Origin: a virus
IMG/VR virus record: IMGVR_UViG_3300025097_001925
Location: 1 to 60,553 of that record
DNA: 60,553 bases
Strand: one strand, 5' to 3'
The position numbers and the translations under genes are program-made. This document shows, piece by piece, positions 1-60,553 of this stretch. The stretch's first letter is position 1. Each line of letters begins with the position of its first letter. Under the pieces are notes generated by a model that saw only the letters and a program-made list of their open reading frames with translations, did no database searches and was not told the DNA's origin.

Positions 1-12
1 TAAAGGCTCTTT

Positions 13-60
13 AAGCACTTAGCTCTCGAAGCACTTAGCTCTCGAAGCACTTAGCTCTCG
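13..60. repeat. Three tandem 16-bp repeats
   Basis: The unit AAGCACTTAGCTCTCG occurs three times without interruption (13-28, 29-44, 45-60), and a fourth unit starts (AAGC) before diverging. A short inverted repeat TAAAG/CTTTA (1-13) precedes it. The copies are identical, which suggests recent duplication or selection. There are no spacers, so it is not a CRISPR array. It lies downstream of the last gene on the minus strand. The role is unknown. Confidence 0.9.
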
Positions 61-110
61 AAGCTTTATTGGCTTCGTAGTGTTGAAGCCTTCGTTGTCT
101 CTTGACAACG
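59..110. other. Two hairpins next to the tandem repeats
   Basis: CGAAGC (59-64) pairs with GCTTCG (72-77) around a 7-nt loop. CGTTGTC (93-99) pairs with GACAACG (104-110) around the tetraloop TCTT. Neither is followed by a T-run on either strand, so they are weak candidates for intrinsic terminators. They could be an RNA-processing or regulatory structure at the end of the transcript that carries the lysis genes. Confidence 0.5.
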
Positions 111-140
111 GAGGATTACAATTTCAATAACCCTCTTAAT

Positions 141-181
141 TATATATATTAACGTGGTACAATTATATACATATATATAAC
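141..181 (-). promoter_or_regulatory. Alternating-AT element, candidate promoter
   Basis: On the minus strand this reads TTAGGTTAT followed by ATATATGTATATA. The same two blocks, spaced slightly differently, occur upstream of the sliding-clamp gene (39068-39094). Here the element would serve a gene beyond the left edge of the window. The promoter role is inferred only from recurrence and position. Confidence 0.3.
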
Positions 182-460
182 CTAACTCTCATCTCTTTTA
201 CGTCTTGTGTGCCAATGTAAATGGTCTGGAATAGTTCGTTGCCTTTTGTCTATATAAAAATTTCCTTCTCCAAAAAAAACATCCCCAACCTCTTTTAAAT
301 ACGCTTCCATTACGTACATATCTGGTTCGGGGATATCCATTGTATGTTCTTTCCATACAATCATTGGTATTGAACAACCTATACAATCTAATACTATAAA
401 ATGGTCGTTCTCGTGATATACTTTAGTACGTATGTTTAATTTACATAAGTCACACGACAT
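182..460 (-). CDS. HIT-like small protein
   Basis: The ORF encodes a small protein that resembles the histidine-triad (HIT) nucleotide hydrolase/transferase fold. It starts with MSCDLCKL, like the CxxC start of many HIT proteins, followed by an E-N-D-H-F-I-V-L-D strand, and ends with HLHWH, an H-x-H-x-H pattern. The middle is shorter than in ordinary HIT proteins (about 110-140 aa), so this is a divergent member or a convergent zinc protein. ATG at 460 is chosen; the frame also opens with TTG at 484, overlapping the upstream gene, but neither start has a clear Shine-Dalgarno. It is the last gene of the lysis-side transcript. Existence of the gene is likely, the family is tentative. Confidence 0.6.
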   Translation of the reverse strand: MSCDLCKLNIRTKVYHENDHFIVLDCIGCSIPMIVWKEHTMDIPEPDMYVMEAYLKEVGDVFFGEGNFYIDKRQRTIPDHLHWHTRRKRDES

Positions 461-471
461 ATAACCATATA

Positions 472-720
472 CTACGAAATCCAATCATAAATATGTTTGA
501 TAAATAACCCTATAAAACCTGTTCCCATGACCGTTCTCCACTTCGTAGTATTCTCTCTAAATTGAGTGTTGAGTTTCGATTCTGCCCACAACCCTTGATG
601 TGGATTGAACATATTTTCTTTAATGAACTTGATATCTGCGTGCATTAAATCTCGGTCATTATCAGCTTGTTCCATTCTTTCTAATATTACATTCAAGTCT
701 CTTTTGTCTTGTCCGTTCAA
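472..720 (-). CDS. Holin-like XhlA-type membrane protein
   Basis: This 82-aa protein has a charged, heptad-rich amphipathic N-terminal two-thirds (roughly residues 1-60) and one C-terminal hydrophobic segment (VMGTGFIGLFI, about residues 64-75). This is the layout of haemolysin XhlA-like phage proteins that assist holins. It lies immediately downstream of the endolysin, which supports a role in membrane permeabilisation at lysis. The start is TTG at 720, preceded at good spacing by TAGGAG, so the non-ATG start is well supported. Membrane topology is predicted by eye only. It could also be an unrelated membrane-anchored coiled coil. Confidence 0.6.
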   Translation of the reverse strand: MNGQDKRDLNVILERMEQADNDRDLMHADIKFIKENMFNPHQGLWAESKLNTQFRENTTKWRTVMGTGFIGLFIKHIYDWIS

Positions 721-768
721 GAGTATACTCCTAGTTAAAGTTGTATATAAATATTATATATATACAAA
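721..768 (-). promoter_or_regulatory. AT-rich intergenic gap, candidate promoter
   Basis: A 48-bp gap between endolysin and holin-like genes, almost entirely A/T with alternating TATATATA runs, ending in the ribosome-binding site TAGGAG. Most genes around it overlap, so a gap of this type is a plausible place for a separate promoter of the holin-like gene. No specific -35 element was recognised. Confidence 0.3.
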
Positions 769-1260
769 TTATACTTCCAAAGACCTTCTAAACCAACCGA
801 AATAAAACTTCTCCAAATCTGGTTTACGTTTCACGAGATTTGCATAATACTTAACACGATATGCTCTTACTCTTTCTAATTCTACACCGTCCAATGCCCG
901 TCTTGTCGCCGGTCCAAGTCCACCATCAACATCTATTTTATTCTTATTCTTACCATTAGCTGCTTCTTGTAATATCCTAACGGCACGACCTTTGCCCATA
1001 TTAACGGCCATATCAAAATAAATATGTTTTAATTTAGATGGAACTGTATCTACTTTATTCTTGTCCCAGTAATCTCTCTTATAAATTTCCTTGGCTCCTT
1101 CTATCGTCAGACCTTTAATATCTACGTCTGGATAAGCTCTTTTACTTACACCATATTTTGTTTCACCACCTGGGTCTTTCGGATCATTTACATAACCACC
1201 CTCGTGTTCTAAGACAACTTCTATAATATCGTCAAACTCTGTAAGTACTTCACTACTCAT
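769..1260 (-). CDS. Endolysin, GH108 family (N-acetylmuramidase)
   Basis: This protein is a glycoside hydrolase family 108 muramidase that would cut the peptidoglycan glycan strand at lysis. The signature E-H-E-G-G-Y with its catalytic Glu is near the start, followed by NDPKDPGGETKYG and a C-terminal PG_binding_3-type domain (DGGLGPATRRAL). With ATG at 1260 it has 163 aa, the usual family size. That start is preceded by AAGGAGT at ideal spacing. The frame is open further upstream to ATG 1440/TTG 1443, giving a 61-residue tryptophan-rich extension with no stop, so a longer form is possible. There is no signal peptide, so export would need a holin. The holin-like gene follows directly. Confidence 0.93.
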   Translation of the reverse strand: MSSEVLTEFDDIIEVVLEHEGGYVNDPKDPGGETKYGVSKRAYPDVDIKGLTIEGAKEIYKRDYWDKNKVDTVPSKLKHIYFDMAVNMGKGRAVRILQEAANGKNKNKIDVDGGLGPATRRALDGVELERVRAYRVKYYANLVKRKPDLEKFYFGWFRRSLEV

Positions 1261-1440
1261 ATTAGACTCCTTTTTGTTTCCTATATAATAATCAGCTGCT
1301 TCTGCTTCTGAATATGTTCCATCGGGTAAAGGATTTCCAGGTCCTTTCCATTCCTCTTTCTTCTTAATAGTCGGATTTTCCCAAACAGCTTTTTTCCATA
1401 TAGATTTTAACCATCCGTGTATCCAGTTTTCAGTTTTCAT
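1261..1440 (-). other. In-frame N-terminal extension of the endolysin
   Basis: These 60 codons run from ATG 1440 straight into the endolysin ATG at 1260 with no stop. They encode a tryptophan- and lysine-rich stretch (six W, PTIKKKEEWKGPG), then GTYSEAEAADYYIGNKKESN. ATG 1440 overlaps the stop of the HNH-like gene (ATGAAAACTGA), the normal operon arrangement, but its Shine-Dalgarno (AGAAG) is weak. Either a long endolysin form is made, or this was a separate small gene that lost its stop codon. Confidence 0.55.
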
Positions 1441-2002
1441 CAAAAACTTCTGTAAGTTTCTTCTGTATTAATTTTATACTTCTTGGTGTTGTTATTGATT
1501 TCATATCTGGTTTCTTTAATAAATAAAAACAATTGAAACACAAGAGTGTTAAATTATCTATATCATAATTTCTATTATCACCATCAAGAAAATTAAGAAG
1601 ATACGGTCCCATCATATCACTCTCTCTATAATCTTCATACCCACAATTAGAACATTCCTGTTTTAGATAACCATTTAGTATCAATCTTTCTGACAATTTC
1701 CAATGTGGATAGTTGGGATGTTTACCCTCAAATATATCAGTTAGTTTAGCGTTGAATCCTGTATTTCCTGTTCTTGCTATACCTTTACCTGTAGGATTTT
1801 TGTACTTGTCAAATAAAGTAACACCATTCTCATCAGTATATCTCTGAGCGTATTTCTTCATAGTATTATAAGTTACCCCAAGTAATCTTGATGCACTCAT
1901 AATAGATAGTGTTTGTTTACAAGCCCACTCAACTTTACCTTTCGGTATGGGTTGGTGTCTATAAGGGTCTCTACCTTTTGGTTCAAAACCTTTACTAGCC
2001 AT
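1430..2002 (-). CDS. HNH-like zinc-finger protein, degenerate catalytic site
   Basis: The C-terminal half has the layout of an HNH nuclease: C117-x2-C120, a core at about 134-142 (LLNFLDGDN), then C155-x2-C158. All four zinc-type cysteines are present. The catalytic His of the usual HHIDGD core is replaced (NFLDGD) and the last His after C-x2-C is Phe159. The N-terminal half has a helix-turn-helix-like segment (ASRLLGVTYNTMKKYAQRY, about 37-55), typical of phage HNH proteins that bind DNA. I infer a DNA-binding protein that has probably lost nuclease activity. The start ATG follows AAGGAGAA directly. It sits in the lysis-side transcript and overlaps both neighbours. Confidence 0.75.
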   Translation of the reverse strand: MASKGFEPKGRDPYRHQPIPKGKVEWACKQTLSIMSASRLLGVTYNTMKKYAQRYTDENGVTLFDKYKNPTGKGIARTGNTGFNAKLTDIFEGKHPNYPHWKLSERLILNGYLKQECSNCGYEDYRESDMMGPYLLNFLDGDNRNYDIDNLTLLCFNCFYLLKKPDMKSITTPRSIKLIQKKLTEVFDEN

Positions 2003-2198
2003 TTCTTCTCCTTCTTGGTTCTGGTTTGGGTTTACGGATACTAATTATTTCTTTTTTTAAAAGTTTTCTCTGTAACCTCAAATCATTAATTTCACTTTCC
2101 AAATCTTTTATACTGTTCATATTTGTTATAGCACTTAATGCCCAACCAATAGGAGCTCCTATAAAAAGACCTACCAATATACATAATATTTCATTCAT
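1995..2198 (-). CDS. Small membrane-anchored coiled-coil protein (i-spanin-like?)
   Basis: This 67-aa protein starts with one hydrophobic segment (ILCILVGLFIGAPIGWALSAI, about residues 4-24). A charged heptad-patterned helix follows (SIKDLESEINDLRLQRKLLKKEI), then a basic proline/arginine tail ending RRRRNG. An N-terminal anchor plus coiled coil resembles an inner-membrane spanin, and a lipoprotein lies about 500 bp upstream, but the protein is short for a spanin. Start ATG 2198 has a strong AAAGGAGT. The family is not recognised. Confidence 0.6.
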   Translation of the reverse strand: MNEILCILVGLFIGAPIGWALSAITNMNSIKDLESEINDLRLQRKLLKKEIISIRKPKPEPRRRRNG

Positions 2199-2202
2199 TT
2201 TT

Positions 2203-2406
2203 TTACTCCTTTAATATAGAACTATCTTCGTGAACCTGTACAATACTACCACTTGGCATATCACTCGGATTCTGTTCATAATCTAATTTAACGTTTGTAG
2301 CTTCAGTATAAATAATTTGAGCTAATTCTTTAAGTTCGCTCTTTTCTTGATTGGTTAGACCTTCAAAATCAAGTTTTGTCTTTTTCTTTTGTTTCTTTGA
2401 CTTCAT
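2203..2406 (-). CDS. Hypothetical small charged protein
   Basis: A 67-aa soluble protein with a lysine-rich start (MKSKKQKKKTKLDF) and an acidic helical middle (LTNQEKSELKELAQIIYTEA). No known domain was recognised. Its start lies inside the end of the broken ORF 2369-2665, and its stop is 4 bp before the small membrane protein gene, as expected for a translationally coupled operon. Confidence 0.55.
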   Translation of the reverse strand: MKSKKQKKKTKLDFEGLTNQEKSELKELAQIIYTEATNVKLDYEQNPSDMPSGSIVQVHEDSSILKE

Positions 2407-2665
2407 ATAATTCTCTAAACTTTTTTTTATTCAATTTTTTTAACATACCAAATATAACTTCAGCTATTCTCAATTTCTTTATACTACCCATTTCTCTTGT
2501 AGTAATAATTTCTTTTGTTCTTTTGTCTATTAATTCAAACTTCACTAATTTAAAATTATTCCAATATCTTGTGATGTTAAAGTACCTTTGTCTATATAAT
2601 AAAAAACAGATACAGTAGCAGTATCACCTACCATTAGTAGTCTTAGATACGAGATTATATTTCAT
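2369..2665 (-). pseudogene. Small gene interrupted by two compensating frameshifts
   Basis: ATG 2665 (AGGAGT about 9 nt upstream) opens MKYNLVSKTTNGR and then meets TGA at 2626-2624. The +1 frame continues as VGDTATVSVFYYIDKG...GIILN to TAG 2547-2545. The original frame then resumes as LVKFELIDKRTKEI and runs to TGA 2369. Start and final stop are in the same frame (297 nt), so one +1 and one -1 change cancel out. The assembled protein would be about 97 aa. The -1 junction lies exactly on T-TTA-AAT (2548-2554), a classical X-XXY-YYZ slippery heptamer followed at once by TAG. Options are a decayed gene, assembly indels or recoding. Function unknown. Confidence 0.55.
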
Positions 2666-2710
2666 TCTATAATTACTCCTATCATAGTTATTCTCCTTTA
2701 ATTGACAACA

Positions 2711-3226
2711 TTAATCTAAAACAATCCCCCAAGTTGCTGTATCTGAGAACCAAGTAGCCGTAAGATAAAGAGTATCACCTTTCATTGACCTAACTGGTGC
2801 TATCATATTATTTATTTCACCATATCCATTACTATAACTTACTTGATTGGTAGTAGGAACTTCATGTCCTTCAAATCCAATAACGTAGGATGTATCTAAT
2901 GATACGTATTGTCCATCAGAATTTATAGTTCTTCGTATAAAATATCCTAGCGAATCCCCCATATACCAGTAAAGATTACTTTCCCACTCTACTCTAAAAT
3001 TTTCAACTCCAAAACCTTCGTTAGTTATTGAACCTGATACTCTATGTAGAGTTTGCCAACTTCCATCATCAATAGTCAAATGATAATAACCATTACTATC
3101 TTCATTTAATCTCATATCAAATGATAAAGTTGCCTCATAAGACTCAGACTCAGATGATAGGGGGCTTGAACACCCAACTATTAAAAATAGACTAGCTATT
3201 AGTGTTTTTACGATTCTTTTTTTCAA
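2711..3226 (-). CDS. Predicted lipoprotein
   Basis: The N-terminus is a type II signal peptide: basic MKKRIVK, a hydrophobic core and the lipobox I-V-G-C (Cys19), so the mature protein would be lipid-anchored after residue 18. The remaining 150 aa are polar and beta-rich (SFDMRLNED, YHLTIDDG, YLTATWFSDTATWGIVLD) with no family I recognise. A phage lipoprotein here might be an outer-membrane spanin or a superinfection-exclusion protein; neither can be shown. The start is TTG 3226, with AAAGGA a few bases upstream, inside the end of the preceding gene. Confidence 0.7.
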   Translation of the reverse strand: MKKRIVKTLIASLFLIVGCSSPLSSESESYEATLSFDMRLNEDSNGYYHLTIDDGSWQTLHRVSGSITNEGFGVENFRVEWESNLYWYMGDSLGYFIRRTINSDGQYVSLDTSYVIGFEGHEVPTTNQVSYSNGYGEINNMIAPVRSMKGDTLYLTATWFSDTATWGIVLD

Positions 3227-3386
3227 GAGATCCTTTTCTCCTTTTCTTACTTTTTACTTTTCCCTTACCACGTGTTTCGTCTTGGATTTGTTTCCAACTT
3301 TTCTTCTTTTTACTTGTGGGAGTACTCATTTTTTCAAATGCTTGTTCCTCTAAATCTTCGTAGTCTCGCCAATCAATATTCGCCAC
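3192..3386 (-). CDS. Hypothetical basic protein
   Basis: A 64-aa protein with an acidic start (IDWRDYEDLEEQAFEKM) and a very basic second half (KKKKSW, KVKSKKRRKGSLEKKNRK). It could bind nucleic acid, but no domain is recognised. The start is GTG 3386 preceded by AGGAGA at 7 nt. It overlaps the lipoprotein start by 35 nt and is the first gene after the gap at 3387-3430. Confidence 0.55.
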   Translation of the reverse strand: MANIDWRDYEDLEEQAFEKMSTPTSKKKKSWKQIQDETRGKGKVKSKKRRKGSLEKKNRKNTNS

Positions 3387-3430
3387 TGTATTTCTCCTAC
3401 ACTATAATATACACATAAAAAACATAAAAG
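3387..3430 (-). promoter_or_regulatory. Intergenic gap with -10-like sequence
   Basis: On the minus strand this 44-bp gap contains TGTGTATATTATAGTG, which includes a TATATT/TATTAT-type -10 region, followed by AGGAGA before GTG 3386. It separates the sugar cassette from the lysis-side genes, so a promoter here would allow separate expression of the latter. No -35 motif is evident. Confidence 0.3.
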
Positions 3431-3676
3431 TCAAGTGTTTTTTATTATTAATTTTTCTAATATATCTAAAAATTCATCAATAGTATACTTCTTTTTTTTA
3501 TCATCTAATATTTCAATGTTGTCAACATACTCTGAGTGATTATTAATAATTGAACTAAATGCTGTATAACCAGCTGAAGGATAAAATTTACCAAAACTTT
3601 CTTCTCCTAAAAGATTAGTTTCATATAATACATCTTTTTCCGTATCCCCGTCTAATAATATATAGAATGCAGTCAT
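3431..3676 (-). CDS. Hypothetical protein
   Basis: An 81-aa acidic protein (FYILLDGDTEKDVLYETNLLGEESFGKFYPSAGYTAF at the start) with a helical C-terminus (TIDEFLDILEKLI). No domain recognised. It is the last gene of the sugar transcript; its ATG overlaps the stop region of the preceding glycosyltransferase gene (ATAGTATG). Confidence 0.55.
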   Translation of the reverse strand: MTAFYILLDGDTEKDVLYETNLLGEESFGKFYPSAGYTAFSSIINNHSEYVDNIEILDDKKKKYTIDEFLDILEKLIIKNT

Positions 3677-3677
3677 A

Positions 3678-4889
3678 CTATTTCTTCACTTCTATCAAAT
3701 CGTTTTGGTATTCTGTCATACTTCCAATCCTAAATTTAAATATTTCCAGTTGCATCTCTCCTACTTCACCACTCTCTTTAAGTATCTCTGATAAATTAAC
3801 TAATACTTGAAAGTTCTGTGTAGTGAGTAACCTACAATCAAACTCAACTATTATATCATGGTAGTTAGTTAAATTAGCTACACCATATAATTTTACTCTT
3901 TCATCCAAGGCAAACAATGTATTTGGTTGTTCTTCATTTCTATACTGAATCATAAAATCTGAACCACTTTCAAGATAAATACAACTACACCACGGCTCTA
4001 ATTCTCTTAATAAATTTATATGACAATTATATACCTTAAATCCTATGTTATACTTTGGTGGTATTATAGGTTTCATCATTTCATCATGTTTAACCATATG
4101 ACCCCACTTCCTGATGAAATTTCGTGTACTCCTTTGATTTTGTTCCAACCACTCTTTAGATTCCCTACCTTCTACAAAAGTTTGACCTGCTACATTTCTA
4201 TCGGGTACTCCATCCTTAAATCTACTACCCCTACAACTCATGTGATATACAAACCCGTCCCACGTCTGTACTAACTTGTACCCATTCAATACAAACCTAT
4301 TAAATATATCACTATCTTCTTTTGATTGTGGAGCATACAAGGGGTCGTGACCATTAATTTCTTCGAAGTTTTTCTTGTAAATAGCCCAGGGAGCAAATAT
4401 ACCTTCTGTTGTTCTGTTTTGTTTTAATTCATCATACTTTCTTAAGAAAGCTAACTCTTCAAACTCTTCTGGTTCTATACCATAATCCGCAAGTATCTTT
4501 TCTGGACCATCAGGATGTAATGGTGGTTCTATTCGTGTTAAACTAACTACTGTATTTTCATCTATATGTTTATGTATTTCCTCATCAATTCCAGGTGGAG
4601 CGTACATATCAGCGTGAAATATCATAACTATATCACAAGTAGCTAATTCTACTAACTTATCATACAATATAGTATGTCCCAATCTTTCAGGACCTTCATT
4701 TCTATATAATTTTATATTTGAATCTTTCTTTGCTGTTTCTACCATCCACTCCCACGTACCATCAGTAGAAGCATCATCGGCCCAACATAATTCGTGTCTA
4801 TAACCTAAATTCTTTCTTATACTATTGTAAGACCACTTAAGATACTTTAAGTTACTACGGCTTGGTTGAATAAAACTAATCGGTTTCAT
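3678..4889 (-). CDS. Family 2 (GT-A) glycosyltransferase
   Basis: A cytoplasmic glycosyltransferase with a GT-A Rossmann-like N-terminal domain. It shows the beta1 strand ISFIQPSRSNLKYL, the nucleotide-sugar motif DDASTDGTWEW (about residues 39-49) and a DxD-type metal site (F-H-A-D-M-Y, about 90-95). A downstream segment (FAPWAIYKKNFEEINGHDP) matches the acceptor side of family 2 enzymes. The C-terminal 130 residues are an extra domain of unknown role. The substrate cannot be told. The gene overlaps its upstream neighbour by 14 nt. Confidence 0.85.
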   Translation of the reverse strand: MKPISFIQPSRSNLKYLKWSYNSIRKNLGYRHELCWADDASTDGTWEWMVETAKKDSNIKLYRNEGPERLGHTILYDKLVELATCDIVMIFHADMYAPPGIDEEIHKHIDENTVVSLTRIEPPLHPDGPEKILADYGIEPEEFEELAFLRKYDELKQNRTTEGIFAPWAIYKKNFEEINGHDPLYAPQSKEDSDIFNRFVLNGYKLVQTWDGFVYHMSCRGSRFKDGVPDRNVAGQTFVEGRESKEWLEQNQRSTRNFIRKWGHMVKHDEMMKPIIPPKYNIGFKVYNCHINLLRELEPWCSCIYLESGSDFMIQYRNEEQPNTLFALDERVKLYGVANLTNYHDIIVEFDCRLLTTQNFQVLVNLSEILKESGEVGEMQLEIFKFRIGSMTEYQNDLIEVKK

Positions 4890-5790
4890 TTATACGGCTC
4901 CAATTTTTTAACCACCTTTCTTCTGTATAATATTGTTTAAATCTTCTTTTTGCTGTTACACTACACAATTCATAAAAATTATCGTCTTTCAATTTCTCTG
5001 CACTCCAAACTGCTTGTTCCAAATCTCCAATGTCTCCAGTAGTTAAAGGATGACAATTTTCTTGTGTATCTAATCCTTTATAACCAATACAAGGTATTCC
5101 GTGAAATGCACAATTCATAGCAAATGTTCCAGCAGCGTATGTTCTCATCAAATGTATACCAACGTGATAACTAGCTAAATTACTTATCCAATCTCTCCAA
5201 GTAAGATATGGTAAATAATTTATATCCTCAATCTCATCTTCCAACTTCTGTTTTCTACCCATTGATGGTGCAGTTATCTCATAACCCAATTTACTTGCTA
5301 CAATATATGAATCAAAACCCCCGTACCAACTTACAAAATTACCACCAATAATAGTTCCTTTACCCTCTTTACTTTTACTATCCAATCCTTCGGGTATCAT
5401 CAAACTTCTCAATACTCGAACATCTCTACAACCCAACCCCTTATAATAATTCACATCACTTTCATTATGACAGTAAACCCAATCAGCTTCCATCAAACAA
5501 TTATAATAATGAAACTGTTTATCTATCTCATAATCTTGGAAATACCAATGTGGGCCTTCTTGCATTACTGCCACCTTATCACAACAACCTCTGATATAAT
5601 CCAAACTAACCTTTGGATTTTCCTTTGGTATAATCACAATACCTAAATCAAATTGTTCTTTTGGTCTAGCATGTAAACTACACATCGGTGCATCCAATGC
5701 CAAACACCAACCAACTTCTGTTCTCGCGTTATCAAAGTTTCTTGGATATTTTTGATTGTTACCTGTTTCTGAAAAGAAAGCTACTTTCAT
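4876..5790 (-). CDS. GT-B fold glycosyltransferase
   Basis: A 304-aa protein with GT-B features. The N-terminal half begins VAFFSETGNNQKYPRN, and the C-terminal half has WRDWISNLASYHVGIHLMRTYAAGTFAMNCAFHGIPCIGY, like the donor-binding part of GT4 enzymes, where an aging conserved Glu-rich motif is usual. The classical E-x7-E is not obvious, so it is divergent. Likely role: transfer of a nucleotide-sugar-activated residue in the glycan built by this cassette. It overlaps both neighbours by 4-15 nt. Confidence 0.75.
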   Translation of the reverse strand: MKVAFFSETGNNQKYPRNFDNARTEVGWCLALDAPMCSLHARPKEQFDLGIVIIPKENPKVSLDYIRGCCDKVAVMQEGPHWYFQDYEIDKQFHYYNCLMEADWVYCHNESDVNYYKGLGCRDVRVLRSLMIPEGLDSKSKEGKGTIIGGNFVSWYGGFDSYIVASKLGYEITAPSMGRKQKLEDEIEDINYLPYLTWRDWISNLASYHVGIHLMRTYAAGTFAMNCAFHGIPCIGYKGLDTQENCHPLTTGDIGDLEQAVWSAEKLKDDNFYELCSVTAKRRFKQYYTEERWLKNWSRINETD

Positions 5791-6716
5791 TCTTCTACTA
5801 TAAGTTCCTCTAATTTCTCAAAAAATTCATTTGTTTTATTCTGTACAAACTTCTTAAGTTCAACTGATTTTGATTTATACTTACTTGGATTACCAATTAT
5901 ATCTTTTATAGTAGTATAAGCCTCTTCCTTATTTTCTATAAAGTTCAAATACTTCTCGGCTCCAAACCAATCCAAATCATATTTGTATGTAGTTATTGGT
6001 AACTCACAATAACCCATTTCAGAGTATCTATTATTTATCATACCCATATTTCTTTGAGCTGGAGCTATAATAGCTATTCCTGACCTAGCTGATGTATACA
6101 ATTTACCAATATCCTCCGAAGGTAATATTCCTTTATACTCAGGCCAGTTCGGCCAACCGTTTCCATATATTTTGAAATCTATTCCAGCAAATCCACCGCT
6201 AAAAAATAACTTTCTCTCCAAATCATATGCTTCACTTGTTAATCTGTTAAACCCCATACCCAAAAATACACATCCGTGATTGTATTCATCTACAAACTCT
6301 ACATCATTTTCACCAATCTGACTAAAAAACCATTCAAAATGTTGTGATGGAATATTTTTACTTTGAAATTCATTATATAGTTGTAGTGAATTAGTATAGA
6401 TATGAGTAAACCATTTGTCTTGATAATCAAATATCTTGTTATATTCACCAAGAATTCCAGGTGATACAAAAGTCAATACCTTCTTACAATCAAACTCTTC
6501 AACCAGTTCAAAAGTTTCAGCATCTAACATCTCAAAGTATAAAACATCGGGGTCTAAATCTTTCAGTTGTTGTCTATACTCATCATCTAAATATCTACCA
6601 TTCAATTGTTCCAAAGAATAAACCTCGTGTCCCATATCAGTAAGTTCTTTTGATATTGCTATGTTAACTCTATGATTCCCCATAGGAAAGGGTTGATGAA
6701 ATACTACTACTTTCAT
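5787..6716 (-). CDS. CgeB-like GT-B glycosyltransferase
   Basis: The protein has a CgeB/GT1-like layout: MKVVVFHQPFPMGNHRVNIAI at the start, a central VFLGMGFNR, and near the C-terminus a donor-site segment IAPAQRNMGMINNRYSEMGYCELPITTY, which is characteristic of the CgeB/DUF3880 group. ATG 6716 is chosen because it overlaps the upstream stop in a TAATG arrangement and begins directly with the first beta strand; a further ATG lies at 6734. Acceptor and donor are unknown. Confidence 0.78.
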   Translation of the reverse strand: MKVVVFHQPFPMGNHRVNIAISKELTDMGHEVYSLEQLNGRYLDDEYRQQLKDLDPDVLYFEMLDAETFELVEEFDCKKVLTFVSPGILGEYNKIFDYQDKWFTHIYTNSLQLYNEFQSKNIPSQHFEWFFSQIGENDVEFVDEYNHGCVFLGMGFNRLTSEAYDLERKLFFSGGFAGIDFKIYGNGWPNWPEYKGILPSEDIGKLYTSARSGIAIIAPAQRNMGMINNRYSEMGYCELPITTYKYDLDWFGAEKYLNFIENKEEAYTTIKDIIGNPSKYKSKSVELKKFVQNKTNEFFEKLEELIVEE

Positions 6717-7120
6717 TACCAGCTCACATCCCATTCTTTAAACTCTGATGCTATACAATCAACTTTATAATCTTTTCTACCACCAACTACTTCCATTATC
6801 TTGTTGATAGCCGTATTTCTAATTCCATTTAGACCGTGAGTTAACATAAGATTGTCTGAACCTTTTTCACCTTTACGTACTTGTGATTCGTTATACCAAA
6901 TATGGGCATTCATTTGTGATAATACAACTACCGCTCTCAATACTTCACCTGTCAATTTAACATCTTTTTCATTAAGAATTAAATTGATATCATGAACCAT
7001 ATCGTTCATTTCATCAGCGTAGTTTTCTTTATTCTCTGGTATAAAAACTTCCTTTAACTGATGTATACTAAGTCTATCTATTAACTCACCTAATGTCGGT
7101 AACCACTTCCTTGATTTCAT
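6716..7120 (-). CDS. DUF4254-like protein of sugar cassette
   Basis: A 134-aa mostly helical protein. The segment LPTLGELIDRLSIHQLKEVF (residues 8-27) and the later N-A-H-I-W-Y-N-E-S-Q-V-R pattern resemble DUF4254, a family found in lipopolysaccharide clusters. The resemblance is by memory of the motif, not by search. Biochemical function is unknown even for that family. It starts with MKSRK behind a leader duplicated in the next upstream gene. Confidence 0.6.
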   Translation of the reverse strand: MKSRKWLPTLGELIDRLSIHQLKEVFIPENKENYADEMNDMVHDINLILNEKDVKLTGEVLRAVVVLSQMNAHIWYNESQVRKGEKGSDNLMLTHGLNGIRNTAINKIMEVVGGRKDYKVDCIASEFKEWDVSW

Positions 7121-7136
7121 ATCTTCTCCTTAAAAT
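7110..7136 (-). repeat. 27-nt initiation-region repeat, copy 1
   Basis: This stretch is identical to 7325-7351. On the minus strand it carries AAGGAGAAGAT, the ATG at 7120 and the codons for KS plus part of R. Both genes therefore start with the same ribosome-binding site and with MKSRK, although the proteins differ afterwards. Confidence 0.9.
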
Positions 7137-7335
7137 AGCCCTCTAAAACCTCAATAGACTCTTGTAGTTCATTGATTTCAGTAGGTGGAGACAACTTATG
7201 TCCAAGGGGAAAAAGAGTATCCTCAAAAGATTTTCTTCTGTCTAGCATCCCTTCCAATTTTTCCTTTGCAACTTCCAAAACATTATTTAATGCCACCTCG
7301 GGTCTAATTATAAGATTATTCTTTCTTGATTTCAT
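7117..7335 (-). CDS. Hypothetical small helical protein
   Basis: A 72-aa protein with predicted helices (VALNNVLEVAKEKLEGMLDRRKSFEDTLF and INELQESIEVLEGYFKE). No domain recognised. It has a strong ribosome-binding site (AAGGAG) in a 27-nt leader duplicated before the next gene. It overlaps the DUF4254-like gene by 4 nt, so the two are likely coupled. Confidence 0.6.
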   Translation of the reverse strand: MKSRKNNLIIRPEVALNNVLEVAKEKLEGMLDRRKSFEDTLFPLGHKLSPPTEINELQESIEVLEGYFKEKI

Positions 7336-7351
7336 ATCTTCTCCTTAAAAT
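7325..7351 (-). repeat. 27-nt initiation-region repeat, copy 2
   Basis: The second copy of the block described at 7110-7136, covering the ribosome-binding site, ATG 7335 and the first codons. The two copies are 215 bp apart in direct orientation with no mismatch over 27 nt. Confidence 0.9.
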
Positions 7352-8037
7352 GGTATAGTAAAAGGTTTATTACAAGCTGTTAACATTGGCTGTCCAAATG
7401 GATTCATAAATTCAACTGTAAACTGTTTATTTATACCTGATAATGCTCTTGCTACTTCCTCTGGTGCCAAATCAGACCAATCACAGACAAGGTTTTTTTC
7501 TTTATCATATTGTTTCTGACCCAACATATGTACATCGTCAATACACACCACGTGATTTTCTATATTCTTTGTATGAGCGTGTTCTTTAATAACTTCAAGT
7601 TCACCCATTAATGGTACATCCACCCTACCCTTAGCATATCCAGCTCTACCACCAGCATGAGCGTCTAACCAAAATACACAAGGATCATCTATCTCATTCA
7701 TAAGAATATCTCTTAACACTATCTCTGATTCACCGTTTACAAGAACTAATTTACCATCAAAATATTCACCTCTATCCTTAAAAGTTTCATCAGCTTCACC
7801 TGTATCGGGGTCAAAATCACCACTCACTCCATGTTCTTCAAATAATTTATATCTTTTAGAAGCGACCTTACAAGAATCGGCGGACAATTCTATTGTATAT
7901 ACTTTCTTCCATTTTGAAAACGTACCATCTTGAATCATTCTCTGGGGTGTTCCACCCAAAGCTGTACCTGTTTCAATAAAAATTTCAGGTACATCATAAA
8001 CTAATGTATGAATAAACTCTGTTTGTATTTGTCCCAT
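7345..8037 (-). CDS. SAM-dependent methyltransferase-like protein
   Basis: A class I methyltransferase-like fold: the glycine-rich motif I region is FIETGTALGGTPQRM (about 20-34), followed by VYTIELSADSCKVASKRY, which supplies the acidic residue after beta2. Later FWLDAHAGG and VVCIDDVHM resemble CmcI/TylF-type and related sugar O-methyltransferases. The likely role is methylation of a sugar in the glycan. The acceptor is unknown. Start ATG 8037 follows AAAGGAGAT, and the stop of gmd overlaps it. Confidence 0.72.
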   Translation of the reverse strand: MGQIQTEFIHTLVYDVPEIFIETGTALGGTPQRMIQDGTFSKWKKVYTIELSADSCKVASKRYKLFEEHGVSGDFDPDTGEADETFKDRGEYFDGKLVLVNGESEIVLRDILMNEIDDPCVFWLDAHAGGRAGYAKGRVDVPLMGELEVIKEHAHTKNIENHVVCIDDVHMLGQKQYDKEKNLVCDWSDLAPEEVARALSGINKQFTVEFMNPFGQPMLTACNKPFTIPF

Positions 8038-9008
8038 TATACTATCTCCTTTGAAACTAAATTCATATCACATTCAACCATTTTACTAACTAAACCATCA
8101 AATGTAGTTCTTGGACTCCAACCGATTTCCTTTCTTGCTTTAGTACTATCTCCACGTAAAACATCCACTTCTGCTGGTCTCATATATCTATCATCTTGTT
8201 TTACATACTCTTTCCAATCAATTATACCAATATGTTGAAACGCTCTATCTAAAAAATCTCTAATACTGTGGGTTTCACCTGTAGCAATGACATAATCATT
8301 TGGTTCTTTTTGCTGTAGCATTAACCACATAGATTCCACATAATCAGGAGCATAACCCCAATCTCTTTTAGCATCTAAGTTTCCCAATGTAATATGTTCT
8401 TCTAATCCTAAGTGTATTCTTGCTACACCATCACTAATTTTTCTTGTTACAAATTCTATACCTCTTCTCTCTGATTCATGATTAAATAAAACACCACTCA
8501 CGTTGAACATACCGTAAGATTCTCTATAATTTTTTGTAATCCAATGACCATATAATTTAGATACTCCATATGGTGAACGTGGATAAAATGGTGTATTTTC
8601 ATTAGCTGGATTTTCTACCATTCTACCAAACATCTCAGAAGATGATGCTTGATAAAACTTAATAGGTTTATCATATTCTCTGAGAGCTTCTAACACCCTC
8701 AATACACCCAAACCTGTAACGTTGCCCGTCTGTTCGGGTGTATTCCAACTCTCTCCTACAAAAGACTGTGAACCAAGATTATATACTTCATGTGGGTCTA
8801 CTTGTCTTAAAGTCCGAAATAAAGAATTTTGGTCTGTCAAATCCCCTGTTAAAAATTCTATATCACCTTCCAAGTGTTTAGTATTTGTTCTATTTTTAAC
8901 AGAAGACCTACGTTCCATACCAAACACTTCATAATTATTTTTTAATAGAAAGTCAGCTAAATGACTTCCATCCATACCATTGATACCTGTAACTAAGGCT
9001 CTTTTCAT
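8037..9008 (-). CDS. gmd: GDP-mannose 4,6-dehydratase
   Basis: This extended short-chain dehydrogenase converts GDP-D-mannose to GDP-4-keto-6-deoxy-mannose, the precursor of GDP-fucose, GDP-rhamnose and GDP-perosamine. It has the NAD(P) motif G8-x-N-G-M-D-G14, the Gmd segment YNLGSQSFVGESW, the catalytic SSSEMFG and Y147-GVS-K151, and RDWGYAPDYVESMW. Length (323 aa) matches the family. A GDP-fucose-synthase-like gene (18975-19844) and DegT aminotransferases in the same cassette could use the product. It overlaps its upstream neighbour by 4 nt. Confidence 0.95.
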   Translation of the reverse strand: MKRALVTGINGMDGSHLADFLLKNNYEVFGMERRSSVKNRTNTKHLEGDIEFLTGDLTDQNSLFRTLRQVDPHEVYNLGSQSFVGESWNTPEQTGNVTGLGVLRVLEALREYDKPIKFYQASSSEMFGRMVENPANENTPFYPRSPYGVSKLYGHWITKNYRESYGMFNVSGVLFNHESERRGIEFVTRKISDGVARIHLGLEEHITLGNLDAKRDWGYAPDYVESMWLMLQQKEPNDYVIATGETHSIRDFLDRAFQHIGIIDWKEYVKQDDRYMRPAEVDVLRGDSTKARKEIGWSPRTTFDGLVSKMVECDMNLVSKEIV

Positions 9009-10024
9009 CTTTCTCGTCCTATCATTTTTTCAAAATCCTTATAAGTATTAAACCTAGCTTGACTCTTTCCAAATGTACCTAAATTTGCGTGTACTAATTC
9101 CTTTATCTTGAAGAACCATTCTCCCTTCTTTTTTTGTTCACTCTTATCATCAGACAACATTTCTAATGCATACATTCTCTTTTTAGGATTATTTCTATTG
9201 TGTACCTTTAATATATTCTTCACGATAAACTGAATATAAGCTTCTCCCATAATTTGTTTACAACTGGACATTATACTCGTATCATCTACAAGATGACCAA
9301 AAATACAATGAGGTACATTTACTCCATTCTTTATTAAATCACACGACAACACCAATCCCGAACCATCAAACTGAGGTTGTTGAGTTATTCTCACATCTAT
9401 ATCTTTTGCCCTACTATTTATCTCATTCATTTCATCTATACTCATAGTATATCTTATACTCGACTGTTCTGTAAAAGCTTCTGGTTCAGATAACTCATAA
9501 AAACGGGCATCCTCAAAATCTACGTGTTCCAAAGGTTTCCAACTGTCATCCCACATCTTCCTAACAGCAAACGTAGTGACATATCTGTGAATATCTTGAG
9601 AATTGGCGTACTCTTTAATACTTTCTAATGTAGTAAACATCTCTTTAGGTAAAAGACAATCTGTTTCGCCCCAAATAACATAATCATGATTCTTACAACC
9701 ATTATAATTTAAATCCCGTCTATAGTCAACCATAGAAATAGGGTCAAAGTCATCATAAATAGTCGGATTAACAGCAGCTCCTGTTTCTTCTACCATTTTA
9801 ACCAACTCATTAAATTTATCTTTTAATTGAGGATGTGTAATTTGATTGGTGTTAACCCTTTCAAAGTATTCCGATAAATTAAAAAATAAATCTACTGTTA
9901 TATTTTCCTTATTTTCCACTTCATTAACAGCATTTACTATACTCTGTATATGTTCTTTAGCCATCTCTATCTCATAAAACATAATATGAGTACCAACTAT
10001 GTATCTATATTTTATTTTTACCAT
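9005..10024 (-). CDS. Putative GT-A glycosyltransferase
   Basis: A 339-aa protein with GT-A-like features: an N-terminal strand RYIVGTHIMFYEIEMAKEHI, spacing typical of family 2 enzymes, and the acidic D-Y-V-I-W-G-E-T-D-C segment (about residues 116-125), where the E-T-D may replace DxD as metal ligand. It lies between gmd and the sulfotransferase fusion in the same overlapping run. Family assignment is moderate; it could be a related nucleotide-sugar binding protein. Confidence 0.6.
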   Translation of the reverse strand: MVKIKYRYIVGTHIMFYEIEMAKEHIQSIVNAVNEVENKENITVDLFFNLSEYFERVNTNQITHPQLKDKFNELVKMVEETGAAVNPTIYDDFDPISMVDYRRDLNYNGCKNHDYVIWGETDCLLPKEMFTTLESIKEYANSQDIHRYVTTFAVRKMWDDSWKPLEHVDFEDARFYELSEPEAFTEQSSIRYTMSIDEMNEINSRAKDIDVRITQQPQFDGSGLVLSCDLIKNGVNVPHCIFGHLVDDTSIMSSCKQIMGEAYIQFIVKNILKVHNRNNPKKRMYALEMLSDDKSEQKKKGEWFFKIKELVHANLGTFGKSQARFNTYKDFEKMIGRER

Positions 10025-11622
10025 AATCTTGATAATCCTATTCCGCTCTCCCCTGCTGTAGAATATAAAAGATACAATTTATCATCTTCTTCATATACAC
10101 AAGGGTCTCTTAATTGATTTACTTTTTCATACACCGAACCAAAATTAGATGGAACTTTTGTTAAATTATTTCCCTCGTAATCTCTCTCTGGTTTCATAAT
10201 CATCTGTACTGATATTGGTTCCCATTTACTATGGTCGTCCTGTAATTTAATTTTCGTTAAATATATTTTCTCTCGTACTTCATCCACTAAAGTATAAAAT
10301 AAATACAATACATCATTTTTTACATATACAGCTGAATGTCTAATCTTATTAATTAAATTAAAAATAGGTTCAAACTCTCCATCCCACGTATCAGATTTAT
10401 ATACAACAGCATTTTCATTATCATTTTTAGCTATTGAATAAAATTTATTGTTATACCTAAAAACTCTAAAATAAAACTTACCTTTTGGTTTATCAATACT
10501 ATTAAAATTTAATCCATCGTCTGAAAAACTAACAAATGTTTTCTGGCCGTCTTTAGTATCTCCATGATAATACATAACTATACGTTTATTTTCTTCATCA
10601 ATATGTACATCAGGACTTGCTATATGATTTCCACAGCTCGTATCACTTAATTGTAATGTACCTTTACTATATAAAGTCCAAGGCCCTTCTATATTATCAG
10701 AATAAGCCATTCTTATATAAATACCTTGATGATGTCCGAAATACAAATAATATTTTGCGATTGGATTTTTTACCCAACTCGGTACTTTTATTAACGAAGG
10801 TCCATTTATATTATCACCGTCCTTATCTATCTTAGTACCCAAAGAAAAATCACCACCTAAACTAAAATTAGTTTGAAACGTTTTTTTATTTATTATTTCT
10901 TTTATTCTTTGTACTTTAAGTTCTGGATTAAATTTATAATTAAAAATATCCAAATCAGCAGAAAAATATTCATTAACTAACTCTACTGATTTGTCATCAT
11001 AATATTCTGTGTAGTGTTTATGCCAAGTTGGTTTAAAACCTTTCTTTTTGTGTGGTAATTCTATCCTATCTATTCCAATTTTATCACAGATATATTTAAA
11101 ATCTTCTTTTATATTTTCAAACCGTGCAATATAATCTAAACCAATTTCCCCATACGTACTTCTAATTCTATGTAAAACACCTATGTGAGTATAACCAACT
11201 TGTATATCATTTACACAATAATGAGCTGGGCCCCACACAGCCTCTTCACTACAATATGTTTTCAACCATTCTCTAAAATCTTCAATACTTCCTTCTTCAT
11301 TTCTTTTATTCCAGTTATATCTTGAAACAACTATTTCCCAGGGATTTCTAACTATACTAAATTTAAAATATTTACTCCAAACATCCTTCCTATCCGAATT
11401 TCGCGGGTCTACTCCTGACAAATAATTTTTTACATCTATTAAAAGTGGGTGTGGGTGGTCTGTAAAAAATTTATCTACATTTTTTCCTGACGCCATATCA
11501 TCCACGTCTGGTGTAATAATATCATCTTCTCCACAAATAGGGGCTAAAGCAGACTGTATACTTGTACCACCAGTCTTTCTGGTTTTCATAAAAATGAATT
11601 TGTGTTTATGAGATACTATCAT
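10018..11622 (-). CDS. Sulfotransferase fused to GH43-like beta-propeller
   Basis: Residues about 1-235 form a Sulfotransfer_2-type domain. The PAPS 5'-phosphosulfate loop is KFIFMKTRKTGGTS (8-21), the 3'-phosphate motif is FSIVRNPWEIVVSRY (about 88-102), and the end has HYTEYYDDKSVELVNEYF. Residues about 250-534 resemble the five-bladed GH43/GH32 propeller fold: NGPSLIKVP, YYLYFGHHQGIYIRMAYSD, ASPDVHIDEENKR, and RDPCVYEEDDKLYLLYSTAG. No stop or frame change lies between the parts. One half could sulfate a sugar while the other binds or trims glycan. Both roles are inferred from fold; catalytic acids of the propeller were not verified. Confidence 0.82.
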   Translation of the reverse strand: MIVSHKHKFIFMKTRKTGGTSIQSALAPICGEDDIITPDVDDMASGKNVDKFFTDHPHPLLIDVKNYLSGVDPRNSDRKDVWSKYFKFSIVRNPWEIVVSRYNWNKRNEEGSIEDFREWLKTYCSEEAVWGPAHYCVNDIQVGYTHIGVLHRIRSTYGEIGLDYIARFENIKEDFKYICDKIGIDRIELPHKKKGFKPTWHKHYTEYYDDKSVELVNEYFSADLDIFNYKFNPELKVQRIKEIINKKTFQTNFSLGGDFSLGTKIDKDGDNINGPSLIKVPSWVKNPIAKYYLYFGHHQGIYIRMAYSDNIEGPWTLYSKGTLQLSDTSCGNHIASPDVHIDEENKRIVMYYHGDTKDGQKTFVSFSDDGLNFNSIDKPKGKFYFRVFRYNNKFYSIAKNDNENAVVYKSDTWDGEFEPIFNLINKIRHSAVYVKNDVLYLFYTLVDEVREKIYLTKIKLQDDHSKWEPISVQMIMKPERDYEGNNLTKVPSNFGSVYEKVNQLRDPCVYEEDDKLYLLYSTAGESGIGLSRLW

Positions 11623-12362
11623 CCGTAAAAATATTTATATGTTTTTTCTAACCAATAACCTGGTGATGGTTTAACTCCACAATTAAAATGATATACCCAA
11701 CCATATCTTGTAAATAAAAAGTCATCACCTATAACTTCAAATCTCATCATATCTTGCATATTATATTCATAAGGTAATAAATTTATAGGTACTTCCAAAA
11801 CTTTTATAAAGAAATTAATAACTGGTTGATCCTTTCCAACAGAATAATTTTGTTGAATCATATTTAGAGATTGTTGATTATGGTCGTACCACTCTATCAT
11901 ACTATCAAACAAATCCTTATGTTCCTGTTGAAACATCATAAAACCCGTATTAAAGTAAGTCCAATAATCACCGAAATCGAATCCATCAAACACTACTTTA
12001 GAATATACTTCTATACTCCTCATAACCCAATCCATACTACCATAACAGGGAACAGCACAAAACTTTTTAGCTTCTATCATATTAAAAAAGTTGGGAGCAT
12101 CGGGATGTACAATTGTATCAGAATCCACATATAAAATTTGGTTTGGTTCTAAACCACTATTTTTTAAAAGTTCAAATACAAATATTTTATACCATTGTGG
12201 TTGCATAATATTTAAATCTGTCGTCGGTTCTTCGTGTACAAATAATTCTACACTATTCCTGTCACACCACTTAGCCCAACTCTTAATAGACCACTCATAT
12301 TTTTGAGACCTACTTCTTTCATCATGAGTTACATTAATCATATAAACTACTTTATCACTCAT
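11619..12362 (-). CDS. Glycosyltransferase with DSD motif (GT8-like)
   Basis: A GT-A type enzyme with the metal/nucleotide motif ILYVDSDTIVHPDAPNFF (DSD), followed by YFNTGFMMFQQEH and KDQPVINFF, the pattern of GT8-like retaining enzymes. ATG 12362 is used because it overlaps the upstream stop (ATGA) and follows AAAGGA; the ORF extends in frame to a GTG at 12389. Its neighbour 12359-13174 is a paralog with a changed metal motif. TATAAATA, the T4 late promoter consensus, occurs on the minus strand near its end (11632-11639) just before the next start; this may be chance. Confidence 0.82.
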   Translation of the reverse strand: MSDKVVYMINVTHDERSRSQKYEWSIKSWAKWCDRNSVELFVHEEPTTDLNIMQPQWYKIFVFELLKNSGLEPNQILYVDSDTIVHPDAPNFFNMIEAKKFCAVPCYGSMDWVMRSIEVYSKVVFDGFDFGDYWTYFNTGFMMFQQEHKDLFDSMIEWYDHNQQSLNMIQQNYSVGKDQPVINFFIKVLEVPINLLPYEYNMQDMMRFEVIGDDFLFTRYGWVYHFNCGVKPSPGYWLEKTYKYFYG

Positions 12363-13174
12363 TTGTAATTTTCCTTTACCATATTCCACGTCTGTTCCAT
12401 TAATTGATATCTATCTCCTCTGTTTGGAAACCCACTATAAAACCATACATAACCATACCTAATAAAATGTGGAGTGTTATCATCCAACTGCCAATTTCTT
12501 CCAAACCAATCAAACCTCATCATATGTGTCATCATATAAGGTGGTGATAATTTTTTATCCACCTGTACGTTTTTCATCTGTAACATATAATTGTAAACAG
12601 GTTGGTCTGTACCTCTTTTTACTTTATTATTCTGTAAATCCATTATACCATCATAATTTTCATAGTAAAACTCTTTTAATTCCTTTAAAAATTCTCTGTG
12701 AGATTCTTCAAATATTTGAAATCCACAACTTATATACTTTTTTAAATCAAATTCAAACCCATTAAAAAAATTATTATAACCATCGACCCCTTCAGCTATC
12801 CATCTCAGATTTTCTAATGAACGGAAGGCTGTTACTTGAGCGTAAGTAAAATTGAAAAAATTTGGTGTATCCCATTTAACCATAGCACAGGAATCCATAA
12901 CACATATTTTATCATAATTAATTCCAGCTTCTTCTAACTGGTCAAATACATCAAACCATCGTTGCCAAGTAATCTTATGTTTATTAGTATCACTTTCACC
13001 TGGAGTTTCATATGGAAAAAATATAACATCATTCTTTTTACACCACCATTCCCAAGTATATCTTGAAAACTTAAAATATTCAAAACCACCATGTTTTTCT
13101 TGAAGTAATGGGTCTTTACTATTTACAGCTATCCAAAATAACACATTCTTTTTATCTTCACGATGTATTTTCAT
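12359..13174 (-). CDS. GT8-like paralog with altered metal motif
   Basis: This protein matches 11619-12362 along its length: CVMDSCAMVKWDTPNFFNF corresponds to YVDSDTIVHPDAPNFFNM, ISCGFQIFEESHREF to FNTGFMMFQQEHKDL, RGTDQPVYNYM to VGKDQPVINFF, and MMTHMMRFDW to MQDMMRFEV. The DSD motif is DSC here, so one metal-binding Asp is lost. It may be inactive, metal independent or a partner subunit of its paralog. Start ATG 13174 follows GAGGAGATAGT and overlaps the stop of the Rieske remnant. Confidence 0.78.
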   Translation of the reverse strand: MKIHREDKKNVLFWIAVNSKDPLLQEKHGGFEYFKFSRYTWEWWCKKNDVIFFPYETPGESDTNKHKITWQRWFDVFDQLEEAGINYDKICVMDSCAMVKWDTPNFFNFTYAQVTAFRSLENLRWIAEGVDGYNNFFNGFEFDLKKYISCGFQIFEESHREFLKELKEFYYENYDGIMDLQNNKVKRGTDQPVYNYMLQMKNVQVDKKLSPPYMMTHMMRFDWFGRNWQLDDNTPHFIRYGYVWFYSGFPNRGDRYQLMEQTWNMVKENYK

Positions 13175-13453
13175 ACTATCTCCTCTATAAAAATTTCACT
13201 ATCGTGGTTTATACAATGACCATCTTTTAATGAAAACGTCCAAGTATGCATAGGACATATCAAATTACCATCTACCACAGTACCTTTTGACAAATCACCA
13301 AGAGCATGTGGGCAATATTTCTGTACTATCAGGAAACTGAAACCAATTATATAAAAAAGCTCCTGATTTTGAAAACCAAGGGACTATAACTATACTAACT
13401 TTTGGAGTTTCAATATAAATACTTGCATGTCCTAAAAACTTTATTTTATTCAT
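13171..13453 (-). pseudogene. Remnant of metallo-beta-lactamase/Rieske (CMAH-like) genes
   Basis: ATG 13453, two bases after the upstream stop, opens MNKIKFLGHASIYIETPK...PWFSKSGAFLYNWFQFPDST, which resembles the first beta-strands of the metallo-beta-lactamase domain of CMP-N-acetylneuraminate hydroxylase (CMAH) relatives. It ends at TGA 13297-13295. The +1 frame then carries a Rieske segment with complete ligand spacing, C-P-H, 16 residues, C-P-M-H, ending in IFIEEIV and TGA 13171 overlapping the next ATG. Domain order is MBL start then Rieske end, so a deletion seems to have joined two genes out of frame. The region has no other ORF. Confidence 0.75.
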
Positions 13454-13455
13454 CC

Positions 13456-14226
13456 TTAATCACCACCTAAATAATTCGATGCTGCAGTTATCCATTGATG
13501 ATATAAACTCTTATCTCTTGTAGCTCCTCTAGCATAATGATAATAAAATGGTTTACCATTCACAAAACATTGTTCTCCATTACCAATATTTAACAAGTGT
13601 AATTTTCTTAAATCTCTATTGTTAAATGAATTTTCAAAATAAGTAAATGATAATTTCTGTCTGTGACAAAAGTAAGTTAAATTGCCTGAACCATCTTGGT
13701 AGTCTGTATTGGGATATAAATTATACAATTCTAATGTTTTTCTTTTAATTAGTAATATTTGGTCTTTAACTGTACCCAATGCTGGTTCCCACCGCTCGCC
13801 TATAAAAGTATAGTCTTCTAACATTGGTAATACATCGTCTACCCACTCATTTAAAAATATAGCGTCGTAATCCAACAAACAAACAAATTCTCGGTTACCA
13901 CTTCTAATACCTTTTCGTTGTGATTCCGTCTTTGTTTTACTTGCTATAGAAATCATCCTACCACCAATTTTACATTCAACACTATTAGTATCTTCTGGTT
14001 TTATTTCCTGTTCCTGTTCTACACCCTTCAGTACTACAACCTTATCGTCATCATCAAATAACGCTTTTAATTCATCATAGTTATTATCTTCACCTTCATT
14101 AATACCATTATTCATAATATAGATGGTATAGGGGTCTTTAGTATACTTATGAATACTTCTAACCAAAAGATAAACGTATTCACTTCTATAAAAATTTACA
14201 ACTACGAAATCTATACCTTTATCCAT
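13456..14226 (-). CDS. Family 2-like glycosyltransferase, paralog group member
   Basis: A GT-A protein with FVVVNFYRSEYVYLLVRSI at the start and the acidic site C-L-L-D-Y-D-A-I-F-L (DxD-type) near the middle. It shares block motifs with 14219-15142 and 18076-18978: the N-L-Y-P-N-T-D-Y-Q-D-G-S-G-N-L-T segment and a C-terminal GEQCFVNGKPFYYHYARG block. Smaller than its relatives (256 aa). Its donor and acceptor are unknown. It overlaps 14219-15142 by 8 nt. Confidence 0.8.
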   Translation of the reverse strand: MDKGIDFVVVNFYRSEYVYLLVRSIHKYTKDPYTIYIMNNGINEGEDNNYDELKALFDDDDKVVVLKGVEQEQEIKPEDTNSVECKIGGRMISIASKTKTESQRKGIRSGNREFVCLLDYDAIFLNEWVDDVLPMLEDYTFIGERWEPALGTVKDQILLIKRKTLELYNLYPNTDYQDGSGNLTYFCHRQKLSFTYFENSFNNRDLRKLHLLNIGNGEQCFVNGKPFYYHYARGATRDKSLYHQWITAASNYLGGD

Positions 14227-15142
14227 TTAAATACTTCTCTACTTCTGTTTCCCATTTTTCAAAACTTTTTTTATCTCTCATAGTACCTTTAGCGTGATGA
14301 AAGTGAATAGGTACGTCCTCCAACCAAGCTTGTTCACCCCAAGGCACATCTATTAAATGTTTTTCCTTAAGATGTGGTCGTCTAAGTAATTGATCATTAA
14401 ACTTTAAATCTCTTGTTACTACCTGTTGCCACTCATAGTGGTCTTGATAAGAATTCACCAAAACATAAATATTTTTTTTATTTTCCTGAACAAATAAAGT
14501 TAAATTACCTGCGGTATCCCTATACTCTGTATTTGGATATAGATTATTATCTTCAAAATTTTCTCTCTTAGTAAATAAAAACGGAAGTCTACATACTCCA
14601 CCCATTGGATCTGTATACCAATCTCCCTCATCCGTTTTAATTTCAAAAAGATTACCTGGGTCATACCTATTAGATATAAAAAAGTATTTCTCATCATATT
14701 CTTTTTCAAGTATGATAGGAAACCATTCATTTAAAAATATACTATCATTATCTAAAATACAGACATATTTTCCATCACCACTTTTTATTCCCAATTCCAT
14801 ACCCTTTGCATGACAATAACATCCGTAAGACATTGGGGCGTTATCTAATTTAGAATAAATACGACGACCTGTATTTTCATAACCACCTGCTGCTGATGGT
14901 TCTAGACTATATTCTTCAGAATATCCTTTAACTAAATTTATATTTTTATAGTGGTCTAAAGTATCCTTTAAAATATCTCTTTCTTTTTCCCAATCCTTTT
15001 GGTAGTTGGCTACTATATAAACATTGTAATCAACATCTTTTACATACTTTTCTATACTACGTACACACCATTCTGTATACTTAGCTCCTCTTTCCCCTAC
15101 AGTTACTATTACAAAATCAATACCGTATTTATACCTATCCAT
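14219..15142 (-). CDS. Family 2-like glycosyltransferase, paralog group member
   Basis: A 307-aa GT-A enzyme: IDFVIVTVGERGAKYTEWCVRSI at the N-terminus, then VCILDNDSIFLNEWFP with the metal motif DND. The conserved block NLYPNTEYRDTAGNLTLF and the end WGEQAWLEDVPIHFHHAKG are shared with its two paralogs in the cassette. It contains an insertion (about residues 85-110) absent from the 256-aa paralog. It probably adds a similar sugar to a different acceptor. Confidence 0.82.
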   Translation of the reverse strand: MDRYKYGIDFVIVTVGERGAKYTEWCVRSIEKYVKDVDYNVYIVANYQKDWEKERDILKDTLDHYKNINLVKGYSEEYSLEPSAAGGYENTGRRIYSKLDNAPMSYGCYCHAKGMELGIKSGDGKYVCILDNDSIFLNEWFPIILEKEYDEKYFFISNRYDPGNLFEIKTDEGDWYTDPMGGVCRLPFLFTKRENFEDNNLYPNTEYRDTAGNLTLFVQENKKNIYVLVNSYQDHYEWQQVVTRDLKFNDQLLRRPHLKEKHLIDVPWGEQAWLEDVPIHFHHAKGTMRDKKSFEKWETEVEKYLNG

Positions 15143-16619
15143 AACTCACCACCATATCTTTTCTATTATCTTTAAATTCGGATAAATTAACTTCTTGCCA
15201 AGCTCTTTGTCTTAAATCCTCTAATTCTTCTGGTGGTACTTCTGTATTTTTCATAGTCGCTTTAGTCCATTGCATTTTATCGGGGTTATAATTTTTTGGT
15301 AACCAACCCCTTTCTATACATTCATCAAACATTGGTGTACCTGGTAGTGGCATTGTTAAAAAGAAATTACTTGCATCTAACCCCCACTCCATACATTCCT
15401 TAGCAAACTTAATTGTTTTCAATATCTCACTCCTCGTTTCATCAGGATAGCCTATCATATAATTACCAACAACTCTAAGTCCGTACTTTTTACAACTTTC
15501 TATCAAACCCCTCACATTAGAATTATTAACATCCCATTTATTTGAAGCCCATTTCCTAATTATTCTATCATTAGCCGACTCAAAAGCTAATACAATATCT
15601 GTAAATCCAGTTTCTTTTAATAGTTCAATGACCTCTTCATCTGGTTCACCTTTCTTCAACAAATGAACTACGTTTACTCCATTAACGTCTAATATTTCTA
15701 AATCCATATCCATGACTTTGTTAAGTAATCTTATAGCCCGTCTTTTTTTACCAAATATAGAATCATCTTCTACAAATACCTGTTTTACACCCATCTCATC
15801 TTTTAATATTTTCAATTCCTCTATAACTCTATCATCTGACTTTATTCTAAATCTACCTATTTCTCCTGATATAGAACCTTTTACTTCATCTGCTATATGA
15901 CAATAACTACAATTAAACGGACAGCCAAGAGAAGTCATCATAGAAGCATACTTCAATTCTGTTCCCTCTTTAAAATGTCCACCGTGTGGTCTACCGACTT
16001 CCCAATATCTTTCATTTGGTAATAAATCCCAAGCTGGTAATGGTAGTTCATCCAAATCCCAAATTATATCTCCTATAGTATGTGTCTTGTGAATCCTGTC
16101 GTCTTCCATAAAAGCTACAAATGGTATATTACTATAATCCTTTGACCCCTTTTCAACTTTTCTAACAATATCTACTATTGTATGTTCCGCTTCTGATGTA
16201 CAAATAATATCTACACCTGCTTCTAAAAACTTTCTCATTCGTGCTCGAGCATTTACACCACCAGTCATGACAAACTTTTCAGGAAAGTATTTTTTTATTA
16301 GTTTTATTGTCTTCAACACTATGGTTTCTTGGTGTGAAAAGATAGATGTTATACCTATTATATCGTATTTATCTACCACTTCCATAATTCTATCGTCACT
16401 AACTCCAGTTCTTAACATTCCACTCGACAGTGGTGTTGATTTATAAAAAATATCATTTAAATTATCTTCATCATTTCCAACACAAGCATCATAAACATCA
16501 ACTTCAATATCATTTTCTCGTAATGCACCACCCAACATCGGGTAAGCTAATGAACCATTAGGTTTACACAAAGTTTCTGGCCAATTTTGTTCTGGTGGAT
16601 ATAACAATAGAACACTCAT
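15135..16619 (-). CDS. B12-binding-type radical SAM enzyme
   Basis: The N-terminal 140 residues form a cobalamin-binding-like Rossmann domain (LLYPPEQNWPETL at the start, DIIGITSIFSHQETIVLK), but no D-x-H-x2-G base-off histidine motif is visible. The radical SAM core begins with C233-PFN-C237-SY-C240, which binds the 4Fe-4S cluster, followed by the TIM-barrel strands VFVEDDSIFG, DIVLAFESAND and NYMIGYPDET. The C-terminal part matches the usual extension (FFLTMPLPGTPMFDE). Such enzymes methylate or rearrange unreactive carbons, including in sugars and antibiotics. In this context it may act on a sugar. The substrate is unknown. It overlaps its downstream neighbour by 8 nt. Confidence 0.9.
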   Translation of the reverse strand: MSVLLLYPPEQNWPETLCKPNGSLAYPMLGGALRENDIEVDVYDACVGNDEDNLNDIFYKSTPLSSGMLRTGVSDDRIMEVVDKYDIIGITSIFSHQETIVLKTIKLIKKYFPEKFVMTGGVNARARMRKFLEAGVDIICTSEAEHTIVDIVRKVEKGSKDYSNIPFVAFMEDDRIHKTHTIGDIIWDLDELPLPAWDLLPNERYWEVGRPHGGHFKEGTELKYASMMTSLGCPFNCSYCHIADEVKGSISGEIGRFRIKSDDRVIEELKILKDEMGVKQVFVEDDSIFGKKRRAIRLLNKVMDMDLEILDVNGVNVVHLLKKGEPDEEVIELLKETGFTDIVLAFESANDRIIRKWASNKWDVNNSNVRGLIESCKKYGLRVVGNYMIGYPDETRSEILKTIKFAKECMEWGLDASNFFLTMPLPGTPMFDECIERGWLPKNYNPDKMQWTKATMKNTEVPPEELEDLRQRAWQEVNLSEFKDNRKDMVVSYG

Positions 16620-16621
16620 AT

Positions 16622-17314
16622 TTACTTTTGCAGTAGTTTATTCATCTTATCTATGCTCATTGTTACATTATTAGGTATACTACCCTCTCTTCTTATATAA
16701 CACCATTCAACATCAAATTTTGTTTGTTTAGCTAAATCAGACATTGTTTTAACTTCCGTTCCAACATTATATATTCCATTAGCATTATTTTCTATAAGTT
16801 TAATATATAACCTACTCATTACTGAAACATAATCAAAATTACCTTTTTGATTTGCCCAAGCGTTACCATATGTAAACGGTTCTTTCTTATGTGTTCCTCT
16901 TAATAATAAAAAGTTTTTAGACTTTAATTGGATATGACTATCAGCTAATAACTTTGTATATCCATACCAATTTCTACAATGGACTGGGACATCTTCTTCT
17001 GAAGCATTTTCTTTACTGTGTGTATAAAGATAATCACTTGATATATGAATTAATTTTTTGTTATGAAAATTACATAGATGTACTAAATCGGCAACACCAG
17101 CATAATTAACGTTCCAGTGTCTATCTTTTTCTTCACTATATGTATCTGTATACGCTATACAATTTATTATTTCATTATATGATTCTAAATGATGTTCATA
17201 AGTAGAATAATCTGTAAAATCAATACCATCTTTTTTTCTACTAATATAATCCCAGTCAGTTTGTCTAACTAATTCAGAACCGAGTAGTCCATCCCCTAAA
17301 ATTAAATTTTTCAT
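16622..17314 (-). CDS. RmlD-like NAD-dependent sugar reductase/epimerase
   Basis: An extended short-chain dehydrogenase of the RmlD_sub_bind group: G-D-G-L-L-G near the N-terminus, INCIAYTDTYSEEKD (like the NAAAYTAVDKAE block of dTDP-4-dehydrorhamnose reductase), HISSDYLY, and catalytic N-W-Y-G-Y-T-K (Y-x3-K). At 230 aa it is shorter than RmlD (about 290). The nucleotide-binding motif G-D-G-L-L-G is shortened compared with G-x2-G-x2-G. It likely reduces a 4-keto sugar nucleotide. The ATG directly follows the stop of the interrupted ORF 17315-17407. Confidence 0.8.
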   Translation of the reverse strand: MKNLILGDGLLGSELVRQTDWDYISRKKDGIDFTDYSTYEHHLESYNEIINCIAYTDTYSEEKDRHWNVNYAGVADLVHLCNFHNKKLIHISSDYLYTHSKENASEEDVPVHCRNWYGYTKLLADSHIQLKSKNFLLLRGTHKKEPFTYGNAWANQKGNFDYVSVMSRLYIKLIENNANGIYNVGTEVKTMSDLAKQTKFDVEWCYIRREGSIPNNVTMSIDKMNKLLQK

Positions 17315-17407
17315 TTACATTTTGTCAAAATATTCGCCAATTACCATTTTAGTACCGGCGTGAACACTTTATGGATATTCGGTTGTATTGTATTCAAACA
17401 ATTTCAT
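17315..17407 (-). pseudogene. Short ORF interrupted by an in-frame TAA
   Basis: ATG 17407 overlaps the methyltransferase stop (ATGA), the usual operon junction. The frame reads MKLFEYNTTEYP, TAA, SVHAGTKMVIGEYFDKM, TAA 17315, and the next gene starts at once. Both ends therefore behave as real gene ends while the interior has a stop after 12 codons. It is probably the remnant of a gene with an internal deletion or nonsense change; the parent is not recognised. Confidence 0.5.
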
Positions 17408-18075
17408 CGTGTTGACTGACCCTTTTCATCCTTCTGTGTTTTAAAAGCATCTATAAGTTCCTCTTGACTAATATACCGAACATCTTCCTTTTTTTTCCAA
17501 TCCTTTTCCCACAAAGTATCCTTATCCAAAGCTTCTGGATTTCTTTTTCTTCCCTCTAAATTTAATGATACCTGTGTTCCACAGGTCTCTGCTTGAGAGA
17601 AGTCCCAAAAATCACTATGAATAGTTCTCTGATAAAGCCAAGGGTGTACAGCTGTTAATCCAGAAATTTCCATAAGATATTTCAATGACCTTTCATCAAA
17701 AATACAATAATGAAATTCATACTTATATGTTTGACCACCAATAATAGGTCCAATTATATTCTCAATTAAACCCGTGTCTTGATATATCTTTATAGCGTTC
17801 TCAAAAGATGGAACTGATATTCTTACCATACCCTCTATCTTAGTAACTCGTACCCATTCACTCAAAACATCCTTAACTTCATTTCTTGGATAGTGTTCTA
17901 ATACGTGAGAAGCATACACCATATCAAAAGTTTCATCTTTAAACTTAGATAAATCGCTCGTATCAGTAACATGGTCAACTCCTTCTCTTTCTGTTATATC
18001 TAAATTTTCAAATGGTTTTGGTAGTATATTCTCACCACAACCAACGTGAAGATATCTAACATTATGTTTTTTCAA
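17404..18075 (-). CDS. SAM-dependent methyltransferase (Methyltransf_11)
   Basis: The class I methyltransferase motif I is YLHVGCGENILPKPF (residues 8-22), then LDITEREGVDHVTD with the acidic ribose-binding residue, and motif IV FDMVYASHVLEHYPRNEV. A long C-terminal tail follows. This type commonly acts on small molecules or glycans. Start is TTG 18075, well supported by GGAGG about 8 nt upstream that itself lies in the last codons of the preceding gene. Confidence 0.85.
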   Translation of the reverse strand: MKKHNVRYLHVGCGENILPKPFENLDITEREGVDHVTDTSDLSKFKDETFDMVYASHVLEHYPRNEVKDVLSEWVRVTKIEGMVRISVPSFENAIKIYQDTGLIENIIGPIIGGQTYKYEFHYCIFDERSLKYLMEISGLTAVHPWLYQRTIHSDFWDFSQAETCGTQVSLNLEGRKRNPEALDKDTLWEKDWKKKEDVRYISQEELIDAFKTQKDEKGQSTR

Positions 18076-18978
18076 TTAATTTTCCTCCAAATATTTACCA
18101 GCTTCTCTGAGCCATTCTTCTAATTTATCATTACCTCTATAAGCTCCTCTTGTTTGATGAAAAAAGAAAGGTTTATCAACCAACCAAGCTTGTTCTCCAT
18201 AAGGAATATTAACTACGTGTTCTTTTGGTGAGACATGAAAAGATTCTGTTTCTTTTTTACCTATACCATATTTCTTTCTCATACGTTCAGTCCAGTAAGA
18301 ATTCTGTAAAATCAAAAATTTCTCATTCACAGCTTGTGCATATAAAGTTATATTTCCCCATAAGTCACGATAACTACAATCTGGATACATATTATGTCGT
18401 TCCATATTATGTCTTTTCATTAACCAAAACATAGGTCTCGCCATACCTAACTGTGGTTCATGGTCTTTAGCTTCTTTGAAAAGAGTACCAGGATCCCACC
18501 TATTAGAAATAAAGAAATACTTCTCAGCTAATTCTAAAACAGGGTGCCCCCATTTAGTCAAAAATATAGCATCATTATCTAGAGCACATATATACTGTCT
18601 ACTACCAGCTGTCAATCCCACAGCATAACCCCATTCACCATATTTACTACCAGCTACAACATGACAACCATCCATCCAACCAATCCATTCCATACCACCC
18701 TGTCTAAATGTACCATCACCACCAACGTGAGTAGTTGCAGATTGATTAACTCCATCAAGAACAACTACTTTATCATCATCTCCAAATATTTCATTTAATT
18801 CTTTCCGTTCCTTTTCCAAATCAATATAATTATTTACTATATAAATGGTATAATCTACATCACTCACATACTTATGAATACTTTTAACTAACAATTCCGT
18901 ATAAGCTGGTTTACAATGACTTATACACACAAAGTCTATACCAGAATCATATGGTACAGTTCTTCCTTCTTGACTCAC
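18076..18978 (-). CDS. Family 2-like glycosyltransferase, paralog group member
   Basis: A 300-aa GT-A protein related to 13456-14226 and 14219-15142. It has IDFVCISHCKPAYTELLVKSI, ICALDNDAIFLTKWG (metal motif DND), the block NMYPDCSYRDLWGNITLY and the C-terminal YGEQAWLVDKPFFFHQTRG. GTG 18978 overlaps the upstream stop (GTGA). The three paralogs suggest local duplication and divergence to make consecutive linkages. Confidence 0.82.
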   Translation of the reverse strand: MSQEGRTVPYDSGIDFVCISHCKPAYTELLVKSIHKYVSDVDYTIYIVNNYIDLEKERKELNEIFGDDDKVVVLDGVNQSATTHVGGDGTFRQGGMEWIGWMDGCHVVAGSKYGEWGYAVGLTAGSRQYICALDNDAIFLTKWGHPVLELAEKYFFISNRWDPGTLFKEAKDHEPQLGMARPMFWLMKRHNMERHNMYPDCSYRDLWGNITLYAQAVNEKFLILQNSYWTERMRKKYGIGKKETESFHVSPKEHVVNIPYGEQAWLVDKPFFFHQTRGAYRGNDKLEEWLREAGKYLEEN

Positions 18979-19844
18979 GATGTAAACCTTACTACCATTT
19001 CTCTAATACCTTCTTCTATTGAAGTAAATTCAAAATCTGGTAAATAACTCATTAATTTACTATTATTACATATCTTCACTGACTCTCCAATATCTTTATC
19101 ACTTAACCATTCGATTTTACCTTCATATTTCATATACTCCACAATCAATTCTACAATTTCTTTTACTGTACTTACATAACCACTCGCTAATATTATTGGT
19201 TCAATAGAATTATACTCACTCATCATCCAATCAACTATTTTCTTCAAATCTTTTACATATAAAAAATCTCTTATTGGACTACCATCTCCATCAATTTCAA
19301 TAACATTCCTACCCTCTACTTTAGCTTTATATATTTTAGATATTAAAATTGATATAACTCCATTATCTACTGGGCTATTCGGGCCATAAATATTTGTTAA
19401 TATAGGTACAATACAGTTAATATCATATTGAGTTTTATAAGCATTAGCCATAACATGAAGCATTCTATTCTTATAACCATCAGTATAACAATTATCAGAA
19501 GGTTCACCACTAAAAAGTTTTCTTTCTTCAAGTACGTGAGCATCAGAATATAATGCGTTTATAGATGAAAATGTCAAAATATTTTTTACTCCTACCTTAG
19601 AAGCAGCATTAAAAACATTCATATTAATTAACATATTATCATAAAAGTGGTCGGCTCTCTCTGTTTTCATACCAATATAATTTTTTTGTTTGGCAGCACA
19701 ATGAATCAATGTATCTGGTCTATACTTTTTGAAACAATCAATAGTTTGTTCCAAATCCATCAAGTCTACATCCTTTGATGAAAGTTTTACATCACCCCTC
19801 AAATGAGAACCAATAAAACCAGTACCACCTGTTATTAAAATCAT
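18975..19844 (-). CDS. GDP-fucose synthase-like epimerase, catalytic Lys altered
   Basis: An extended short-chain dehydrogenase with G-G-T-G-F-I-G near the N-terminus, HCAAKQKNYIGMKTERADHFYDNMLINMNVF (the GDP-L-fucose synthase pattern) and TFSSINALY with the catalytic-type Ser. The Tyr-x3-Lys pair is not intact: aligned on the Fcl motif P-Y-A-I-A-K, this protein has G-Y-K-N-R-M, so the Lys position is Met. The substrate-binding part (DGDGSPIRDFLYVKDL) is normal. It may be a changed or slow epimerase. With Gmd it could complete a GDP-sugar route, but this is inference. Confidence 0.75.
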   Translation of the reverse strand: MILITGGTGFIGSHLRGDVKLSSKDVDLMDLEQTIDCFKKYRPDTLIHCAAKQKNYIGMKTERADHFYDNMLINMNVFNAASKVGVKNILTFSSINALYSDAHVLEERKLFSGEPSDNCYTDGYKNRMLHVMANAYKTQYDINCIVPILTNIYGPNSPVDNGVISILISKIYKAKVEGRNVIEIDGDGSPIRDFLYVKDLKKIVDWMMSEYNSIEPIILASGYVSTVKEIVELIVEYMKYEGKIEWLSDKDIGESVKICNNSKLMSYLPDFEFTSIEEGIREMVVRFTS

Positions 19845-21010
19845 ATTATATGCTCCTCATCAAAATATTTATTTACCCAATAAATAACATAATCTATATC
19901 TTTTTCTGTCATTCTATTCTGACAAGGTAAACTAATCAATTTCAACCACTCAGTATCTGCGACAGGATATTTTCTACCCTGTGTAAGAATATCATATTTG
20001 TGTAACGGTTTGAAATGTACAGAAGTATGTATATTTTTGTCAGCTAAATAATCTATTAAAGTATCTCTACCTTGATAATGGTTACTAAATCCTGAACCAT
20101 CGGGAGCTCTATTCGTAATAAGTTTTTCTTCTTTAGGAACTCTAGCACAATAATATTGTACAGTATCAGACCACTCTGGAGTTTCGACAAAAGGATGTAA
20201 TTCATTATTATATCTTTCCTGTATATGTCTACGAAACTCTAAATTTTTTGGAAGTTTTTTCATTTGTTCTAAACAAATGGCTGCCATAATATCAATCATA
20301 TAATACTTGTAACCAAGAATATCCACTTGATAGTCCCAGGCATATCCAGGTTTACCACTTTGACCTTGAGTTCTACTCCAAGTTGAAGATACACCAAACC
20401 AAGTCATTTCTCTACACTTATCAGCCAACTCTTTATCATTTGTAGTAATCATCCCACCATCTCCACAAGGCATTGTCTTTACTGCTTGAAATGACCATAC
20501 AGCTACGTCCCCACTTAAACCAGCTCCCTCTGTATAACAACTATGAGCACAATCTTCTATAATAAATCCACCAAACACTTTCCGTAACCCTTCATAATCA
20601 CAAGGAATACCAGCCATATTTACCGCTATAAGAGCCTCACTATCGGGTTTCTTCCACTTTTCAACTTCCTCTGGTGTCATACACAAAGTTCTTCTATCCA
20701 CATCTACAATATTAGAAGTACAATCATTCCACAGTGGTATAACAGCTGTAGCTATAAAAGATATAGTAGGATTTATAACATCAACTCCTTTGAAGCCAAG
20801 AGCTTTCATTACCAAATCTTGTCCGTGAGAATTACTTGTAACCGCTACAGCGTATTTGTGACCAACCATCTCGGCGAACCTCTCTTCAAACTCCTGTACC
20901 TTCGGTCCTTTTCCCCACCAACCACTTTCTATAACTTCTTGAAGAGCTTTTAGTTCTTCATCACCACCCGAAGGTCCGAGTACTGGTAATATGTTTTCTC
21001 TAATTTCCAT
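19841..21010 (-). CDS. DegT/DnrJ/EryC1/StrS aminotransferase
   Basis: A PLP-dependent sugar aminotransferase that turns a keto group on a nucleotide sugar into an amino group. Family features are GKGPKVQEFEERFAEMVGHKYAVAVTSNSHG, DVINPTISFIATA, IIEDCAHSCYTEG with the PLP-ring Asp, and the Schiff-base Lys178 in S-F-Q-A-V-K-T-M-P-C-G-D-G-G. At 389 aa it has typical length. A possible partner is the keto sugar made by Gmd (as in perosamine synthesis) or by the RmlB-like dehydratase. Confidence 0.93.
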   Translation of the reverse strand: MEIRENILPVLGPSGGDEELKALQEVIESGWWGKGPKVQEFEERFAEMVGHKYAVAVTSNSHGQDLVMKALGFKGVDVINPTISFIATAVIPLWNDCTSNIVDVDRRTLCMTPEEVEKWKKPDSEALIAVNMAGIPCDYEGLRKVFGGFIIEDCAHSCYTEGAGLSGDVAVWSFQAVKTMPCGDGGMITTNDKELADKCREMTWFGVSSTWSRTQGQSGKPGYAWDYQVDILGYKYYMIDIMAAICLEQMKKLPKNLEFRRHIQERYNNELHPFVETPEWSDTVQYYCARVPKEEKLITNRAPDGSGFSNHYQGRDTLIDYLADKNIHTSVHFKPLHKYDILTQGRKYPVADTEWLKLISLPCQNRMTEKDIDYVIYWVNKYFDEEHII

Positions 21011-21012
21011 TA

Positions 21013-21654
21013 TTAAACCTTTATAACTTTAACATTCTCCAAATTTGGATTAAAAGTTGAGTGTGTATATATATTAAATAGTGTATAAGGATTGAAGACT
21101 ATAAAGTTTTTTAAGAATGCCCTCATCTTAAGTGAATCCTCTCCTCTTCTAATTGCCACTTCGTCACTCGGAAATTCCTTACCATAAGCATACGCTGTTT
21201 CATAAAAATCAAGTCCTATAATATGAACTTCCGTTACATTACATTCTAAGGTAGCATAAGCTACACTTGCTACGCCTGAAGTTGGATAACAAAATGCATA
21301 TCTAGGATTGTTTGTTATCATATAGTTTTTATGTGTGTCATCCAATACCCTTGTAGGTATATAACCATTCCTACCTTCAATTTTTGGTGGAGGCCCAGGT
21401 ATAGTTTCTTTCAAATATGGTAATACAAACTCCACTACATTAAATTTTTTATAGTGTCCTCTTTCTATCATTAATTTAGGTTCATCAGGTACTAAACTTA
21501 AAACTTGAGTTAACTCTTTATCTATTAGTCGAGAAGAAATGGTTTCATTTTCAAGTTCATCCCCAAATCTATTCACTATGATATATTTATCAACTTCTGG
21601 AACTCTATCAATATGAGCTAATGAAGTTCCTCTACATAAAACTGCTACACTCAC
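21013..21654 (-). CDS. GT42 (CstII)-like sialyltransferase
   Basis: This 213-aa protein resembles family 42 sialyltransferases. Its start AVLCRGTSLAHID (3-16) is like the CMP-binding G-N-G-P-S-L of Campylobacter CstII. The block PTSGVASVAYATL...TEVHIIGLDFYE (124-152) matches CstII T-S-G-V...E-I-Y-L-S-G-I-D-F-Y very well, and a His (H198, in YTHSTF) occurs where a catalytic His is expected later. It would use a CMP-activated nonulosonic acid as donor. NeuB-like and cytidylyltransferase genes upstream in the same block can supply it. It has no membrane segment. The match is by eye. Confidence 0.72.
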   Translation of the reverse strand: MSVAVLCRGTSLAHIDRVPEVDKYIIVNRFGDELENETISSRLIDKELTQVLSLVPDEPKLMIERGHYKKFNVVEFVLPYLKETIPGPPPKIEGRNGYIPTRVLDDTHKNYMITNNPRYAFCYPTSGVASVAYATLECNVTEVHIIGLDFYETAYAYGKEFPSDEVAIRRGEDSLKMRAFLKNFIVFNPYTLFNIYTHSTFNPNLENVKVIKV

Positions 21655-22367
21655 AAATCTTTATTTACCTTCAATATAACTCTTAAAAACCCTTCTTTCC
21701 CAGCTATGTCTCCGTATCTTGGTTTATTATCTGGAATAAAATCTATATCTTTTTCTATAACTTCAAACCTATCTTCTCTTGTAAACAATTCTATCCATTT
21801 TAATGACGAAAACTGAGACTTATGTAACTCTAAACCCCTTAAAGTCTTATATCTACTAGCCGCGTGGTTTAAATCATCCCTATTAGCTTCCCGCTGTAAA
21901 GCTATAGATAACACCAAATAGTGAGTTGCTACTCTATAAAATTCTTCTATTACTTTATCAACTTCTCTTGGTCTAATATGTTCTATTGTATCTGTAGAAA
22001 ATATTATATGAAATGAATTATCTTCAAATGGTATAGTAACCGCCGAACCAGTTACACAAGTAGTTAAACGTCTTTTTTCACAATATTCTATAGCTCTCGG
22101 TGCGGGGTCTATTCCCCAAGCATCGTAACCCATTCTACATAACGAATCAACGGCTGTTCCGTTAGAACATCCTACATCCAATAAAGTTACAGAACCACTT
22201 GGTGAGTATATTGACCCCGACTCTACACTATTTTTAAAATCTAATATAGTATCTGTTTGCATTTCACCTCTTATAATGGGAAGTGAACAACACGTATCTT
22301 TATCGTGGTAACTACTACCTTTATATAACTTATTATATGTTACTCTGTACCAATCGTATTTAGGCAT
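21651..22367 (-). CDS. SAM-dependent methyltransferase (Methyltransf_11)
   Basis: Class I methyltransferase with motif I LLDVGCSNGTAVDSL (about 62-76), the acidic GIDPAPRAIEYCEK, and motif IV FHIIFSTDTIEHIRP. It is located between the sialyltransferase-like and NeuB-like genes, so it may methylate the nonulosonic acid or its precursor, but nothing in the sequence fixes the substrate. It overlaps the NeuB-like gene by 8 nt. Confidence 0.85.
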   Translation of the reverse strand: MPKYDWYRVTYNKLYKGSSYHDKDTCCSLPIIRGEMQTDTILDFKNSVESGSIYSPSGSVTLLDVGCSNGTAVDSLCRMGYDAWGIDPAPRAIEYCEKRRLTTCVTGSAVTIPFEDNSFHIIFSTDTIEHIRPREVDKVIEEFYRVATHYLVLSIALQREANRDDLNHAASRYKTLRGLELHKSQFSSLKWIELFTREDRFEVIEKDIDFIPDNKPRYGDIAGKEGFLRVILKVNKDL

Positions 22368-23244
22368 TTGGTCTCAATTTCTCCCGAACTTTAATTTCAC
22401 TATCTGTTACTATTTTTTTATCTGTACCCAACATATCCAACACCTTATCACATCTCTTTCTCAACATATCCATAGCAAACACCTCTAAACTTGAACTATG
22501 GTCTGTTCCCCACATACTATGGTCTAATGTTATATGTCTTTCAATTACTCTGGCCCCTAACGTAATAGCTATAAGTGGTGGTTCTAAGTATTTCTCATGA
22601 CCAGAATAACCTACTGGACAATGATATCTATCTTGTAATGTATTAATAACTCGTAAATTCAATTCATTCTCAGGAGCTGGGTATGTAGAATTACAATGTA
22701 ATAACATAAAATCATGATGAAAATAATCCCTAAGTGCGTAATAAACATAACCACCTTTCAATGTTTCAACGGTTTTGTCGATTTCCTCTAAGGTACTCAT
22801 ACCAGTACTCAAAATTAAAAACTTTCCAGTTTCAGTCGCAGCATTAATTAAATCTAAATCTGTAAGTAAAGCCGATGGTATTTTAATAAAAGGAACATCA
22901 TACTGACTCATAAACTCTAAACTATCCATATCCCAAACCGATGCTGTCCAATCTATAGATTTCTCTTTACAGTACTTATCTATATAATCATACTCTTCCT
23001 TACCAAACTCAACTCTATGTTTATATTCAAGATAAGTCATAGTTCCCCAAGGTGTCTCTCTCATAACTCCCTTTTGTTTCTCAGGAATACAAACATCTGG
23101 ATTTCTCTTTTGAAACTTTACACAATCCCAATTACTCGCAAAAGAAGCATCAATAAGTTTCTTAGCTATTTGTAAATCACCATTATGATTTATACCTACC
23201 TCAGCTATAAAATAAGGTTCATCTAAGTTATAAAAATCTACCAT
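22360..23244 (-). CDS. NeuB/SpsE-like nonulosonic acid synthase without SAF domain
   Basis: The TIM-barrel enzyme condenses phosphoenolpyruvate with an N-acyl hexosamine to form a nine-carbon sialic-acid-like sugar. It shows FIAEVGINHNGD at the N-terminus, VKFQKRNPD, WTASVWDMDSLEFM, VPFIKIPSALL, LILSTGMST and HCNSTYPAPENELNL, VGYSGHEKYLE and ITLGARVIERHITLD. The protein ends with EIKVREKLRPNA, where bacterial NeuB proteins (about 345 aa) continue into a C-terminal SAF antifreeze-like domain of about 60 residues. ATG 23244 is used because the extension to 23253 starts with TTG. It overlaps both neighbours. Confidence 0.92.
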   Translation of the reverse strand: MVDFYNLDEPYFIAEVGINHNGDLQIAKKLIDASFASNWDCVKFQKRNPDVCIPEKQKGVMRETPWGTMTYLEYKHRVEFGKEEYDYIDKYCKEKSIDWTASVWDMDSLEFMSQYDVPFIKIPSALLTDLDLINAATETGKFLILSTGMSTLEEIDKTVETLKGGYVYYALRDYFHHDFMLLHCNSTYPAPENELNLRVINTLQDRYHCPVGYSGHEKYLEPPLIAITLGARVIERHITLDHSMWGTDHSSSLEVFAMDMLRKRCDKVLDMLGTDKKIVTDSEIKVREKLRPNA

Positions 23245-23918
23245 GCTGTCCAACCCCCATCCACCGTAAAAGTAGTTCCTGTTGTATATGTAGAATTTTC
23301 AGAACACAAGTAATCTAATAAACCATTTAATTCATTAACTTTCATCATTCTACCTAAAGGAACTCTTTCACTATACCTTTCTTTAAATTCTTTTGTCTGA
23401 TTAAATTCTACTCCACCAGGAATAACACAATTCACTCTAAAGTGGGGAGCTAAGTGTGTAGCCAAATGTCTTGTAAGTTGTATAACTCCAGCCTTAGACA
23501 CTCCGTAACCTATATGTTTCTCTTCACCCCCACCATAAAGTCTTTTATCTGGTGATACCACACCATAATGAGATGAAAAGTTAACTATAGTTCCCTGTGC
23601 ATTCATAAGAGCAAACTGTCTACATACAGAAAACAATGTTGTTAAGTTCGCTCGTAAATAATCATCAAAACTTTTTAAATCAATACTATACAAACTCGTA
23701 GAAGTTTTTTCATCTGTAATATGATGTTGTAATGCAAACAAATTAATAACATATTTCACAGGATTTTCCATGAACCATTCCTTAACAAAATTCTCATCTG
23801 TTAAATCGTGTCCCAACTTCAAGTCCAATCTAAATACTTCATCACCATTACGTTCAAAATAAGAAGATACCTCTCTACCAATTAAACCTTCAGAACCAGT
23901 TATTACTATCTTTCTCAT
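23238..23918 (-). CDS. Short-chain dehydrogenase (PtmA-like)
   Basis: A classical SDR: ITGSEGLIGREVSSYF (NAD(P) motif), LTDEN, INLFALQHH, IVNFSSHYGVVSPDKRLYGGGEE, the catalytic Y-G-V-S-K-A-G, and the end CVIPGGVEF plus TGTTFTVDGGW. PtmA-type SDRs are found in legionaminic-acid loci next to a CMP-sugar synthase, which matches this position between NeuB-like and cytidylyltransferase genes. The likely role is reduction or oxidation of the sugar intermediate; exact substrate unknown. Confidence 0.88.
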   Translation of the reverse strand: MRKIVITGSEGLIGREVSSYFERNGDEVFRLDLKLGHDLTDENFVKEWFMENPVKYVINLFALQHHITDEKTSTSLYSIDLKSFDDYLRANLTTLFSVCRQFALMNAQGTIVNFSSHYGVVSPDKRLYGGGEEKHIGYGVSKAGVIQLTRHLATHLAPHFRVNCVIPGGVEFNQTKEFKERYSERVPLGRMMKVNELNGLLDYLCSENSTYTTGTTFTVDGGWTAW

Positions 23919-25846
23919 TTATCAAAATGTTCTATTGTATTTCTAAGAGCATACAACTGAATATTCCTTTCTAATTCATTTGCTTGGTTAGTTGTAAATT
24001 GCATCAAATTCTTTTGTAGTTTTTCAGCTACTGGAACATCACCCCACCCTATATCTTTAAACGCTGGTTCTCTATTTTGAGTTTTCCACGCCGCATAAAT
24101 ACCATCACCATCAAGTTCTATATATTTCTTCCTAAATGCCTGCCACGGTATTCCATACTTCTCACCTTCATATAAAGCTGTAAATGTATAATAAGAATGT
24201 TTATATCCTTCTGGAGTTTTCTGAGGTATCAATAACTTAGTACCTGTATCTTTTATAACTTCCTCATAACCCAATCCCATTTGTATTCTTTTCTCACAAA
24301 ACTCATCTATATTCTCTGTCTGTGCAAGAGCCACAGCTGCACACAACTCAGGCATTCTATAATTGTATGCCATAACATTATGTCGTTCCCAATTTGGGTC
24401 TTGAAATTTATCTCTTGATATTCTAACCTTACCACTACCCGCTGTAATATTCTTAAACCCCACACCACCAAACTGTCTCATTCTTTTAGCAAATACTTTA
24501 TTATTTGTTGTTACTATACCACCATCCCCACTAGACAAATGTTTAGAATTTTCAAAACTCCAACTACCTACATCACCAATGGTTCCTGCTAACCTATTAT
24601 GATTATCAGTAGCTAAAAAACATTGAGCACAATCTTCAACAATATGGATTTTTCTGTGGTAAATAATCTTCAATAGTTTTTCCATATCACACATCAAACC
24701 ATAAATATGAACAGGCATTATAGCTTTTGTTTTACCTGTTATTTTATCTTCTACATCATCCATATCCATCAAAAAAGTATCTTCTCTAACATCAGCAAAT
24801 ACAGGTGTAGCTCCAGTTTGCCATACAGAAAATCCACACATAGCTGGAGTAAGAGCGGGAACTATAACTTCATCACCCTCACCGACTCCAAATGATTCCA
24901 AAGCCGTATGTAATGTAGAAGTTCCCGAATTAAAACCTATGGCATATTTTTGATTATGTTTCTCAGCAAATAAAGTTTCTAACCTTTCTATCATGGCTCC
25001 AGTTTCACTTGCTCCAAACCCATTATCTAAAACTTCACTCAAATACTTTTTCTCATTACCAGTAAATCTCCAACCTTTATTTTTTCTTACATCTATAGTT
25101 TTAGACTCCTGTAAAGACTTCCACTTTTTTTCTAAGTACGCGTTATATTGTACAATATCCCTATTCAAATTTAAGTAATCTGTTATCTCTGTAAAACTCA
25201 TACGGTTATGACCAAAGTAAGATATTACTTTATCAAAAAACTTGAAGTCATCTGCGTAATCTAAAGTCATTCTAACTTGTGGTCGTTTATACACATCAGG
25301 TACATTTTGTAATTCTTCAACTTGAAAAAGGTCAGTATCTTCAAAGTATACCCACATCATTTCAGTGTCATCTCTAGTTTTAATAGCACAAACCTTTTCC
25401 AAAGCATCTCTCTTAATACCATAAGTAAAAGCACCCACAGCTAAACCTGAACTTTTAATAAAATCAGTATTTGTTCTTTTATACTGCTTTAAAGCTAACT
25501 CTATTAAGTGTGGGTCACAAAATAAATCATCACCATCTACTGTTACAAAGAAATCAACATCATAAGTTTTACAAGCTAACAACCATCTTTTTAATTTATC
25601 TTTCTCACTTCCTCTAATATAATCAATACCATTTCGTACTGCTATTTCACATAAAACATCATCCTCTTTTTTCATTGTAGTACATAAAACTATATTATCT
25701 ATACCTGGTATCATACCATCAGAATAACCACGTAACATTCTATCTATCAAATGTTCTATAGTTGATTTACCTTTTATTTCTAATAAAGCTTTATTCTTCA
25801 ATCTAGAAGAATTTGTTCTAACTGTAATAAAGACGGATTTATTCAC
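23915..25846 (-). CDS. Cytidylyltransferase-DegT aminotransferase fusion (SpsF-SpsC-like)
   Basis: Residues about 1-245 are a SpsF/CMP-sugar synthetase-like domain (VFITVRTNSSRLKNKALLEIKGKSTIEHL, FFVTVDGDDLFCDP). Residues about 255-643 are a complete DegT/StrS aminotransferase: IGFNSGTSTLHTAL, DEVIVPALTPAMC, HIVEDCAQCF, and a Schiff-base Lys in S-W-S-F-E-N-S-K-H-L-S-S-G-D-G-G. In Bacillus sps clusters these are separate genes, spsF and spsC. GTG 25846 is favoured: it follows the stop-overlap region of the upstream gene and starts at the first beta strand. The ORF extends in frame to a TTG at 25882. The linked activities may join amination to CMP activation. Confidence 0.9.
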   Translation of the reverse strand: MNKSVFITVRTNSSRLKNKALLEIKGKSTIEHLIDRMLRGYSDGMIPGIDNIVLCTTMKKEDDVLCEIAVRNGIDYIRGSEKDKLKRWLLACKTYDVDFFVTVDGDDLFCDPHLIELALKQYKRTNTDFIKSSGLAVGAFTYGIKRDALEKVCAIKTRDDTEMMWVYFEDTDLFQVEELQNVPDVYKRPQVRMTLDYADDFKFFDKVISYFGHNRMSFTEITDYLNLNRDIVQYNAYLEKKWKSLQESKTIDVRKNKGWRFTGNEKKYLSEVLDNGFGASETGAMIERLETLFAEKHNQKYAIGFNSGTSTLHTALESFGVGEGDEVIVPALTPAMCGFSVWQTGATPVFADVREDTFLMDMDDVEDKITGKTKAIMPVHIYGLMCDMEKLLKIIYHRKIHIVEDCAQCFLATDNHNRLAGTIGDVGSWSFENSKHLSSGDGGIVTTNNKVFAKRMRQFGGVGFKNITAGSGKVRISRDKFQDPNWERHNVMAYNYRMPELCAAVALAQTENIDEFCEKRIQMGLGYEEVIKDTGTKLLIPQKTPEGYKHSYYTFTALYEGEKYGIPWQAFRKKYIELDGDGIYAAWKTQNREPAFKDIGWGDVPVAEKLQKNLMQFTTNQANELERNIQLYALRNTIEHFDK

Positions 25847-26768
25847 TAAAAAACTCTCTGTTATTTTTCGTCCACTCAACAATAGCCGGTAGTTGACCTT
25901 CCAAAGTTCTTTTTGGTACCCAACCTAAACTTCTTAATTTAGTACTTACTGAATTATAACTCGGGTCTTGGGACGGTCTATCCTCTACATACTCTACAAC
26001 TTCATCAAAGTTTTTATTCATAACTTCACAAATCATCTTAGTAACTTGAAGTATAGAATATTCCTCATCAGTTGTTACGTTATAAATGTTTCTATTATGA
26101 CCTACATCCATCACTAATTCAACAGCATCCACAAAATCCTCTACGTGTAAAAAATTTCTTAATTGTGAACCATCCCCGTGTACTGGTAATTTTTTATTAT
26201 CTAACAAAAGAGATATAAATTTTGTTACTAACTTATCTGGAAATTGCTTTAGTCCGTATGCATTATTTAATCTCACCGACTTCCAATTAAGACCATAACT
26301 ATAACCATAGGAATGTAACAAAGATTCTCCAGCAGCTTTAGTAAATGAATAAGGGTTGGTGGGTAATGTCATAGAATCTTCATGTAACACTTCACCTGTA
26401 CCTATAACTTCGTCAGTACTTAAATGTATCAACGGTATATCACAATCTATACAAAATCTACTAAGATGGTGTAGTCCTAAAATGTTAATTCTTATAAAAT
26501 CTTTTGGTCTATCAAATGATTCATCAACGTGAGTCTCAGCTGCAGAGTTAATAACCAAATCAAAATTTCTTCCAATTCTTCTCATAGTCACCCAAGACCT
26601 ACCATCTTCTATACTGAAAGGCCAAATAACAACATCAGTATCAATTCTATCTATAGATGAAGTATGACCTAAATTATCATAAATCTGAACATCGTGTCCA
26701 TTATCACAAAATCTATTTACTATATGAGAACCTACAAACCCAGCTCCACCTGTTATTAATACTTTCAT
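25839..26768 (-). CDS. RmlB-like NDP-sugar 4,6-dehydratase/epimerase
   Basis: An extended SDR close to dTDP-glucose 4,6-dehydratase: G-G-A-G-F-V-G-S, NSAAETHVDESFDRP, HLSTDEVIG with the T-D-E catalytic group, and N-P-Y-S-F-T-K-A-A-G-E giving Tyr-x3-Lys. VRLNNAYGLKQFPDK and RNFLHVEDFVDA are the sugar-binding parts. It lacks an RmlA partner in the window, so the activated sugar may come from the host or elsewhere in the genome. It may form the keto sugar used by the neighbouring aminotransferase. Confidence 0.9.
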   Translation of the reverse strand: MKVLITGGAGFVGSHIVNRFCDNGHDVQIYDNLGHTSSIDRIDTDVVIWPFSIEDGRSWVTMRRIGRNFDLVINSAAETHVDESFDRPKDFIRINILGLHHLSRFCIDCDIPLIHLSTDEVIGTGEVLHEDSMTLPTNPYSFTKAAGESLLHSYGYSYGLNWKSVRLNNAYGLKQFPDKLVTKFISLLLDNKKLPVHGDGSQLRNFLHVEDFVDAVELVMDVGHNRNIYNVTTDEEYSILQVTKMICEVMNKNFDEVVEYVEDRPSQDPSYNSVSTKLRSLGWVPKRTLEGQLPAIVEWTKNNREFFSE

Positions 26769-27793
26769 TATTCTTCCTCTACATTATCTAAATTTTTAAA
26801 TAAATTGTACCAATATTCTCCAAGATTTTCATACGTGTATTTAGTTGCGTATTGTTCTCGTATATTAGTATTTATTTCCATGTTCAATTTATCAAAATTT
26901 GTTAATATATAATCTATCTTTTCCTCCAAATCAGAAAAATCATATTCAGTTCCAATATATGTCACTCCTTCTTCATATATGGTAGGTATAGTTTTTACTT
27001 TTGATTGTTCTGGTTTCAGTATAATAGTTCCATACTGCATACACTCGAAATCACGAAAACATATTTCTCCCATACCAAACGGCGACAATGAAATCTTTGA
27101 ATTCCACAAATTTTTAATATACTCCTCAAAAGGTAATCTATCGTATATCATATTATATTTTTGTTTTAACGGTTCTAACATTTCCCATAAACCATTTCTA
27201 TGAGCTGTATAAAAATGGTCATTCCTTGAAGTGTGGTCTTCGTTGTACTTATGTTTACCTTGAAATATAGCACACACATCTACACCTTTACTCTCATTTA
27301 TAGGTTGAAATTGTCTATAACCTGGTACTAAATAACCTATATTCCAACCACTAAATTTTATACGATTCCATCTATCTTCAGGAATATCGTAACTTAAATC
27401 TAAATCACTCCCACTACCCCAAAACCATTTATTATGAACATACGGTACTTTATATTCCTCACATGTTCCCAACATTTGATTTTTAAAAAGATATATAGCG
27501 TCGGACTGTTCAAAAACTTCATATGCTCCCATTAAAGAAGTAGAATCAGTACCTTCAAATAAAAAATAATCTCCACTAATTTTGGAGAGATTATTTAACC
27601 CGTACTCTATACTTTCAGTTAAAGAAACTTTTTTATTCATGAAATCATGCATTCCGATAAACAAATAATCGAAGTCATCAGACTCCGTGATTTCAATACT
27701 ATAATCTTTTAGAACATCTTTAGCAAAGAATAATGGTCTAAAAGTAGGTTCATTTCTTCCTTGAAATGGGTTTGGTATTTTTATTTTTATCAA
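26768..27793 (-). CDS. GT-B/exostosin-like glycosyltransferase
   Basis: A 341-aa protein with IPNPFQGRNEPTF at the start and a C-terminal donor-site block SLSPFGMGEICFRDFECMQYGTIILKPEQSK that resembles the exostosin/GT47 and CgeB donor site. A long acidic or aromatic central part binds unknown acceptor. Start is TTG 27793 with a short AGG upstream. It adjoins the RmlB-like gene with a 1-nt overlap. Confidence 0.68.
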   Translation of the reverse strand: MIKIKIPNPFQGRNEPTFRPLFFAKDVLKDYSIEITESDDFDYLFIGMHDFMNKKVSLTESIEYGLNNLSKISGDYFLFEGTDSTSLMGAYEVFEQSDAIYLFKNQMLGTCEEYKVPYVHNKWFWGSGSDLDLSYDIPEDRWNRIKFSGWNIGYLVPGYRQFQPINESKGVDVCAIFQGKHKYNEDHTSRNDHFYTAHRNGLWEMLEPLKQKYNMIYDRLPFEEYIKNLWNSKISLSPFGMGEICFRDFECMQYGTIILKPEQSKVKTIPTIYEEGVTYIGTEYDFSDLEEKIDYILTNFDKLNMEINTNIREQYATKYTYENLGEYWYNLFKNLDNVEEE

Positions 27794-27801
27794 ATTGTAA
27801 C

Positions 27802-28005
27802 CTAGTCATTTATTGCAAAATTTAATTCAAAAAATTCTTTACACAACTTTACAGCATAATGGTGTTGTCTTAAAGATGTTTTATCAGGCATATCTAAAAT
27901 ACTTAAACCTTCACGTACTGTTTCTTTAAGTAATTGTGCATGTACGTCATCCTGATGACCTTCATAATTTAACTCAATACCATCTTCATTTTTATACTTT
28001 TCCAT
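27802..28005 (-). CDS. Hypothetical small protein
   Basis: A 67-aa soluble protein, with EDGIELNYEGHQDDVHAQLLKETVREGLSIL and a helical C-terminal half (HHYAVKLCKEFFELNFAI). No known domain. It is placed in the operon between two glycosyltransferases with a 1-nt overlap to the upstream gene. Confidence 0.55.
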   Translation of the reverse strand: MEKYKNEDGIELNYEGHQDDVHAQLLKETVREGLSILDMPDKTSLRQHHYAVKLCKEFFELNFAIND

Positions 28006-28682
28006 TATGACTCCTTTGAATAATTCTTTTGGGTATCAACAAAAGTATTTTTTACTTCATTTATTATTTCCCCATATAGATTATTTTGTAATTCTTGTTT
28101 TTCTATATTTTTATGGTGATATAAACAAAATTCCTCTTTATGTGGAAGTTGAGAAATAACATCACAACCAACTATATTTTCATGAACACGACTTGCCCAC
28201 TTAATGTCTTCGGTGTTTCTAAAAATTCTCGCTTGTGGATCTGGAAAATTAATCCATCCTTTATCATTTACTCTCCAATTCCATTCTACTATATGTTCGT
28301 GTGTTAAACCATCAACTGTATTAATTCTAGGTACCCAAATCAAATCTACGTTATCATTACTTTCTAAAATTTGATGTAGATTTGTAATTAAAAACTCACT
28401 TGGCATTTCATCAGCATCTAAATGAAATATATAATCACCAGTACACATTTCCTTAGCATAATTCTTTTGAGCTGCGAAATCTCTTTGTAACTCACGTCTT
28501 TGCCACACAGTAACATAACCATCATCATAAAACTTGTTTAATACTTCTTCCATTTCTTCAACAGAAAAATCATCTAGAACAATAATTTCATCTTCTTCTT
28601 TTTTATGTTCGTAAACAAACGGTATTAATTGTTTAACCTCTTCAACTTCATTGTGAGTTGTTATAGCGTAACTAATCTTCAT
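28005..28682 (-). CDS. Family 2 glycosyltransferase
   Basis: A 225-aa GT-A enzyme: ISYAITTHNEVEEVKQLIPF, EIIVLDDFSVEEM, and YIFHLDADEMPSEF with the metal motif D-A-D. The layout matches WaaE/KdtX-type glycosyltransferases that add glucose or heptose to LPS core, but the length is at the short end. The gene is the first glycosyltransferase after two zinc-ribbon proteins and one unknown gene. Confidence 0.88.
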   Translation of the reverse strand: MKISYAITTHNEVEEVKQLIPFVYEHKKEEDEIIVLDDFSVEEMEEVLNKFYDDGYVTVWQRRELQRDFAAQKNYAKEMCTGDYIFHLDADEMPSEFLITNLHQILESNDNVDLIWVPRINTVDGLTHEHIVEWNWRVNDKGWINFPDPQARIFRNTEDIKWASRVHENIVGCDVISQLPHKEEFCLYHHKNIEKQELQNNLYGEIINEVKNTFVDTQKNYSKES

Positions 28683-29136
28683 CTTCCGTCTCCACTATTT
28701 TTTCATCATATAAATAATCTACTAATTTTGGTGTTTTAATATCTCTCAAATTAAACGTTCTATATACATCAGCTCGTCTTGCTACTCTTCTTATTTTCTG
28801 TCTATAAAACTTCTCATTTACTCCTCTACCTTCAGGAATTAAAACTCTAAAATAACTCATTTTTTTTATTTCATCTTGAACAATACCTGGTGTACCTATA
28901 CTTCTAATTAATCTTTTGAATAAAGGTAAGGATAAATTATTCAAACTCAATGCATGTACTTTCTGTTCACTCATCTTTGCTTGAACTGGCCATATACTTA
29001 ATACCAATGCCATATAATTACCTGACTGCTGTTTCCCCTCATATCTAAAGAATATAATATCACCTTTCCTTATAGCCCGTTTAGCTATCGGCATTCTTTT
29101 ATTAATTCGTTTTCTATGTATTCCTAAGAAGGTCAT
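28672..29136 (-). CDS. Hypothetical phage protein
   Basis: A 154-aa basic protein with a beta-rich N-terminal part (IRKGDIIFFRYEGKQQSG, YMALVLSIWP) that looks like an SH3-type barrel, and a basic helical part (EKFYRQKIRRVARRADVYRTF). No family identified. Its placement next to two small zinc-ribbon proteins suggests a nucleic-acid-related job, but this is guesswork. Confidence 0.6.
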   Translation of the reverse strand: MTFLGIHRKRINKRMPIAKRAIRKGDIIFFRYEGKQQSGNYMALVLSIWPVQAKMSEQKVHALSLNNLSLPLFKRLIRSIGTPGIVQDEIKKMSYFRVLIPEGRGVNEKFYRQKIRRVARRADVYRTFNLRDIKTPKLVDYLYDEKIVETEDED

Positions 29137-29573
29137 TGAATATCCCTAGTAATTCCCATATCCTTACAAGCTTGTAAAAATTCATACTTACCATAAGTAG
29201 TAGCATTTTCTACATCCAACATACTTTCGTACCCCTCATATTTATCCAACTTATTTTTTGGTATCTCAATTACTTGAGCGTACTTCCAAGACCAGTCACT
29301 TATATTACCCTCTGGATAAATTATACCACGTTTTCCCATATTCAAAACAGCTGGAAACCATACTATATTCCTTTCATCATCTACAAAACTTAAATCTCTT
29401 ACTAATTGTGGTGAACTATCTAAAGATGTTTTTAATTCGTCACTGTCTACTATATACCATGAATTACTCATAAACCCACAACTAAAACACAAAAACGAAC
29501 TAAAATCGTCTTGTACTTCTTCAAAACATCTATCAATATCTTGACATACGGGACAATCAACTACTCTTTCCAT
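29133..29573 (-). CDS. Zinc-ribbon protein
   Basis: The N-terminus holds C-P-V-C (residues 7-10) and C-F-S-C (about 29-32), a four-cysteine zinc-ribbon layout with about 18 residues between pairs. The rest is acidic and aromatic (NIVWFPAVLNMGKRGIIYPEG, WSWKYAQVIEIPK). Similar small proteins are common in marine T4-like phages. Function unknown. It overlaps neighbours at both ends. Confidence 0.65.
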   Translation of the reverse strand: MERVVDCPVCQDIDRCFEEVQDDFSSFLCFSCGFMSNSWYIVDSDELKTSLDSSPQLVRDLSFVDDERNIVWFPAVLNMGKRGIIYPEGNISDWSWKYAQVIEIPKNKLDKYEGYESMLDVENATTYGKYEFLQACKDMGITRDIQ

Positions 29574-29818
29574 AATTTTCTTTTCCTTAAAGGAATATCC
29601 TTATTCTTCAATGTAACTAAATAATAATCCAAAGAGTCACAGCACTTTTTCCAAACAGGTTTCAATTTATGTCGGTAATCACTATTTTCCTCACAATATT
29701 CTTTTACTAACCGTCTATCACCCGCTTTACCTTTAAATAAACCACCTGCTGGTCTAGCTTCAAGGTCATACCCACATACCTTACACCTACCGTCTACTAA
29801 ATTTTTATTAATTATCAT
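29561..29818 (-). CDS. Small zinc-finger-like protein
   Basis: An 85-aa basic protein with C-K-V-C near the start (12-15) and C-C later in KPVWKKCCDSLDYY. Cys/His spacing could form a zinc site, but the second pair is irregular. No family recognised. It overlaps the downstream zinc-ribbon gene by 13 nt. Confidence 0.55.
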   Translation of the reverse strand: MIINKNLVDGRCKVCGYDLEARPAGGLFKGKAGDRRLVKEYCEENSDYRHKLKPVWKKCCDSLDYYLVTLKNKDIPLRKRKLWKE

Positions 29819-31151
29819 CTACATTTACTTTTTTTAATTTTGGTAACCTAACTTTAGTGTTAGTATCTGTAACCTTCTTAAGTTTAGGTAAATTTAATGA
29901 CACTTCCTTTGGTGTTTTTGGAATATATCTATCAAGTATTTCCTCAAATACTTTAGTCATATTAGTATGAGAAAATTTACCACTATTAATTTTACCTTGT
30001 TCAGTAGCGTTAAACTTGTAGGTTTTATAATTTTTATACACATTCATTAACACCTTAGAACTATTAGGATAATTCACAGTAAACCATTCTGCCCCTTCTG
30101 TCCAAATATTTCTTGGAAACGCTTCTCTAGGTGTTTTATTCATTTCACCACCCAACAATACTGATAATTTCGGGTCAAGAAAATCTACATGACCACTCCA
30201 ACTAGAAGTTATAACGGGTTTCTCACTAAATGTAGCTTCTAACAAAGGTCTACCAAATCCTTCTCCGTGTGTAAATGAAACATGAGCTTTAACTTTCGGA
30301 TGATTATATAAACCATTCATTTCTGTATCAGATAAATCTCCATGTAAAAAATAAATATTAGGTAACTTCTTACCAGATACAGTTTCTTTAATTTGTTTTA
30401 TTTTACTTTCTATATCCTCTCTATCCATTACACAAAAAGTAGCTCCACTTGTTTTTAATATCAAAGCTGGTTGTTGTACCTTATCCTTAAAAGTTTCAAG
30501 AAATGTTTTCACTAACATTCCAGTATCTTTTCTATCATTACCAATCCTACCCTGTAACCAATGACCAACATAAAGAAAACAAAAAGTTTCAGGTATACTC
30601 TTTAACTCATAATGTAGTGATTTTTCTATCTCATCTGTTTTCTTATAAATATTAGTGTCTGCCCCTTCAAATAAAACTTCTATCGGTTTTTCTAATCTTA
30701 TTTCTCCGAGTGGTCTGTTAGAATCCTTTTCATGTTTCTGATAAACACAACCTTCTAATACTTTTTTTGTAAATTTTGAAGGAACTATATTCAAATCCAT
30801 TCTATTCATACCCTCAATCCAGTCTGGTGGACACGCTGTAGTTTCTATACCAGCTGTAATACCTATATTATATTTTCCCAACTGCATAAACTCATTAGGT
30901 ACAACTATATGTACATGAATATCTGGTTGTCTCGGTAATTTATTATCGGTAAGTCTATCAATTATTAAACTATCTGCTTCGTCTTGCATATTCAATGCAT
31001 TCATTGGTGTATTACCCCACCTAACTGGATATACTTTAATATCAAATTTGTCCATTTGTATTAATGAACGTACCAAATCCCTACTATGAGAACCATAACC
31101 AGACCTTGTTGCCACTGGGGCTGTAACTAACATCAAAGGTTTATCACTCAT
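29808..31151 (-). CDS. GT4-family glycosyltransferase with C-terminal repeats
   Basis: A GT-B enzyme: N-terminal LVTAPVATRSGYGSHSRDLV, then the central FLYVGHWLQGRIGNDRKD and the C-terminal donor site FTHGEGFGRPLLEATFSEKPVITSSWSGH, including the E-G-F-G-R-P-x2-E motif of GT4. After the catalytic part (about residue 410) a tail contains L-P-K-L-K-K-V twice, separated by about 12 residues. The tail may bind partner protein or membrane. The gene is in tandem with a second GT4 gene upstream. Confidence 0.88.
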   Translation of the reverse strand: MSDKPLMLVTAPVATRSGYGSHSRDLVRSLIQMDKFDIKVYPVRWGNTPMNALNMQDEADSLIIDRLTDNKLPRQPDIHVHIVVPNEFMQLGKYNIGITAGIETTACPPDWIEGMNRMDLNIVPSKFTKKVLEGCVYQKHEKDSNRPLGEIRLEKPIEVLFEGADTNIYKKTDEIEKSLHYELKSIPETFCFLYVGHWLQGRIGNDRKDTGMLVKTFLETFKDKVQQPALILKTSGATFCVMDREDIESKIKQIKETVSGKKLPNIYFLHGDLSDTEMNGLYNHPKVKAHVSFTHGEGFGRPLLEATFSEKPVITSSWSGHVDFLDPKLSVLLGGEMNKTPREAFPRNIWTEGAEWFTVNYPNSSKVLMNVYKNYKTYKFNATEQGKINSGKFSHTNMTKVFEEILDRYIPKTPKEVSLNLPKLKKVTDTNTKVRLPKLKKVNVDDN

Positions 31152-31160
31152 AACTTACTC

Positions 31161-32552
31161 CTATACCTTATACAATGAATATCTTTTACGAGGTTTCCAC
31201 GTTTCAAAAGCCGTGTCCATAGATTTCATAAATCTTTTACACATCAATTTAGCTGTCATTCCAACTTCTTCTAAGTGCATCCACTCTCTACCCAATTCAC
31301 CACACCTTGTTCTTTCTTCACTACCAAGGTCATACCAATATTTTATAGCCTCTGCTGCTTCATCCCACCTACACCTGTCATCAAATATATAAGGTGTCGG
31401 CATAGAACCTTGTAATGAACGAGTACGAGGCCATACTGGTTTGACCCACTCACCGTGAGTTAAATCAGGATTATTCTCCCATTCCTTATCATTATGTAAT
31501 GAATGAACCCAACTATAATCATTTTCATCTAAATGTTTTCCTTTATATTTGAATCCACATTGGTCTTGTAATCCACCAGTAACATTTACTATAATAGGTG
31601 TCCCTGTCATCAATGACTCTGCCGTTCCTAAACCAAACCCTTCATTAGAAGCTATGTTAATAGTTACATCAGCTATATTATATAAAAAGTTCATTTCCTT
31701 AAAATCTAACCTATCATCTGAAAAGTATACATTTCTATTTGGACAAATAGCTTCTACTACAACTGGTAAGTCTGTACCATTTTCATCTCGTGGTTGTGTA
31801 TGCATTAACAATGCACATTTATCAGCTTCTTCTTCTGATAATGTATTACAGAAAGTATGAAACGCAAGTATTACATCACTTGTCATTTTTCTTCTAATAT
31901 TTCTATTATTGTAGTATAAAACAAAATCGTATTTATTACCATCAAACTTTTGTTTTCTAAATTCTTCAAATTCTCCCCACTCACTATGTAATTCAGTTAA
32001 TGGAAAATATAAATCATCATTTATACCGTGAGGGACATAAGTAACCTGCCAATCTTCTGGTGGATACTTTGTCCAAACATTCTTAACTATATTAACCGTT
32101 TGTTTAGAAATATTCATAATTAAATCACTCGACTCGTAATAAAATTCATTATATTGAGGATAAGGTAAATCATCCCATACATTATAATAAAAAATAGGAA
32201 CATGTTGTCTTATTTCATGTTCCATTTCATATAACCATTGCCAAAATCTTGGGTCTGTATAATGCATAATAGCGTCTGGTTGTTCTCTGACTATCATCTG
32301 TCTTAGTAATTCCTGACTACCATATCCACTAATAGGATAAATAGTCAAACTAGCATCCTTGACACCAGTTTCCTCTCTAGCAGCATCATTCATATCTACT
32401 ACGTTACCATCCTCTGGATGTTTAATAGCTCCACCAACCTGTACCCAATCGTATTGATGTATTGTTCCCATAACCATTTCTTTTGTCATAGTACCAACAC
32501 CAGAGGACATACGAAGATCATCTGAAAAAATTAAAATTTTCTTTTTAGACAT
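31161..32552 (-). CDS. GT4-family glycosyltransferase
   Basis: A 463-aa GT-B enzyme starting with ILIFSDDLRMSSGVGTMTKEMV. It has the donor-site block NIASNEGFGLGTAESLMTGTPIIVNVTGG, with the E-G-F-G...E-S motif of GT4 (family 4) retaining transferases. It is the first gene of the sugar cassette, directly downstream of the ribbon-helix-helix gene pair, and forms a tandem with 29808-31151. Donor unknown. Confidence 0.9.
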   Translation of the reverse strand: MSKKKILIFSDDLRMSSGVGTMTKEMVMGTIHQYDWVQVGGAIKHPEDGNVVDMNDAAREETGVKDASLTIYPISGYGSQELLRQMIVREQPDAIMHYTDPRFWQWLYEMEHEIRQHVPIFYYNVWDDLPYPQYNEFYYESSDLIMNISKQTVNIVKNVWTKYPPEDWQVTYVPHGINDDLYFPLTELHSEWGEFEEFRKQKFDGNKYDFVLYYNNRNIRRKMTSDVILAFHTFCNTLSEEEADKCALLMHTQPRDENGTDLPVVVEAICPNRNVYFSDDRLDFKEMNFLYNIADVTINIASNEGFGLGTAESLMTGTPIIVNVTGGLQDQCGFKYKGKHLDENDYSWVHSLHNDKEWENNPDLTHGEWVKPVWPRTRSLQGSMPTPYIFDDRCRWDEAAEAIKYWYDLGSEERTRCGELGREWMHLEEVGMTAKLMCKRFMKSMDTAFETWKPRKRYSLYKV

Positions 32553-32574
32553 AATAACCTCTTTCTTTTAAAAA

Positions 32575-32727
32575 TTAATCGTGCAATAACTCTTTTTTAA
32601 CTTCTTCTTTATGAACACTCTTTTTTATGACACTCAAGTGTTCTTCCATTTTAACCAATATTCTATGCATATCGTGAAGTAATCTCTCAACATTTTTATT
32701 ATTTGGCATACTACCTGTATTCTTCAT
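32575..32727 (-). CDS. Small coiled-coil-like protein
   Basis: A 50-aa ORF not long enough for standard listing: MKNTGSMPNNKNVERLLHDM, then RILVKMEEHLSVIKKSVHKEE, ending LLHD. It is a single amphipathic helix. ATG 32727 overlaps the stop of the ribbon-helix-helix gene (ATGA), so it is translationally coupled. It fills the gap before the first glycosyltransferase. It could be a partner of the DNA-binding protein. Confidence 0.6.
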   Translation of the reverse strand: MKNTGSMPNNKNVERLLHDMHRILVKMEEHLSVIKKSVHKEEVKKELLHD

Positions 32728-32915
32728 AATCTACTACCACTCGGTTTAAGTGCGTCATATTTTTCTATTTTTTTTCTGAACTTATCATCTCTTACATACA
32801 AATCCATAGAGCGATTGACAAGTTTTTGTAACGTAAATTCTCCGTCTAGATTTCTACCTTTAAATTGTTTATATAAGTCAATTAATATTTTGACTGTAGT
32901 TAATTTTACTTCCAT
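32724..32915 (-). CDS. Ribbon-helix-helix-like DNA-binding protein
   Basis: A 63-aa protein: VKLTTVKILIDLYKQFKGRN forms the basic beta strand and first helix, and TLQKLVNRSMDLYVRDDKFR the second helix, matching the MetJ/Arc-type ribbon-helix-helix fold. Such dimers bind operator DNA. It is the first gene after the gap at 32916-32951 and heads the sugar cassette, so it could control that transcript; autoregulation is a guess. Confidence 0.72.
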   Translation of the reverse strand: MEVKLTTVKILIDLYKQFKGRNLDGEFTLQKLVNRSMDLYVRDDKFRKKIEKYDALKPSGSRL

Positions 32916-32951
32916 AATAATTCCATATATATGTATATATAAATATCTATT
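32916..32951 (-). promoter_or_regulatory. Alternating-AT gap before the sugar transcript
   Basis: A 36-bp gap with no gene holding alternating (TA)n; ATATATATGTATATA at 32925-32939 on the plus strand is the inverse of the element at 39068-39082 and 164-178. It stands upstream of the ribbon-helix-helix gene that leads into the sugar cassette. A promoter or operator is plausible but not proven. Confidence 0.35.
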
Positions 32952-33359
32952 TTAATTAATAATAACCGATTTTTTATTTAACTCTCCCACGTGTTTAAGA
33001 GTGTTCAAAGTACCATTAGATTTAATACCTTTTGGTATAAAAGCTACAACATAATCAGAATAATCTGCTATTTCTTTATTCCTTTTAAAATAATTGTATA
33101 CACTATATGGTTTACTATAGTTATACTTTTCTGTAATACAATGTTGATTGTAATTATAATGAGCTGGTGGAAACTCCACATATTTCATATCAAATTCAAG
33201 AGCATATTTCTTAGCTAACTTATCTGCTCCTAATCTCTGTCCACCACTCACAATTTCTACTTCTTTTCCATACTTTTCTTTTAATTTAAAAACAAAATTC
33301 TTTATTTTTTGTTTGTCTGTATATTTTCTACTACCTACTATACCCACTTTAATCTTCAT
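32952..33359 (-). CDS. SLOG/DprA-like nucleotide-binding protein
   Basis: A 135-aa protein of the DUF2493/YspA-like SLOG group: KVGIVGSRKYTD at the start, VEIVSGGQRLGADKLAKKYALEF with the G-G-x3-G-A-D nucleotide-binding motif, and the end NKEIADYSDYVVAFIPKG. SLOG proteins bind nucleotides or derived signals. The true start is ATG 33359 or 33365, since the longer ORF to 33431 runs inside the upstream gene. The biological role in the phage is unknown. Confidence 0.75.
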   Translation of the reverse strand: MKIKVGIVGSRKYTDKQKIKNFVFKLKEKYGKEVEIVSGGQRLGADKLAKKYALEFDMKYVEFPPAHYNYNQHCITEKYNYSKPYSVYNYFKRNKEIADYSDYVVAFIPKGIKSNGTLNTLKHVGELNKKSVIIN

Positions 33360-33780
33360 AATCATTTCTCTTTTGTATTCTCTTGGGTGGTTTAGGTGAT
33401 GTACAAAACTTAGCTGCTCTATTAAACTCATTCAATGACTCTAAGAATGCATCAAAATTATTTTCTTTATACACATATTGAAATCTATTGTGTCCCTTTC
33501 CTTTATAATAAAATGGTACTATATCAAACCACGTAAATTCATTCGGACCTGTAGAAGAGTTTGCTTTAACAAGAGTTTTGTAACGTAATTTACTTTCCCA
33601 TTTTTTTAAAAACCTACGAAGTTCCTTTGCTTCTATTTCATTTTTTTCATACCATAACTTTAACAAAAATGGTTTTGCTAAATCTTCATATATTTCATTT
33701 ATTTTTTCTATAATAATACTTTCTTTAGAACCAATAAATTCACTAAGTTTCATTCTTAAACTCAATTTAATATATCCCAT
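33349..33780 (-). CDS. Hypothetical phage protein
   Basis: A 143-aa basic protein (GYIKLSLRMKLSEFIG, RRFLKKWESKLRYKTLVKAN, WFDIVPFYYKGKGHNRFQYVY) with no recognised family. ATG 33780 has a strong AGGAAGG six bases upstream and begins just after the nuclease stop; the longer open frame to 33894 lies inside the nuclease gene and is not favoured. Confidence 0.6.
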   Translation of the reverse strand: MGYIKLSLRMKLSEFIGSKESIIIEKINEIYEDLAKPFLLKLWYEKNEIEAKELRRFLKKWESKLRYKTLVKANSSTGPNEFTWFDIVPFYYKGKGHNRFQYVYKENNFDAFLESLNEFNRAAKFCTSPKPPKRIQKRNDYED

Positions 33781-33781
33781 A

Positions 33782-34660
33782 TCAAGCCTTCCTATCACAT
33801 AAATCTGGTCTATCTTTATACTCACAAAAACGACAATTTTTGGTCGTTGGTACTTTATTATAAATATGCTCTGTATTATATTCCCCTTCAACAAAACATT
33901 CGTCTGTAAACTCTTTTAATCTACTTATAACTCTATTAATACTCGGAGTTCCACTTGCTGGTACAAATAACTGAATTCTCTTTTGAGGGAACTTAGCATT
34001 TTCATACAACTTTCTTTTTAGAATAAAAAATTCAACTTCAATTTTATCCATTGGGTGATTAAATTGTTTAGAATAAAATTGTTTATATAACAGTAATTGA
34101 TTACTTTTTGACCTATCTTTCTTGGCCCACTTATTCCAACCCATTGTCGAAGTTTTAATATCTATAATTTTTATAACATCTCTAATAGTATCTTTTAATA
34201 TAATATCTAAATATCCTTTAAAACATATACCATTACCCATATCATAATCAAGAGGTGTTTCTATCCCTACCAATTCATAACCACGTTTAGAAAAATATTG
34301 ACCACGTTTCTTTTTTAAAAAATCTAATATTAGACACCCGTGTTCATAAAACTCAGCCATATCTTTCTGAGTAGTAATTTCAGTAGGATCATTTTTATAT
34401 TGAACTCTTTCATCCATAATACTCAAATAATTTTCTTTCATACGAGTCAACAACATAGTTTTTAATGGTAACATATCAGCTTTTTTAGCTGTTTCAGAAT
34501 ACATCGTTGTAATATATTCCTGTACAACTTCGTGCATCGAAGTTCCAAATAACGTATATATATTATCAGTAAATTCTCTGAGATTTTCTATATAATTTAA
34601 TTTCCAACGCCACGGACATTTGTCCCATATTGAAAATTGACTATAACTTATTTTTTTCAT
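33782..34660 (-). CDS. PD-(D/E)XK nuclease (Cas4/RecB-like)
   Basis: A RecB/Cas4-family nuclease: KKISYSQFSIWDKCPWRWKLNYIE at the N-terminus, then GTSMHEVVQEYIT, the catalytic G-Y-L-D-I-I-L and I-D-I-K-T-S (D...D-x-K), QLLLYKQFY, and a C-terminal cysteine cluster with C-R-F-C and two later cysteines. Together with the N-terminal Cys it could bind a 4Fe-4S cluster. Probable role is DNA end processing in recombination or replication. ATG 34660 is preferred because it overlaps the preceding stop (TAATG); the frame also has ATG at 34672. Confidence 0.85.
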   Translation of the reverse strand: MKKISYSQFSIWDKCPWRWKLNYIENLREFTDNIYTLFGTSMHEVVQEYITTMYSETAKKADMLPLKTMLLTRMKENYLSIMDERVQYKNDPTEITTQKDMAEFYEHGCLILDFLKKKRGQYFSKRGYELVGIETPLDYDMGNGICFKGYLDIILKDTIRDVIKIIDIKTSTMGWNKWAKKDRSKSNQLLLYKQFYSKQFNHPMDKIEVEFFILKRKLYENAKFPQKRIQLFVPASGTPSINRVISRLKEFTDECFVEGEYNTEHIYNKVPTTKNCRFCEYKDRPDLCDRKA

Positions 34661-34779
34661 TAATCCATCCACTTTCCGTCGTGAATTAAATGTTACATTC
34701 TATGTTTTAAAATTTCCCACATCAAACCTAAATAAGACTTAGATTTATAAATACCAGCTTTACATTTGAACATATACAT
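34660..34779 (-). pseudogene. Small ORF with an in-frame TAA
   Basis: ATG 34779 overlaps the stop of the upstream gene (TAATG), and the final TAA 34660 overlaps the nuclease ATG in the same way. In between, 28 codons (MYMFKCKAGIYKSKSYLG...KHRM) are followed by TAA 34695-34693 and then by HLIHDGKWMD in the same frame. The two parts together look like one small 39-aa phage protein with a single changed codon. The function is unknown. Confidence 0.5.
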
Positions 34780-35168
34780 TACTTACCCCATTTTCCATTT
34801 CTAACAATCCTTGCCATAGTACTATAATTTGTTAAATCCTGAAACGAATCCTTAACAGTTTCAGAAATTCCTTCTCTATCCTGTCTCACTACAAGATTAA
34901 CTAATCTATTAACTTTATCATTTATCCTTACAACTAAACCCGTAGTTGACAATTTGATATCCTCTTCTCGTTCTAAATTAGTTCCCATTGCTATATTTGA
35001 TGGACCATAATCACTCTGTTTCTGACAAAACAATTCATAATCTTCACGTTGTAATCTCCTAAACTCCTCTGTCATTACTGGGTAATTCTTTTCTAAATAA
35101 TTTGTGGGTGATATTTTAACTGTATCAACGGTTTTCTTTTTGTTACTTTCTTTTATTACTTTAACCAT
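34779..35168 (-). CDS. Nmad1/DUF1599-like protein
   Basis: The C-terminal 85 residues match the DUF1599 (nucleotide modification associated domain 1) pattern: F-C-Q-K-Q-S-D-Y-G-P-S-N-I-A, GLVVRINDKVNRL, DSFQDLTNYSTMARI. Such domains occur in phages next to DNA modification or nucleotide metabolism genes. The N-terminal 40 residues are a basic linker. The exact reaction is unknown. It overlaps the clamp loader small subunit gene by 13 nt. Confidence 0.75.
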   Translation of the reverse strand: MVKVIKESNKKKTVDTVKISPTNYLEKNYPVMTEEFRRLQREDYELFCQKQSDYGPSNIAMGTNLEREEDIKLSTTGLVVRINDKVNRLVNLVVRQDREGISETVKDSFQDLTNYSTMARIVRNGKWGK

Positions 35169-35623
35169 TTGTTTATTTCCTTTTTATCATTACCATACAT
35201 TTCTAAAATACTTCTCAATTCATCTTTATTTATTGTATAATACAACTCTACCATTTCCTGAGCTTCTTGTAAACCTACCTCAAAATATCTACCAACAACT
35301 TCTAACATTTCTTTTGGAAAATCCATCTCTTTCTTTTTCTTAACATAACGAAGCCATTGTTTCTTTTTAGGGATTACATCAACATACAACTTGTATAAAT
35401 CTTTTGGTTTCAATGTATACTTTTGAACTTGATTTACAAACCCAATCCATTCCGTTTTCATAGATAAAAATCTATGAACCATGTAATTAGACCAAGATTT
35501 TTTATCTTCGTCTGAAACCTCATCCCAATAATTAGGATTTTGAACTCCCGTTATTTGATTTACGTGGTCGAACAGACTCTTCTTTTTTACCGAAGATTGA
35601 TTCCCACTTTTTTTCCCATTCAT
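35156..35623 (-). CDS. Clamp loader small subunit, gp62-like
   Basis: A 155-aa protein with SLFDHVNQITGVQNPNYWDEVSDEDKKSWSNYMVHRFLSM, typical of marine relatives of T4 gp62, which pairs with gp44 to load the sliding clamp. Its position just downstream of the gp44-like gene and two small genes is the conserved T4-type order. It overlaps its upstream neighbour by 92 nt in a different frame, a long overlap for this genome. Confidence 0.8.
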   Translation of the reverse strand: MNGKKSGNQSSVKKKSLFDHVNQITGVQNPNYWDEVSDEDKKSWSNYMVHRFLSMKTEWIGFVNQVQKYTLKPKDLYKLYVDVIPKKKQWLRYVKKKKEMDFPKEMLEVVGRYFEVGLQEAQEMVELYYTINKDELRSILEMYGNDKKEINKWLK

Positions 35624-35747
35624 CTTGACTTATTCCTATTCTAGGTGCATCTCCCTTTCCTGCTTCAGATTTTTTAGTAAAAAGTGAATCACTTTTTGGT
35701 TCTGGTTTCTTTTCTTCTTTTTTCTTTTCAGTTTTCTTCTTCTTCAA
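35532..35747 (-). CDS. Hypothetical charged phage protein
   Basis: A 71-aa protein: lysine/glutamate-rich N-terminal half, then KGDAPRIGISQDEWEKKWESIFGKK, a small conserved segment found in many phages, with no known function. The start is TTG 35747, after AGGA. It overlaps both the zinc-ribbon gene and the gp62-like gene. Confidence 0.6.
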   Translation of the reverse strand: MKKKKTEKKKEEKKPEPKSDSLFTKKSEAGKGDAPRIGISQDEWEKKWESIFGKKEESVRPRKSNNGSSKS

Positions 35748-35988
35748 GTCCTAATCCACTACCTTCTAAAAATTTTTCAGCTACCTTACCACAATTACCA
35801 CAACTATAAACTTGTACTGGAATTAAAGTTTCCTGTCCAGTTGGTGATACTAGTGCTGATAATCTTTTTAATACAAATGAATTAATAAATAAATAATTAT
35901 CACAACTATTACATTTAATAGTTTCTGCATCTCTTAAATCTACTTTAACTTGTGCCTGTGGTAATGGCTTCATTGGTTTTGTACTCAT
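35728..35988 (-). CDS. Zinc-ribbon protein
   Basis: An 86-aa protein with C-N-S-C (about 27-30) and C-G-N-C (about 63-66), a zinc-ribbon layout, and an acidic end LGLEEEEN. It lies between the two clamp-loader subunits. A role in the replisome or late transcription is suggested only by place. Confidence 0.65.
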   Translation of the reverse strand: MSTKPMKPLPQAQVKVDLRDAETIKCNSCDNYLFINSFVLKRLSALVSPTGQETLIPVQVYSCGNCGKVAEKFLEGSGLGLEEEEN

Positions 35989-36932
35989 TATTTTATCTCC
36001 TGTAATAATTCTATTAACATAGCCATAGCGTTGATTTCTTTATCTACAACCTGACTATCACTCAGTTCATATTTTGCTATTATCAAAATACATTCTGCTA
36101 CATGACCAGACCCATATTCATCAACCTTATCATATAACAATCTAAATAAATCAGCATAATCTCTTACTCTATTATCTGTAAGTAATTGTCTGATACCTTT
36201 AAAAGCATCTTTCTTATCTTGTATTTTTAATATTTCTAATAGTTTTAATTTATAATCATTTTGTAATATACTCTCAGTATCCAAAACAAGTTTACCATTT
36301 ACAACATTTCTTTGGGATGTATTTATTACTCTACGAATATCTGGATAATTACTATCTACTATAACCTTAATATCTTCCAACTCATATTCAACATTTTCAT
36401 TTTTAAGAATATTATCAACCAAGTGTCGAGCCACTTCCATTCTTGTTAATGGTTCTATGTGGAATGACTGACACCTACTCTGTATTGGTTCAATTATACG
36501 CTCGACGTAATTACAAGTTAAAATAAACCTACAATGTCTACTGAAGGTTTCCATTAGATTCCTTAAAGCAGCTTGTGCATTAGGAGTTATATAGTCACAC
36601 TCGTCGAGCGTAATTATTTTTAAATCTTTGAATCCTACTGAGGAGGCGAAGTTTTTTATTTTAGTTCTTACTGTCTCTATGTTATTTTCATCAGAAGCAT
36701 TGATGTACAAATGATCACATTCAATTTGTTTCGTCAGAATTTTAGCGAGAGTGGTCTTACCTGTACCAGCCTTCCCGTATAGTAAAAGATGTGGTAAGTC
36801 ACCACTCTCTAGATAAATAGACACTTTACTTTTGAGATGTTCGTTCCCAATGTAGGTATCTAATTTAGAAGGTCGGTACTTTTCAACCCATAAAGAGTGT
36901 TTCTTATAAATATTATCCCCAGAACTTTTCAC
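35988..36932 (-). CDS. Clamp loader large subunit, gp44-like AAA+ ATPase
   Basis: An RFC/gp44-type AAA+ ATPase: LWVEKYRPSKLDTYIGNEHLK (RFC box), Walker A G-K-A-G-T-G-K-T-T, Walker B ITLDECDYIT, sensor 1 FILTCNYVERI, the arginine-finger S-R-C motif (IQSRCQSF). At 314 aa it has the normal size. It loads the sliding clamp with gp62. Start is GTG 36932 with AGAAAG upstream. Confidence 0.95.
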   Translation of the reverse strand: MKSSGDNIYKKHSLWVEKYRPSKLDTYIGNEHLKSKVSIYLESGDLPHLLLYGKAGTGKTTLAKILTKQIECDHLYINASDENNIETVRTKIKNFASSVGFKDLKIITLDECDYITPNAQAALRNLMETFSRHCRFILTCNYVERIIEPIQSRCQSFHIEPLTRMEVARHLVDNILKNENVEYELEDIKVIVDSNYPDIRRVINTSQRNVVNGKLVLDTESILQNDYKLKLLEILKIQDKKDAFKGIRQLLTDNRVRDYADLFRLLYDKVDEYGSGHVAECILIIAKYELSDSQVVDKEINAMAMLIELLQEIK

Positions 36933-38337
36933 TTTTCTTTCTCGTCTTGTATTTTCTTGTTGGACTTTTCAATCGTTTCTCGGCTATATCTATATATTCT
37001 TGATTTAATTCTATCCCAACCCATTTCTTATCCTGTTCCATAGCTACTTCTGCGGTTGTTCCACTACCAAAAAATGGGTCTAATACTATTCCAGAAGTAA
37101 ATTCTACATCACAAGAACAAGTAGGTTCATAACCTTTGATAATTTTCTCCCCCTTACTCATCCCTTCTCTTTGACAATATTCTCTCAGTAAATCTTCATA
37201 AGCAGACGCTGGATTGTTAGGTCTAAATTGTGGTGCTATGACTTTAACTTTTCCCTGTTTTATATCTTCATTTAACTTCTTCTTTGCTATTTTTCTTCTC
37301 TCAGATGAGTCTGTTTTATTTTCAATTTTTAACTCTTTAGGATTACCACACTTACTACAAACGGTCTCTGGACACCCAGCATCTATGGGTGTTTCAATTA
37401 ATTCTGGTGGAAAGGTAGCGAAGTGAGCCTCCGAAAATCCCTTTGTATTTATTGACCACACCGTTCTCTTGTTTCTACCCTCTTGTTTAGGTTGCATATT
37501 TCTTGTGCGGTAAGACACCGCGTACGGGCTGTTATCAACGTCTACCTTAGTATTTAGTGGCCTTTTTATTACTGGACCACCCCACCTATTCAGAGGTTTT
37601 AATGGCTCTAATTGTTGTTTAAAATAGTACTTTCTACTCTTAGTGAAGAAGAATAATTTCTCAAAATCTACTGTAAATCTATCTACAGCACTACTTGGCA
37701 TACAACTTGGTTTGTGCCATATAATTTCATTTCTTAATGTCCAACCACGATTAATCATTTCAATAGCAAATCTACTTGGTATTTGTGTAAGTGTTTTTGT
37801 TGGTAAAAGTCCCAAACCTCTAACTTTATTAGCTTTACTAATACCAGTAGATTTGATATATGTTTTTTTAGCCAATCTATCACCACTAAAAGCACTACCA
37901 CTTTTTGTATAATATGTATCACCTATATTTACCCAACAACTACCTGACTTTTTAAGAACTCTTTTAACTTCATCAAATATATCACACAGATGTTTAACAT
38001 ACAAATTAAAATCTGGTTCAAGTCCTAGTTCACCTTTCCAGGCCCCACACGTTTTACAATTTTGAGAATTTGTAATATGGGGTTGTTTAATACCAACTAC
38101 TTCATGTTTTGTCTCAACAACTTCACCACGATTTCCTCTACTTGGATGTAGTAAGTTCTCCCCCCAATCATGTTCACATTCACCTTCATAAAATTCATTA
38201 TCCCATACTTGAGGATTGGTTCCATAATCCCTGAGACCCCAATACGGCGGTGATGTAACACACATATCTATACTTTCATCTGGAAATGTTTTTAGAACTT
38301 CTAACGAATGTCCTTGATAGATTTTGTTAGTCAACAT
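36913..38337 (-). CDS. DNA methyltransferase with zinc-ribbon inserts
   Basis: An amino methyltransferase of the beta class: catalytic T-S-P-P-Y-W-G-L-R-D-Y-G (about 28-39) near the N-terminus and the SAM-binding DPFFGSGTTAEVAMEQDKKWVGIEL near the C-terminus. The S-P-P-Y form favours N4-cytosine, though N6-adenine cannot be excluded. Two cysteine groups (C-K-T-C-G with an earlier C; C-S-K-C-G and C-S-C later) probably bind zinc. It lies between clamp and clamp loader genes. ATG 38337 is used; the frame also opens with TTG 38343. Confidence 0.9.
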   Translation of the reverse strand: MLTNKIYQGHSLEVLKTFPDESIDMCVTSPPYWGLRDYGTNPQVWDNEFYEGECEHDWGENLLHPSRGNRGEVVETKHEVVGIKQPHITNSQNCKTCGAWKGELGLEPDFNLYVKHLCDIFDEVKRVLKKSGSCWVNIGDTYYTKSGSAFSGDRLAKKTYIKSTGISKANKVRGLGLLPTKTLTQIPSRFAIEMINRGWTLRNEIIWHKPSCMPSSAVDRFTVDFEKLFFFTKSRKYYFKQQLEPLKPLNRWGGPVIKRPLNTKVDVDNSPYAVSYRTRNMQPKQEGRNKRTVWSINTKGFSEAHFATFPPELIETPIDAGCPETVCSKCGNPKELKIENKTDSSERRKIAKKKLNEDIKQGKVKVIAPQFRPNNPASAYEDLLREYCQREGMSKGEKIIKGYEPTCSCDVEFTSGIVLDPFFGSGTTAEVAMEQDKKWVGIELNQEYIDIAEKRLKSPTRKYKTRKKSEKFWG

Positions 38338-39043
38338 CTGCAACTGCTACTAAGTAATATGTTGCATCGTAATTATCAATTTTAAAATTGATACGAGCTA
38401 AACCTTCTGAACTAATTTCAAGTGTGGCTGTTTCACATTCCTTATTAGCAATAAGTACGTTCTTAAACAACTCAGCATTGAATGAAACATTCTCTATTTC
38501 TTCATATGTTTCCGTTTCTACTGGTAATGTAACTCTATTAGTATTAATATTAGAATGTCCAATAACCACCTTAACAACATCATTTGTTAATACAGTAAAT
38601 GTATCTGTATCCTGTAAAGCTGTCTTACCTACGACAAACTTTTTTATGAAATCAGTATCCACTTTTATCTTTACTTCAAACTCGGGTACTCTTTTCATTT
38701 CGGGTGGTTTATTAATAACCGACAAGTCTGACAACATAAAATTCACAGATGCTTTATTATCACTTAACATTAAAGACACTGCTTTGTTGTCTATGACATT
38801 TAATCTTAATTGTATATCATCTGAAAGAACAGACAACAATCTCAAGAACTGGTCAGTATCATAGACTCCCATATCAACATCTTCAAAAGTCCAATTATCG
38901 AGAATTACTTTACCAAGTAAAGATTTATCCCTTGATACAAAACGTGTACTCAAAGAATTATCTTTACTATTAAGAACAACAGAACTTGTGTTGCCTCCAA
39001 GATGGTATTTCTCAATGAATCTGGTTAACGTAGATTTATTCAT
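38327..39043 (-). CDS. Sliding clamp, gp45-like
   Basis: A 238-aa protein similar in length and pattern to T4 gp45: MNKSTLTRFIEKYHLGG at the start, DNWTFEDVDMGVYDTDQFLRLLSVL, and strands such as VKVVIGHSNINTNRV. T4-type clamps are trimeric and tether the polymerase to DNA. Order clamp, (methyltransferase), gp44, gp62 supports the call. Ribosome-binding site AAGGAGAAG is strong and a candidate promoter lies just upstream. Confidence 0.85.
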   Translation of the reverse strand: MNKSTLTRFIEKYHLGGNTSSVVLNSKDNSLSTRFVSRDKSLLGKVILDNWTFEDVDMGVYDTDQFLRLLSVLSDDIQLRLNVIDNKAVSLMLSDNKASVNFMLSDLSVINKPPEMKRVPEFEVKIKVDTDFIKKFVVGKTALQDTDTFTVLTNDVVKVVIGHSNINTNRVTLPVETETYEEIENVSFNAELFKNVLIANKECETATLEISSEGLARINFKIDNYDATYYLVAVADVD

Positions 39044-39096
39044 TATAACTTCTCCTTAATGTAACCATATATACATATATATAGAATAACCTAAAA
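39044..39096 (-). promoter_or_regulatory. Candidate promoter upstream of the sliding clamp
   Basis: In this 53-bp gap the minus strand has TTAGGTTAT, three bases, then ATATATATGTATATA (39068-39094), followed by AAGGAG and ATG. The same blocks occur at 164-185. The recurrence upstream of different genes suggests a phage promoter or regulator-binding site; no host-type -35/-10 pair is evident except TATATAT. Confidence 0.4.
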
Positions 39097-41598
39097 TCAA
39101 AAAAATCTTTCTATCGAATGTTCTTTATCCACAGGAGTTCCCCATTTCATAGTTTCATAGAACATATCTATTTTCTTTTTTAATACTTGATTAAATATTT
39201 TATCGTGATTTATATATTTCTTAATATAATCTGTTATTTCAATTGGGTCTTCGTGTCCTTTATAAGCCAATGTATTAATACCCAACGGATTTTGTTTTAA
39301 ATACACCCACCTAATCTTATCACCATTACTTATAAAAGAATATTTTTTATCTCGGTTATAATACCTAAGTAAATCATTGTATGCCATCGCGGATTTAACA
39401 TGAATAGGAGTTGCTTTTTTATATGAAGTCATAACTGAGTTTCCTGTATCTCCTTTCTCTATAAACTTATCTATACGTTTTACTCCTGTCGGCATAGAAA
39501 TTTCATCAAACCCCATTTTCTTCATACCATTTTTAAAACCAACTATTGTTTCATCAATTTTATCTTTTGGTACATTCATCAATATATCTTCCAAAACTTT
39601 CTTTAATAAAGTTCTCATTGCTGTTGGAAAATTACTTCTTACTGTATCCAACCCCTTTACCAAAATTTTATCGGTTTTTACTCCGTTATCATTAATAACC
39701 TGCATACCATATCGTTTCTTGGTAATGAACAATCCACTCTTAGCTATTATCTCCTGTTTAATTTCAAACCGATGTTCACTTACATTACAAAATCTATTCG
39801 CAAAATGAATATACATATCATTAATAAACTCTTGAACTTCTGATGCTATCTCTAAAATTCTCTGAGTCATCATTACATCACTCATAGTTTTATCTTTGAA
39901 TCTATTTTGTATTAATGGTAAAGCTGAAAAGAACACCGAGTCAGTATCAACATAAATACAGAAATCATCATTAGTTTCAAGTTCTTTATTATAAAAATGA
40001 TTACCAATTTTCTTGGTATATTTTATAAGTAATTGACCCGTTGTAGTAACCGCTTCAGCATTATCAGTATCATAAAACCTAAAAATAGGTAGTCCCAACA
40101 CTCCATACAGAGAATTTAATACAATCTTTTGAATATGTTGTCGTCTTTTAAAATACTCATACTTATCATTATCTCCCGCATCACCAAACTTCTTCATCAA
40201 TTTTCTATATTCAACTCTCTTATCAAACCACGTAGTCAATACTGTAGGAATAAGACCTTTCTTATCATTTCTATATAAAATACCATTCGCTGAAATAGAC
40301 ACTTCATTCTTTCCAAAAAACTTCTGAAATTCTTCAGTCGTAAACTTACCACATTCCTTACCACCCATTTCAATAGTATAGGTTTTCTTAACTCCCTTTA
40401 CATATTGCTTTGCATCCCACCCAATAACCTTTCCTATTTTTGTTTCGGGTGATATATTTAAACTCATAATAATACAGGGATACATAGATGTAACATCTAA
40501 ATCATATACCCAATCGTGTTTACCTCGTTTTGGTTCTTGGACATAAGCTCCTATTATCTTTTCATCTCTACCTATAAGTTCTTTACCCTTCGGGTCTCTA
40601 TTTGGTGCTATAACTCCAATTTTTTTAAGGTATGTTAATATAGCTCCTTCCAAATATCTACTTGAATACAAAATATCCTCATAAGGAACATGACCCAAAT
40701 GACAAATACCACGAGCTATAGTAATAAAATCCAACTTATCATCTAACTTTTTAATAAGCTTAACGTCGTTAATATTATAATCAATAAATTTTTGTATATC
40801 TGTCTCATACAAATCATTTAATGTACCTTCATAACCTATCTTTGCATCACCCACTTCTTCCTTTGCTATATCATCTAATCTATATGATGATTTTTGTATG
40901 AATGTAAATCTTTTATATAGAATCAAATAATCCAAACAAGATACTCCAGCTATAATATATCTACTCTGCCAGTCTCTCCAATTTACCTGGTGAATCGGTG
41001 AAAGCATATTGGCTATATCTTTACCGAGAACTTTTACTGTTCTATTATACAAGTATGGTACATCAAATCCATCTACATTCCATCCACTTATAATTGTCGG
41101 TTTTATTTCATTATATTTTACAAAAAAACTGTTTAGTAGAGCTGATTCTCTGGAGAAGAATTCTACAAATATATTATTAGTATTATAGTTGTCCTTACCT
41201 TCACCGAGAACATAACAAAAATACTCATCAGTTACGTCATCATACACCGCGATAGAGTATATTTTATTATCAGCTTTTTTCGGATCTGGAAAACCTTCAG
41301 TAACTTCCACCTCAATATCAAAATACATCTTTCTATGACCTATAGAAATATCATCGGAATCTGTATACATATCAACCAATACTCTCATATCAGGATTTAT
41401 ATCGGATTCAAATAAATTAGGTTGGTCGTCATCCCACCTATATACCTTTTTTACTTTATCACCATACAAAGAAACAGAATCACCATTACTATTCTTTACA
41501 TAAGCATATTTTTTATAAGGGAAAACTATATGTCCCTTTTCATCATCCCAAAGATGTATTTGTTTTTTATATGGGTCAAAATGAATATTTTGATACAT
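39097..41598 (-). CDS. DNA polymerase, family B (gp43-like)
   Basis: The replicative polymerase: 3'-5' exonuclease motif Y-F-D-I-E-V-E, NVDGFDVPYLYNR (exo II) and D-I-Q-K-F-I-D-Y-N-I-N-D (exo III). Polymerase motif A is DLDVTSMYPCIIMSLNISP, motif B KIVLNSLYGVLG, motif C YVDTDSVFF. Its 833 aa are typical of T4-like phages (T4 gp43: 898). The preceding gap (41599-41635) holds the ribosome-binding site AAGG. Confidence 0.97.
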   Translation of the reverse strand: MYQNIHFDPYKKQIHLWDDEKGHIVFPYKKYAYVKNSNGDSVSLYGDKVKKVYRWDDDQPNLFESDINPDMRVLVDMYTDSDDISIGHRKMYFDIEVEVTEGFPDPKKADNKIYSIAVYDDVTDEYFCYVLGEGKDNYNTNNIFVEFFSRESALLNSFFVKYNEIKPTIISGWNVDGFDVPYLYNRTVKVLGKDIANMLSPIHQVNWRDWQSRYIIAGVSCLDYLILYKRFTFIQKSSYRLDDIAKEEVGDAKIGYEGTLNDLYETDIQKFIDYNINDVKLIKKLDDKLDFITIARGICHLGHVPYEDILYSSRYLEGAILTYLKKIGVIAPNRDPKGKELIGRDEKIIGAYVQEPKRGKHDWVYDLDVTSMYPCIIMSLNISPETKIGKVIGWDAKQYVKGVKKTYTIEMGGKECGKFTTEEFQKFFGKNEVSISANGILYRNDKKGLIPTVLTTWFDKRVEYRKLMKKFGDAGDNDKYEYFKRRQHIQKIVLNSLYGVLGLPIFRFYDTDNAEAVTTTGQLLIKYTKKIGNHFYNKELETNDDFCIYVDTDSVFFSALPLIQNRFKDKTMSDVMMTQRILEIASEVQEFINDMYIHFANRFCNVSEHRFEIKQEIIAKSGLFITKKRYGMQVINDNGVKTDKILVKGLDTVRSNFPTAMRTLLKKVLEDILMNVPKDKIDETIVGFKNGMKKMGFDEISMPTGVKRIDKFIEKGDTGNSVMTSYKKATPIHVKSAMAYNDLLRYYNRDKKYSFISNGDKIRWVYLKQNPLGINTLAYKGHEDPIEITDYIKKYINHDKIFNQVLKKKIDMFYETMKWGTPVDKEHSIERFF

Positions 41599-41635
41599 TA
41601 TTATAACCTTAATATACTAAAATTTCACGAGAAAG

Positions 41636-43630
41636 TCAAGAACTTTTTTGTAATACTTCTCCTGGTAATTCACACACATCATTATTACAAAATTTATCTA
41701 CAACAGCTTCATTACCTTCTATTTGTCTAAACGACAAAAATCCTAATCCTTTAACTATCTTCTTATATGTCTTTTCATCAATAGCTTCATAAGGCATCTG
41801 TTTATATGCACCACCATTTGACCTAGGTAATAAAGAAATACCTTTCAAATGATACTGAAAATAATTCAACACATTTGGTAATTGGTCTCCTTCTGTTTCT
41901 GGGTCAAATGTAACTGTACAACTAACTTGGTTGTCTGCCCAATGTCGTTGTAAGAATGCGGCTAAACTGAATTGTTCCCATATTGTAAGTTCATTAGCTG
42001 TTCTTACACCCTCACCTACATCTACTGGTACTTCTACCACCATTGTAGTATCTTCTGAACCAAAGGCTGGTTCTATTTTATATCCTGCTTTTTTTAATGG
42101 TTCAATCAAGGAACTATGTTTAGACAATCTCATTCTACGTATGTAAAAACGACTCTCAGGATAGTGCATACCAGGTGTAGCTCCTACTAACAATGAAACT
42201 GTACCACTCGGTTTTACTGATGTAGTTTTAATAGAACGTGGTACTGCTAACCAATCTGAATACATTTTGTCCCAACCCTGTATTGTGTCATAACCACTTT
42301 CTAACCATGACCTCAACTCTTCTAATCCGTTTTTACTTATAAACTGAGCTACTCCACTCACACTACATCCGATTCTACGATTTCTCAACATAACTCTGTT
42401 GGTGTCAGGCCAATGTGTTTTACCAAGTGTTACTGTCTTAGCGTAGAGATAAGCATATTTTAATGTTCTATTATAATCTTCTAAATTCTTATGATTAACT
42501 GGAAATGTTTCTACAAGACAACAAAGTTCATAGGACTCCAAACTTTGTTCCAGACAAGGATTACCACCAGCTACTCTATGGTCTTTGTGATCTGCACCGT
42601 TCTTCATACGGGAATAACCCCTCATATTTTCTAACCAAGCGAAACCAGGTTCTCCATTACCATTTATTCTTTTACATACATCATTATAATCCATACCAAT
42701 TTCAGCAAATATTGAATTATTTGAAGTCCAACCGTATGTTTCTCTATGTTTGTTTACTTTATAATTTTTTAAATCCAAGTATTCTTCATCAAATGGGTCA
42801 CCAAATACAATCTCAGCTGTTCTACGGACATTACCAGCTACTACACATTTTCCTATTAAGTTCATAATATCAACAATAGCTGTTATAGAAATAGGCGAAC
42901 CGATATTTTCATCCAATACCTGTCGTACAGTTTCATGTACCTCTTTTAGAGGTTCATGTCCGCTGGATACCCCACCAAAACCTTTGATTGGTTCTCCTTC
43001 AGGACGTACCTTTGTGTAATCAAACTCAACTATTGTTGTACCGTGAAAGTATGACTCTAACAACAATCTAACAGATTCTACCCAACCTTCTCTTGTATCT
43101 GGAATATCATATATTTCAGTTGTTCTACCTAAATTAGGACCTTTAATCAAAACCTCACCAGCACCTTTTACATCAAAACCAACTCCAACTCCTAACATTG
43201 AAGCATCCATTAAAAAACAAAATGGTTTAGCATAATCTTCTTTAATTGTTGATGTAGATACAAATGCACAGTTATTCAAAGCAGCATACAGACCCTTTTC
43301 TTCTGTAATAGGAGTTCCCATAGCCCAAAGACCACGACCAGGTGGTAAAAATTTCATATAAAAAATACGGTCATACATTTCTTGTGCTGACCGCTGTGCT
43401 TGCCAAGGATTCCAACCAAGTTGGTATTGATTAATCCAACTCATTTGCATAGTATATGTTCCCTCTACAACTCTACGAACTGTTTCCCACCACTGCTCAT
43501 TTTTTCCATTCTCTTTAATTCTTGAGTAGGTTCTCATATAAACCAATTCACCTAAACCGTTAAAACCAAATGGTGGTTTTTTTCTTTTATATTTATTAAT
43601 GAAATTTTCTGACAACTGAAACTTATCCAT
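41636..43630 (-). CDS. nrdJ: Class II (B12-dependent) ribonucleotide reductase
   Basis: An adenosylcobalamin-dependent ribonucleoside-triphosphate reductase. It has CAFVSTSTIKEDY (first active-site Cys), GNPCLEQSLESYELCCLVETFP with the N-x-C-x-E radical site, KTTSVKPSGTVSLLVGATPGMHYP, and a C-terminal cysteine pair (CNNDVC) able to regenerate the active site. It is single chain, with no NrdB partner. It supplies dNTPs in the absence of an iron-dependent enzyme and depends on B12. ATG 43630 is used because AAGGAG lies 11 nt upstream; the TTG at 43639 is too close. Confidence 0.95.
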   Translation of the reverse strand: MDKFQLSENFINKYKRKKPPFGFNGLGELVYMRTYSRIKENGKNEQWWETVRRVVEGTYTMQMSWINQYQLGWNPWQAQRSAQEMYDRIFYMKFLPPGRGLWAMGTPITEEKGLYAALNNCAFVSTSTIKEDYAKPFCFLMDASMLGVGVGFDVKGAGEVLIKGPNLGRTTEIYDIPDTREGWVESVRLLLESYFHGTTIVEFDYTKVRPEGEPIKGFGGVSSGHEPLKEVHETVRQVLDENIGSPISITAIVDIMNLIGKCVVAGNVRRTAEIVFGDPFDEEYLDLKNYKVNKHRETYGWTSNNSIFAEIGMDYNDVCKRINGNGEPGFAWLENMRGYSRMKNGADHKDHRVAGGNPCLEQSLESYELCCLVETFPVNHKNLEDYNRTLKYAYLYAKTVTLGKTHWPDTNRVMLRNRRIGCSVSGVAQFISKNGLEELRSWLESGYDTIQGWDKMYSDWLAVPRSIKTTSVKPSGTVSLLVGATPGMHYPESRFYIRRMRLSKHSSLIEPLKKAGYKIEPAFGSEDTTMVVEVPVDVGEGVRTANELTIWEQFSLAAFLQRHWADNQVSCTVTFDPETEGDQLPNVLNYFQYHLKGISLLPRSNGGAYKQMPYEAIDEKTYKKIVKGLGFLSFRQIEGNEAVVDKFCNNDVCELPGEVLQKSS

Positions 43631-43639
43631 AAATAACAA

Positions 43640-43705
43640 ATCTCCTTAAATTATAATCATTTGTTTTTCTGTGTCATTAGTAAATATAATATATACTATA
43701 ATCTA
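43640..43705 (-). promoter_or_regulatory. AT-rich gap upstream of ribonucleotide reductase
   Basis: On the minus strand: ATTATAGTATATATTATATTT followed by an unstructured stretch and AAGGAG. It is one of the few gaps in the replication region and separates helicase from nrdJ. It has a TATATT/TATAGT-like -10 candidate; no other element is seen. Confidence 0.3.
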
Positions 43706-45067
43706 TCATTCAAAACCATCTACATTTTTATTCATATCATTATATTTGTTAGCTAACTGCTTTCTTAAATATTCTTCGGAATTATCCATCTTAGATTGTG
43801 TCTCCTTACCATATACAGATTGGTTATCATACACATCTAGTACTCCCGTAGTTGGATTCATAGTTGCTGGATAAGTAACTCCATCCAACCCAAACCTATT
43901 TTTAATTATATGAAGTCGTGCTGTATTCGCTATTTTATCTTCTACTTTTCTTGATAATGAAACCACAAAATCCGCAATCATAACTTTTGCATATGATTCT
44001 GAAACTTTTGTCGCGTCAATTATATCTTCTTCTAATGAACTTCTATTCGCTTGTGAAGCTGTCCATATAGGAATATCAACTTCTCCTGCTAATCCCCTTA
44101 AATCCTCATACACATTTTCTAAAACAAATCTTCTCTCTGTACCCACACCTCTTAATATATCAGCATAATCTACAATAACCAAATCTGGAATTATACCCTG
44201 TATTTCTACTTGTTTCAAATGAGCTTCTATTCCTTGAACACCAATTGACTTGGTTGGAAAATATTTGATTATCAAATTGCCTTTAAGCTTTTTAATTTTC
44301 TTTTCAACTTCTTCTTTATAATATTTTATATTTGTTGTAGGTATTCTACTAAAAACTGTATCATACCTAAGACCCACATAACTTTGGTTTAATTCTAATG
44401 TATAATGTATTACTGATAATCCTTGTTTTACCCCACTCGCTCCGATAGCTTGTAAACACCAAGTTTTACCCACACCTGCTGGTGCCACAATAACTCCAAG
44501 TTCTCCCTTACCCAAACCACCATCCATTATTTCATTTATAATATCCCATGAAGTTTTAATAGTATCTCTTGTTGATTTAGTTAATCGTTCCTCTAAGTTA
44601 GTTAAATAATCGTGTCCAATATCTTTTGTAGTCCCTGCTTTTAACGCTTTATCTATGATTACTTTAATTTCATCATATTCTTTATTTTGTAACAGGTCAA
44701 CTGACTTTACAATAGCTTCTTTTAATGACTGATTTTTACAAAAAGTCAAAACTTCTTTTTTTACAAAATTCAAATCTGTAGCTTCTCTGTGATTCCAAGC
44801 ATCTTTCAATTTCTCTATAACCGATGTTTTTAATATATCATTTTCTATTTCCCCTACTTTTATTTTTAACACTTCAAGAGTCGGAGGTGTTTTATACTCT
44901 ATAAAATAATCTTTTATTGATTTAACCAACCACTTATTTGCATCCGAATCAAAAATACTTGGTTCTATAATATCAGATATAGTTTGTATAAATTCTTTAT
45001 TACTCAATAAAGACATTATAATCTTTGATTGAAATGAAGAACCAAACTTTGTTAATGTATCAGTCAT
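43706..45067 (-). CDS. Replicative helicase, DnaB/gp41-like
   Basis: A 453-aa RecA-fold helicase: Walker A V-A-P-A-G-V-G-K-T-W (about 205-214), LSVIHYTLELNQSYVGLRYD, Walker B DLVIVDYADILRG, and IWTASQANRSSLEED (H4-like). The N-terminal region matches the DnaB/gp41 primase-interaction domain. No primase gene is visible in this window. It would unwind the fork ahead of the polymerase. Overlap or spacing is small: it follows the small basic ORF. Confidence 0.92.
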   Translation of the reverse strand: MTDTLTKFGSSFQSKIIMSLLSNKEFIQTISDIIEPSIFDSDANKWLVKSIKDYFIEYKTPPTLEVLKIKVGEIENDILKTSVIEKLKDAWNHREATDLNFVKKEVLTFCKNQSLKEAIVKSVDLLQNKEYDEIKVIIDKALKAGTTKDIGHDYLTNLEERLTKSTRDTIKTSWDIINEIMDGGLGKGELGVIVAPAGVGKTWCLQAIGASGVKQGLSVIHYTLELNQSYVGLRYDTVFSRIPTTNIKYYKEEVEKKIKKLKGNLIIKYFPTKSIGVQGIEAHLKQVEIQGIIPDLVIVDYADILRGVGTERRFVLENVYEDLRGLAGEVDIPIWTASQANRSSLEEDIIDATKVSESYAKVMIADFVVSLSRKVEDKIANTARLHIIKNRFGLDGVTYPATMNPTTGVLDVYDNQSVYGKETQSKMDNSEEYLRKQLANKYNDMNKNVDGFE

Positions 45068-45075
45068 TTATTAGC

Positions 45076-45255
45076 TCACTCTCCATATAATTTCTTAACC
45101 CTCTCATTTTCCATTATTTGATAATTCTTTTTTCTATATCTTTCTCTAGCTTCTTTCTTCAATCGTTCTCTATTTCTATAATAATATTCCAGCTGCCACC
45201 GACGTTGTGCTTCTTTTCTTTCGTCCTCTGTAAAATATATACGTTTTCTACCCAT
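45076..45255 (-). CDS. Small basic protein
   Basis: A 59-aa ORF missed by length cut-offs: MGRKRIYFTEDERKEAQRRW, then QLEYYYRNRERLKKEARERY and KKNYQIMENERVKKLYGE. It is highly basic and helical with alternating aromatic and charged positions, as in small DNA-binding phage proteins. ATG 45255 overlaps the RNase H stop. It fills the 180-bp gap between RNase H and helicase genes. Not a shadow of another gene. Confidence 0.65.
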   Translation of the reverse strand: MGRKRIYFTEDERKEAQRRWQLEYYYRNRERLKKEARERYRKKNYQIMENERVKKLYGE

Positions 45256-46303
45256 GAGACTTCTCTGCCATTCTATTCAACCTATTAAAAGTAGTCATCA
45301 ACCAACTGTTTAAGTTTGGTAAACCAGAATATAACTTATCTTCCATAAACATTTTTTGAAACTTAAACTTTATCATTCTCTGTATAGGACCATTTACCTG
45401 TCTAACAATTTTTGTTTTTGTTGAAGCTGATATATTAACATTATGTAACTGCATCAACTTCTCGTTCAATAACACTTGCTCCCTATTATTATATACATTT
45501 TTATATAATTTAAACTCGTCTTTTTTTTGTTCTGCTAATACCAACAAGTCTTTTACATTCGAATTTTCACTCTCCATTACAGAATCAAAATACTTCTGTA
45601 TTGTTTTGATACCAGCTCCCCGTATTCCTGGTATATTGTCTGATTTGTCACCATCTAATACTCTATATAATAGAAAATTGTTTGGTGCTATCTCATAATC
45701 TTTTAAGACGCCTTCGGGATTATATAACTTTTTTCTAACAGGATTCCATATAGAAATTCTTTCATTAACTAACTGTAAGAAATCTTTATCTGTAGACATT
45801 ATAGTAATCTTACTTTCTGTTAGTACCTGTTTTGTTATATAAGCTATAACATCGTCAGCTTCTATGTTTTCAGTACTGAATATCGTAAGAGGAAGTAAAC
45901 TTAAATATTCTACACACCTTTTGAGCTGTAGAATCATATTGTGTCGTTCATCTTTTTGTGAAGAAAACTGTTCGACACGGTTTACTCTATATGATGTACG
46001 TTTTCTTTTCTTGTACTCAGGAAATAGTTTTCGGCGGCGGTGAGACCCACCCTTACCATCAAATACGATGATACAACGAGTGGGTCTTAACGTTTTTATG
46101 GAATAACCAACTGACTTAAGAAAACCAACTATTCCACCAACGTGAATTCCATCAGCGTTAGTAGTTGGTAAAACACTAAATACTCTTATAAAGGTATTCA
46201 GTCCATCTATTATCAGTACTTTATCATTAGGTTCACCGTTATCTACTTGACCGCCTTTTCTTTTTATCTCTTCGAGTATAGAAATATATCTATCATTGGG
46301 CAT
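45248..46303 (-). CDS. 5'-3' exonuclease / RNase H (T4 Rnh, FEN family)
   Basis: A FEN-type nuclease: LIIDGLNTFIRVF (first metal Asp), IIVFDGKGGSHRRRKLFPEYKKRKR, ENIEADDVIAYI, IMSTDKDFLQLV, and the helix-hairpin-helix segment V-L-D-G-D-K-S-D-N-I-P-G-I-R-G-A-G. T4 RNase H removes RNA primers and flaps in lagging-strand synthesis. ATG 46303 is preferred because it overlaps the UvsX-like stop (TGATG); TTG 46306 is one codon upstream. Confidence 0.93.
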   Translation of the reverse strand: MPNDRYISILEEIKRKGGQVDNGEPNDKVLIIDGLNTFIRVFSVLPTTNADGIHVGGIVGFLKSVGYSIKTLRPTRCIIVFDGKGGSHRRRKLFPEYKKRKRTSYRVNRVEQFSSQKDERHNMILQLKRCVEYLSLLPLTIFSTENIEADDVIAYITKQVLTESKITIMSTDKDFLQLVNERISIWNPVRKKLYNPEGVLKDYEIAPNNFLLYRVLDGDKSDNIPGIRGAGIKTIQKYFDSVMESENSNVKDLLVLAEQKKDEFKLYKNVYNNREQVLLNEKLMQLHNVNISASTKTKIVRQVNGPIQRMIKFKFQKMFMEDKLYSGLPNLNSWLMTTFNRLNRMAEKSHG

Positions 46304-47400
46304 CAAACATCTTCTACTTCGTCAACTGTAACCGTTACATCATCTATTCCAAAGCTTTGGTCATATTTCAGAATAAGAGTGTCACATATCATATCATAGA
46401 TGTGATTCTTGAAATCTTTATCTGATAATTTTTCTGACCAATTCTTAGATTGGAATTTGATTTCTTCTCCAGTATGGTCATCCATAGTATACCAAGCACC
46501 ACTATTTTTAACTAACTTGTGGTCTTTTAATACTCGTAACCAACTACCAGGGTCATCAATACCTGTTTCAAAATACAAATCAAAATCGGCATGTCTCATC
46601 GGAGGTCCTAATCTATTTTTGATTACTTGAGCTCTGATTTTCATACCAATTGTATTCTTACCAGTATCCTTGATTTGACCAAGATTTTTTAACCTGATTC
46701 GAGTTGAAGCGTGAAATGGTAAAGCTTTGCCACCACTTGTAGTCCAAGGGTCACCAAACATCACACCAAGTTTTTGTCTTAACTGATTTGTAAAGACAAG
46801 AGCTATCTTCTCTCTACCAATCATCTGTGTGATTTTCCTCATAGCTTTTGATATAATGATAGCTTTAGCTGTTGCCCAACCTTCTTTATCAAAGTCACCT
46901 TCCAACTCTACCTTAGTTGTAGCTCCAGCTAATGAATCTACAAGTATAGCTACTAGTCTATCCTTATCCGACTCACGTACTTTAGCTACTATCTCCTCTA
47001 TAGCTGAAAAAACATCCTCTACTGTCTCCAAATGAAGATAGAGCATGTTGTTTACATCAATACCAATAGCTGCTAAAAACTCAGTACTTACAGAAGTTTC
47101 TGTATCTATGTATACTGCTACCCCACCCTGTCTTTGTGTCTCTGCCAGGATATGAGCACCAAGTAATGATTTACCACTCGATTCTAAGCCATTAATTTCA
47201 GTGATTCTACCCACGGCTATTCCACCGTGCGCTTTATTTGAAATAGCTAAGTCCAACATTGTTGAACCTGTGGACACAAACTCCTTTATATCGGTAGGTG
47301 TTATATCCGTACCATCAAGAAAGTAAGCTACTTTTGATTCGCTAAACTGTTTATTTAGATTGTCAGCTAATATACTAGCTAACTCATCTCGTGAAGTCAT
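46303..47400 (-). CDS. RecA/UvsX-like recombinase
   Basis: A 365-aa recombinase with Walker A G71-L-E-S-S-G-K-S78, the Glu after ITEINGLES, YIDTETSVS, Walker B AILVDSLAGATTKVE, and LVFTNQLRQKLGVMFGDPWTTSGGKALPFHAS (L2/N-Q motif region). The latter sits closer to bacterial RecA than to T4 UvsX, but the length and neighbours (gp32-like SSB upstream, RNase H downstream) are T4-like. It would form the presynaptic filament for recombination-dependent replication. Confidence 0.95.
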   Translation of the reverse strand: MTSRDELASILADNLNKQFSESKVAYFLDGTDITPTDIKEFVSTGSTMLDLAISNKAHGGIAVGRITEINGLESSGKSLLGAHILAETQRQGGVAVYIDTETSVSTEFLAAIGIDVNNMLYLHLETVEDVFSAIEEIVAKVRESDKDRLVAILVDSLAGATTKVELEGDFDKEGWATAKAIIISKAMRKITQMIGREKIALVFTNQLRQKLGVMFGDPWTTSGGKALPFHASTRIRLKNLGQIKDTGKNTIGMKIRAQVIKNRLGPPMRHADFDLYFETGIDDPGSWLRVLKDHKLVKNSGAWYTMDDHTGEEIKFQSKNWSEKLSDKDFKNHIYDMICDTLILKYDQSFGIDDVTVTVDEVEDV

Positions 47401-47408
47401 TTTCAGAC

Positions 47409-48161
47409 CTACTTATTGAATAGTTCGTCGAATGCAGCTGATGCGTCAGATACTACATTTTCAGTAACAGTAGATGATTCTTCTACTCCTTCACTTCCTT
47501 CTGTATTTTCGTCTGACGGATTTAACCAATCATTTAATATCTCTGTCAACTCATCATAAGTTTTTTCTTGATATATCTCACGAATATCCATCTGTTTATC
47601 CAAGAGATTTTCTAACAAAGAAGAATCGTCTGTGAGAGGTGTTTGATTAGGTTTTACACGAATAGTGGTCTTAGGAAATGAAGCACCAGTTTCTTCAGCT
47701 GTCTTGAACTCTACAGAAACATCCCTACCATTTACAGGGTCAGTAATGTCACCATAATCAGGGTCAGCTATAATAGAAAGTAGTTCTTGATAAACCATCT
47801 TACCAAATCCCCAAAACTTAACTCCTTCACTTTCTTCACCACGAACTACTACTGGAGTAAAGGTTCTCATCTTAGCTTCAAGTTTCTTACCAAGTCGGTA
47901 ATCTTCTTTATTACCACCTGTCTTTAACTTATCAGCAAACTCCTCAATCGGGTCTGGGCGACCAAAACTGACTGGGGATAAATGAGACCTATCTCCTAAA
48001 TCGTAATGAAAGTACAACTCAATAAACGGATTATCTTTGTTGTGCTTATACGGTAAAATCCTCAGCTGAGTTCTACCAGGTGAGGGTTTCCAAAGATTTG
48101 AAGTCCGTGTGTTTGTTGTTTGTAGTTGTGTGAGTTTCTTGCGAATTGCGTCTAGATCCAT
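47409..48161 (-). CDS. Single-strand DNA-binding protein, gp32-like
   Basis: A 250-aa protein of the gp32 type: basic N-terminus (MDLDAIRKKLTQLQ) with LWKPSPGRTQLRILPYKHN, OB-fold core (IELYFHYDLGDRSHLSPVSFG, YRLGKKLEAKMRTFTPVVVRG, FWGFGKMVYQELLSII), and a strongly acidic C-terminal tail from about 215 (ENTEGSEGVEESS) ending SAAFDELF. Unlike T4 gp32 no zinc-binding Cys/His cluster is seen. It coats ssDNA and recruits recombinase and helicase. A structured leader precedes it. Confidence 0.9.
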   Translation of the reverse strand: MDLDAIRKKLTQLQTTNTRTSNLWKPSPGRTQLRILPYKHNKDNPFIELYFHYDLGDRSHLSPVSFGRPDPIEEFADKLKTGGNKEDYRLGKKLEAKMRTFTPVVVRGEESEGVKFWGFGKMVYQELLSIIADPDYGDITDPVNGRDVSVEFKTAEETGASFPKTTIRVKPNQTPLTDDSSLLENLLDKQMDIREIYQEKTYDELTEILNDWLNPSDENTEGSEGVEESSTVTENVVSDASAAFDELFNK

Positions 48162-48275
48162 TTTGTATCTCCTTATTATTATTTATTAATTTACAATTCA
48201 TAGTTGTTATTAAAACAACCTTCATCAATAATATATATTATTGAACTTCCGAAAAATACAATTTATTTTTCGGTA
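48162..48275 (-). promoter_or_regulatory. Structured leader of the gp32-like gene
   Basis: Three inverted repeats in tandem: CCGAAAAATA/TATTTTTCGG (48249-48273, 10-bp stem, 5-nt loop, overlapping the upstream stop), a perfect 18-bp palindrome CAATAATATATATTATTG (48226-48243) and GTTGTT/AACAAC (48203-48219, 5-nt loop). An unstructured A/U stretch then leads to AAGGAG and ATG. T4 gene 32 is autoregulated through a folded leader element followed by an A/U-rich stretch at its ribosome-binding site, so a similar control is suggested here by analogy. Confidence 0.6.
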
Positions 48276-48679
48276 TTATCCCAAGTTTTTACATCTACTA
48301 TAGTATAAATTCTTGTCCTTATTTTATTGAGGCCTTCTTCATTTGTCAGTAGTAAACTATTTTGATAACTTTCCCAAGGTATTGGAAAACTCTTATCTAA
48401 CTTACCATTATTCAATTCTCTAATAGTTTCATTCAATGCATTGATTGTATATAAAGTATTTGTCTGTTTCTTTCTGTGGAGTGATATAGTGTCAGGTACT
48501 CCTTCTATAAAATTTTCATCGTACTCTACATTGTAAGTACAAATTAATTGGTGATGGTCATCTTCATTTTGAAACACATAAATTTTATCAAAAACAATTT
48601 CATTACATTCTATGATTAATTTTACAGTATCATAGAATCTGTTTCTACGGGTGAATGTACAGAGGAGTTGGGTTTTCAT
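48263..48679 (-). CDS. Hypothetical phage protein
   Basis: A 138-aa protein beginning MKTQLLCTFTRRNRFYDTVKLIIECN, with DKIYVFQNEDDHHQLICTYN and ending RTRIYTIVDVKTW. No recognised family. It lies just upstream of the gp32-like leader, and its stop codon is part of the first hairpin there. Its stop overlap with the 738-aa gene is one base, so the two are coupled. Confidence 0.6.
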   Translation of the reverse strand: MKTQLLCTFTRRNRFYDTVKLIIECNEIVFDKIYVFQNEDDHHQLICTYNVEYDENFIEGVPDTISLHRKKQTNTLYTINALNETIRELNNGKLDKSFPIPWESYQNSLLLTNEEGLNKIRTRIYTIVDVKTWDNTEK

Positions 48680-50895
48680 TATATTCCAGCTCTATCTGAT
48701 TTAACTTTACTTTTAACACAAGATTTCATATCTTCACCAAATCCACTAGCAACTTTTTGTGATGTTCCCGCAGTTCTCCAAGTATCATCTGCTATATGAG
48801 TCTTGTCTCCACTTTCATCTTTTGAATTAATAACAATTGCACCAGTCTCAGCCTCAATAGTACAAGTTTCTTTTAAATGTTGTTTTAATCCTTTTCTATC
48901 ACCAGGTGGAATTTCATATCCACTCTTATTTGCCAAACAACTTCTAATATGACTTGCTTTTGCACCATTGATACCCATTTGTAATAATACTTTATCATCT
49001 TCGTCATCTTCCATATCAATGTATGTATTGTAGTGCATTGCTTCCATAACGGTATTTACATAAGCCTGTGTATGTGGACCATTCTTATCATCTTTTGGAA
49101 ATCCTTGTTCTTCATCTGCCTCAGTAACTTTATTAACAACACTTTGGTGTGCTTCTTTTACTGAATTTTGCTCTGCTTTCTTTATCTGGCCCGAGTCTTT
49201 AACACTTTTTGATTCTAATGAAGAAGATTGTCCTCTTTTTTTAAGTTCGGCTCTTACTTTATTTAATGACCTATGGCCACCAGTATCAACTTCACCAACC
49301 TTAATAAATAATTTACCATAAGGTTCATAAGAAACTTTAGTTCCGTTTTTTCCATGCCACTTATCATCACCCATAAATTCTTGAGTCTTTTTTATTTTTT
49401 CTTTAGTAGACATTTTATTCCAATCATCATCTGAAATACCATTATCTTCTAAATAACAACCTAACTCACTACCTGCTCTTGGTTTTCCCTCTTTTGATCT
49501 TTTCCTTTTATTTCCTCGTTCTCCTATTTGTTTAACTCGTTTAGGAGCTGCAACTTCAGCAACATTTACAAAATCATCATCAACTTCCACTTTTGTAGAA
49601 CTCTTTTTAGTTTCTTCCGTAACAGTAGTTACTTTCTTTATTCCATCATCAATAGCAGTAGTTACTGTTTGAGCAGTCTCTGTTCCGAAATCTTTTTTCA
49701 TAACTTCAAATCTAACAGATGGTGTAGTATTATTTTGAGGATCACTCATATCACTATCCTTTTTATTTGATACTGATACAATAAATGTTCTACCATTTTC
49801 ATCTCTACCAACAACATAAGTGTCGTGATAAGTTCTGAATTTTTTAAATGATTTTAATTCTCTTTCATAATACTTTTTATCTTCTGGAGTTTTTGCTTCT
49901 TTTAATTTCTTTTCTAAATCTGCCTCTACTTTATTATCTATTTCTGTAGTGGATTGTATGGTTTGATGTGGTTGTGAAGTATCCATTCTACTTTCGTTTA
50001 AATGTTCTTGTGTGGCGAGTGCTCCGTCATACGCCGCTCTCATCCAAGTCTTATAGTTATTATCACTTCCACCAAAACCAGTTGAACTTGAGAATACATT
50101 TGGTTTATCCATTTCTTGCATTCGTTTTAATTCTTGGTTAGCCCAAACTTCTCTACTTGCAATATATTGTTTACCCTCATCAGAATCAGGTGTTAATCCT
50201 ATTGCTGCTAAATCTCGTACTTCTTTTGTTGATGGATAGTTAGGTTTTCTTGAATCCAATCCATCCTTTTCTTTTTTAATATCTTCTGCATTTTCTTTAT
50301 TGAACTTATCATAATCAAGGTTATCAACTGCACCACAATATCTTGATTCACCTTGACTTGCAGTCTCACCACCTGCACCAGCTACACCTTTATCTCTTAA
50401 ATCAGAAGTCTTTGTTTGCTCATTTGATAATTCTTGTTCTTGTGGTGTTTTATCAACTTTTGGTTTTGATTTTGGTTTTTTTACTTTTTTAGGTTTTTCT
50501 TTATCAAAATCCCGTTCAAAATCTGAAGGTTTTAAACCTTTTCTTGGTTTTTCTGGTTCTTCGCCCGTACCTTTCTGTCTTAAAGCATCAGCTGCTTTGA
50601 ATGCTGGTGAGTCAGTATGTCTTTTAATAGCTTGTCCGTATGTAGTGGTCTTTTGAATATCTTTACCATCTTTATCTTTAATTGTATATTTTACGGGGGT
50701 TTCGGGGTCAATAGTTTTTTTCTTCTGTTCTACTATATTACCTATAAACTCCATACGAGCTTCACCAGGCCAACCATGTTGTCCTAGTATTTCAAACAAT
50801 TTGGATAGATGTGTAGCATCAGTAGTATCGGGTACACCCGACTTGACTGACTCTCTCCAATCTAATAATATTTTATTTAGTATTGAACTTCTCAT
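48679..50895 (-). CDS. Large orphan protein, charged
   Basis: A 738-aa soluble protein of unknown function. Residues about 1-70 form a helical start (NKILLDWRESVKSG, FEILGQHGWPGEARMEFIGN). About 80-190 are lysine/proline/glutamate-rich and probably disordered (KPKKVKKPKSKPK). A middle helical part, a second low-complexity stretch around 400-470 and a conserved-looking C-terminal third (LGCYLEDNGISDDDWNKMS, YNTYIDMEDDEDDKVLLQMG) follow. It may be a virion or DNA-packaging component. No domain could be named. Confidence 0.7.
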   Translation of the reverse strand: MRSSILNKILLDWRESVKSGVPDTTDATHLSKLFEILGQHGWPGEARMEFIGNIVEQKKKTIDPETPVKYTIKDKDGKDIQKTTTYGQAIKRHTDSPAFKAADALRQKGTGEEPEKPRKGLKPSDFERDFDKEKPKKVKKPKSKPKVDKTPQEQELSNEQTKTSDLRDKGVAGAGGETASQGESRYCGAVDNLDYDKFNKENAEDIKKEKDGLDSRKPNYPSTKEVRDLAAIGLTPDSDEGKQYIASREVWANQELKRMQEMDKPNVFSSSTGFGGSDNNYKTWMRAAYDGALATQEHLNESRMDTSQPHQTIQSTTEIDNKVEADLEKKLKEAKTPEDKKYYERELKSFKKFRTYHDTYVVGRDENGRTFIVSVSNKKDSDMSDPQNNTTPSVRFEVMKKDFGTETAQTVTTAIDDGIKKVTTVTEETKKSSTKVEVDDDFVNVAEVAAPKRVKQIGERGNKRKRSKEGKPRAGSELGCYLEDNGISDDDWNKMSTKEKIKKTQEFMGDDKWHGKNGTKVSYEPYGKLFIKVGEVDTGGHRSLNKVRAELKKRGQSSSLESKSVKDSGQIKKAEQNSVKEAHQSVVNKVTEADEEQGFPKDDKNGPHTQAYVNTVMEAMHYNTYIDMEDDEDDKVLLQMGINGAKASHIRSCLANKSGYEIPPGDRKGLKQHLKETCTIEAETGAIVINSKDESGDKTHIADDTWRTAGTSQKVASGFGEDMKSCVKSKVKSDRAGI

Positions 50896-52213
50896 TAAAT
50901 TTTTCTGTTACGTCCACCATCTCATGATAATTTTTACCCACACTTACACTCGTCGGATATTTACCTTCATGTTCAATCTCATTTTTTATATCTTGTAAAA
51001 AATTTTCACCGTCGCTGTTATCGTAATCAAAAAGAAATGAATCATAACTATATAATATCAATTTACTCTCCACATTATTTTTATTTAATTTAGGTATAAG
51101 AGTATTCAACATTTTCATATTGTTCTCGGTTTCCGTTACCTGTATTAAATAATTGAACAATTTATTTTTGTTCATATTAAATAAATTTCTTCTAAATATT
51201 CTCTTATTATAAATATCTGTTAATATAAATTCCTTATTTCTATACTCATCCCACCGACGTGTCTTATATTTCTCTACTTTTCTAAAAAAATCATTTGTTT
51301 CAATCACTTCTTTAGGTGTTTTACCGTATAGATATTTGAATGATAATTTTTTTGATTTTTCATAATCACATTTATAATATTTACTCATATATCCGTGTAC
51401 AGATTCTTTCGGAAACTCATAACCTACTATATCAGCTATCAATCTTAAATGATAACCGTCATAATCAAATTCTACCAAATTACCATACTCACCAAAACTA
51501 CTTACAAACTTCCGTCTACTACCATCAGTTTTATTTAGTGCTGCGTAATTGATACCACCAAATCTGTTTGATGGTCTACCCGTTGAAGTATAGATGTTAT
51601 ACTCTGTATGTTTTAATCCATCTAGAGTCATTAAACCGTTGGATTCTATATGTTGTAAATTATCTAAAACTTCCTCGTTATATTTATCAAACCCATTTGT
51701 CATATAAGCTGTTACGTGATACTTAGAAAATTTATCTAAAAGTTTTCTACAATATTCAATATGTTTCATTATTGGAATTATGTCATTTAACTGACGTTCA
51801 TTTCTATATTTGTTATAAAAGATATCGTGAACAGGTGTTGTTATATCTTCAATATAAAGAGGTTCATTATAATTCATATAATGTAATAAATTTATATCAA
51901 ACATATTTTTTAATTTCATAAAGTGACTAAGTTTCTTTTTGTCATAAGTATATTTAAAAATTTCAGTATTCAAATCATATTTTACTTTTTCAAGGTCTAC
52001 TCCACACACAGCTTCCGTATGATTAAATGGTAAAATATATTCAGAATCAATAAACTTCGTATGATTTAAAAAAATATAAATGAAACTTAATCTATTCTCA
52101 CAGGGATGTAAGTTGTGGTCAGATAGTATTGGAATTAAAAGACACCTTCCTTTACTACTTTGATAATTTTTTATAAACTCTTCATATTCACCAAAACTAT
52201 CAATTATTTTCAT
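50873..52213 (-). CDS. Family A-like DNA polymerase domain protein
   Basis: A 446-aa protein with PolA-type palm motifs: S-T-G-R-P-S-N-R-F...NYAALNKTDGSRRKFVS (the TGRLSS/NLQNIP region), motif A L-V-E-F-D-Y-D-G-Y-H-L-R (catalytic Asp kept), motif B K-L-S-F-K-Y-L-Y-G with the Lys and Phe of the O-helix but no Arg, and motif C L-Y-S-Y-D-S-F-L-F (Asp kept, Glu replaced). No exonuclease motifs were found in the N-terminal part. The genome also has a T4-type family B polymerase, so this second polymerase may do repair or special synthesis, or be inactive. Confidence 0.75.
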   Translation of the reverse strand: MKIIDSFGEYEEFIKNYQSSKGRCLLIPILSDHNLHPCENRLSFIYIFLNHTKFIDSEYILPFNHTEAVCGVDLEKVKYDLNTEIFKYTYDKKKLSHFMKLKNMFDINLLHYMNYNEPLYIEDITTPVHDIFYNKYRNERQLNDIIPIMKHIEYCRKLLDKFSKYHVTAYMTNGFDKYNEEVLDNLQHIESNGLMTLDGLKHTEYNIYTSTGRPSNRFGGINYAALNKTDGSRRKFVSSFGEYGNLVEFDYDGYHLRLIADIVGYEFPKESVHGYMSKYYKCDYEKSKKLSFKYLYGKTPKEVIETNDFFRKVEKYKTRRWDEYRNKEFILTDIYNKRIFRRNLFNMNKNKLFNYLIQVTETENNMKMLNTLIPKLNKNNVESKLILYSYDSFLFDYDNSDGENFLQDIKNEIEHEGKYPTSVSVGKNYHEMVDVTEKFNEKFNTK

Positions 52214-53105
52214 TTGTATAACCCACCTTATGTTTTACAAAATTAACTATTAGTTCGGCTATGTTTGTATTAGTATACTTGTCCATTCCTTCAAAACCTG
52301 GTGATGAATTTACTTCACATACTCTATAACTACCATTATCAAATAACAAATCAACTCCTGCTATATCTAAATGTAATAGCCTCGCTGACTCTCCACCTAA
52401 CCATTCTATCTCCTCTGTAATTTGATATGGGATACCTTCACCACCTCTTGTGATGTTTGCTCTGAAGTCACCATCAGTTGCTTGTCTCATCATACAACCG
52501 ACTACTTTGTTATTTAAAACAAAAACTCTTATATCTCTACCCCACGAATCTTTGATAAATTCTTGAACTATAATGTTATAACTCTTTGAAGTTATCTCAG
52601 CTAATTTAATTAAATCTTGAAACTGTCTTTTGTTTTCAGCTAAGAATACTCCAGCTCCAAACGAACCACTTAACGTTTTTACAATAATTGGAAATCCTAT
52701 ATTCTTTTCGACGAAATCTACATTAATTGGGTGTCTTACCAAAAGAGTTTTTGGTACTGGTAGGTTTGATTCACCTAATATTTGTTGTGTGTATAACTTA
52801 TCTTTAACTGTATCTATAGAAGCACTACCATTTATTAATTCAACACCAAGTCTTTCTAAGTGTCTTATGATAGCTTTAATAAAATATGTAGTACCACTAC
52901 CAGTTCGTGGAATTACAAAGTCAGGAAGTCCTCTTGCCTTTCCAGCAACCAAGATACTTTTCCTGTCATCTCTACTCACAAAAATATCTACATCTTGTGG
53001 ATTGACTACACGAATCTTAATATCTTGTTTCTCAAACTCTTCTACAAGTTTTTGAGTTTCCCAAGATTCACTTACTACATTTTTATATAATACCCAACCA
53101 TTCAT
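52200..53105 (-). CDS. RimK-like ATP-grasp ligase
   Basis: An ATP-grasp enzyme of the RimK group: N-terminal domain to about residue 90, then PVPKTLLVRHP, IGFPIIVKTLSGSFGAGVFL (ATP-grasp loop), IIVQEFIKDSWGRDIRVFVLNNKVVGCM, and GVDLLFDNGSYRVCEVNSSPGFEGM with the Mg-binding E and N. RimK adds glutamates to ribosomal protein S6 or makes poly-glutamate. In a phage it may modify ribosomes or a phage protein. It is the first gene of its group after the 53106-53155 gap. Confidence 0.9.
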   Translation of the reverse strand: MNGWVLYKNVVSESWETQKLVEEFEKQDIKIRVVNPQDVDIFVSRDDRKSILVAGKARGLPDFVIPRTGSGTTYFIKAIIRHLERLGVELINGSASIDTVKDKLYTQQILGESNLPVPKTLLVRHPINVDFVEKNIGFPIIVKTLSGSFGAGVFLAENKRQFQDLIKLAEITSKSYNIIVQEFIKDSWGRDIRVFVLNNKVVGCMMRQATDGDFRANITRGGEGIPYQITEEIEWLGGESARLLHLDIAGVDLLFDNGSYRVCEVNSSPGFEGMDKYTNTNIAELIVNFVKHKVGYTNENN

Positions 53106-53155
53106 TTATAACCTTTCTTATATATATTAAATTAAACTCTCAATATCAATTTTTT
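53106..53155 (-). promoter_or_regulatory. AT-rich gap between virion and replication-side genes
   Basis: The 50-bp gap has on the minus strand GTTTAATTTAATATATATAAG followed by AAAGG. It separates the baseplate genes from the RimK-like gene and includes a TATAT-rich -10 candidate. Promoter function is inferred from position only. Confidence 0.3.
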
Positions 53156-53824
53156 TTAGTAACCTCCACCTGTACCTGTGACTGTACCACTAACACCAGA
53201 AGAAGGAGTACTTGTTGTTGTCCTTCTCTGTAATTTCATATTTAACTTTTCACTTGGTGTCGGAGGTTCTCTATAGAACTCTATCATATTTGTAACCTTA
53301 GTTGTAATAAACTCCATTTCTTCTTCAGCTCTTAAAATAGAAGCTGTATTACTATCAATTATTTCTTCACGTACAGGGGCCATTAATCTCCACTTCACAG
53401 ATATCTTTGTATAAAATGAATTAGTAGCTACATAATCTTTATATGATATTTCTTTAATTGGGGCATTTTTATTGTTAGCTTGTTTAGCAAAGTATCTATA
53501 AAAATAACCAGTAGTATAATCTATCGGTTTTGGTTGTGGTTTATATTCGGTATAATACTTTTCTGCACTTAATACACCCCTTTTAGCTTCCCTATATTGA
53601 GCTAACATACCTTGATATTTAACTCTTCGTACCAATCTTGATTTATTACTATGTACATCACCCGTCATAAAATATTCTTTTTTGTCTATAGTATAGTGAA
53701 TATGATATGGTGTCCCTGCTGGAAGCCAAGAACCGTCATAATATCTAAACTCTTGTTTTTCAGATTCACCCGCACTTTCTATTACTCTTTCAGTATTGTC
53801 ATGTATTTGTTTTATTGTTGGCAT
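53156..53824 (-). CDS. Hypothetical virion-associated protein
   Basis: A 222-aa protein starting with TIKQIHDNTERVIESAG, a tyrosine-rich middle (YYTEYKPQPKPIDYTTGYFYRYF) and a low-complexity Thr/Ser/Gly tail (TTTSTPSSGVSGTVTGTGGGY). It directly follows the 978-aa baseplate-type gene and is therefore probably structural. No family recognised. Confidence 0.6.
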   Translation of the reverse strand: MPTIKQIHDNTERVIESAGESEKQEFRYYDGSWLPAGTPYHIHYTIDKKEYFMTGDVHSNKSRLVRRVKYQGMLAQYREAKRGVLSAEKYYTEYKPQPKPIDYTTGYFYRYFAKQANNKNAPIKEISYKDYVATNSFYTKISVKWRLMAPVREEIIDSNTASILRAEEEMEFITTKVTNMIEFYREPPTPSEKLNMKLQRRTTTSTPSSGVSGTVTGTGGGY

Positions 53825-53836
53825 ATTATTAAATGT

Positions 53837-56773
53837 TTACCCTGACCCTACTCTTTGTATAGGACTTCCTGCACCACTTAATTCTTTTAAAGTAGGTGGT
53901 TTTCCTCGTAATTCAGGTTTCCGTTTCTGTACACCTTTAATATCTGGATTTAAAGTTTTACCGTCACTATCCTTAGTAAGTGTATTTAATAATATAGACT
54001 CTGGATTGGCGATCATTTCTTCAATCTTAGCTATAGCGTCTCTTTGTTTTTCAAGTACTTTTGTTCCAGCATATCTCATCTGACCTCTTATAGTTGTTGA
54101 CCAAAAACTTGAATCTACTCTATGATTAACATCCATTGCTTGATAAACTGTACTCTTTCTTATTTTTCTCGGTAAATAACTTGAATGAAAAACATTACCT
54201 GGAAATATACCACCAGTACCGTCTATTTCCAATTCTAATTCTATGTTCAATAGTGGGTCAATAGTATTATGAATTCCTTTTTCATCATTTTTTATTTTTT
54301 CAAACATATTTTTCTGATATTCTTTTCTTAAAGCACCTCCTTTTCCATACCATTTTACATCTCTCGTACCATATTTTTCCATAGCGTCCTTATCTCCGTA
54401 TATAACATCTCTTTCTTCTACATCAAGGTGTGAAATATCAGGTGTTATACCTGTAGACTCTGCGGGCACTGTCACTGTCACTGGCTGTATACTATTCATA
54501 GGGTCGAAACCTACAAATTCGGGAAAAGCTTTTGCTATTTCAGAGTCTACAACTCCTCCAGTTTTATTTGATTCGACTTCTTCTTCTGTTGTGGTTGATT
54601 CGGAATTTTCGAATAAAATAGACAAATCACCTTCACCTTCTTCATATGTTTCGTCTATGTCTTTTATGATGGCTAGGGTTGAATCAGTATTCACTATAGC
54701 AGCTACATCTATCTTGTGGCCTCCATTTTTTATAGTCTCAGTCTTAGATGGTCCGACACTTAAAGGTTCATTTGGTAATGCTTTCAAATTACCAAAACTT
54801 TTATTATCGTGGTAGGGTAAACTTATATTATTATTTAAAGCATCCTTATATATTGTTGCATCTTCATCATAATTAGGATTAAATAATCTTGCAAATACCT
54901 GAGCCGCTGTATCACCCGCTCCCTCATTTGTAGAAAAATTTTGAACATTGGTTTCCTCAGTTTTTTTAGGAAATTTATTTCCACTACCATATAATGCCCC
55001 TAAAGCCATTTTATCTGGTAATTTTGCTGTAAAATTTTGACTTTTAACTAAACTTCCCTCTTCCCATACTGGAAAAATATACATACCGTCATAATTATAT
55101 TTCTTTTGTAAAAGTTTTAATTCTGTATTGTATTCTTTATTTTTACTGTTATTTGTTTCAATGAAATCTATTGCATCAGTGTGTGTTATATTTTTATCTA
55201 TTATTTTCATTCTCTTACCACCTTCAGAGGCACTCAATTCAAAATTCCAAAAATTACCATAATGAGCATTTATATTACTAAACAATTTAGACATACCACT
55301 TTCAAGAGTATCTGCATCTTCAAACGCATCTTCAATTAATTTATAATGTAATAAAAGATTTCTAACATAACCCTTTTTATTGTTAGTACCAGGTACTGCG
55401 AATTTTTCAAATTCCATTGTCTTGTTCTTTAACTTTATATATTTTTCTGTTACGGCTACTTTCTTGATACCTTCGACAGAGTAAGGTCCTCTATAAGTTC
55501 TCATCTCCCCCGTACCCACTGTTAAATTTTCATTTTTTGCGTCGTATGAAACGTTTTCAATACCATATGGAAACTGTCCTGGGATAATTAAAGCGTTGTC
55601 ATCACTAGCGTGTGTGTCTGGATGGGCTGTAAACAATAAATTGTGATTTGCTATTTGTGTACTATGCCACACTCCGTCAGTATCTTGTTCTATACTTCTA
55701 AATTCAAATAAAGTTTTATCGTCTGAAACAAAACCAAAAAATCTACTAAGAATATTATCTTCAAAATATCCCAATGTACAGTAAGGTCCCATTTCAACGC
55801 CATTTTTGTTTTCATAAAGAATACTATAACTCTTTACTTCTTCTTCTGTATCTGCGTCGGTTAAAACTTCTTGATGTTGTCCTTTTACAAATTTTAACTG
55901 TTGACCTAACGTTTTTAAGTAACTTTTGAAATTTATGTAATTTTCAACTATAGTTTTTTTATTATCACCTTGTTCTGTACTAACTAAAACTTTTTGTTCA
56001 ATCGGTGGTAATGTATTTTTAAATAAATTTGCTCCACGAGATATTATTTTAGTATTACAATCAAACCCACCATCATCTCTACTCGAATACTCATAATTTG
56101 TAATTGTGCCCAACATTGCATCATAATTACCTCTTTGTTTTTTTATGTGTTTAACTAATTCTGCTTCAACATTATCACTTTGTAAATAAGTATTTAAATT
56201 AAAGGTTCTAGGAAACCATTCAGAAGTAGTATCCAAGTTTGGATACGACCATCCCCATTCTATTAAAATATTTTTACCGTGCCACAGAAAATGTGGTGTC
56301 AATCTTTCCAAATCTTCAAAATTATAACAAGTCCATGATATATTACCTTCCCTTAAAGCTTTCAATCCACCTTTATATTGTACATCTATATTTTTTAAAC
56401 CTGAAATCGGTCTATAGTACATATTTGCTGTCTTTTTTTGTGAATTTTTATCTCGTATAGGCCCATATATAGTACCCAATGTATTAGAGTGTAAATCTTT
56501 TGTTGTCAACCCACCAGCCATCTCATTCTGAAAGGGATAAGTTTCACTCTCTAACAATTCTCCACCCTGTATAACAACAAATTTATTACCAACCAAAGAA
56601 GTCATTTTTATAAATGTACTTCTAACAGCAAGTCCAGTATAACTATCGTTTATTTCACTCTTAAGCCCAAAAATATCATCCTCTATCTGACCAGGTTTTT
56701 TGTTTGATAGAGTCCTTTCTTTTTTTTCAAGTGTTTTTTGTACTGAACTATCTATTGGAGCTAATTGAATCAT
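53837..56773 (-). CDS. Large baseplate/tail structural protein
   Basis: A 978-aa protein (LAPIDSSVQKTLEKKERTL, SYTGLAVRSTFIKMTSLVG, HGKNILIEWGWSYPNLDTTSEWFPRTF) that resembles large baseplate proteins of marine T4-like myoviruses. It occurs immediately downstream of the gp53/LysM-like gene. The middle contains hub-like segments (GEMRTYRGPYSVEGIKKV), and the C-terminal 100 residues have the DVNHRVDSSFWSTTIRGQMRY block. The exact counterpart in T4 is not certain. Confidence 0.75.
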   Translation of the reverse strand: MIQLAPIDSSVQKTLEKKERTLSNKKPGQIEDDIFGLKSEINDSYTGLAVRSTFIKMTSLVGNKFVVIQGGELLESETYPFQNEMAGGLTTKDLHSNTLGTIYGPIRDKNSQKKTANMYYRPISGLKNIDVQYKGGLKALREGNISWTCYNFEDLERLTPHFLWHGKNILIEWGWSYPNLDTTSEWFPRTFNLNTYLQSDNVEAELVKHIKKQRGNYDAMLGTITNYEYSSRDDGGFDCNTKIISRGANLFKNTLPPIEQKVLVSTEQGDNKKTIVENYINFKSYLKTLGQQLKFVKGQHQEVLTDADTEEEVKSYSILYENKNGVEMGPYCTLGYFEDNILSRFFGFVSDDKTLFEFRSIEQDTDGVWHSTQIANHNLLFTAHPDTHASDDNALIIPGQFPYGIENVSYDAKNENLTVGTGEMRTYRGPYSVEGIKKVAVTEKYIKLKNKTMEFEKFAVPGTNNKKGYVRNLLLHYKLIEDAFEDADTLESGMSKLFSNINAHYGNFWNFELSASEGGKRMKIIDKNITHTDAIDFIETNNSKNKEYNTELKLLQKKYNYDGMYIFPVWEEGSLVKSQNFTAKLPDKMALGALYGSGNKFPKKTEETNVQNFSTNEGAGDTAAQVFARLFNPNYDEDATIYKDALNNNISLPYHDNKSFGNLKALPNEPLSVGPSKTETIKNGGHKIDVAAIVNTDSTLAIIKDIDETYEEGEGDLSILFENSESTTTEEEVESNKTGGVVDSEIAKAFPEFVGFDPMNSIQPVTVTVPAESTGITPDISHLDVEERDVIYGDKDAMEKYGTRDVKWYGKGGALRKEYQKNMFEKIKNDEKGIHNTIDPLLNIELELEIDGTGGIFPGNVFHSSYLPRKIRKSTVYQAMDVNHRVDSSFWSTTIRGQMRYAGTKVLEKQRDAIAKIEEMIANPESILLNTLTKDSDGKTLNPDIKGVQKRKPELRGKPPTLKELSGAGSPIQRVGSG

Positions 56774-57078
56774 TATATTTGACTATTTAACTTTTCTAAT
56801 TGATCTATTATAGGTTCCGTATCAACTGGTACTCTAATTTGTTTAAGTGGGTCTAATGACATTTTACCGTCACCTAAATCATTAGCTCTAGCTATAATCC
56901 ACCAAAGACTAGTATCTTCATAATATTTATAAGCTATACTTTCTAAACGTTCTCCCTCGTTTGGATAAATATAAATATCACTATCCTTTATAGGTATGCC
57001 TGGATATAGTGTAGGTGATAAAACTTGATAAAAAAGTTTTTTATCTTTTTTCTTTTTTGTAAATTCATATCTACCCAT
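56773..57078 (-). CDS. Baseplate wedge protein, gp53/LysM-like
   Basis: A 101-aa protein with a LysM-type segment IYIYPNEGERLESIAYKYYEDTSLWWIIARANDL, as in T4 gp53 and related baseplate proteins, which bind neighbouring wedge proteins rather than peptidoglycan. It overlaps the 978-aa gene by 1 nt. The order of tape measure, a large tail protein and gp53-like is usual for myoviruses. Confidence 0.82.
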   Translation of the reverse strand: MGRYEFTKKKKDKKLFYQVLSPTLYPGIPIKDSDIYIYPNEGERLESIAYKYYEDTSLWWIIARANDLGDGKMSLDPLKQIRVPVDTEPIIDQLEKLNSQI

Positions 57079-57080
57079 AA

Positions 57081-59399
57081 TTAACCCCGTCTAAAAATTT
57101 GTTTCTTTAAATCGTTGAAATTTTTGTTAAGAAAACCTTCAAACTTTTGATTCATAAAATCTGTTACAGCACCTAATGGATTTTCAAACCAAGTTTCTGT
57201 ATTATAGTCATAACCTTTTTTCCAAAAATCAGTATAATTAGTCCTAGCAGGTCCACCTGAACTGACAGTTGGTGGAACATTATAAGTGCCATACTTACCA
57301 TAATGTTTAAGCCAAGGTAAGTCATAATGTTTACCTGTAGTCATCGGTAGATTTTTATGTATATATGTGTAATCACAATTTACAGTTACATATTTTGGTA
57401 ATTTAAGACGTGTATTATCAATTTCCCAAGTAGTTTCCTCTGGTATATTTACTGTTAATCCACTTATAAACCCTGGTGTTTTATTAAAAATCTTACCTAT
57501 AGTCAAATAAGTAAAGGGTGGCACCATTCTATTGTTTTTATACGTGGGATACGTTAATCCAACTAGAAAATTAAGTTTATCCCATAAAATCAATAATTCC
57601 TGTTTTGTATTGGGATATATCTTAAAATCAAAAGTAACCTGTCTATTTGTACCTTGATATACATGAACTTGGTCTGGTCTACCTATATATCTATCCGAAC
57701 TCCAATCGGGTGAAAGAGTATCTGTTATAGTACCTAGTATAGCTCTAAAAATTAACCATTTACCATTTATTGCATCTCTAAATTTAAATGGTATAAAATC
57801 ATCACGTGTATTATTTTTATCTAAATCAGTAAGTTTACCACCGTATGGCATTGCGTTAACTCCATCCATAGTATCAGTTTTAACTATACTATTCAATTCT
57901 GTATCAAATTTAGCTAATGCACTATTATTACTCTGACCATCCAGTACATTCATTTTATTTTTACCTTTATTTCTAAAACGTAATTTTTCAGCATTTACTG
58001 CTGAGCGGTCTATAGCATTTTTAGTCTTAGTATGAACCTCTAAAACACTAGCATCGGTTTCAGAAGGAGACTTATAACCCAGATTAGTATAACTATTCTC
58101 TCCCTGTAAATTACCGTAAGCTAAAACAGAATATCTATCTATAGTAGATGCTCTTGGATGAGTACCACCGTCTCTTCTATTAGCCTTAGGTACTCCCGTA
58201 CCTGTAAATTCGTAAAATAAATCAACTAGTGGTGTAAATGGTCCGAAACTATTAACAACTGGTGGGTCTGGCATTAGAAAACTGAATGGTCCTAGTACCT
58301 TACCTACTTTCTTAAATTGTTTATCAACCCACATATTTGTTTTTTGTAAAAGAGGGTCTTCAATCAAAATAAGTTGTTTTGTAAATCTTGTTAATCTTGA
58401 ACCATCCCCATTTTCTCCTATTCGACCAGGAACAAATGCAAAATCTTTAACATTTGAATAATTTGAAATTAATCCTGCAGCTTCATTAATTCCTTTTGGT
58501 AAAAACGTACTTGCAAATGAACCTCCAATGGCTAAAAGATTTTGCCAATCACTTTTGGTATCACTAGTATTTGGTACATTTAAATGTCGTTGTAAGTGTA
58601 ATACACCTGGTGAAGAAAGTAAGCTTAATGGATTCCATTTTGTAGTTTCAAATCGTGGATTTTGTTTTTGTAATATTATCTGTTTAGCTAAAAATGAAAC
58701 TCCTCTTCCTGTTGTTACAAATCTACCTTTTCTCGTAGCATCTGCAAATTCTCTACCTATAAAGCCACTAAAACCAGGAGCTCCTCTACCAAAAACATCA
58801 CCTACTAAATTATCAAAAAACTGTACACCTTGTCTTAATGGTATTTCTATCTTGTTACCAAAAACCTCTACATTAGGATTTTTTATATCCTCTATATCAA
58901 TACCCCACCTACTACCAATTTGTCTTACTATAAAAGGTTCTTTACCAAAATCACTTACACTACCACGTCTACGAATTCCTAAAATACCCTCTTTATCTAA
59001 ATTTTTATAATACTCGTCTAACCCTTTCTTCTCTGTATTACTAAAAGCAAAACTACTTACTCTATTTTTAGTTTCTATTGCACGATTTGAAACCAAATCA
59101 CTAACCGACATAACAACAGGAACATTTTCCATACTAACATTATCAGGGGCTCTCCATCTAAATGTAGCAGGTAGTGGTGTTTCTGGTATTCCTTCACCTG
59201 TATAGTTAGATTCAAATTTTATTGGGTTTTTATCAAATCCTGGACGATGTATATTAGGAAAAAAATCACCAGCAGAGTTTCTCTCTCCAAATGTATCTTC
59301 CATTGGTAATACTTTTTGGTCAGTATCATACCTACCACTAATCTTACTTAAATTAGTAGGTTTTTGTCTCAAGTCTGATACTAAATCAACTAAACCCAT
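57081..59399 (-). CDS. Large tail/baseplate structural protein
   Basis: A 772-aa protein with a disordered N-terminal part and, from about residue 580, VHVYQGTNRQVTFDFKIYPNTKQELLILWDKLNFLVGLTYPTYKN, IGKIFNKTPGFISGLTVNIPEETTWEI and LPKYVTVNCDYTYI, a fold common to baseplate-tube junction proteins (gp48/gp54-like region). It lies directly after the tape-measure-like gene. Exact T4 counterpart uncertain. Confidence 0.72.
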   Translation of the reverse strand: MGLVDLVSDLRQKPTNLSKISGRYDTDQKVLPMEDTFGERNSAGDFFPNIHRPGFDKNPIKFESNYTGEGIPETPLPATFRWRAPDNVSMENVPVVMSVSDLVSNRAIETKNRVSSFAFSNTEKKGLDEYYKNLDKEGILGIRRRGSVSDFGKEPFIVRQIGSRWGIDIEDIKNPNVEVFGNKIEIPLRQGVQFFDNLVGDVFGRGAPGFSGFIGREFADATRKGRFVTTGRGVSFLAKQIILQKQNPRFETTKWNPLSLLSSPGVLHLQRHLNVPNTSDTKSDWQNLLAIGGSFASTFLPKGINEAAGLISNYSNVKDFAFVPGRIGENGDGSRLTRFTKQLILIEDPLLQKTNMWVDKQFKKVGKVLGPFSFLMPDPPVVNSFGPFTPLVDLFYEFTGTGVPKANRRDGGTHPRASTIDRYSVLAYGNLQGENSYTNLGYKSPSETDASVLEVHTKTKNAIDRSAVNAEKLRFRNKGKNKMNVLDGQSNNSALAKFDTELNSIVKTDTMDGVNAMPYGGKLTDLDKNNTRDDFIPFKFRDAINGKWLIFRAILGTITDTLSPDWSSDRYIGRPDQVHVYQGTNRQVTFDFKIYPNTKQELLILWDKLNFLVGLTYPTYKNNRMVPPFTYLTIGKIFNKTPGFISGLTVNIPEETTWEIDNTRLKLPKYVTVNCDYTYIHKNLPMTTGKHYDLPWLKHYGKYGTYNVPPTVSSGGPARTNYTDFWKKGYDYNTETWFENPLGAVTDFMNQKFEGFLNKNFNDLKKQIFRRG

Positions 59400-60553
59400 T
59401 ATGATACTCCTATACCATCAATCTTTCTAATCATTCTTTCATTTAATACTACCAAATCACCCAACAACTGATTAGTTTTATCCATATTAATACTTTCAGT
59501 TCTTACTATAGTTTCTCCTGCGTGAGCCATAGCTGCTCCGCCTGTAATATTAACTCCCGTTCCTACTGGTAATCCTTGAAAACTTGCTATAGCTCCTACC
59601 GCAGCACCACTTAATACTCCTATACCTGCACCTATACCTGCAGCACCAGCTGCACCCGCTGCCATTCCACTGAACATCGCAGGTAATCCTACTCCCATTG
59701 TTAAACCACCAATAATCATACCAATTATTGCACCAATAGCAGCACCTATTCCTACCCATGACCATTTTATTTCAGCAGCTACCTTTCCAGCAGTTTCTTC
59801 TTCAGCAACCAACTTACTTAAATCCTGTGTAGAAATTTGTAGAGCTTTTGCTGTAGCTTCTCTTTCTAATCTACTCATATTTGCAAATTCGGCTTCCGTA
59901 CCTACTTGTTTTCTAACTTCAGTCATCATTCCAGCTATATCATCTGTCAACATCAATTGTCTTGCTCGGTCAAAATTAAGCTCTCTACCAAGCATTACAG
60001 AAGCTTCCGTTTGTGCGGCTATAGAAGATTCAAAATCCATTAAACCCTCTGCAATTTGTGATGCTGTACCTAAATTTAAACCAAGTTTTCTTGCTTGAGC
60101 GGCAGCTATAAATAAATTATCACTTCCAGCTTTAGAATGTAACGCAAAGAATTCAGCATTAGCTGCTACATCTTTCATTACTGCGCCAGGAGCGACTCCC
60201 TGTTGTCTAATAAGTTGGGCTGTACTCTCCAACTGAGATTGTAGTGTTTCCCTACTCGCCGAAGACATTGACTCCATAGTTTTTAATAAATTGGCTGCTT
60301 CTGTAGCTCCAAGACCTATTTTCATAGAAAATTTTGCGAAGTTTAAAACACTAAGAGTAGATGTTTGATTTATTCCACCTAGTGTAGATGAAATAGCATT
60401 AAAGGATTCTTTTATATCCGCAGATTCTAAACCAAAAAGTTTACCTACAACTGAAGCAGCTCCCAATCTTGCTTGTATTCTACCAGCTTCAAAAGATGAA
60501 ACACCCAATTCTTTTCGTGTATCAGCTACAGCATTTGCAAGTAAAGTAGCTAC
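59399..60553 (-). CDS. Tape-measure-like protein, 5' end outside window
   Basis: The frame is open to the window edge, so the N-terminus is missing; a TTG at 60508 is unlikely to be the start. The visible 384 codons have long alpha-helical, Ala/Leu-rich segments (EAANLLKTMESMSSASRETLQSQLESTAQLI), a glycine-rich hydrophobic region (WVGIGAAIGAIIGMIIGGLTMG, about 140 aa before the end; AAGAAGIGAGIGVLSGAAVGAIA), and a C-terminal coiled end. This is the pattern of phage tail tape-measure proteins, which set tail length and may enter the host membrane at injection. Confidence 0.8.
   Translation of the reverse strand, partial: VATLLANAVADTRKELGVSSFEAGRIQARLGAASVVGKLFGLESADIKESFNAISSTLGGINQTSTLSVLNFAKFSMKIGLGATEAANLLKTMESMSSASRETLQSQLESTAQLIRQQGVAPGAVMKDVAANAEFFALHSKAGSDNLFIAAAQARKLGLNLGTASQIAEGLMDFESSIAAQTEASVMLGRELNFDRARQLMLTDDIAGMMTEVRKQVGTEAEFANMSRLEREATAKALQISTQDLSKLVAEEETAGKVAAEIKWSWVGIGAAIGAIIGMIIGGLTMGVGLPAMFSGMAAGAAGAAGIGAGIGVLSGAAVGAIASFQGLPVGTGVNITGGAAMAHAGETIVRTESINMDKTNQLLGDLVVLNERMIRKIDGIGVS

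Follow-up and report, generated by a model that had tools for sequence, protein, structure and literature searches.

We consider it probable that the segment at positions 13171-13453 of the virus record IMGVR_UViG_3300025097_001925 is a pseudogene of one MBL-SCP2-Rieske enzyme of ~505 aa, a member of the NamH/CMAH superfamily, disrupted by a single out-of-frame internal deletion of ~1.25 kb, with a CMP-nonulosonate as the likelier substrate of the lost step. Remnants of both ends of the gene are present, the reading frame is broken between them and the HxHxDH metal motif is lost; the intact relatives are single genes, and the downstream neighbour is conserved.

Organisation of the window

The window, i.e. 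the whole 60,553-nt stretch of DNA analysed, is that virus record. It includes T4-like replication genes (clamp loader, DNA polymerase, UvsX-like recombinase and DnaB-like helicase) and a sugar cassette of ~30 kb with many nucleotide-sugar enzymes. NeuB-like and CMP-sugar-synthase-like products had been predicted for the cassette, and matches to PF03102 and PF02348, respectively, confirmed both. The features discussed below are as follows.

13456..14226, minus strand: putative glycosyltransferase gene upstream, 2 nt before the remnant ATG; resembles neighbouring glycosyltransferase-like genes; no Pfam match
13316..13453, minus strand: 5' remnant, first ~45 codons of an MBL (UlaG-like) domain; 74-77% identity to residues 2-44 of the L004 and L009 proteins
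13316..13323, minus strand: junction CAGAAATA, read as T-E-I (MBL frame) or Q-K-Y (Rieske frame)
13171..13323, minus strand: 3' remnant, last ~50 codons, with the C-x-H...C-x2-H part of a Rieske domain (Pfam Rieske, 1.1e-9)
13180..13185, minus strand: Shine-Dalgarno-like GAGGAG for the downstream glycosyltransferase gene, within the 3' remnant and 5 nt before that gene's ATG
12359..13174, minus strand: putative glycosyltransferase gene downstream of the remnant; no Pfam match
22360..23253, minus strand: NeuB-family (nonulosonate synthase) gene of the cassette (PF03102, 2.1e-68)
23915..25882, minus strand: cassette gene for a CMP-sugar synthase-like protein (CTP_transf_3) fused to a DegT aminotransferase (PF02348, 1.8e-12; PF01041, 4.6e-72)

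In the same cassette, 10018-11622 codes for a sulfotransferase domain (PF03567) and, after it, ~300 residues with no Pfam match. A protein with a similar start is encoded near the glycosyltransferase gene in L061.

The two remnants and their junction

The MBL frame opens with the ATG at 13453, starts MNKIKFLGHASIYIE and runs for 52 codons to a stop at 13295-13297; ~45 of the codons are homologous, the homologous stretch ending WFQFPDSTEI. The Rieske frame carries YCPHALGDLSKGTVVDGNLICPMH and ends with the TGA at 13171-13173, giving a 4-nt overlap (ATGA) with the ATG of the next gene. Its cluster motif, YCPH-x16-CPMH, has the C-x-H...C-x2-H spacing originally noted.

In tblastn searches, residues 2-44 of the L009 MBL domain aligned with 13444-13316 at 77% identity (E 4.5e-16; E 2.7e-16 for the L004 protein), and residues 456-502 of the L009 Rieske domain aligned with 13323-13183 at 68% identity (E 5.9e-18). 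The best score from 500 shuffles of the segment was 23.9 bits. The claim that ~45 MBL codons abut the last ~50 Rieske codons in a different frame is borne out by these E values, 2.7e-16 and 5.9e-18. The Pfam match of the 43-aa MBL stub to Lactamase_B_3 reached only 0.022.

Residues 46-455 of the intact relatives gave no significant tblastn match elsewhere in the window; hence relocation of the interior within the window was rejected. The HxHxDH metal motif lies in the absent part, and the window remnant is not a working member of the NamH/CMAH superfamily. The proposal that an internal deletion produced this fossil held, with the interior absent from the window and the homologies being to opposite ends of the protein.

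The MBL and Rieske homologies overlap on exactly 8 nt, CAGAAATA. Intact genes have 1248-1293 nt between the FPDN Pro codon and the first Cys codon of the Rieske domain, versus 19 nt in the window; thus, the loss amounts to ~1.23-1.27 kb and disrupts the reading frame. One deletion of this size closing within CAGAAATA would explain the remnant, and the 8-nt overlap would fit a deletion that closed between short direct repeats. The 5' site reads ACA GAA ATA in L020, and the 3' site in the relatives reads CA(A/G) A(A/G)(A/G) TA(T/C) TG(T/C) or close variants. The mechanism of deletion can only be inferred, since the parental sequence was not found and the relatives do not all share the bases of the micro-homology.

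Intact viral relatives

Searching viral contigs with the Rieske piece gave one near-identical record and two intact relatives, and alignment searches added more. Each of five viral contigs (L003, L004, L008, L009 and L020) has an intact relative in the form of one ORF of 500-515 aa, whose product unites an MBL (UlaG-like) and a Rieske domain. In L003 and L004 the order of Pfam domains is Lactamase_B_3, SCP2_Rv3818, Rieske, with SCP2_Rv3818 scoring 39.6 and 49.8 bits, respectively (cut-off 28.2). The ligands of the HxHxDH metal motif and of the Rieske cluster, H59, H61, D63, H64, C464, H466, C483 and H486, are invariant in 8/8 aligned relatives. The remnant is closest to the intact viral relatives (67% to L009 over 94 columns). 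No homolog conserving the short arrangement in frame was found; a search of viral contigs for the short form in other lineages returned only the near-identical record.

A homolog of the glycosyltransferase encoded at 12359-13174 lies directly downstream of the intact gene in L003, L004, L008 and L009, which indicates that the remnant stands at the intact gene's place. In L020, the intact gene opens the cassette and lacks that neighbour. Intact homologs had been expected in viral contigs as a neighbouring pair of genes; they were found before the glycosyltransferase homolog in four contigs, but as a fused gene. A single-sequence search for this glycosyltransferase retrieved the sister record only, and a search by alignment retrieved 79 loci. 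Apart from the sister record, the hydroxylase gene adjoins the glycosyltransferase gene at only four of the 79, L058, L060, L072 and L082, which are the contigs of L003, L004, L008 and L009.

The intact gene lies inside the sugar cassette in L009 (10004-11521) and at its start in L020 (3811-5325), in cassettes that are otherwise similar. These differing positions suggest that the intact hydroxylase gene moves as a unit.

Two further candidates were set aside. A 16-residue match in a tail-gene region (L005) was a chance match, and only the MBL part matched in Prochlorococcus L015, a genome with no PF25451 match.

Relationship to NamH, CMAH and cellular homologs

NamH (Rv3818) is the UDP-N-acetylmuramic acid hydroxylase found in mycobacteria and their relatives. 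It uses O2 to turn UDP-MurNAc into its N-glycolyl form (PMC10050696, PMC10234563); its UlaG domain is N-terminal and its Rieske domain C-terminal (PMC10050696). The intact viral relatives share with it the order UlaG/MBL, SCP2_Rv3818, Rieske and the motifs SHxHxDH, AGPPCFLD and CPH...C-x2-H. To our knowledge, NamH is the only characterised enzyme with the MBL domain first and the Rieske domain last. The viral proteins differ in being only 25-29% identical to it, in forming a separate clade and in having their gene within a phage sugar cassette, and the window holds a dead copy. A search with the Pfam model retrieved actinobacterial homologs, and these can be aligned with the viral protein over almost its whole length at this 25-29% identity. 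In the tree, actinobacterial NamH sequences form a separate clade (100/100), and the viral rows lie outside it, with thaumarchaeal and Saccharopolyspora rosea rows. The substrate of the viral enzymes probably differs from the UDP-MurNAc of NamH.

Among cellular sequences, two thaumarchaeal MAGs and S. rosea supply the nearest relatives, at 40-44% identity. Strong matches among ~200 genomes of the thaumarchaeal order were confined to these two MAGs, L012 and L013. Both MAGs are Nitrosopumilaceae and encode full NamH-like proteins (L012 2421-3953 and L013 443-1969), which are 42-44% identical to the L004 protein and have a glycosyltransferase-like gene nearby. Another thaumarchaeal genome (G157; L042 1187-2808 on the minus strand) has a distant homolog in two adjacent ORFs, MBL-SCP2-like and Rieske, with 2 nt between them; hence, both fused and split forms exist in the superfamily.

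CMAH, the CMP-Neu5Ac hydroxylase, produces CMP-Neu5Gc and is distantly homologous to NamH (PMC6481270); its Rieske domain is N-terminal and its MBL domain C-terminal (PMC8227644). Like the viral proteins it combines Rieske and beta-lactamase-like domains, and it turns the N-acetyl group of a nucleotide sugar into N-glycolyl (PMC6481270, PMC8227644). The original prediction likened the fossil to CMAH; it is indeed an MBL and Rieske fossil of the CMAH/NamH kind, but its domain order is that of NamH and the reverse of that in CMAH. Membership of CMAH was therefore rejected for the viral relatives on the published domain order, Rieske first.

The AF2 model of the L004 protein has a pLDDT of 87.5, and Foldseek places MBL-fold proteins at the top of its PDB matches, among them the diiron hydroxylases CmlA and FrsH. 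These two are among the closest solved structures to the fold model and have an MBL domain that performs O2 chemistry, but the alignment covers just part of the model (TM by query ~0.36) and the overall architecture differs. We know of no Rieske domain in CmlA or FrsH.

The expected reaction of the intact enzyme is hydroxylation of a nucleotide-activated sugar, whose N-acetyl group would become N-glycolyl. O2 would be activated at the MBL metal site, and the Rieske cluster would pass on electrons taken from a host reductase. These roles of the two domains are likely in view of the CmlA and FrsH matches of the model and the reaction of the mycobacterial NamH and the animal CMAH. Having lost this step, the window phage would presumably attach the unmodified N-acetyl sugar.

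Candidate substrate

NeuB is encoded on the contigs of 3/4 intact-gene lineages long enough to judge and in the window lineage. It is absent from the 45.7-kb L009 contig, which has the intact gene, and L020 (12.4 kb) shows none. A cytidylyltransferase is encoded on 8/8 records tested. Viral contigs with the same glycosyltransferase family but without an adjoining hydroxylase gene have NeuB in 5/50 cases. By Fisher's test, the comparison of lineages with gene or remnant (4/5) with these 5/50 gave p = 0.0017, for a small sample of related contigs. For intact genes only (3/4 versus 5/50), p = 0.008. Counting L020 as lacking NeuB gave p = 0.004. As the contigs are fragmentary and related to each other, this co-occurrence is support rather than proof.

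The co-occurrence favours a CMP-nonulosonate, our best guess for the substrate, with other UDP-sugars as the main competitor. The sugar would be supplied by the NeuB and cytidylyltransferase of the cassette, and the ancestral role would most likely have been hydroxylation of a CMP-nonulosonate at the N-acetyl group. The original suggestion that an ancestral phage modified a sialic-acid-like sugar is plausible and agrees with the NeuB statistics, but is unproven.

The same pseudogene may instead descend from an enzyme that acted on a UDP-sugar (UDP-MurNAc or UDP-HexNAc) or had another oxidative role, with NeuB merely a frequent companion, which we regard as possible but less probable. This would agree with the use of UDP-MurNAc by NamH, which has the same domain order (PMC10234563), with the presence of the gene in L009, where the contig lacks NeuB, and with the wealth of other nucleotide-sugar enzymes in the cassette. 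Enrichment of NeuB with the gene argues against it, and so does the presence of thaumarchaeal members in the clade. Archaea do not have muramic acid; hence it is unlikely that UDP-MurNAc serves as substrate in the whole clade, and a CMP-nonulosonate remains more likely than UDP-MurNAc.

A broader proposal is put forward tentatively. Phages with T4-like replication genes may have a distinct NamH-like subfamily, shared with some thaumarchaea, that makes N-glycolyl nonulosonic acids (Neu5Gc-like) during infection, and some lineages, including that of the window, may have lost this step.

Retention and origin of the remnant

A second record, 3300025114_001797, has an identical remnant with the same junction. 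It differs from the window record by 6 SNPs over 16 kb (99.96% identical), none of them in the remnant, and the two records are one virus population, assembled separately.

It is very unlikely that the remnant is still functional, be it as a frameshifted 94-aa product, as a short Rieske peptide or as a leader coupling translation to the glycosyltransferase. Among residues invariant in the alignment of eight relatives, 3/14 are changed in the MBL stub (T21I, D22V and N41S) and 0/14 in the Rieske part. The preservation of 14/14 versus 11/14 would fit a retained Rieske function, though the difference is not significant (p = 0.11). The GAGGAG motif and the ATGA overlap are also kept, and the remnant is identical in the two records. 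However, as these represent one population, that identity says little about selection, and the evolutionary evidence from them is not independent. The ORF of the Rieske part opened by an ATG, GTG or TTG codon (TTG at 13293) begins past the first C-x-H pair, and in the MBL stub the HxHxDH site is absent and T21 and D22 are replaced. A simple reason for retention of the 3' end of a dead gene would be that the ribosome-binding site and the start overlap of the downstream glycosyltransferase gene are situated there.

The original prediction described a gene pair that had lost both gene interiors. That two neighbouring genes, for an MBL and a Rieske protein, were each shortened by one deletion is highly improbable. 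The split thaumarchaeal homolog L042, with ORFs 2 nt apart, offers a parallel, but 5/5 intact viral relatives are single ORFs and the remnant is closest to them. The description as a pair was therefore abandoned in favour of one fused gene that lost one interior.

Collapse of an intact gene during assembly is equally improbable, since two records from separate assemblies, with 6 differences between them in 16 kb, have the same junction, any repeat inferred there is at most ~8 nt long and the neighbouring genes are intact.

Occurrence and significance

The remnant in the window is itself a case of ordinary gene decay, and the interest lies in the intact viral relatives. No relatives were found among 50,697 INPHARED phage records, and BFVD (structural search) gave no full-length viral relative, only partial MBL matches. 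A phage NamH or CMAH was not found reported in the limited literature collections searched. The intact hydroxylase genes of these related marine phages appear to be undescribed.

N-glycolyl sugars are seldom met in nature, the main examples known being Neu5Gc and N-glycolylmuramic acid (PMC6481270). If true, a NamH-like hydroxylase encoded by a phage beside its NeuB and CMP-sugar synthase genes would give viruses a new means of altering surface sugars, plausibly with an effect on recognition. Precedents for phage genes that alter nonulosonic acid chemistry are the phage-encoded nonulosonate 4-O-acetyltransferases (PMC6586298) and nonulosonate-modifying EpaA/EpaB (PMC12053666) of Acinetobacter. 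These enzymes differ in performing acetylation or epimerisation, in belonging to other enzyme families and in that the genes were studied in bacterial isolates. The occurrence of a remnant beside lineages with the intact gene suggests that the trait is gained and lost like other cassette genes. The intact genes also offer microbial enzymes for probing the little-known mechanism of CMAH and NamH.

Among the other intergenic gaps of the window that were tested, those with matches mostly held short open frames common to the relatives, and homology across two frames was seen only in the gap at 32553-32951, which matches L009 and L020. This gap is possibly another frameshifted or split small gene.
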